Counted from the first letter of the stretch, positions 1 through 20,121 are shown. The stretch: 20,121 nt of DNA from a virus (IMGVR_UViG_3300017773_000206:1-20121); one strand, 5' to 3'. The notes: a model not told the origin generated them from the letters alone. Made by a program: numbers and translations.

Positions 1-4
1 CACT

Positions 5-133
5 ATGATTAAGTTAATTCTAGTTGGTATTCTCCTCCTGATGTCTATCGTCTCCACAGGCGCACTCCTGTACTCTTGTTTCTTTAACACAGAGATCACA
101 GCAGGACCAGAGGATGAATACTTCAATGATTGA
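5..133 (+). CDS. Small single-span membrane protein (42 aa)
   Basis: The frame from the ATG at position 5 encodes 42 residues. About residues 3-25 are hydrophobic (IKLILVGILLLMSIV, then GALLYS), followed by a short acidic tail (GPEDEYFND). This fits one membrane helix with a soluble acidic C-terminus. Because it begins 5 bases from the window edge, the true start could lie upstream. It overlaps the next gene by 8 bases, so the two are probably translated together. No family was recognised; tiny membrane peptides of this kind are common in phage accessory operons and some are superinfection-exclusion or lysis factors, but nothing here shows such a role. Confidence 0.55.
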   Translation: MIKLILVGILLLMSIVSTGALLYSCFFNTEITAGPEDEYFND

Positions 134-206
134 TATTCTTATTGGCATTATTCTTGTTGTATTTGTAAGTTATGTTGCAAAGGAGTATTTCAAAGATGAT
201 AGTTGA
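126..206 (+). CDS. Tiny membrane peptide (26 aa)
   Basis: This 26-codon frame starts with MIDILIGIILVVFVSYVA and ends in a charged tail (KEYFKDDS), the layout of a single inner-membrane helix with a short cytoplasmic tail. An AGAGGA Shine-Dalgarno sequence at 109-114 precedes the ATG by 11 bases. It overlaps its upstream and downstream neighbours by 8 and 11 bases, which argues for translational coupling and for reality despite its length. Function is unknown. Confidence 0.45.
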   Translation: MIDILIGIILVVFVSYVAKEYFKDDS

Positions 207-360
207 TCTGTTACAGTTTACTGGGTTCATGATCTTCCTTGGAACATTCTCCTTTGGTGGCATTATTGTCGTTTCGCTTATATGTGAGAAGCATAGAGTG
301 ATTAAGACAGAAGAGATTCAAGGTGCAATGGATAGCACCGAGATAGACAGGACCGCCTGA
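196..360 (+). CDS. Small membrane protein (54 aa)
   Basis: The frame is open from a TTG at 172, but the ATG at 196 is preferred because AAAGGAG lies at 179-185, 10 bases upstream. Residues 3-30 are strongly hydrophobic (VDLLQFTGFMIFLGTFSFGG, then IIVVSLI), followed by a charged tail of about 24 residues. It is the third overlapping membrane peptide in a row (5-133, 126-206, 196-360), so the three probably form one translational unit. No homologous family recognised. Confidence 0.55.
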   Translation: MIVDLLQFTGFMIFLGTFSFGGIIVVSLICEKHRVIKTEEIQGAMDSTEIDRTA

Positions 361-377
361 ATCCTGTCGCCTGACTA

Positions 378-420
378 GTGGGGCATGCACCATGTATCAT
401 GTGTCGTGCCTCTGTCCCAC
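378..420 (+). other. Imperfect hairpin downstream of the membrane-peptide genes
   Basis: GTGGG at 378-382 can pair with CCCAC at 416-420, GCA/TGC lies inside, and the apex is CATG-TAT-CATG (391-401). It lies 17 bases after a stop codon and could mark the end of the transcript, but no T-run follows (the next bases are C-rich), so it is not a standard intrinsic terminator. Confidence 0.3.
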
Positions 421-480
421 GCTCCCCCTCCCCCTAGAAGTGACCCCCCCCATTGGTCAGGGGTAGGAATCCTACTTTGA
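421..480. other. C-run tract and 13-bp palindrome in a gene-poor stretch
   Basis: The stretch 361-559 holds no convincing gene. Between 423 and 451 the + strand has two C5 runs and one C8 run; the minus strand therefore carries G8, G5, G5 and, just beyond, a GGG, which is enough for a G-quadruplex. TGACC (441-445) can pair with GGTCA (455-459). GTAGGAATCCTAC at 463-475 is a perfect inverted repeat with one central base, and its first 11 bases recur at 750-760. Either could be a protein-binding site; no function can be assigned. Confidence 0.35.
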
Positions 481-541
481 GGGGTTACAGGTTAGCGAGA
501 CTCTAGAAAGTTTTACCGACCCCGATTTAAAAAAAATTCTC

Positions 542-559
542 CGAGGAAAAAATGCCTCG
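542..559 (+). other. Small hairpin CGAGG...CCTCG
   Basis: CGAGG at 542-546 pairs with CCTCG at 555-559 around an A-rich loop, directly before the ATG at 560. GAGG in the left arm could also act as ribosome binding site for that ATG, so folding could hide it. Small and possibly chance. Confidence 0.2.
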
Positions 560-649
560 ATGAAAACCCGCATGACTGAACAGACTATGCCATACTATGC
601 CCGACTATGGGTTACTACACAGCAGAGGAAGAAACATTATGAAAATTGA
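560..649 (+). CDS. Possible 29-residue peptide
   Basis: ATG at 560 opens a 29-codon frame with the basic C-terminus TTQQRKKHYEN. GAGG at 543-546 is 13 bases upstream, a weak ribosome site. Inside it, ACTATG occurs three times at exactly 10-base spacing (584, 594, 604). No family recognised; the frame may be chance, but it ends over the start of the short interrupted frame at 639. Confidence 0.2.
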   Translation: MKTRMTEQTMPYYARLWVTTQQRKKHYEN

Positions 650-719
650 ACGGGACTCCTAAGAATTTGAAGATGCATTGCGTAAACTACTCATTTCTTC
701 ACAGAAGTTGGATAAATAG
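639..719 (+). pseudogene. Short gene interrupted by an in-frame TAA
   Basis: A good ribosome site (AGAGGAA, 624-630) lies 8 bases before the ATG at 639. The frame reads MKIERDS, then TAA (660-662), then EFEDALRKLLISSQKLDK and a TAG at 717-719. The part after the stop has a clear amphipathic, protein-like composition, so the simplest reading is a 26-residue gene in which a sense codon (AAA, GAA or CAA) became TAA by one base change. Only the 7-residue peptide would then be made unless the stop is read through. Sequencing error is also possible. Confidence 0.4.
711..718 (+). promoter_or_regulatory. Possible T4-type late promoter (GATAAATA)
   Basis: GATAAATA differs from the T4 late consensus TATAAATA by one base. 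It ends the interrupted frame at 639-719 and lies about 70 bases upstream of the gene at 790. The intervening leader carries a 10-bp palindrome TCTGCGCAGA (721-730) and the 11-bp motif GTAGGAATCCT (750-760) that also occurs at 463-473. Confidence 0.25.
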
Positions 720-789
720 TTCTGCGCAGACTGCGCTCGCGGTAATGGTGTAGGAATCCTCCTGCACTACTCATAGAAAGGAATCTACT

Positions 790-1080
790 ATGGAAGTTGA
801 ATCACCGAACTCCTCTCCAGTAGCAGGTTATCGTGATGTTGAAGTGTTGTTCAATAACTGCTCTGACCCAATAGAGTTTCGAGTATACGAGTCAATGTAC
901 CTACGTGCATACGACTCTTTCTACTCTGAAGGTGCTACCCCAAAGTTTTTCTGGATCGTTGGATACGAACTCATCGACGGTGTACCATCAGAAAATCGTA
1001 CCCACGCCAACCTCGCCAATATCTGCTCCATTAAGATCATTGGTAAAAAAGGACATGAATCCTGCTTTCCCCCAAACTGA
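790..1080 (+). CDS. Hypothetical phage protein (96 aa)
   Basis: AAAGGA at 777-782 gives a normal ribosome site 7 bases before the ATG. The 96-residue product has no signal peptide or membrane helix. It contains several aromatic-rich segments (YRDVEVLFNNC, ESMYLRAYDSFY, PKFFWIVGYEL) consistent with a small globular alpha/beta fold, and three cysteines with no obvious metal-site spacing. It heads a run of three small genes (790-1679) with short gaps. No family recognised. Confidence 0.65.
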   Translation: MEVESPNSSPVAGYRDVEVLFNNCSDPIEFRVYESMYLRAYDSFYSEGATPKFFWIVGYELIDGVPSENRTHANLANICSIKIIGKKGHESCFPPN

Positions 1081-1095
1081 GAAGAGTTTTATATT

Positions 1096-1455
1096 ATGAA
1101 TGACGATAGTGATAATGTTGTAAGTCTGGATAAGTTTCGTAGTGAAAAGAATCGACCTGAAGATTGTGACGAGCAATTCTTCCCGCCGTTGGACCTTGAT
1201 GCGGAGCAGGTCGATTCTATACTCCAGAATCTAGACGAGTTGTTGGCATCCATCAAGGATCCCCTTGAACCAGACTACCACCACTACACCTCACTACACA
1301 CTGTGCTACAGATGTTGCTAGATAACATGGACTATGCGCAGGACTCACCCGTAGCAGAATACGATGACGATGTGAAGATGCATCTCTTTTACGCCAAGGA
1401 CCATTTATATAAGGTCGGCGATCTCATCAAGAACAAACTACCCAAGGAAGATTAA
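1096..1455 (+). CDS. Hypothetical acidic protein (119 aa)
   Basis: The product is strongly acidic and probably all-helical: after a charged N-terminus (NDDSDNVVSLDKFRSEKN) come predicted helices at about 37-55 (DAEQVDSILQNLDELLASI) and 63-80 (YTSLHTVLQMLLDNM), and a C-terminal helix ending KNKLPKED. There is no membrane segment. The start ATG sits in an AT-rich context (TTTATATTATGAATG) with only a weak AGAAGAG ribosome site, a pattern shared by starts at 5811, 9485, 13907 and 14867. Function unknown. Confidence 0.7.
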   Translation: MNDDSDNVVSLDKFRSEKNRPEDCDEQFFPPLDLDAEQVDSILQNLDELLASIKDPLEPDYHHYTSLHTVLQMLLDNMDYAQDSPVAEYDDDVKMHLFYAKDHLYKVGDLIKNKLPKED

Positions 1456-1457
1456 TT

Positions 1458-1679
1458 ATGACACCCCGCGAAGCACTCTACCATCTGGTCATGGAACTGG
1501 GTCCAGTACCACAGACCACCCGCAACGACAACCTCACTCCGAAGGAAGTTCTTCTTCGAGACTCAGTCAACGTTCTACAGGAACTGATTAAGGAAGACGA
1601 GTCATCTGCGCAGAGCGACTACGCGGAACTGCGAGAGTCACTCAACGAGTACTGGCGCCATACTATCGCCAAACAGTAA
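1458..1679 (+). CDS. Hypothetical small helical protein (73 aa)
   Basis: The ATG follows the upstream stop by 2 bases, and AAGGAAG at 1444-1450 is a suitable ribosome site. The product has two likely helices (TPREALYHLVMEL and PKEVLLRDSVNVLQELIKED) and a C-terminal helix (YAELRESLNEYWRHTIAKQ). No motif of known function was seen. It ends the 790-1679 run; the 93 bases that follow hold no gene except a six-codon frame. Confidence 0.65.
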   Translation: MTPREALYHLVMELGPVPQTTRNDNLTPKEVLLRDSVNVLQELIKEDESSAQSDYAELRESLNEYWRHTIAKQ

Positions 1680-1755
1680 CACGCGAGTGGCGAACTGTCG
1701 GGGCGAGTCAGAGAGGGTTTTCTACCGCACGGCAGACCGCAGAGCGAGACGGCAT

Positions 1756-1776
1756 ATGAGTGAAACAATTCAATGA
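1756..1776 (+). other. Six-codon frame overlapping the next start
   Basis: ATG at 1756 reads MSETIQ and stops at TGA 1774-1776, which overlaps the ATG (1773-1775) of the glycosyltransferase-like gene. That gene has no visible Shine-Dalgarno sequence, so terminating ribosomes could re-initiate there. A comparable five-codon frame (4449-4466) overlaps the start at 4463. Either may be chance. Confidence 0.25.
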
Positions 1777-2702
1777 GGGAATTCCCAGATACACTCCACG
1801 TAAGAGGGGGAACAGGCGCAGGAGATATGATAATGCATCTCGCCTGTGCACACGCATGGAGTTTTCGCTATGACCTGAGAGTGGATCTCTCGTTTCACTG
1901 GGAAGAAAAGGGCGACTGGATCTTTCACCCGCACGATACCGAGTCTGTCTGCGAGAGACTCTCGAATATGCACTCCAAGATGCTGGGATCAGAACGAGTT
2001 ACCCTAGAGCATTTCTGGGAATCAGATATGTTCTCCTATGCCAACTGCATGATGGATGACCAGCAAGCACGTGTGCGGTTGCAACCCCATCGATACTTCT
2101 TAGAGTCTCAACAATCTGGAGGAAGAAACTTCTGTCTGGAGGATCACTGGTATCCTGACTGGCAATTCAAAGAAGAACCTCACAGGCGAGACAAGACGAT
2201 TGTCTATTGGGACAACGGCAAGAATGCGGGAGACATCAAAGACTATAAGAGCGTGATGCACTGGGCACCAGTCCAACTTACCCTTGACCGAATGTTCCCA
2301 GAGCATAGGGTGGTAGCACTCAGTTACAGGGACTCCTTTGAAACTGCATATAACGCCATACAAGGGTGCGACTTTGTTGTTGGTTACGACGGCATGTGGC
2401 ACTATGTGGCGCGTTTGATGGGCAAGCATTTCATCACCATCACAGGAGACATGATCCTGCCTCTGCATATGACCACCCCACAAGAGGGAGTGTTCATTCT
2501 TCCAAACCATTTCTGGCGACACCTAGAGAATATGCGAAACGAGGAATACCGCGAGTTGATGATTGATTACTCACACAGTGCATGGAAGCGCAGGTTGTTC
2601 CATATTGTAGACCCCAACCACATGGGTTATAATAACCAAACCTCCTCCTACATAACTATGACGAGAGAACTAGGTCAATTTAAGAGACACGAGGAATTCT
2701 AA
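1773..2702 (+). CDS. Putative GT-B glycosyltransferase (heptosyltransferase/GT9-like), 309 aa
   Basis: The C-terminal half has the pattern of the nucleotide-sugar-binding domain of GT-B enzymes: after a helix (YRDSFETAYNAIQGC) comes DFVVGYDGMWHYVARLMGK, which matches the 'adlvigxdsGxxHlAaalgkP' element of ADP-heptose-LPS heptosyltransferases. The N-terminus (HVRGGTGAGDMIMHLACAHA) resembles the glycine-rich first strand/turn of the same fold. The predicted role is transfer of a sugar to a host surface glycan, a virion protein or modified DNA base; the acceptor cannot be told. It has no signal peptide and would act in the cytoplasm. It is followed without a gap (TAATG overlap at 2700-2704) by an oxygenase and then a radical SAM gene, so the three probably act together. 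No ribosome site is visible at 1773. Confidence 0.5.
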   Translation: MREFPDTLHVRGGTGAGDMIMHLACAHAWSFRYDLRVDLSFHWEEKGDWIFHPHDTESVCERLSNMHSKMLGSERVTLEHFWESDMFSYANCMMDDQQARVRLQPHRYFLESQQSGGRNFCLEDHWYPDWQFKEEPHRRDKTIVYWDNGKNAGDIKDYKSVMHWAPVQLTLDRMFPEHRVVALSYRDSFETAYNAIQGCDFVVGYDGMWHYVARLMGKHFITITGDMILPLHMTTPQEGVFILPNHFWRHLENMRNEEYRELMIDYSHSAWKRRLFHIVDPNHMGYNNQTSSYITMTRELGQFKRHEEF

Positions 2703-3403
2703 TGAACACCGAGGGAAAGGGACTTGATATCCATAACTTCTCTATTGGCGTAATGCGCGATTGGTTTGACCGTGACTACATGGCAGACCTGACCTCCAAG
2801 TGTGAGAATAAGTTTAACCAGCAACTGTACGCACAAGAGCGCGACTCTGACAATTCTGCTGGAACCTTTGACCAGTTTAACGGCGTCAACTATCAGAACA
2901 ACTCCAAGCGATGGGACCAGTCATTCAGTATGGATGCATTTGGTTCCTTCGCCGAGGATGCAGACTATATCAAGGAGCACTTGTTCGAAGGTGCCGAACT
3001 ATACTTCCGCACCCTTATGGAAGCGAGTGGCGTGAGGGAGTCGGCACACCGAACTATAGACAATGGACTGAAGGTCCAGCGCACTCCTCCAGGAGGCGGG
3101 TTCAATCAAGCGCACTGGGAACAGGGTCCAGGACTTGACGTCTGTAGCAGGTATGCTGTATGGATGATATATCTAAATGATGTACCGAATGGGGGCAAGA
3201 CCACTTTCCCTATCCAGAACATGGACGTCACACCACAGGCAGGAACGCTGTTAGTTTGGCCAGCAGCGTATACTCACCCGCACCATGGCAATCCTCCTAT
3301 TGATTGCTGGAAGTATGTGATAACTGGTTGGTTCAAATACACAACCGCTAAAGTCGTTGATGATGAGTACGAGCAGTATGGACCTAAAGAGAGCAGTGAT
3401 TGA
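2702..3403 (+). CDS. 2OG-Fe(II) oxygenase, prolyl 4-hydroxylase-like (233 aa)
   Basis: The C-terminal half is a double-stranded beta-helix of the prolyl 4-hydroxylase type. Iron ligands are likely His138 and Glu140 (AHWEQ; most relatives have HxD) with the distal His in THPHHG (192-195), and Lys204 (WKYVITGWF) should bind 2-oxoglutarate. Core strands YAVWMIYLNDV, GGKTTFP and VTPQAGTLLVWPA are typical. The enzyme would hydroxylate a protein side chain or another small substrate in the cytoplasm, using O2 and 2-oxoglutarate. The N-terminal 120 residues are less recognisable. The gene at 10891 is a clear paralogue in the C-terminal half. Its start shares TAATG with the glycosyltransferase-like gene, and its 3' end overlaps the radical SAM gene. 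Confidence 0.85.
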   Translation: MNTEGKGLDIHNFSIGVMRDWFDRDYMADLTSKCENKFNQQLYAQERDSDNSAGTFDQFNGVNYQNNSKRWDQSFSMDAFGSFAEDADYIKEHLFEGAELYFRTLMEASGVRESAHRTIDNGLKVQRTPPGGGFNQAHWEQGPGLDVCSRYAVWMIYLNDVPNGGKTTFPIQNMDVTPQAGTLLVWPAAYTHPHHGNPPIDCWKYVITGWFKYTTAKVVDDEYEQYGPKESSD

Positions 3404-4376
3404 AGTAATTGGTGGGTGTAACTACACCTGTCAGATGTGTCCACAAACCAGTCCAGGTCGAGGCAAAGACTGGACTCGTAAAATGCCACTCAACAAATTC
3501 ACATCGATCCTTGATCAAATCACTCCAAAGTACGGGACTCCTCAGATAAACCTCGAGGGTTCAGGGGAACCTACGCTCGCGAAAGACTTACACAAGTACA
3601 TCGCTGAGGTGAAGAGTCGTGGACTGAAGTGCTACATCTACACCAACGGGTTCAACCTGCAAGGCGACTACATGAAGCGAGTCATCGACGCAGGCATAGA
3701 TTTCATTAGAGTCTCTGTTATCGGATACGACGCGGCGACCTACAACCAGTGGATGGATGTTGATAACTTCCACCAGATCCGAAACAACCTGATGAACTTG
3801 CAGAGTTACATCCAGTCATCTGGATCTGTCTGCGAGTTGAGCACGTACCACCTGATCACCGACAACAACCAGATCGAGTATGAGGTGAGCGAGTATCGCC
3901 AGAACTTTATTATGCACGTGAACAGCAAGGCATACATCTGGAAGATGCACAACTGGTCAGGCAACTATGACCCACAGGGTAACGCAAGGAATCCTATGGA
4001 TCGCAAGACCTGTGGGCGACCACATGGACCAGAGATAACGGTTCGTGCTGGTGGTGTCGGTGGGGCGACTGGCGCCATGACTCCCTGCTGTCAGACTCTG
4101 GGTCCACCCAACGAAGCGAAGTCTGTGCTGGGTCACCTGAGTGAGCAAACGTTTGAAGAAGTTTTCTATGGCGAGAAGTATGAGGAGTTGCGTCTTGCCC
4201 ATGAGGAAGAGCGATTCGACGACATAGACTATTGCAAGAACTGCGACTTCCTGTACGACGACCCCGAAGTATTGGTATGGTCCAACGATGGTGCGGCGCG
4301 AACCAAGCATATGCTGGGCACCGACTTCTCCCTGAGAGAGACCCTGATAGTGAGCGACCGCGACACACGTAAGTGA
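3378..4376 (+). CDS. Radical SAM enzyme with SPASM-like C-terminus (332 aa)
   Basis: CNYTCQMC near the N-terminus (Cys14, Cys18, Cys21) is the CxxxCxxC motif that binds the SAM-cleaving [4Fe-4S] cluster. NLEGSGEPTL fits the GGE-type SAM-binding strand, and YIYTNGF and IDFIRVSVIGYDAATY match later strands of the partial TIM barrel. The last third has the cysteine pattern of a SPASM/twitch domain with auxiliary clusters: TCGRP, then MTPCCQTLG, then GHLSEQTFEEVFYG and YCKNCDF. SPASM enzymes usually modify peptides or proteins, sometimes sugars. The frame is open from a TTG at 3357; ATG 3378 is preferred because it puts 13 residues before the first Cys, as is usual. It overlaps the oxygenase gene by 26 bases. 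No small precursor-peptide gene is evident beside it, so the substrate is unknown. Confidence 0.85.
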   Translation: MDLKRAVIEVIGGCNYTCQMCPQTSPGRGKDWTRKMPLNKFTSILDQITPKYGTPQINLEGSGEPTLAKDLHKYIAEVKSRGLKCYIYTNGFNLQGDYMKRVIDAGIDFIRVSVIGYDAATYNQWMDVDNFHQIRNNLMNLQSYIQSSGSVCELSTYHLITDNNQIEYEVSEYRQNFIMHVNSKAYIWKMHNWSGNYDPQGNARNPMDRKTCGRPHGPEITVRAGGVGGATGAMTPCCQTLGPPNEAKSVLGHLSEQTFEEVFYGEKYEELRLAHEEERFDDIDYCKNCDFLYDDPEVLVWSNDGAARTKHMLGTDFSLRETLIVSDRDTRK

Positions 4377-4440
4377 TTGATTCTATTCAGGTTTCTTAAC
4401 TTTGCGTTTGTACTCCCCAAAGGATATAATAGTCTCATAG
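4373..4440 (+). promoter_or_regulatory. Conserved sigma70-type promoter cassette, copy 1
   Basis: TTGCGT (-35, 4402-4407) and TATAAT (-10, 4425-4430) are separated by 17 bases. Upstream is TGATTGATTCTATTCA (from 4375), which overlaps the radical SAM stop codon. TTTGTAC (4407-4413) directly follows the -35. The same arrangement recurs at 6007, 12004 and 16153. It should start transcription near 4437 for the gene run beginning at 4463. Confidence 0.85.
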
Positions 4441-4462
4441 TTGATTGAATGAGATTATTGAA

Positions 4463-4621
4463 ATGACTACCAACCGCGTCCTCCGCATCCTCGCCCTCCG
4501 ACTCGACGCTGCTCGTCGTGACCTGCACGCTGGGGTCATTAGTGACTCAGAGTACCGCGCGATCCGTGCAGAACTCTGGTGTATCGAGCAAGATGTTATC
4601 GCTGAAGGAGAAGCAGCATGA
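4463..4621 (+). CDS. Hypothetical small helical protein (52 aa)
   Basis: First gene after promoter copy 1. The product is Arg-rich and amphipathic in its first half (TTNRVLRILALRLDAARRD), then SDSEYRAIRAELWCIEQDV, consistent with two helices folding on each other. This resembles the general two-helix 'SHOCT-like' pattern (a short helix, then G-x-I-S-D-x-E-Y) but is too short for a firm call. The ribosome site is poor; a five-codon frame (4449-4466) overlaps the ATG. ATGA overlap links it to the next gene. Confidence 0.6.
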   Translation: MTTNRVLRILALRLDAARRDLHAGVISDSEYRAIRAELWCIEQDVIAEGEAA

Positions 4622-4707
4622 ACGACCTGAAAGAAACCCTGTTTGGTATTCTGGTTATGTCCGCTATTGGCGCTGGCATGGGCGCTATGTTGGCGCTGTT
4701 CATATGA
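4618..4707 (+). CDS. Tiny membrane protein with glycine-zipper-like helix (29 aa)
   Basis: After MNDLKET the rest is one hydrophobic helix, LFGILVMSAIGAGMGAMLAL, with small residues spaced G-x3-A-x3-G-x2-A, a pattern that favours helix packing in the membrane. AAGGAG at 4605-4610 lies 7 bases upstream of the ATG, inside the preceding gene. Start and stop overlap both neighbours (ATGA at 4618, ATATGATG at 4703-4710). Function unknown; a phage pore or inhibitor peptide is possible. Confidence 0.6.
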   Translation: MNDLKETLFGILVMSAIGAGMGAMLALFI

Positions 4708-4898
4708 TGCCATTTACTCTAGGTGCTGCCCTCAAAGACGAGAACGGTTTACCAAGCAACGGACTGAGGAACTTTGTTCCCCATGCTGATGTGGAAACTG
4801 CGTTGGATGTTGGGTTTACTATGCTCACTTTGCTTGCCGAAGTTCCAGACTATATAGATGCAGCGAAGCAAGAGGGAATAGTCATTCACTATGATTGA
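4704..4898 (+). CDS. Hypothetical protein (64 aa)
   Basis: The reading frame is open from 4518, but the part before 4704 covers two other genes, and the overlapping ATGATG at 4704-4709 fits the coupling seen throughout this operon. The 64-residue product (MMPFTLGAALKDENGLPSNG at the N-terminus, DVETALDVGFTMLTLLAEVP in the middle) has no membrane segment or known motif. It overlaps the next gene by 8 bases. Confidence 0.6.
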   Translation: MMPFTLGAALKDENGLPSNGLRNFVPHADVETALDVGFTMLTLLAEVPDYIDAAKQEGIVIHYD

Positions 4899-5238
4899 AG
4901 AACCGAATTGGCGATACGAATTAGATCGTGCCATAATAAAAAGGAACCTACTCGTTCGAGAAGCAGCAGAGATCGACGAGCGGTATAATGACCTACAAGT
5001 ACAAAGAGAGAAACTGACTGCCTTGGTTGAAGCAGGCGATCAGCGTTCTGAGATCTTTGGGGTCAAGTATGGCAAGAATCTTGTCGCCGAGGCATATCGA
5101 GAATTGGTCATGGTGCGAGACCAGATCACTTTGGTATCGAAAGATAGAATCCGACTCAGGCACGATTGGCGAGACTCGGACTATGCGATCAACTTTCTTC
5201 GAGATAGATTAAAGATGGACAAGGAGGGTGCTCTGTAA
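4891..5238 (+). CDS. Hypothetical coiled-coil protein (115 aa)
   Basis: The product is rich in Glu, Arg and Lys with heptad-like hydrophobic spacing over residues 9-50 (AIIKRNLLVREAAEIDERYN and on through QVQREKLTALVEAGD) and again at 68-112 (YRELVMVRDQITLVSKDRIR onward). The GVKYGKN segment near 57-63 may be the turn between two antiparallel helices. No enzyme motif is seen; it is probably a structural or adaptor helical hairpin. It lies in the operon after promoter copy 1, and its 3' end carries the strong AAGGAGGG ribosome site (5220-5227) used by the next gene. Confidence 0.65.
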   Translation: MIEEPNWRYELDRAIIKRNLLVREAAEIDERYNDLQVQREKLTALVEAGDQRSEIFGVKYGKNLVAEAYRELVMVRDQITLVSKDRIRLRHDWRDSDYAINFLRDRLKMDKEGAL

Positions 5239-5495
5239 TGGCAACGAGTCATAGCGAGACAACCGAACCAGGATTAGACTGGTATCTGAAATGGTTGTCA
5301 ACAATCCTCATACTGACTAGCGTAGCGTTTAGATCCGCTGGACCAGAATACCGTGAGTGGGATATCACAATCGGTTTCGTTGCCACCATTGGGTGGACCT
5401 GTGTATCAATCATGTGGAATGACCGAGCACTGATTCTTCTCAATGGAGTCATGGGCGCGTTGTTGGCGTCTTCTCTTATACGGTTGTATTTCTAG
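5238..5495 (+). CDS. Small three-helix membrane protein (85 aa)
   Basis: Three hydrophobic segments are visible: about 18-34 (YLKWLSTILILTSVAF), 43-60 (ITIGFVATIGWTCVSIMW) and 64-83 (ALILLNGVMGALLASSLI). The layout 'KW-helix-gWxxvsxxWxDraLixlN' is one I associate with small membrane proteins recurring in aquatic phages, but no function is established for them. AAGGAGGG at 5220-5227 gives the strongest ribosome site in this operon, and TAATG overlaps the upstream stop, suggesting high expression. Confidence 0.7.
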   Translation: MATSHSETTEPGLDWYLKWLSTILILTSVAFRSAGPEYREWDITIGFVATIGWTCVSIMWNDRALILLNGVMGALLASSLIRLYF

Positions 5496-5496
5496 C

Positions 5497-5799
5497 ATGG
5501 ACGCAGTAATGAACGAAGAACTTAAAGTTGCGGTACAGATCCTGATCTTCGGATTGGTGGTTGTAGCGCGACTCCATATGACTTCCCACCTCGCAAGGAA
5601 GCGAGTCTGGGGATTCGGAATGAATTTGATCGCAGGTGTCGGTTATGTCTGTTTGATGGCATACAGTGGGTTGTTCATACTCGCTGCTATGGATATCGTG
5701 ATCATGTGTTTGGACGCACGAGGCGTCCGTAACAATCTCAGAGACTTGGAAGGTCCACTGACCCGACAGTCTGCTGATGAATGTGACCAACCCAACTGA
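5497..5799 (+). CDS. Small membrane protein (100 aa)
   Basis: The frame is open from 5443, but the first 18 codons overlap the upstream gene; ATG 5497 (MDAVMNEELKV) follows its stop by one base, and ATG 5509 is an alternative. Two or three membrane helices are likely: about 10-24 (VAVQILIFGLVVVA) and 40-70 (FGMNLIAGVGYVCLMAYSGL, then FILAAMDIVIMCL). The soluble tail (DARGVRNNLRDLEGPLTRQS) would be cytoplasmic. Together with the gene at 5238 it makes a two-gene membrane pair. No family recognised. Confidence 0.6.
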   Translation: MDAVMNEELKVAVQILIFGLVVVARLHMTSHLARKRVWGFGMNLIAGVGYVCLMAYSGLFILAAMDIVIMCLDARGVRNNLRDLEGPLTRQSADECDQPN

Positions 5800-5810
5800 G
5801 AAACTTTATT

Positions 5811-6005
5811 ATGATTGACCAATTCACCTACCACCTATGCAATAAGACAGGCGACGTTACCGTCCATGCCCGTCAAAAGATCTTGGAGTCTATCTCGTCA
5901 GTATTTTCTGACGTCTATGTCTCTGAGGACTGCATCATCATCGCCGACCCCAGTGCTGACAAGCACGACCTCGAGAGCATTCTGCTCGCACAGAGGTGCT
6001 TCTAA
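5811..6005 (+). CDS. Hypothetical protein (64 aa)
   Basis: Last gene of the operon from promoter copy 1. The 64 residues look like a small alpha/beta domain (FTYHLCNKTGDVTVHARQKI, then SVFSDVYVSEDCIIIADPSA). No motif or membrane segment was recognised. The start is in the AT-rich TTTATTATG context with weak ribosome site. The stop TAA (6003-6005) is part of the conserved sequence TAAGTTATTGATTCTATTCA of promoter copy 2. Confidence 0.6.
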   Translation: MIDQFTYHLCNKTGDVTVHARQKILESISSVFSDVYVSEDCIIIADPSADKHDLESILLAQRCF

Positions 6006-6078
6006 GTTATTGATTCTATTCATCTTTCTCAATATTGCCTGTGTACATAAAACCGACTATAATATGTCTTGTAAGGTT
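6003..6078 (+). promoter_or_regulatory. Conserved sigma70-type promoter cassette, copy 2
   Basis: TTGCCT (-35, 6035-6040), 17-base spacer, TATAAT (-10, 6058-6063), with TTATTGATTCTATTCA at 6007-6022 and the downstream string TATAATATGTCTTGTAAG also similar to copy 4. It reads into the exported metzincin-like gene at 6103. Confidence 0.88.
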
Positions 6079-6086
6079 GATAAATA
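6079..6086 (+). promoter_or_regulatory. Possible T4-type late promoter (GATAAATA)
   Basis: GATAAATA lies 16 bases before the ATG at 6103 and just after the start point of promoter copy 2. It differs from TATAAATA in one base. If used, the gene at 6103 would have tandem early and late promoters, although the late transcript leader would be very short. Confidence 0.25.
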
Positions 6087-6102
6087 ATTGTTGAAAGGTA
6101 AA

Positions 6103-6558
6103 ATGAATATGAAAAAAGTAGTCACTGCTCTCGCCCTCCTCGTCGCTTCCCCTGCCCTTATGGCAGAAAATCACGACGTTGGTGTAGCGGGTATTGATTA
6201 TGAAATCCTCGTCCATAATGTCGACATCCGTGTTATTGAAAGTACCACTAAGACCTCTAAGTATTGCGGTCATGGTGTCCACGGTTGCGCCATCCTCGGT
6301 CGCGCTCGTAATGAGGATGACTCCTTTCGCGCCGCCTGTAATATCTACGTCAAGAAAGACTCCGCTATCACTAAGCGTGATCTGGAAATCACTGTAAATC
6401 ACGAAATGAAGCACTGCTATGGTTGGAACCATAAAGAGATGCCCCGTGCTATTCGTGGTCGTTCTTTTAGTTCTCAGCAAGATTGGTTGGTGCGTAACCA
6501 TAAAATCTGGAACGCTCTTCCAGAAGATCAGTTGACCATTCTTAATTCTTCAAAGTAA
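6103..6558 (+). CDS. Exported metzincin-like zinc protein (151 aa)
   Basis: The start ATG 6103 is chosen over the upstream TTG (6088) because AAAGG lies at 6094-6098 and it gives a clean signal peptide: MNMKKVVTALALLVASPALMA, with probable cleavage after ALMA (residues 18-21). The mature part has HEMKHCYGWNH at residues 100-110, an exact HExxHxxGxxH zinc site as in metzincin peptidases: His100, His104 and His110 bind zinc and Glu101 is the catalytic base. A normal Met-turn is not clear; Met113 follows too closely. Cysteines at 55, 62, 79 and 105 could form disulfides in the periplasm. At 130 mature residues it would be a minimal metzincin. It is the first gene after promoter copy 2, so it is probably made early. 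It may act on host envelope proteins or peptidoglycan; an inactive binding protein is also possible. Confidence 0.75.
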   Translation: MNMKKVVTALALLVASPALMAENHDVGVAGIDYEILVHNVDIRVIESTTKTSKYCGHGVHGCAILGRARNEDDSFRAACNIYVKKDSAITKRDLEITVNHEMKHCYGWNHKEMPRAIRGRSFSSQQDWLVRNHKIWNALPEDQLTILNSSK

Positions 6559-6569
6559 TCGGAGTTCTT

Positions 6570-6830
6570 ATGATAGTACGCTACTACAAAGCAAAGTTGA
6601 CCCACGAAGAAGTTCTTGATGCGCCAGCAGACAAGGTGGTCAACTTCAAAGACCCAGTGTCTCTGTTCCATAGTGGTTGGGAAATAATGAACGATCCAGA
6701 GAACGAGTTCAATACCGCCATGACGATTGGCGCCAACGATGAACCTGGACTGTACTATAGCAACCAGAACCGTCACAATCGTTTTGTCGCTCAGGCGTTT
6801 GAGTCACTCCAATCTGGAGAGTATCGATGA
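6570..6830 (+). CDS. Hypothetical protein (86 aa)
   Basis: GGAG at 6561-6564 is 5 bases before the ATG. The 86-residue soluble product begins MIVRYYKAKLTHEEVLDAPA and has a middle section rich in Asn/Asp (MNDPENEFNTAM). No motif recognised. It follows the metzincin-like gene by 11 bases and overlaps the next gene (ATGA at 6827), so it belongs to the operon of promoter copy 2. Confidence 0.65.
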   Translation: MIVRYYKAKLTHEEVLDAPADKVVNFKDPVSLFHSGWEIMNDPENEFNTAMTIGANDEPGLYYSNQNRHNRFVAQAFESLQSGEYR

Positions 6831-7111
6831 GAATGAAGATCATCCGCGAGACCACGAACTTCACCAAGGTGGAGTACAGCGTACCCAAGCACGACTATAT
6901 GGTCGAGGGTGGGCACGGTGGTCGCCTGATTGCTATGCGCAAGGAAGGCAAGGAAGACTGGATGAAGTTTAGCAAGGCAATCCCGTTCTCTAAGAAGCAC
7001 CGCACGTTCAAGGAACTGCGCGAAGATCTACCGACTGAGTTCGTCAAACCCACCCAGTCTAATCCATGGGACAACAAATCCTATAATTCACTTGAGGCAT
7101 TCATGGCATGA
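6827..7111 (+). CDS. Hypothetical basic protein (94 aa)
   Basis: GGAGA (6816-6820) lies 6 bases before the ATG; an internal ATG at 6833 (MKIIRETT) is an alternative start. The product is basic, with a Gly/His turn (VEGGHGGRLIAM) followed by Lys-rich sequence (KEGKEDWMKFSKAIPFSKKH) and a C-terminal FKELREDLPTEF. It could be a small nucleic-acid-binding protein, but there is no recognised domain. ATGA overlaps link it to both neighbours. Confidence 0.65.
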   Translation: MRMKIIRETTNFTKVEYSVPKHDYMVEGGHGGRLIAMRKEGKEDWMKFSKAIPFSKKHRTFKELREDLPTEFVKPTQSNPWDNKSYNSLEAFMA

Positions 7112-7455
7112 TGAAAGCATATATCCTATCACCCCAAGCGCCCAACGCAGTCTGTAAGGTTCTGTATGGCGAGACTCCCGACGGTCGTTATGTCGAGTTG
7201 CGTGAGGTTTACGAGTTTGCTATGTTTGAGTTGGACTTCGATACTGAAGACACTCAGGCGAGGGATATGCTCGAAAGCGCATCCTGCGTCTCCGACCTAC
7301 GGTTCTTCAGTGACCGCGTGGAAGTGCTGGAGTACAGCAACCTAGTGAGACTTGACTATACCCTTGACGGTGTTACGTCAGATGCGGTAGACTTCGATAT
7401 CCAAGGTAAGTATTGGGAAATTAATTCTACTATGAGCATCGAGGAGAGATCATGA
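7108..7455 (+). CDS. Hypothetical acidic protein (115 aa)
   Basis: The start is the first ATG of ATGATG at 7108-7113, overlapping the upstream stop. The product is acidic and appears mostly beta-stranded: KAYILSPQAPNAVCKVLYGE, VELREVYEFAMFELDFDTED, FFSDRVEVLEYSNLVRLDYT. No membrane segment or known motif. It overlaps the next small gene by 4 bases. Confidence 0.65.
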   Translation: MMKAYILSPQAPNAVCKVLYGETPDGRYVELREVYEFAMFELDFDTEDTQARDMLESASCVSDLRFFSDRVEVLEYSNLVRLDYTLDGVTSDAVDFDIQGKYWEINSTMSIEERS

Positions 7456-7631
7456 AAGTTATTGTCACAAGTCCACCCGCTGCCAGTCGAGTCTGGTATG
7501 AGCACGCAGTCGGGCAGGTGTTCGAAGTAATCTACGAGACCCCAGCAGAGTATTATGTTAAGACAGGCGACGGAATGAACACTGGTAATTTTATCCAGAA
7601 GTCTGATGCCAAAGTATTGTTGAACGATTAA
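7452..7631 (+). CDS. Small beta-rich hypothetical protein (59 aa)
   Basis: GAGGAGAG at 7441-7448 precedes the ATG (7452), which overlaps the upstream TGA. The 59 residues have the rhythm of a small SH3-like barrel: MKVIVTSPPAA, VWYEHAVGQVFEVIYE, AEYYVKTGDGMNTG, then FIQKSDAKVLLND. Short phage proteins with 'WY...iGxxFeV...YyV...I.ksd' are frequent, but their function is not known. Confidence 0.65.
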   Translation: MKVIVTSPPAASRVWYEHAVGQVFEVIYETPAEYYVKTGDGMNTGNFIQKSDAKVLLND

Positions 7632-7641
7632 GGAAATCGAA

Positions 7642-7920
7642 ATGAAAGCGAAGAAGATAATCCCCACACCCGTTGATGTTGTAGGTCGTAATGTTTCTTG
7701 GAGAAACGAGGGTGGACATACCCTGTACGGCGAAGTCATAAAAGTTGGTTTCAAATATCACCCGCATCCTAAATACCCTAACACCTCTCTGCGTATTACT
7801 ACGAAGGTGTTGACCCTGCTTATGGCAGACGGTCGAGTGTTCAAGGTATCAGGTGAGATGAAAGACCTGAAGCGTATGGGTATGGTCGCTGATACTAAGG
7901 TGGTTGTCGAGGACTTCTAA
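7642..7920 (+). CDS. Small beta-rich hypothetical protein (92 aa)
   Basis: AAGGA at 7630-7634 is the ribosome site. The product has alternating beta-type segments (DVVGRNVSWRNEGGHTLYGE, VIKVGFKYHPH, LRITTKVLTLLMADGRVFKV) and no membrane segment. Sequence suggests a small barrel, perhaps nucleic-acid binding, but no family was recognised. Its TAA overlaps the ATG of the cell-wall hydrolase (TAATG, 7918-7922), so both are probably translated together. Confidence 0.6.
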   Translation: MKAKKIIPTPVDVVGRNVSWRNEGGHTLYGEVIKVGFKYHPHPKYPNTSLRITTKVLTLLMADGRVFKVSGEMKDLKRMGMVADTKVVVEDF

Positions 7921-8408
7921 TGCGTGCGCTCGCTCTTTTGTTCCTGATCCCTTCCCTGTCTTTCGCCTATGGCGATGCTGACGGAGCGGAAGTAATGTGC
8001 CTCGCTGAGAACATCTATCACGAGGCAAGAGGCGAAGGGTACGAAGGCATGTTCGCTGTTGGTCACGTCACTATGAACCGAGTTGAATCCTCACGATTCC
8101 CCGACACGGTTTGTGGCGTTGTCCGACAGGCGAAGTATATCAAGTCGTGGCGAACTGGAGAAATGGTTCCCGCAAGAAACAGGTGCCAGTTTAGTTGGTA
8201 CTGCGACGGTAGACCAGAAGTGATCAACAAAGAGTCCAAGGAATGGCGAAACTCTTTGACGATTGCTGCTGCGTCGTTTTACCGTTTGGATGGAGAGGAC
8301 ACCACAGATGGTTCCATGTGGTACCATGCACAGCGGGTCACTCCATATTGGGCAAATAGTATGTATAAAGTGAGACAAGTAAACAATCATATCTTTTACA
8401 GGCAGTAA
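7920..8408 (+). CDS. Exported SleB-like cell wall hydrolase / endolysin (162 aa)
   Basis: Residues 1-16 (MRALALLFLIPSLSFA) form a signal peptide. The rest matches the Hydrolase_2 (SleB) fold: MCLAENIYHEARGEGYEGM holds the conserved NIYHEARGE with Glu35 as likely catalytic acid, followed by VGHVTMNRVESSRFP, TVCGVVRQ, RCQFSWYCDG and WYHAQRVTPYWA. SleB-type enzymes are lytic transglycosylases or amidase-like peptidoglycan hydrolases; in phages they serve as endolysins. The signal peptide means it can reach the periplasm through Sec, so a holin might only need to trigger it. Cys27, Cys65, Cys89 and Cys95 could make disulfides. The next gene, a membrane/coiled-coil protein, may share in lysis. Confidence 0.88.
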   Translation: MRALALLFLIPSLSFAYGDADGAEVMCLAENIYHEARGEGYEGMFAVGHVTMNRVESSRFPDTVCGVVRQAKYIKSWRTGEMVPARNRCQFSWYCDGRPEVINKESKEWRNSLTIAAASFYRLDGEDTTDGSMWYHAQRVTPYWANSMYKVRQVNNHIFYRQ

Positions 8409-8412
8409 ACAT

Positions 8413-9453
8413 ATGAAATACATCACACTTTTTAGTTCACTATCCATTGCGGGTGTTGCCGCATGGTACTCCATCGCCGGACTCATGGCGATCTTTTCTG
8501 GTTCCCCGATCCCTATCGCCATCATGGGCGGTGTGTTGGAAGTCGGCAAACTAGTCACAGCATCATGGTTGCACAACCGTTGGTCTGAGATCAACTGGTG
8601 GATGAAAACCTATCTGACCTCGGCGGTGTTCACGCTCATGGTCATCACTTCATTGGGCATCTTTGGTTTCCTATCCAAAGCGCACCTTGAGCACTCCGTT
8701 GCCACTGCTGGCAATCAGGAAGTCGCCACAGAATCTATCGAACGTAGGATAGCACGACAACAGAGCATCGTTGATGATGCCGAGTTGGTACTGGGTCAGT
8801 TAGACCAGCAGGTACAAGTGCTGATCGACTATGACCGTATCCGTGGCAAGGAAGGTGCCATGGCGGTACGCAAGGAACAGAAAGAAGAACGTTCCGAATT
8901 GAATACTCAGATCGACGAGGCAACCGATGTCATAATCGAACTCAACAAACAACTAGACTACGCCAAGCGTAAGCAGTTGGAGATCGAAGTCGAAGTCGGT
9001 CCACTGAAGTACATCGCCGAACTGATCTACGGTGAGGAAGAAGCGGCGAACAATTTCGACCGTGCTGTCCGTTTCGTTATCATCCTGCTGATCGTAGTGT
9101 TTGACCCTCTGGCAATCGTATTGTTACTGGCGGCAAACCACGAATTCAGAAGGCAGGTGAAGGACAAGATGTTCTATGACGATGGCAACCTGCGCGTTGA
9201 CCCATCCAATGTGGTAGACGTTAACGACCACCTGTCATCTTTCGAGGCAAAGACTGCCCCTGTTGAAGTAGCACCAGTCCCTGTCGTTGAACCTGAAGAG
9301 GAATGGATTGAAGATGAAATCCCTCACGACGAAGACATCTCCGAATACAAGGTTGTGTCGTACGAAGACGAACCTGAGTTGGCACAGATGACTGAAGAAG
9401 AACGACGCAGGTACATGGGCGCGTATGATTTAAAACCTGAAATAAAGACTTGA
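8413..9453 (+). CDS. Four-helix membrane protein with long coiled coil (346 aa)
   Basis: Membrane segments are seen at about 5-30 (FSSLSIAGVAAWYSIAGLMA), 32-55 (IPIAIMGGVLEVGKL...), 66-88 (TYLTSAVFTLMVITSLGIFG) and 216-240 (FVIILLIVVFDPLAIVLLLA). Residues 100-200 form a long charged coiled coil (ERRIARQQSIVDDAELVLGQ and onward). The C-terminal 90 residues are very acidic and Pro/Glu rich (VEVAPVPVVEPEEEWIEDE) and end in a basic EEERRRYMGAYDLK segment. The same layout, including 'GPLKYIAELIYG' before the last helix, is familiar to me from large hypothetical membrane proteins of aquatic T4-like phages. It follows the endolysin by 4 bases, so a lysis or envelope role is plausible but unproven. 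Confidence 0.75.
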   Translation: MKYITLFSSLSIAGVAAWYSIAGLMAIFSGSPIPIAIMGGVLEVGKLVTASWLHNRWSEINWWMKTYLTSAVFTLMVITSLGIFGFLSKAHLEHSVATAGNQEVATESIERRIARQQSIVDDAELVLGQLDQQVQVLIDYDRIRGKEGAMAVRKEQKEERSELNTQIDEATDVIIELNKQLDYAKRKQLEIEVEVGPLKYIAELIYGEEEAANNFDRAVRFVIILLIVVFDPLAIVLLLAANHEFRRQVKDKMFYDDGNLRVDPSNVVDVNDHLSSFEAKTAPVEVAPVPVVEPEEEWIEDEIPHDEDISEYKVVSYEDEPELAQMTEEERRRYMGAYDLKPEIKT

Positions 9454-9484
9454 CTATGAGAGTGAATTGAGGGAGAATTATATT

Positions 9485-10114
9485 ATGAATGTATTTCCTA
9501 TAGAATATGACAAAGCGGGCAACCCATGCCCGATCTTATCGGCAAGAACTCAGTGCGACCAACACGCACAGAAGATGTACCTCGAGTCTGCCCAGATGCT
9601 TTCCACCGCCCACCGTCTACTCGACGGTGAGGTGGGGTTTGTTCCGAGTACAGACAAGCAAGGCAACATGGTCTACTTGAAGTCAGGTAAACTCCGAGTC
9701 AAGAAGCAGTACAGACTCGACGACGACCGAGATGGTCTCCTGTATGCAGCGGTACACCCCAAGCACCCAACCACTCTATGGACTATGGAGTCTACTGAGA
9801 ACTACGACTGGCACTATGCCCACTTCGTCGAGTTGCTCAACGAATTCGAGCGACGACACAAGAAGTTGCCCAAGACAGCAGCACTGAAAGATATCCTGAA
9901 GCGACATCCCAACAACATCCCCAAAGTACCAGCGACTCCAATCAAACTCGCCATGGCGCAGTTTCCGCATTGCGTAGTTCGTGGACCTGACGGTGTCGTC
10001 AACGTTGTAGAGTCTTACAGGAACTTCTATATAGAGGACAAGGAAAGATTTGCCACATGGAACAAAGGCAGGTCTGCACCCCAGTGGTGGATTGAGCGGA
10101 CACAAGGAGTTTAG
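9485..10114 (+). CDS. Conserved phage protein of unknown function (209 aa)
   Basis: The frame is open from a TTG at 9467; ATG 9485 is preferred because GAGGGAG at 9469-9475 lies 9 bases upstream. The protein has the pattern N-V-F-P near the start, then QCDQHAQKMYLESAQMLSTA, AAVHPKHPTTLWTMESTENY, DWHYAHFVELLNEFERRH, and near the end YRNFYIEDKERFATW and PQWWIER. This 'CDxHxxKMxxESAQML ... NYxWxYxHFxxLxxEF ... YYxxDKxxFAxW ... PxWW' signature occurs in a conserved T4-like phage family without assigned activity that I know of. Its conserved His, Cys, Asp, Glu and Trp residues suggest an enzyme, possibly acting on nucleotides or DNA. It would be cytoplasmic. Confidence 0.75.
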   Translation: MNVFPIEYDKAGNPCPILSARTQCDQHAQKMYLESAQMLSTAHRLLDGEVGFVPSTDKQGNMVYLKSGKLRVKKQYRLDDDRDGLLYAAVHPKHPTTLWTMESTENYDWHYAHFVELLNEFERRHKKLPKTAALKDILKRHPNNIPKVPATPIKLAMAQFPHCVVRGPDGVVNVVESYRNFYIEDKERFATWNKGRSAPQWWIERTQGV

Positions 10115-10116
10115 TT

Positions 10117-10362
10117 ATGAATTCATGGATGACCACATTCTTCCAACGTAAGGGCGAGCAAGCAAAGGAGTTTCTTGAGCAACCAGTCGAGAACAATCCT
10201 GTTGATCGAGCGATCGTTGAGAACCTTCCAGGAACAGAGAACAATCACGTGAACGAAGTTTATCAGGCGCGATGGGTTTGGTACCATACCATCCTCGCAC
10301 TGGAACTGTTCTTCACTAACGTATTCCTGTTTATCCTTATTGTCATCAACTTGGTGAAGTAA
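10117..10362 (+). CDS. Small C-terminally anchored membrane protein (81 aa)
   Basis: AAGGAG (10103-10108) precedes the ATG. Residues 1-54 are soluble and charged (FFQRKGEQAKEFLEQPVENN), and residues 55-80 are one membrane helix (WYHTILALELFFTNVFLFIL then IVINLVK). The topology is that of a tail-anchored inner-membrane protein with a cytoplasmic N-terminal domain. TAATG overlap with the next gene, a ribbon-helix-helix protein. Function unknown. Confidence 0.65.
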   Translation: MNSWMTTFFQRKGEQAKEFLEQPVENNPVDRAIVENLPGTENNHVNEVYQARWVWYHTILALELFFTNVFLFILIVINLVK

Positions 10363-10601
10363 TGAGCGAAACGAAAAGAGGCAACACACGACTCTTCAAC
10401 ATCCGTGTGCCAGAGTATCTTCATGGGCAGTTTAAAGAAGTTGCCAAGGAACGTGGTGTTTCTATGGCGAACCTTCTTATCGGTTACATGGAGCGAGTGG
10501 TCGAAGGTACTGATGAAGCAGTTACCAAGACAAAAGAAAATGTAGAATTTGATCCACTGGCAGATATCCGTGGACAGTATCGTGATGGAGTAGATTACTG
10601 A
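10362..10601 (+). CDS. Ribbon-helix-helix DNA-binding protein (79 aa)
   Basis: Residues 9-45 have the Arc/CopG-type layout: a beta strand TRLFNIRVPEYL, helix HGQFKEVAKERG, then the turn VSMANLL and second helix LIGYMERVVEGT. Such proteins dimerise, and the paired strands bind the major groove; in phages they act as small repressors or activators. The C-terminus (EFDPLADIRGQYRDGVDY) is an acidic extension. It could control one of the repeated palindromes or promoter cassettes in this window, but nothing in the sequence shows which. TAATG overlaps at both ends couple it to its neighbours. Confidence 0.7.
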   Translation: MSETKRGNTRLFNIRVPEYLHGQFKEVAKERGVSMANLLIGYMERVVEGTDEAVTKTKENVEFDPLADIRGQYRDGVDY

Positions 10602-10894
10602 TGGCAAAGAAGACCCCAGAAATTGAGTACAAGTACAGCGAAGATCGCATCCTCAATGAATTGAAAGAGTACGTTGACAAGACGTATGGCGAGCACTACG
10701 CCAAGAACAAGTTTCAGGCAACCGAGTTTATCATTGACGGTGGCCACGGCGAGGGTTTCTGCCTCGGTAACATCCTGAAGTATACCCAGCGTTATGGCAA
10801 GAAGGCAGGCAAGAACCGTGCTGACTTGATGAAGGTTGTACACTACGCAATCATCGCACTCCACGTACATGACCTGGAATCAGACGCCGAGTGA
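10601..10894 (+). CDS. DUF3310-like protein (97 aa)
   Basis: The C-terminal 50 residues, GFCLGNILKYTQRYGKKAGK followed by NRADLMKVVHYAIIAL, match the DUF3310 pattern (fxxGNvxKYxxRxgxKxgxxDLxKaxxYl) found in many phage 'nucleotide kinase-like' or SaV proteins. The preceding IIDGGHGEGF is typical of the T4-like phage form. It is a small soluble protein, possibly related to MazG-like nucleotide metabolism folds; activity is not established. It sits between the ribbon-helix-helix gene (TAATG overlap) and an oxygenase gene whose GTG start overlaps its stop (GTGA). Confidence 0.75.
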   Translation: MAKKTPEIEYKYSEDRILNELKEYVDKTYGEHYAKNKFQATEFIIDGGHGEGFCLGNILKYTQRYGKKAGKNRADLMKVVHYAIIALHVHDLESDAE

Positions 10895-11418
10895 AGATCT
10901 GGAGTCATGCTATCCCGCGCGACCTTTGTGACAGGTTAGTGACTTGTTACGAGGGTCATAAGCACAGGGCGATTAAGACCGATACCTCTGCGCGTAAAGA
11001 CGCTGCGTTGTACCTGCGCTCTGTAGCACCAGCGATGGTCAAAGAGTTTGAACCAATCCTGTTGGATCGTGCGCGCGAATACTTTGCCGAGTTTGGTAGC
11101 GAGACTCTCATCACAGAGAAACTGTTTAAGAACATCACGTACAAAGTTCAGAAGTCCACGAAGGGTGGCGGGTTCACCGCTCCTCATTTCGAGCAGACCC
11201 CGAGCAACCCTAACAGGTTTGCTGTATGGATGGCATACCTGAACAGCACCGAAGACTCAAGCGGTAGGACAGTGTTCCCGAAGCAGGAGAAAACTGTCAC
11301 ACCACAGATTGGTAAGTTGGTAATCTGGCCAGCAGGTTACACTCACCCCCACTTTGCTGGCGAGTTGTTCTGTGACAAGTACACCATCACTGGGTGGTTT
11401 GAATACGATGCTGACTGA
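10891..11418 (+). CDS. 2OG-Fe(II) oxygenase, prolyl 4-hydroxylase-like (175 aa)
   Basis: Start is the GTG at 10891 that overlaps the upstream TGA. The protein is a compact paralogue of the product of 2702-3403: TYKVQKSTKGGGFTAPHFEQ (His99, Glu101 as iron ligands), FAVWMAYLN, GRTVFPKQEKTVTPQIGKLV, WPAGYTHPHFAG (distal His152 or His154) and KYTITGWFEY (Lys163 for 2-oxoglutarate). Both copies use HxE where most family members have HxD. The N-terminal 80 residues are helical and differ from the other copy, so the two probably act on different substrates. It is directly followed, with an 11-base overlap, by a third oxygenase. Confidence 0.85.
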   Translation: MKIWSHAIPRDLCDRLVTCYEGHKHRAIKTDTSARKDAALYLRSVAPAMVKEFEPILLDRAREYFAEFGSETLITEKLFKNITYKVQKSTKGGGFTAPHFEQTPSNPNRFAVWMAYLNSTEDSSGRTVFPKQEKTVTPQIGKLVIWPAGYTHPHFAGELFCDKYTITGWFEYDAD

Positions 11419-12004
11419 CGTTGAGTTTATAGATCCATTCCCAAAGACGTTCCAGATTCTAAAGTGCCAAGTCGACCTACCCCATGAGGAGATCGCCCAG
11501 TGGTGCAGGGATATGCTGGCGGGTTTCAATGGTGACTACACCTCGTATTTCTGGTTGGAACTAAACGACCACAAACTGAAGAACCGTGCAGATTGGTATC
11601 CTCGTTTTGAGGAGTTGATGATCCAAGGAGCAGAAATGTTCCTCAGTAACATCGGTGTAGAAGTCGAACCAGAACGCCACCGTAAGTTCGGTGCTTGGTG
11701 GTCTGTCTATAAGGAAGGCGACCGTCATACGACACACAACCACCCCAAGGCATTAGTTGCTGGCACGTATTACCCACACGCGAGTCCAACGGCGACCAAG
11801 ATCCGATACCGCTCTCCGATGGCACCTATCATCACCATGTCCGAACTTAGGAACGAAGGCAGTCAGTTGTACGACGTGAAACCTACGACGGGAATGGCAA
11901 ACTTCTGGTCACCTTGGTTGGACCACGAAATTCTCCCCCAAGGTCCAGTTGAGGAAGGCGATGAACGTGTTGCCATATCCTTCAACTACGGACGATTCTC
12001 CTAA
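11408..12004 (+). CDS. 2OG-Fe(II) oxygenase of the PF13759-like family (198 aa)
   Basis: The frame is open from 11354, but ATG 11408 (MLTDVEFIDPF) gives a normal start with an 11-base overlap of the upstream gene. The core reads FGAWWSVYKEGDRHTTHNHP (His110, His112), then ALVAGTYYPHASP, IRYRSPMAP, YDVKPTTGMANFWSPWLDHE (His173) and RVAISFNY (Arg187, likely 2-oxoglutarate binding). This is the pattern of the putative 2OG oxygenase family PF13759, whose substrates are unknown; it is frequent in aquatic T4-like phages. It is a different subfamily from the two prolyl 4-hydroxylase-like genes. The stop TAA (12002-12004) is the first part of promoter copy 3. Confidence 0.8.
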   Translation: MLTDVEFIDPFPKTFQILKCQVDLPHEEIAQWCRDMLAGFNGDYTSYFWLELNDHKLKNRADWYPRFEELMIQGAEMFLSNIGVEVEPERHRKFGAWWSVYKEGDRHTTHNHPKALVAGTYYPHASPTATKIRYRSPMAPIITMSELRNEGSQLYDVKPTTGMANFWSPWLDHEILPQGPVEEGDERVAISFNYGRFS

Positions 12005-12076
12005 GTTATTGATTCTATTCACCTTTTCAAACTTTGCCTTTGTACGCGGATTCCGCATATAATATGTACATAGTAT
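12002..12076 (+). promoter_or_regulatory. Conserved sigma70-type promoter cassette, copy 3
   Basis: TTGCCT (-35, 12034-12039), 18-base spacer and TATAAT (-10, 12058-12063), with TAAGTTATTGATTCTATTCA at 12002-12021 identical to copy 2. TTTGTAC follows the -35 as in copy 1. It should start near 12070 for the small-gene run from 12090. Confidence 0.88.
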
Positions 12077-12089
12077 GAAAGGAATGAAA

Positions 12090-12269
12090 ATGTTAACTGT
12101 AATGAAAGATACCACTTACCAAATCTCTGTACAACGTTGGGGCAAGATGCGCTCCGAAACGCTCCGTAAAAAGGAGTTCCCTGAAACCTTCCGTATGCAA
12201 GGTGATGTAATTTTCATCGATGTCAACGGCGAGCAGCGTCCTGCTCTTATCACAAAGGTAATGCATTAA
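12090..12269 (+). CDS. Small hypothetical protein (59 aa)
   Basis: Three in-frame ATGs are present (12075, 12084, 12090). The one at 12090 is preferred: AAAGGA at 12078-12083 lies 6 bases upstream, and the first ATG would be only about 5 bases from the predicted transcript start. The 59-residue product has beta-type segments (TTYQISVQRWGKMRSETL, GDVIFIDVNGEQRPALITKV) and may be a small barrel. No family recognised. TAATG overlap joins it to the next gene. Confidence 0.6.
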   Translation: MLTVMKDTTYQISVQRWGKMRSETLRKKEFPETFRMQGDVIFIDVNGEQRPALITKVMH

Positions 12270-12457
12270 TGAGATACTTACTCGAAGCACGTGATCAAAT
12301 CAATGCTGAGATCACTTGGGCAGATACCCACCAATCTGAGGAAGCAGTTGCTGGTTTGATCGCCGCACTGAATATCGTCGAAGACCTGATCGTTGAGGCG
12401 GGTCTTGTTGATCCAGCAAACGCGGCGATCCTTGCCGATGCGGGACACGTAGCATGA
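12269..12457 (+). CDS. Small hypothetical helical protein (62 aa)
   Basis: The product is acidic, Ala-rich and probably a two-helix bundle (YLLEARDQINAEITWADTHQ, then AVAGLIAALNIVEDLIVEAG) with a short Ala/Gly tail. No motif recognised. TAATG overlap upstream and ATGA overlap downstream place it in the operon of promoter copy 3. Confidence 0.6.
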   Translation: MRYLLEARDQINAEITWADTHQSEEAVAGLIAALNIVEDLIVEAGLVDPANAAILADAGHVA

Positions 12458-12639
12458 GTGCCGATGCATCAGTCTGGTTAGTGACCTACAAGGGTCAGTG
12501 GGATGGTAGCAAGATGGAAGGTGAGTCACCATACACCTTCATGGCATTCAGCGCGAGTCAAGCGTTGTCTATGCTGATCGAGTTGGAAGAGCAATACCCT
12601 GACCGCATTTGGTCTATCGAAGAAAAGGACGTTTCATGA
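12454..12639 (+). CDS. Small hypothetical protein (61 aa)
   Basis: The 61 residues suggest a beta-alpha-beta layout: SVWLVTYKGQWDG, YTFMAFSASQALSMLIELEE, then YPDRIWSIEEKDV. The middle 'SASQALSMLIELEEQYP' is typical of small phage proteins with a single amphipathic helix packed on strands, but no named family was recognised. ATGA overlaps link it to both neighbours. Confidence 0.6.
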   Translation: MSADASVWLVTYKGQWDGSKMEGESPYTFMAFSASQALSMLIELEEQYPDRIWSIEEKDVS

Positions 12640-12956
12640 AGCACGGTTCAATGACACACGACTTCACTGGTCGAAAGATTAAGAAGAAATCACCCAAGGG
12701 TGAAGTGTTCGAGAAGTATACACCGCGTCCTTTCGAGGAGAAGAAAGTGTCGGCGAGTCAACCGTACCGACGTGACTCAGATCAACCAGAGATTTCTTCT
12801 GTAGATCTGGGACCACCTTGCGTCAACTCTGCGCCAGAGCGTAAAGAGTATACAGGCACCCTCGTTACTGGCATCGCTACGATGCACAAGAGTAACGCTG
12901 TGCCAGTCATCAACCAAGAACAGGCGACTGAAATCGCCAACATGAGGAGATCATAG
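12636..12956 (+). CDS. Conserved aquatic-phage hypothetical protein (106 aa)
   Basis: The frame is open from 12609, but the ATG at 12636 overlaps the upstream TGA as elsewhere in the operon. The N-terminal 45 residues are very basic and Pro/Lys rich (FTGRKIKKKSPKGEVFEKYT) and look disordered. The C-terminal part, EYTGTLVTGIATMHKSNAVP followed by VINQEQATEIANMRRS, is the kind of strongly conserved tail I associate with a hypothetical family in aquatic T4-like phages. Its function is unknown to me. The last codons carry the GAGGAG ribosome site of the next gene. Confidence 0.65.
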   Translation: MKHGSMTHDFTGRKIKKKSPKGEVFEKYTPRPFEEKKVSASQPYRRDSDQPEISSVDLGPPCVNSAPERKEYTGTLVTGIATMHKSNAVPVINQEQATEIANMRRS

Positions 12957-13177
12957 TGAAAGGTGTTTTTGAAAACCTTATCGAAGCGAACGGTTCACTG
13001 ACAGGTGTAATCGTTAATTTAACTGAAGCGCATGCTGGTGCACGTGCACAGGGGATCGACATCGACGTATCCGCGTTGAACGATTGCCTAGATGCCGCAC
13101 AAGCAGCAACTGAGATCATTTCAGATATGATTGCCAAACTTGAGGATGCACCCTGCTACTTGGAGTCTGGTGAATGA
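12956..13177 (+). CDS. Small helical protein with GTG start (73 aa)
   Basis: The start is GTG at 12956, overlapping the upstream TAG by one base, with GAGGAGA at 12944-12950 6 bases away. The product is acidic and helical (ENLIEANGSLTGVIVNLTEA, then VSALNDCLDAAQAATEIISD) with no membrane segment. No family recognised. ATGA overlap with the next gene. Confidence 0.6.
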   Translation: MKGVFENLIEANGSLTGVIVNLTEAHAGARAQGIDIDVSALNDCLDAAQAATEIISDMIAKLEDAPCYLESGE

Positions 13178-13443
13178 AGAAAGTTCTGAGTTTCGTATTG
13201 GGGTGGGGCGAGCGAGTGTTCGTTCTCATCTCACAGTCAGGTAATGCACTGCTCTTGTTCGGTAACCCAGACGAGACCATCTCGGCAAGGTGCTACCGCC
13301 ACCGCAACGACCCCTACTGGGACAAGGCACATGACTTTGTCAACAAGGTGTTCTTCTGGGAAGAGGACCACTGCTACAAGAGTCATGTCAAGGACTTGTA
13401 CTTTGCCAGCGAGATACTCAGGCAGGGCGAGGGCGCAGTATAA
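13174..13443 (+). CDS. Conserved small phage protein (89 aa)
   Basis: Residues 1-30 are partly hydrophobic (KVLSFVLGWGERVFVLISQS) but broken by charges, so a membrane helix is not certain. NPDETISARCYRHRN is a striking segment that recurs in small hypothetical proteins of many phages ('NpDeTiSaRxyR'), followed by a W/F-rich C-terminus with H-x-C (EEDHCYKSHVKD). Function unknown. The late-promoter string TATAAATA spans its stop codon (13441-13443). Confidence 0.65.
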   Translation: MKKVLSFVLGWGERVFVLISQSGNALLLFGNPDETISARCYRHRNDPYWDKAHDFVNKVFFWEEDHCYKSHVKDLYFASEILRQGEGAV

Positions 13444-13446
13444 ATA
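13439..13446 (+). promoter_or_regulatory. T4-type late promoter TATAAATA
   Basis: An exact TATAAATA overlaps the end of the gene at 13174. The next gene starts at 13474 with GAGGAA at 13461-13466, leaving a leader of about 23 bases, a normal T4 late arrangement. Confidence 0.55.
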
Positions 13447-13473
13447 ACTGCGCATCTAACAGAGGAATTTATC

Positions 13474-13848
13474 ATGGATAGTGACCAACAACCAGTAATC
13501 AAACTGCGTATGCAAAAGGTGGAGGAACTTGCTCCAGGTGCTTTGTTCGCAGTAGAAAAACTCTCTGCTCATTTCAAGCAAGAGGCAATGGCAGCACACG
13601 ATGCCTATGGACGAATCTACTTTATGTGGACGTTCGAACAAGACGAAGACCCTGTACAGGTTCACATGCTTCAGACGGTACAACTGTCTTGGGCACTGGG
13701 CGTGGCAGACTTCGGACACGATGGCGAACTTGCCCGCAAGTGGCGCAAGGCGAACAAGAACACGTTCAAGACCGCCAAGAAGACATTACTCAAGACCGAA
13801 GGTATTGATGTTGTCTACGAGAAGCACGACTCGTTCGCTGGCGAATGA
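13474..13848 (+). CDS. Hypothetical protein (124 aa)
   Basis: GAGGAA at 13461-13466 is the ribosome site. The product has an N-terminal helical segment (KLRMQKVEELAPGALFAVEK), a central aromatic section (YGRIYFMWTFEQDED) and a basic Lys/Thr-rich section (RKWRKANKNTFKTAKKTLLK). No motif was recognised. It follows a late-type promoter and precedes a sigma70-type promoter, so it may be transcribed on its own late in infection. Confidence 0.65.
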   Translation: MDSDQQPVIKLRMQKVEELAPGALFAVEKLSAHFKQEAMAAHDAYGRIYFMWTFEQDEDPVQVHMLQTVQLSWALGVADFGHDGELARKWRKANKNTFKTAKKTLLKTEGIDVVYEKHDSFAGE

Positions 13849-13849
13849 G

Positions 13850-13877
13850 TTGACTTTTAGGACTCCATGTATAGAAT
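13850..13877 (+). promoter_or_regulatory. Sigma70-type promoter TTGACT-N16-TAGAAT
   Basis: TTGACT (13850-13855) and TAGAAT (13872-13877) are 16 bases apart in the 58-base gap before the exonuclease gene at 13907. This promoter lacks the ATTGATTCTATTCA element of the four repeated cassettes and is of a different type. Confidence 0.5.
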
Positions 13878-13906
13878 AGAGTTCGAACATTATTGAGTTA
13901 TGTATT

Positions 13907-14599
13907 ATGAGTGATAGAAAAGTATTCAACCTAGACCTGATCGAGTTACCCAAGATCAAACGTGTAAACATCGATGGCAAGCGCCACTATGTCCGCGAAG
14001 ATGGCGAGGTGGCGATGCCGTACCCTTCCGTGACCACAGTTACTTCTTCCTGTAAGAAGTTGCAGGCAGGACTGGCGCAGTGGCGTCGCCGTGTCGGTAA
14101 GGAAGAGGCACAGAAGATATCCACGCAAGCATCCCAGCGCGGTACTTCCGTCCACCAGTTGATTGAAGACTATTGCTCAAACACAGAGACAGAAGGCACC
14201 GTAATGCCTAACGCTCGCGAAATGTTCACCCGCCTACGCGATGTTGCTGATGAGCACATCGACAATATTCGAGTCATCGAAGGACTGATGTACTCCGACC
14301 ACCTACGCACAGCAGGCACTGTCGATATGATTGCAGAGTTCGATGGTGTTCTCTCAGTCATTGACTGGAAGACTGCTGCTCGCCGTAAGACCCGTTCAAA
14401 GATCTACAATTACTTCAAGCAGGAATCAGCATACGCTGTGATGTTCGAAGAGATGACGGGCATTCCCGTAACCCAACTAGTAACAGTAATCACTTCTTCA
14501 GAGGGCGACTCACAGGTGTTTGTTGAACACCGCGACGAGTGGGTTCCTGAATTTATTAAACTAAGGGATGATTATGAAGCGCAAAACTCCGTTGAGTAG
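13907..14599 (+). CDS. MGME1/RecB-like PD-(D/E)XK exonuclease (230 aa)
   Basis: The layout matches phage exonucleases related to mitochondrial MGME1 and the RecB nuclease fold: YPSVTTVTSSC near residue 39, RGTSVHQLIEDYC at 79-90, EGLMYSDHLRTAGTVDMIAE (Glu125, with Asp140 as metal ligand), then VLSVIDWKTA with Asp153 and Lys155 of the D-x-K motif, and FKQESAYAVMFEE (Gln172/Ala175/Tyr176 of motif III). It should degrade single-stranded DNA ends or flaps in replication, recombination or host DNA breakdown. A sigma70-type promoter lies just upstream. The 3' end overlaps the next gene by 26 bases. Confidence 0.85.
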   Translation: MSDRKVFNLDLIELPKIKRVNIDGKRHYVREDGEVAMPYPSVTTVTSSCKKLQAGLAQWRRRVGKEEAQKISTQASQRGTSVHQLIEDYCSNTETEGTVMPNAREMFTRLRDVADEHIDNIRVIEGLMYSDHLRTAGTVDMIAEFDGVLSVIDWKTAARRKTRSKIYNYFKQESAYAVMFEEMTGIPVTQLVTVITSSEGDSQVFVEHRDEWVPEFIKLRDDYEAQNSVE

Positions 14600-14855
14600 A
14601 GTAAGTCGCAGGACTCTTAAGATAGTCCACCGACCTAAGACAGAATCCCTTCTGGGGTATTGGATCGCCGAAGTATGGTATGATGGCGATGCTAGACCTG
14701 TAGGATACAATGAGGATCCATATCAGGCGCAGGGGGACGTCCCCGACGAACTGTACGAGGACGTCTGTTCGATGATGAACGCATTCGACTCAGAACCTTT
14801 GAGTCTCGACTACGTTGATTATCTAATTACTAGGAAACAGGAAACAGGAAACTGA
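14574..14855 (+). CDS. Hypothetical protein with heptanucleotide repeat at its 3' end (93 aa)
   Basis: Two ATGs occur (14568, 14574); the second is preferred because AAGGG at 14563-14567 is 6 bases before it. The N-terminus is basic (KRKTPLSRVSRRTLKIVHR) and the rest acidic (YLITRKQETGN at the end). GYWIAEVWYDGDARPVGYNE looks beta-stranded. The last codons are built from three tandem AGGAAAC units (14832-14852), so gain or loss of one unit would change the C-terminus. No family recognised. Confidence 0.65.
   Translation: MKRKTPLSRVSRRTLKIVHRPKTESLLGYWIAEVWYDGDARPVGYNEDPYQAQGDVPDELYEDVCSMMNAFDSEPLSLDYVDYLITRKQETGN
14832..14852 (+). repeat. Three tandem AGGAAAC heptamers
   Basis: AGGAAAC is repeated three times without interruption at the end of the gene at 14574. 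Seven is not a multiple of three, so slippage would shift the frame just before the stop. The units also resemble ribosome binding sites for the next gene (ATG 14867), although the spacing of the nearest one is long (about 17 bases). Confidence 0.7.
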
Positions 14856-14866
14856 CTGTTAATATT

Positions 14867-15457
14867 ATGAATAGAAAAGTGATCCTAACCGACTGCGATG
14901 GAGTGCTGTTGGACTGGGAATATGCATTCGATCAATGGATGCGAAGACACGAGTTTATGCCAACACAAGAACCTATTGCAGCGGCATATAAAATGGTTGA
15001 ACGATACGAAGATGTCTGTGAGAAAGACATGAACAGACTCATCCGAATGTTCAACGAATCAGCGGCAATGCGTAAGTTGCCACCCATGAGGGATGCGATT
15101 AAGTATGTTCGCAAACTTCATCAGGAGCATGGATATATATTCCATTGCATCACATCAATGAGCACAGATACTTATGCGCAACACCTGCGTAAAAAGAACC
15201 TGTGTGAGATGTTTGGTCCTTCTGTCTTTGAAGACTATATCTTCTTGGACTGCGGTGCTGACAAGGACGAAGTTCTTGAGAAGTATCGTGACACTGGTTG
15301 TTGGTGGGTTGAAGACAAACCACAGAACGCCGACGTTGGACTTGAGGTTGGACTGAGGAGCATTTTGCTCGAGCACGACTTCAGTCGCGACTACAGTGGG
15401 GGCGCATTTGTTGCTCCAGACTGGAAGACGATCTATAAGAAGATTGTATCTGGTTAA
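14867..15457 (+). CDS. HAD-superfamily phosphatase, 5'-nucleotidase-like (196 aa)
   Basis: All four HAD motifs are visible: motif I ILTDCDGVLL (Asp9 nucleophile, Asp11), motif II CITSM (Thr96 or Ser97), a Lys near GADKDEVL (Lys133) as motif III, and motif IV CWWVEDKPQNADVGLE with Glu149/Asp150 binding magnesium. The cap is the helical insert at residues 20-80. The size fits small phage nucleotidases or polynucleotide 3'-phosphatase-like enzymes; substrate not determinable. The last gene of this + strand run; a structured intergenic region and a convergent gene follow. Confidence 0.85.
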   Translation: MNRKVILTDCDGVLLDWEYAFDQWMRRHEFMPTQEPIAAAYKMVERYEDVCEKDMNRLIRMFNESAAMRKLPPMRDAIKYVRKLHQEHGYIFHCITSMSTDTYAQHLRKKNLCEMFGPSVFEDYIFLDCGADKDEVLEKYRDTGCWWVEDKPQNADVGLEVGLRSILLEHDFSRDYSGGAFVAPDWKTIYKKIVSG

Positions 15458-15541
15458 AGTCATCAGGGGAAACGAAAGGGTATGACTGCGAAGGATCGGA
15501 GTGAGGACTGATTCTTGAAAGGCGATAGCGGGGTCGCAGTC
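15458..15541 (+). other. Structured intergenic region, candidate small RNA
   Basis: GACTGCGA (15484-15491) pairs perfectly with TCGCAGTC (15534-15541). Inside, AAGGATC (15491-15497) can pair with GATTCTT (15510-15516). The left arm competes with another pairing, AGTCAT (15458-15463) with ATGACT (15482-15487), so two exclusive folds exist. The 58-base closed element is too short for a tRNA and lacks a T-loop. On the + strand it is followed by A8, so it is not an intrinsic terminator for the phosphatase gene. Confidence 0.4.
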
Positions 15542-15567
15542 AAAAAAAAGGGGACATCATGTCCCCC
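15542..15567 (-). terminator. Intrinsic terminator of the minus-strand gene
   Basis: GGGGACAT (15550-15557) and ATGTCCCC (15559-15566) are a perfect 8-bp stem with a one-base centre; read on the minus strand it is followed by eight T (15549-15542). This is a textbook rho-independent terminator about 86 bases after the stop of the gene at 15653-16033. Confidence 0.88.
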
Positions 15568-15652
15568 GTAGAAAGTGCTTCCTTGCGTCTTCTTATGCTA
15601 GGTTGCAAGCATTGGAGACCTCATCGCGAATATTATGTGACAATGGTTTCAG

Positions 15653-16033
15653 TTATATCCCTTCCTTGAGATGTTCTACTCTCTCCTCGAGTCTTCCAAC
15701 TCGGTCATGCATCATAGACGTTAAGTCTTTAATATCATCCGAGTTTTCGTGGACTCGCTGCTCGTATGCGGAGGACGAGTTAAGTTTTGCTTCTAACTGA
15801 CTGTCAACATAATTTAGAACGCCGAAAATTGAAGAACCCATGACACCAAGAAAACCGACGATACCAGAGATCACTGCCCCTATAGGGAAGGGACGAGAAT
15901 TCATTTCGAGCAAATGACTCTCAATCCTGTCTATGTTATCTTCTACTTGCCTCAAGTCTTGCTCATTATTCTTGATGCGACCTTCATGGGTAAACATCTT
16001 GGTTTCAACTTCGGAGATGCGCTCATTAGGCAT
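15653..16033 (-). CDS. Coiled coil-membrane-coiled coil protein, XhlA-like (126 aa)
   Basis: The only minus-strand gene. The frame opens at 16060, but the ATG at 16033 has AGGAGG (16044-16039 on the minus strand) 5 bases upstream. Residues 1-47 form a coiled coil (DLRQVEDNIDRIESHLLEMN), 52-74 a Gly-rich membrane helix (IGAVISGIVGFLGVMGSSIF), and the rest another coiled coil (LTSMMHDRVGRLEERVEHLK). This layout resembles phage XhlA/hemolysin-associated membrane proteins, which accompany holins and endolysins, although XhlA is usually shorter with the membrane helix at the end. It might serve in lysis or in anchoring a complex to the inner membrane. It ends in its own strong terminator, so it is an independent transcription unit. 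Confidence 0.75.
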   Translation of the reverse strand: MPNERISEVETKMFTHEGRIKNNEQDLRQVEDNIDRIESHLLEMNSRPFPIGAVISGIVGFLGVMGSSIFGVLNYVDSQLEAKLNSSSAYEQRVHENSDDIKDLTSMMHDRVGRLEERVEHLKEGI

Positions 16034-16100
16034 TAAAACCTCCTGTTGCAGTGTGAACATGGCACAGCAATAATAAATTTGTTCACCACGTCACTGTAAG

Positions 16101-16107
16101 TATTTAG
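16101..16107 (-). promoter_or_regulatory. Possible late promoter for the minus-strand gene
   Basis: The minus strand reads CTAAATA here, similar to T4-type late sites (TATAAATA), 68 bases before the ATG at 16033. It also overlaps the left arm TTTAGG (16103-16108) of an inverted repeat with CCTAAA (16120-16125). Evidence is thin. Confidence 0.2.
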
Positions 16108-16125
16108 GAGCAAACACCGCCTAAA

Positions 16126-16142
16126 CCTCGCGTTTCGCGAGG
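16126..16142. other. Perfect hairpin between divergent genes
   Basis: CCTCGCG (16126-16132) and CGCGAGG (16136-16142) form a 7-bp stem with a TTT loop, directly upstream of promoter copy 4. No T-run follows on the + strand, but the position suggests a structural barrier or a factor-dependent stop between the divergent units, like a promoter-stem-loop cassette. Confidence 0.5.
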
Positions 16143-16149
16143 AAATCGT

Positions 16150-16224
16150 AACTTATTGATTTTACAGGGGTTTTGAAACTTTGCCATTGCACCCTTTTCC
16201 GCGTATAATATCTCTTGTAAGATA
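16150..16224 (+). promoter_or_regulatory. Conserved sigma70-type promoter cassette, copy 4
   Basis: TTGCCA (-35, 16181-16186), 17-base spacer, TATAAT (-10, 16204-16209), with TTATTGATT at 16153-16161 and the downstream string TATAATATCTCTTGTAAG matching copy 2. It is the most diverged copy and lies after a hairpin rather than a stop codon. It reads into the gene at 16236. Confidence 0.85.
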
Positions 16225-16235
16225 AGGAATTGGAT

Positions 16236-16352
16236 ATGACTACTGATACTCACACATTCTATACCGCCGTTATTAATAGGTCTACAGGGTTCGTCAAGAT
16301 CTTCTGGGGTCCAAACCACCACAAGCGAGCAGTCGCTTACATTGGAGCATAA
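16236..16352 (+). CDS. Small hypothetical protein (38 aa)
   Basis: First gene after promoter copy 4. AAGGA (16224-16228) lies 7 bases before the ATG. The 38 residues (MTTDTHTFYTAVINRSTGFV at the start, then FWGPNHHKRAVAYIGA) could form a single beta hairpin. It ends one base before the next ATG, and its last codons hold the next ribosome site (GGAG 16343-16346). No family recognised. Confidence 0.55.
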   Translation: MTTDTHTFYTAVINRSTGFVKIFWGPNHHKRAVAYIGA

Positions 16353-16353
16353 A

Positions 16354-16719
16354 ATGACAATCGAAACTAGGTTAAAACTCGTCGCTACCGCTGGGGTGAT
16401 CTTCATCGCTTTGGCAGGCGCTAAGGCGTTTGCTCAGGAGACCGTTACCGTAACTGTTCCTGCTAACACCACTATTGTCGAAGTTGACTCAACTCACTGT
16501 GAACCAATCTACAACGAGTCGACTGGAAGTCTGTACGTTCCCCGATGCTGGCACCAAAAGCAGAAGGAAGCAGAAGCAGGACCAGTCGAGCGTATCTTCG
16601 ACCGTTCAGTTACTCGCGCGGGCGAGGAAGTTGAACAGTCAGTTCAGAACGGCATCGACCGAGTCATCTACGACCTTGGCAAGAAGATAGAGAAAGCAAC
16701 CTGTAGTTCGGGGTGTTAA
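16354..16719 (+). CDS. Exported hypothetical protein (121 aa)
   Basis: The ATG at 16354, with GGAG 7 bases upstream, is preferred over a TTG at 16342. The N-terminus is a signal peptide (TIETRLKLVATAGVIFIALA, cleavage probably after AKAFA). The mature protein of about 94 residues has a beta-type start (ETVTVTVPANTTIVEVD), Cys residues in THCEPIY, RCWHQ and the C-terminal CSSGC, and a helical middle. The four cysteines suggest disulfides in the periplasm. It lies between promoter copy 4 and a zinc-peptidase-like gene. Function unknown. Confidence 0.65.
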   Translation: MTIETRLKLVATAGVIFIALAGAKAFAQETVTVTVPANTTIVEVDSTHCEPIYNESTGSLYVPRCWHQKQKEAEAGPVERIFDRSVTRAGEEVEQSVQNGIDRVIYDLGKKIEKATCSSGC

Positions 16720-16720
16720 G

Positions 16721-17215
16721 ATGCATATCTACTTTACAAGGACTGTACCAAAGTATATGCGACTCTACGCCCACTTTGCGGCGAAGCAGTTAGGCGTTGA
16801 CGAATTGCGAGGAAGCATTGACGTTCACCTAAGTAAAGGAACCATAGAAGGCAACTCGTTTGGGTTGTGTTGGGGTGACAACCGTGAGGCAGAGATCCTC
16901 CTTGGTTCCCGACAATTTGGTAAGGCGATTACTCAGGAAGATAAACTCAAGACACTTGGTCACGAGTTAGTTCATGCGCGTCAGTATCTACGAAGGGAAC
17001 TCATTCCCCATGGCGACAGTCTCGACGAGTGCGTGTGGAAGGGTAAGAAGTGCACGTTCGACCCGAAGGACGAGAGCAACCAACCTTGGGAACTCGAGGC
17101 GAGTGAATGGGAAGAGACCCTGTACACTGCTTGGGAATCAATACTGGAAGCGGGGTCGATGCGGTTGGACCTACTTGCTGATATTTTATCGGAGGAACCT
17201 TTCTCGAATGTATAA
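16721..17215 (+). CDS. HExxH zinc-peptidase-like protein (164 aa)
   Basis: HELVH at residues 81-85 (context KTLGHELVHARQYLRRE) is the zinc site, and PWELEASEWEE at 122-132 supplies a likely third ligand, Glu126, as in the 'PWExEA' motif of phage and SprT/IrrE-type minimal gluzincins. There is no signal peptide, so it should act in the cytoplasm, on a host or phage protein, unlike the exported HExxHxxGxxH protein at 6103. KGKKCTFDPKDES lies between the two motifs. The ATG follows the previous stop by one base. The 3' end adjoins the late promoter at 17211. Confidence 0.75.
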   Translation: MHIYFTRTVPKYMRLYAHFAAKQLGVDELRGSIDVHLSKGTIEGNSFGLCWGDNREAEILLGSRQFGKAITQEDKLKTLGHELVHARQYLRRELIPHGDSLDECVWKGKKCTFDPKDESNQPWELEASEWEETLYTAWESILEAGSMRLDLLADILSEEPFSNV

Positions 17216-17218
17216 ATA
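17211..17218 (+). promoter_or_regulatory. T4-type late promoter TATAAATA
   Basis: An exact TATAAATA covers the end of the zinc-peptidase-like gene; GGGAGGG (17229-17235) and the ATG at 17239 follow at the spacing normal for T4 late genes. It probably drives the genes at 17239 and 18516. Confidence 0.65.
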
Positions 17219-17238
17219 GAATCATTACGGGAGGGACT

Positions 17239-18516
17239 ATGCCAGTTTTTAAAACCAGAGACGACCTGAAGATAGAACTCGACAAATGCGGATACAAAGA
17301 CCTCGCCGATGGTAAGACCAGCAAGGCAGTTGTGGTCCAGTTGCCGAAGGGCGGCGACCGCGAAGGTTCCCTCCGAGAGATCGAGAAGAAACTCAAGAAG
17401 TTTGGGGCGAAGTATAACCCAACAGGTGGACAGTCGTCTGTCGGTCGAACCGAGTGCACTGGTTCCTACTTTATCGAATGTAAGATCAAAGGCGGTGGTG
17501 GATCAGGAGCAGGTTCCGACATCACCGAACTCGCCGAGAGCGCGCAATGCGTTTACCTTGCGGCGAAATATAAGAAGGGTCAATACGACCACAAGACACT
17601 CGCAGACGTTAAAGCACACTACGACGTTTCCGACACCCTCAAGCGAATCAACGAGAAGATTACCGACGACTGGGTGGATTCATCCAAACTCGGTGCCGAT
17701 ATGATCGCGAAGAACTTCCCGAACTCAGGCAAGAACTATGTTGCTCACCGTGGATCCCGTTGGGTCGACGCGCTCGAAGCACACTGGAAGAAACTCAACA
17801 ACGAAGCAGGCAAACCGTTCACCAACCTGAACAAGTGGTCCCCTGCTGACATGTACATCGTTTCCGCAAAGGGCAAGACGATAAACCTACTCAAAGCAAA
17901 GACTCTTGTCGAACTCAACACCATGATGCTGGACGCATATAAGTCCAAGGACATCGTTGGTATCTCCCTGAAGAAGATGCGCGGCACTGCTATATTCAAA
18001 GAACTAAACATCACCCGCGAACGCAAGACCTACGAGTTTGATTCAGCAACCACTGGTCTGCGTGGGTTCTTCCAATCGGGCGACGGATACATCATGTTCA
18101 ATGGTGGTAAGGCACAATTCCGTAAGTTCGGTTCTACTTGGCAGGGCGAACTCAAAGGCAAGAACGCAAACATGGGCAAGGTATCAGGCGGTCCAGTTGG
18201 CGGGTTTGTTAAAGAATACTTTGGCGTGGATCTTATCCCTCAGCGCGAACTGTCAGTGGCAGACGACGAGACTATCGATAAGTTCTACGAGTGGTACACC
18301 TTATGTGATGACACACCTAAGTTAGACAAGTATGACTTCTACAAGGAAGTGAAAGAGAAGGACATGAATTGGTTTGTATCCAAAATCATGACCACCCAGT
18401 TAATGGCGATTGTCGCACAAGCAACCAAGAAACAGAGAGACGCGTTCACATCAGGTATGGTAAACTATGCTGCATCTGAATCCGTGCTCTCTGGACCATA
18501 CGCAAAGGTAATGTAA
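17239..18516 (+). CDS. Possible PD-(D/E)XK-fold protein, T4-like phage type (425 aa)
   Basis: The strong ribosome site GGGAGGG (17229-17235) and a late promoter precede it. The N-terminal 85 residues (KAVVVQLPKGGDREGSLREI, then VGRTECTGSYFIECKIKGGG) may be a separate small domain. In the centre, NLNKWSPADMYIVSAKGKTI (197-216) and, after one helix, DIVGISLKKMRGTA (238-251) resemble the Asp...(S/E)-x-Lys core of restriction-endonuclease-like folds, with Asp204 and Lys245 as the candidate pair. The rest (RKTYEFDSATTGLRGFFQSG; FVKEYFGVDLIPQRELS) is not recognised. It is cytoplasmic, codon use is like its neighbours, and TAATG overlaps the DUF6267-type gene. A DNA end-processing or packaging-linked role is a guess. 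Confidence 0.6.
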   Translation: MPVFKTRDDLKIELDKCGYKDLADGKTSKAVVVQLPKGGDREGSLREIEKKLKKFGAKYNPTGGQSSVGRTECTGSYFIECKIKGGGGSGAGSDITELAESAQCVYLAAKYKKGQYDHKTLADVKAHYDVSDTLKRINEKITDDWVDSSKLGADMIAKNFPNSGKNYVAHRGSRWVDALEAHWKKLNNEAGKPFTNLNKWSPADMYIVSAKGKTINLLKAKTLVELNTMMLDAYKSKDIVGISLKKMRGTAIFKELNITRERKTYEFDSATTGLRGFFQSGDGYIMFNGGKAQFRKFGSTWQGELKGKNANMGKVSGGPVGGFVKEYFGVDLIPQRELSVADDETIDKFYEWYTLCDDTPKLDKYDFYKEVKEKDMNWFVSKIMTTQLMAIVAQATKKQRDAFTSGMVNYAASESVLSGPYAKVM

Positions 18517-19751
18517 TGGAATCTTTCTTTACACACGAAGTTCTCTCTGAGCAGAAGAACACTCACATGACCCACATCGAGGACAAAGTCCTGTATGGTG
18601 GGGTAGAGGGTACACGCGAGGCGATCAACGCTCTACGCGGTTTAAGAGACATGCTCCAAGGGAAGCACAAGGGAGACGTGTCCGTAAAGTGGGACGGTGC
18701 CCCTGCGATCTTTGCTGGTACTGATCCGAGCGACGGTAAGTTCTTTGTCGCCAAGAAGGGCATCTTCAATAAGAATCCAAAAGTCTACAAGACAAAGAAA
18801 GAAGTCGACGCTGATACATCAGGCGACCTGAACACTAAGATGAACGCGGCACTGGAAGAACTTCCTGCGCTCGGCATCAAGGGTGTCATTCAGGGAGACT
18901 TCCTGTTCGGTCCAGGTGACGTAAGCAACAAGAAGATTGGTGGTGAATCATTCACTACCTTCCACCCAAACACTATCGTGTATGCGCTTCCAGTCAAGAG
19001 CGAAGCAGCGAAGGAAGTAAGGCAGGCGCGTATCGGTATCGTGTGGCATACAACTTACAAGGGCGACTCTTTCGATACGATGAAGGCGTCCTATGGCGTG
19101 AACGTCAAGGGACTGCGCAAGACTAAGAAGGTTTGGTCACAAGACGCTATGCTCCGTGACGTGTCCATTGCAACCCTCGACGAGAAGACAACAAAGAAGG
19201 TTGACGGTTACTTGTCCACTGCTGGTACTCTGTTCCGCAAGGTTGCTGGTTCAACCCTACGACAGTTGGAAGCGAACCCTGAGTTGGCGCAATTGATTGA
19301 ACAGTACAACAACACGTTCGTCCGTAAGGGTGCTATGCTCCCAGACTCGCGTCGTCACGTTGTCGGTCTACAGCGTTGGTTGACTGACCGCTACAAGAAG
19401 GAAATGGCGAAGCGCAAGACGGACGTTGGTAAGAAGGCACAACAGGCGAAGTTAAACGCTATCCTCGCTTTCTTCAGTAAGAAGAACACTGCGGCACTCA
19501 TTGCTATGTTCGAATTACAAAGAAATATTGTACTGGCAAAATTAATCCTTATAAATAAACTGAACGACCTCGCAGGAATAGGTTCGTTCGTTAAAACAAG
19601 TAAAGGTTATAAAGTGACGGGTGCAGAAGGATTCGTCGCGATCGATAAACTTGGTGGTGATGCGGTGAAATTGGTTGACCGTATGGAGTTTTCATACAAC
19701 AACTTTTCGCCCGATGTTCTGAAGGGATGGGATAAGTCCTCCAGAAACTAA
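18516..19751 (+). CDS. DUF6267-type, ligase-like nucleotidyltransferase fold (411 aa)
   Basis: HMTHIEDKVLYGGVEGTREA and VSVKWDGAPAIFAGTDPSDG match the start of the phage DUF6267 family. KWDG (Lys58-Gly61) is the KxDG motif that carries the AMP in DNA/RNA ligases and mRNA capping enzymes; KFFVAKKGIFNKNPKVY and GVIQGDFLFGPGD (motif III-like, Asp128) follow, then FHPNTIVYALP and ARIGIVWHTTYKGDSF at motif IV/V positions. This implies nucleotide transfer or a degenerate ligase fold used for binding. The C-terminal half is basic and helical (KKEMAKRKTDVGKKAQQAKL). The segment coded by 19505-19620 uses noticeably AT-rich codons and hides a TATAAATA. It overlaps the preceding gene by TAATG. Confidence 0.75.
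   Translation: MESFFTHEVLSEQKNTHMTHIEDKVLYGGVEGTREAINALRGLRDMLQGKHKGDVSVKWDGAPAIFAGTDPSDGKFFVAKKGIFNKNPKVYKTKKEVDADTSGDLNTKMNAALEELPALGIKGVIQGDFLFGPGDVSNKKIGGESFTTFHPNTIVYALPVKSEAAKEVRQARIGIVWHTTYKGDSFDTMKASYGVNVKGLRKTKKVWSQDAMLRDVSIATLDEKTTKKVDGYLSTAGTLFRKVAGSTLRQLEANPELAQLIEQYNNTFVRKGAMLPDSRRHVVGLQRWLTDRYKKEMAKRKTDVGKKAQQAKLNAILAFFSKKNTAALIAMFELQRNIVLAKLILINKLNDLAGIGSFVKTSKGYKVTGAEGFVAIDKLGGDAVKLVDRMEFSYNNFSPDVLKGWDKSSRN
19550..19557 (+). promoter_or_regulatory. TATAAATA inside the DUF6267-type gene
   Basis: An exact late-promoter octamer lies in frame in the codons for L-I-N-K, in a patch with unusual codons (AGA, AAT, TTA, ATA) compared with the rest of the gene. The next gene start (19782) is 225 bases downstream, a long leader. 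It may be a late promoter embedded in coding sequence or chance. Confidence 0.35.
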
Positions 19752-19753
19752 TA

Positions 19754-19759
19754 TATAAT
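19754..19759 (+). promoter_or_regulatory. Possible -10 box before the last gene
   Basis: TATAAT lies 28 bases before the ATG at 19782, just after the stop of the preceding gene, within ATATATAATG. No convincing -35 lies 16-18 bases upstream (GATAAG at 19731), so a phage factor would be needed for activity. Confidence 0.3.
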
Positions 19760-19781
19760 GGCATAAACCTAGGAAATAAAA

Positions 19782-20121
19782 ATGGAAAAGAATAACAGCA
19801 ATATGCCTGTTGACCTCGGCAAGGTCGAACCGACTGATCCAGTCGGCGAGTTGAACAACTCGAACATGCCACAGAATCTTTCGTTCAAAGATTTCATGAC
19901 CGTGGACTATACTTATGGCGGGATGCCAGAGTTGATCGCCCACAACGCCAAGAAGCGCCACCGTGGTATCGTTGGTGAGTCGGTTGAAGAGGATCTGGAA
20001 ACAGAGGCACTCTCCCACTCACAGCGCATCAAGGCATCTATCCGCATGAAGAAGATGGCGAAGCGTATTAAGATCGCTCGCGATCGTGCCATGCGCCGTT
20101 CCCCTGATATGAAGACTGTCC
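19782..20121 (+). CDS. Probable virion or head-assembly protein, N-terminal part
   Basis: The ATG at 19782 is preceded by AGGA (19771-19774). 113 codons are visible and the frame runs off the window. The first 60 residues are acidic/neutral (MPVDLGKVEPTDPVGELNNS, then NLSFKDFMTVDYTYGG), then LETEALSHSQRIKASIRMKK leads into a highly basic helix (MAKRIKIARDRAMRRSPDMK). 'L(S/T)xxQRxKxxxxMKxxxxKIxxxRxxAxxR' is a pattern I associate with conserved proteins near the structural genes of aquatic T4-like phages. Basic-helical tails of this kind could contact DNA or the scaffold core. Function remains open. Confidence 0.6.
   Translation, partial: MEKNNSNMPVDLGKVEPTDPVGELNNSNMPQNLSFKDFMTVDYTYGGMPELIAHNAKKRHRGIVGESVEEDLETEALSHSQRIKASIRMKKMAKRIKIARDRAMRRSPDMKTV

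Follow-up and report, generated by a model that had tools for sequence, protein, structure and literature searches.

A putative glycan-tailoring module of marine phages pairing a GT9-like glycosyltransferase with a radical SAM enzyme

RESULTS

A three-gene module in a viral contig

A stretch of 20,121 nucleotides of viral DNA (IMGVR_UViG_3300017773_000206:1-20121, here called the window) carries three overlapping genes, which we interpret as a phage glycan-tailoring module that would add a sugar and modify it through radical and oxygenase reactions, with a glycan of the host surface as the most likely target (we give this reading a probability of roughly 0.58). The three products have conserved catalytic residues and recognizable folds, the glycosyltransferase-like (GT) and radical SAM genes are coupled across phages, and the bacterial relatives of the radical SAM enzyme reside in surface-polysaccharide islands.

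The trio occupies positions 1773 to 4376 of the plus strand (Table 1), and the ORF calls fall at the coordinates given by an earlier sequence-only reading, which had described three overlapping genes and proposed their co-occurrence in relatives as a check. The arrangement is not a chance one and recurs, as a unit, in seven other virus lineages. The GT-like gene ends in TAATG, with a 1-nt overlap with the oxygenase start. The radical SAM frame is listed from a TTG, with ATGs at 3360, 3363, and 3378 as equally likely starts, all of them overlapping the oxygenase gene (by 26 nt when ATG 3378 is taken). Third-position GC of the trio (0.54 to 0.63) matches that of the other window genes (0.54 to 0.61), and therefore the three genes are not recent compositional strangers. 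No tRNA was found in the 20,121-base window. The other window genes suggest a phage close to the T4-like marine phages: a DUF6267 protein, with relatives in hundreds of cyanophages, is 67% identical to that of phage C48C1 (filed under Kyanoviridae) and 46% to those of Methylophilales phages. The small ORF ahead of the trio had no Pfam match and belongs to no known family; it is probably not part of the module.

Table 1. Coordinates of the module genes and of two further features of the window
Feature	Position	Strand	Length	Basis
Small conserved ORF	790..1080	+	96 aa	Clustering; precedes the trio in 6 contigs that carry it
GT-B glycosyltransferase, GT9/heptosyltransferase-like (predicted)	1773..2702	+	309 aa	Fold and profile comparison
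2OG-Fe(II) oxygenase, prolyl-4-hydroxylase-like	2702..3403	+	233 aa	PF13640, phrog_61
Radical SAM enzyme, Twitch/SPASM-type, BtrN-like	3357..4376	+	339 aa from TTG	PF04055 and PF13186
Second 2OG oxygenase paralogue	10891..11418	+	175 aa	BLASTP; phrog_61 (E 1.6e-18)

A constant pair and a clade-specific trio

Relatives of the radical SAM enzyme were collected from viral contigs, those of the GT-like protein with its own sequence and then with a profile, and those of the oxygenase with its own sequence. GT-like loci were found by a motif of that protein, and the radical SAM gene was not used in the search. A radical SAM gene lay downstream on the same strand in 76 of 80 GT loci; of the remaining four, three break off no more than ~250 bp from the GT gene and the last one (L120) continues with a methyltransferase-like gene. 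When only non-redundant GT-like genes were counted, all of them (52/52) were followed by a radical SAM gene, mostly with overlapping or abutting ends. Relatives of the oxygenase, on the other hand, adjoined a radical SAM gene in 2 of 79 loci, and its link to the module thus comes from one phage clade and from the looser SAR11 cases described below. Given the constancy of the pair and the rarity of the oxygenase next to radical SAM genes, we regard the pair as the core of the module and the oxygenase as an addition of one clade.

The trio was found in eight phage records including the window, one of them partial. All three genes are present in L001, L003 (and its near-copy L071), L004 (and its near-copy L002), L006, L007, and L107, and the partial record (L005) begins inside the oxygenase gene. 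In L107, the GT and oxygenase genes are separated by two inserted genes, for a JmjC-type oxygenase and a HAD-phosphatase-like protein. Within these records, identity to the window proteins was 68 to 86% for the radical SAM enzyme and about 32 to 48% for the GT-like protein and the oxygenase.

We constructed a maximum-likelihood tree of 93 phage and bacterial radical SAM proteins, with a midpoint root and long branches. The trio clade (8 rows, support 100/99) grouped with SAR11 and with phages lacking the GT gene, and a separate clade of 35 rows (100/100) had the pair without the oxygenase. The coupling to the GT therefore occurs in two distant radical SAM clades; it could have been ancestral and then lost in between, or gained twice. 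Radical SAM genes with no GT partner were found in phages where several radical SAM paralogues lie next to one another. We tried the gene upstream of radical SAM in these phages (c7) as a diverged GT copy and rejected it (hhalign, ≤1.2%).

Among annotated phages, C48C1 was the only one matching either protein at the limits used, and its GT and radical SAM genes overlap. Phage neighbors of the pair included a NodU-type carbamoyltransferase (a strong match) and GT8-like and sulfotransferase-like genes (both below cut-off), which suggest work on surface glycans.

The radical SAM enzyme resembles sugar-acting Twitch enzymes

The third protein of the trio matched PF04055 (E 7.9e-13) and the SPASM family PF13186 (E 1.1e-8; 35.7 bits against a cut-off of 21.5), both above cut-off. 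It has a CxxxCxxC motif (C21, C25, and C28) and auxiliary cysteines C219, C244, C245, C293, and C296, and all eight were conserved without exception across 93 relatives from phages and bacteria. Canonical SPASM enzymes hold two auxiliary clusters and have, beyond the CxxC, another stretch rich in Cys; that set is incomplete here, with no Cys after position 296. The SPASM-type label of the sequence-only reading is borne out by the two domain matches, then, but not by the full two-cluster cysteine set. The set resembles that of the Twitch enzymes, in which there is one auxiliary cluster, with four Cys as its ligands in BtrN (PMC9012708).

When the predicted structure (pLDDT 88) was compared with the PDB by Foldseek, the first nine matches were DesII, BtrN, and BlsE, whose substrates are sugars or a cyclitol, with the peptide enzymes SuiB and anSME behind. 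BtrN (2-deoxy-scyllo-inosamine dehydrogenase, PDB 4m7t) was also the best match of a profile search against the PDB, at E 2e-14 and with both domains aligned, and the CxxxCxxC and Cys...Cys...CxxC motifs found here are consistent with one auxiliary cluster bound by four cysteines (PMC9012708). However, identity to BtrN is ~19%, the genomic setting is different, and the phage enzyme has a longer C-terminal domain, an extra Cys (C244 C245), and an invariant W-x-M-H-N-W block. DesII, acting on a nucleotide sugar, and BlsE, acting on cytosylglucuronate, are 14 to 15% identical to it and belong to antibiotic pathways, not to those of surface polysaccharides.

The GT-like protein and the oxygenase

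The GT-like protein had no Pfam match above cut-off, PF01075 included (the lone match, below cut-off, was a chance one), and none in PHROG or NCBIfam, and a profile search against PDB sequences returned an unrelated weak match only. The case for a GT-B enzyme of GT9-like type, as guessed from the sequence, is made by its predicted fold and by profile comparison, which support it. For structure prediction, one row, from the annotated phage record, was left out. The AlphaFold2 model (pLDDT 86.4, pTM 0.84) had WaaC as best PDB match (2h1h, E 4.6e-4, probability 1.00), followed by TibC, PimA, and WaaF, and nearly all of the leading matches were GT-B glycosyltransferases, although both the best E value and the TM-score against WaaC (0.41) are modest. 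A fold other than GT-B for 1773 to 2702, which would have spoken against the sequence-only reading, was thus not what the model predicted. Viral structure matches included annotated GT9 phage proteins, and hhalign gave 86% for the family profile against 33 GT9 proteins from bacterial genomes, compared with ≤1.2% for unrelated control families.

Like the GT9 heptosyltransferases WaaC and WaaF and the protein heptosyltransferase TibC, the phage protein would combine a GT-B fold with a GxGD motif and an Asp-Gly...His in the C-terminal domain. The GxGD (G15, G17, and D18) was invariant in 52 GT-like sequences and resembles the N-terminal motif of GT9, whose Asp is the proposed base of WaaC. In the C-terminal domain, the invariant YDGMWH (205 to 210) was paired by hhalign with the GT9 D-T-G-x-x-H region. 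It differs from the GT9 D-S/T-G-x-x-H in having no S/T and in being one residue shorter. Also unlike those enzymes, this family was confined to phages within the range of the search: no homologue was detected in 13 SAR11/alphaproteobacterial genomes, in a search run without a positive control, and the neighbors of the radical SAM gene in SAR11 were rejected as diverged copies of the phage GT (hhalign, ≤1.2%).

The oxygenase is prolyl 4-hydroxylase-like, as had been read from the sequence, with matches to PF13640 above cut-off (E 2.4e-8), to phrog_61 (E 4.3e-26), and to prolyl 4-hydroxylases in the PDB (E 8e-4). It shares with that group the profile, the distal His, and the 2OG-binding Lys, and residues H138xE140, H194, and K204 were each conserved in 55 to 56 of 56 relatives. 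The spacing from His 194 to Lys 204 is that of prolyl 4-hydroxylases. The iron motif, in contrast to the HxD of the family, is HxE in 55 of 56 relatives; in some 2OG enzymes Glu can nevertheless act as an iron ligand.

Bacterial relatives lie in surface-polysaccharide islands

Among 84,980 species genomes scanned, relatives of the radical SAM enzyme were found in SAR11 single-cell genomes (55 to 67% identity) and in Rhodospirillales with a few others (about 42 to 46%); two further loci (L272 and L275) were phage contigs sorted into bacterial or archaeal bins. In the SAR11 genome G001, the gene is found at 172.0 kb, between the 23S (134.2 to 137.0 kb) and 5S (199.0 kb) rRNA genes of the same contig, and in G003 the gene and the 5S share one contig in the same order. 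The hypervariable region HVR2, with the only 23S gene on one side and the only 5S gene on the other, contains mainly LPS genes (PMC2217521), and the position of the gene in G001 is HVR2. It was carried by 6 of 297 genomes of that SAR11 family, as expected of a variable surface locus.

The SAR11 gene, that of G001 included, is surrounded by genes for sugar 4,6-dehydratases, epimerases, a nucleotidyltransferase, GT2, and a polysaccharide deacetylase. A KdsB/NeuA-type cytidylyltransferase is encoded next door in three SAR11 loci (L262, L270, and L271, the second of them also with a DAHP/KdsA-type synthase) and in several Rhodospirillales-type loci. A PF13640-type oxygenase gene was found within two genes of radical SAM in 4 of 12 SAR11 loci; the oxygenases of L263 and L268 are above the PF13640 cut-off, and those of L267 and L269 were assigned because they resemble one another and the L268 protein. 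In Rhodospirillales, genes for a KdsB-type cytidylyltransferase and a HAD phosphatase lie upstream of radical SAM, and the gene downstream encodes a protein with TPRs and, in its C-terminal half, a match to GT9 (hhalign, 86%, 231 columns). GT9 and radical SAM enzymes were thus joined independently, with different GT9s in phages and in chromosomes.

DISCUSSION

Proposed function

In the function that we propose, the GT9-like GT-B enzyme would move a sugar onto an acceptor glycan, drawing it from an activated nucleotide donor. ADP-heptose is the usual donor of GT9 enzymes and is one candidate; CMP-Kdo or CMP-nonulosonate are others, suggested by the neighbors of the bacterial radical SAM relatives and not by the phage locus. 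The Twitch-type radical SAM enzyme would use a 5'-deoxyadenosyl radical to abstract hydrogen from one carbon of a sugar. If it works like BtrN, the same carbon might be oxidized, epimerized, or deoxygenated, the electrons passing to the auxiliary cluster. In the lineage of the window phage, the 2OG oxygenase would add a hydroxylation. Since in SAR11 and other ocean bacteria the nearest kin of the radical enzyme are found in islands for outer-coat sugars, the virus probably redecorates the host surface. The product would remodel the surface polysaccharide (LPS) of the infected cell, as phage seroconversion enzymes do, and one benefit, we infer, might be to shut out competing phages.

A broader idea, which we put forward tentatively and with the odds somewhat against it, is that the LPS islands of abundant marine bacteria, SAR11 included, and their phages have in common a radical step acting on a sugar of the cell surface (Kdo, nonulosonate, or heptose), and that the phages pair it with a dedicated GT9-like transferase of their own, here with an oxygenase as well, and rewrite the coat of the host during infection.

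Modification of surface glycans by phages is a known kind of function, and what would be new here is the radical chemistry. We know of no earlier report of phages that edit a surface glycan by radical chemistry. The sequence-only reading knew of no phage system with this trio, and the literature searched leaves that unchanged: no description was found of the module, of the constant GT9-like partner, of a glycan assignment, or of the link to the SAR11 LPS island, and no paper was found under the phage name C48C1. Marine phages rich in radical SAM genes are known. A T4-like genome of 183 kb has 12 radical SAM genes (PMC5332604), and the host-recognition cluster of pelagimyophages contains radical SAM cassettes, in an island linked to host recognition and LPS genes (PMC7029224); Tasman Sea phages are enriched in radical SAM genes, along with glycosyltransferases (PMC7150976). 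The first two concern, as here, clusters of radical SAM genes in marine T4-like phages, but the parts available define neither this radical SAM family nor a GT partner or sugar function (PMC5332604, PMC7029224). Marine T4-like phages are known to have many radical SAM genes, and tying one widespread family to a GT partner and to the SAR11 LPS island offers a concrete, testable role, the radical remodeling of surface sugars in the contest between phage and host. It would also add a new family of enzymes for C-H chemistry on sugars.

Alternative interpretations

The same chemistry could be aimed at a virion protein, such as a tail fiber or head decoration, where it would alter adsorption or hide the particle. 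The sequence-only reading had left the target between a virion protein and a host surface molecule; the second is now favored, and we consider the first rather unlikely. The best fold matches of the GT-like model include TibC, which is a protein heptosyltransferase, sugars can sit on hydroxylated residues, the C48C1 pair is near a baseplate/tail-lysozyme gene, and the copies in L012 and L070 are among tail-like or head/terminase genes. Yet no virion gene constantly adjoins the pair, and the bacterial relatives are in LPS and polysaccharide islands, where virions are not made.

The three genes might also be auxiliary genes of separate function in a loose grouping, where the GT/radical SAM pair alone is a functional unit and the oxygenase is a passenger. 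Its absence from the whole pair clade, and the location of most of its relatives away from radical SAM genes, would fit. We find this improbable, because the tight overlaps are kept in the eight trio records despite the divergence of two of the proteins, a further, JmjC-type oxygenase occupies the same slot in L107, and PF13640-type oxygenases recur beside the SAR11 radical SAM gene.

Maturation of a phage-encoded peptide (RiPP), modified by the SPASM radical SAM enzyme and then hydroxylated and glycosylated, is very improbable. The SPASM-type domain is above cut-off and NCBIfam models gave weak similarity to several RiPP maturases, but none of the families reached its curated cut-off, a check after which we rejected this as the leading view. 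The best folds are sugar enzymes, the two-cluster cysteine set is incomplete, no precursor-like ORF was recognized beside the module (without a dedicated precursor search), and the bacterial context is one of nucleotide-sugar genes. The peptide or protein maturase of the sequence-only reading accordingly gives way to a probably sugar-acting enzyme, with BtrN, DesII, and BlsE as nearest solved relatives in sequence and fold and bacterial kin in surface-polysaccharide clusters.

We give equally little credence to DNA hypermodification, in which the oxygenase would hydroxylate a base, the transferase glycosylate it, and the radical enzyme tailor the sugar: a 2OG enzyme, a glycosyltransferase, and tailoring enzymes are a known logic in phage DNA, but the oxygenase is prolyl 4-hydroxylase-like (PF13640) and not TET/JBP, the pair occurs with no oxygenase at all, the relatives of the radical enzyme are in polysaccharide islands, and no paper was found tying radical SAM enzymes to this process. 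The second oxygenase of the window is a shorter paralogue, 44% identical over the matched part to that of the trio, and does not adjoin the module.

Oxygenases and gene order around the trio

In L107, the phage relative that carries all three genes of the trio, the interval between the glycosyltransferase (GT)-like gene and the 2OG-Fe(II) oxygenase (6855-8025) holds a JmjC-type oxygenase (PF08007, E 4e-14), together with a HAD-phosphatase-like gene, so this slot seems to gather oxygenases. The trio's own oxygenase belongs to a phage 2OG family of the phrog_61 type, in which 55 of the 56 non-redundant relatives (from loci L181-L259) have HxE, not HxD, as the iron site. The window contains two paralogues of this type (see the table).

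The end of the GT-like gene in L120 is overlapped by a methyltransferase-like gene, unlike the other loci with enough sequence, where the radical SAM gene lies downstream. On the upstream side, many T4-like carriers (L083-L099) encode a small conserved protein directly before the GT-like gene. This protein, which matched no family above the cut-off, has a single EF-hand-like loop, DSNGDGKVSDEE, and after it two likely membrane helices.

Features located in the window and in related loci
Feature	Locus	Position	Trait
2OG oxygenase paralogue, phrog_61 type	window	2702-3403	
2OG oxygenase, second paralogue, phrog_61 type	window	10891-11418	
Putative secreted protein	window	6088-6558	signal-like N-terminus
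Methyltransferase-like gene	L120	6801-7553	motif DMPYGTT
Small conserved protein upstream of GT (example)	L085	7636-7965	

Radical SAM genes in phage and cellular genomes

Several radical SAM genes are clustered in large T4-like phages (L033, L035, L038, L048, L053, L059, and L064), interspersed with families without a known domain (c7, c8, c9, c3, and c5). Profile comparison ruled out that c7, encoded directly upstream of the trio-family radical SAM gene, is a diverged GT. The GT/radical SAM pair also appears on two phage contigs (L272 and L275) binned in GTDB with one Sphingobacteriales and one Euryarchaeota metagenome assembly, probably as contaminants. Two SAR11 genomes (L262 and L271) carry tandem radical SAM copies followed by a NeuA-type cytidylyltransferase.

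Elsewhere in the window, the probably secreted product of 6088-6558 has a metal-site-like motif, NHEMKHCYGWNH, and a weak likeness, below the cut-off, to reprolysin-type metallopeptidases.
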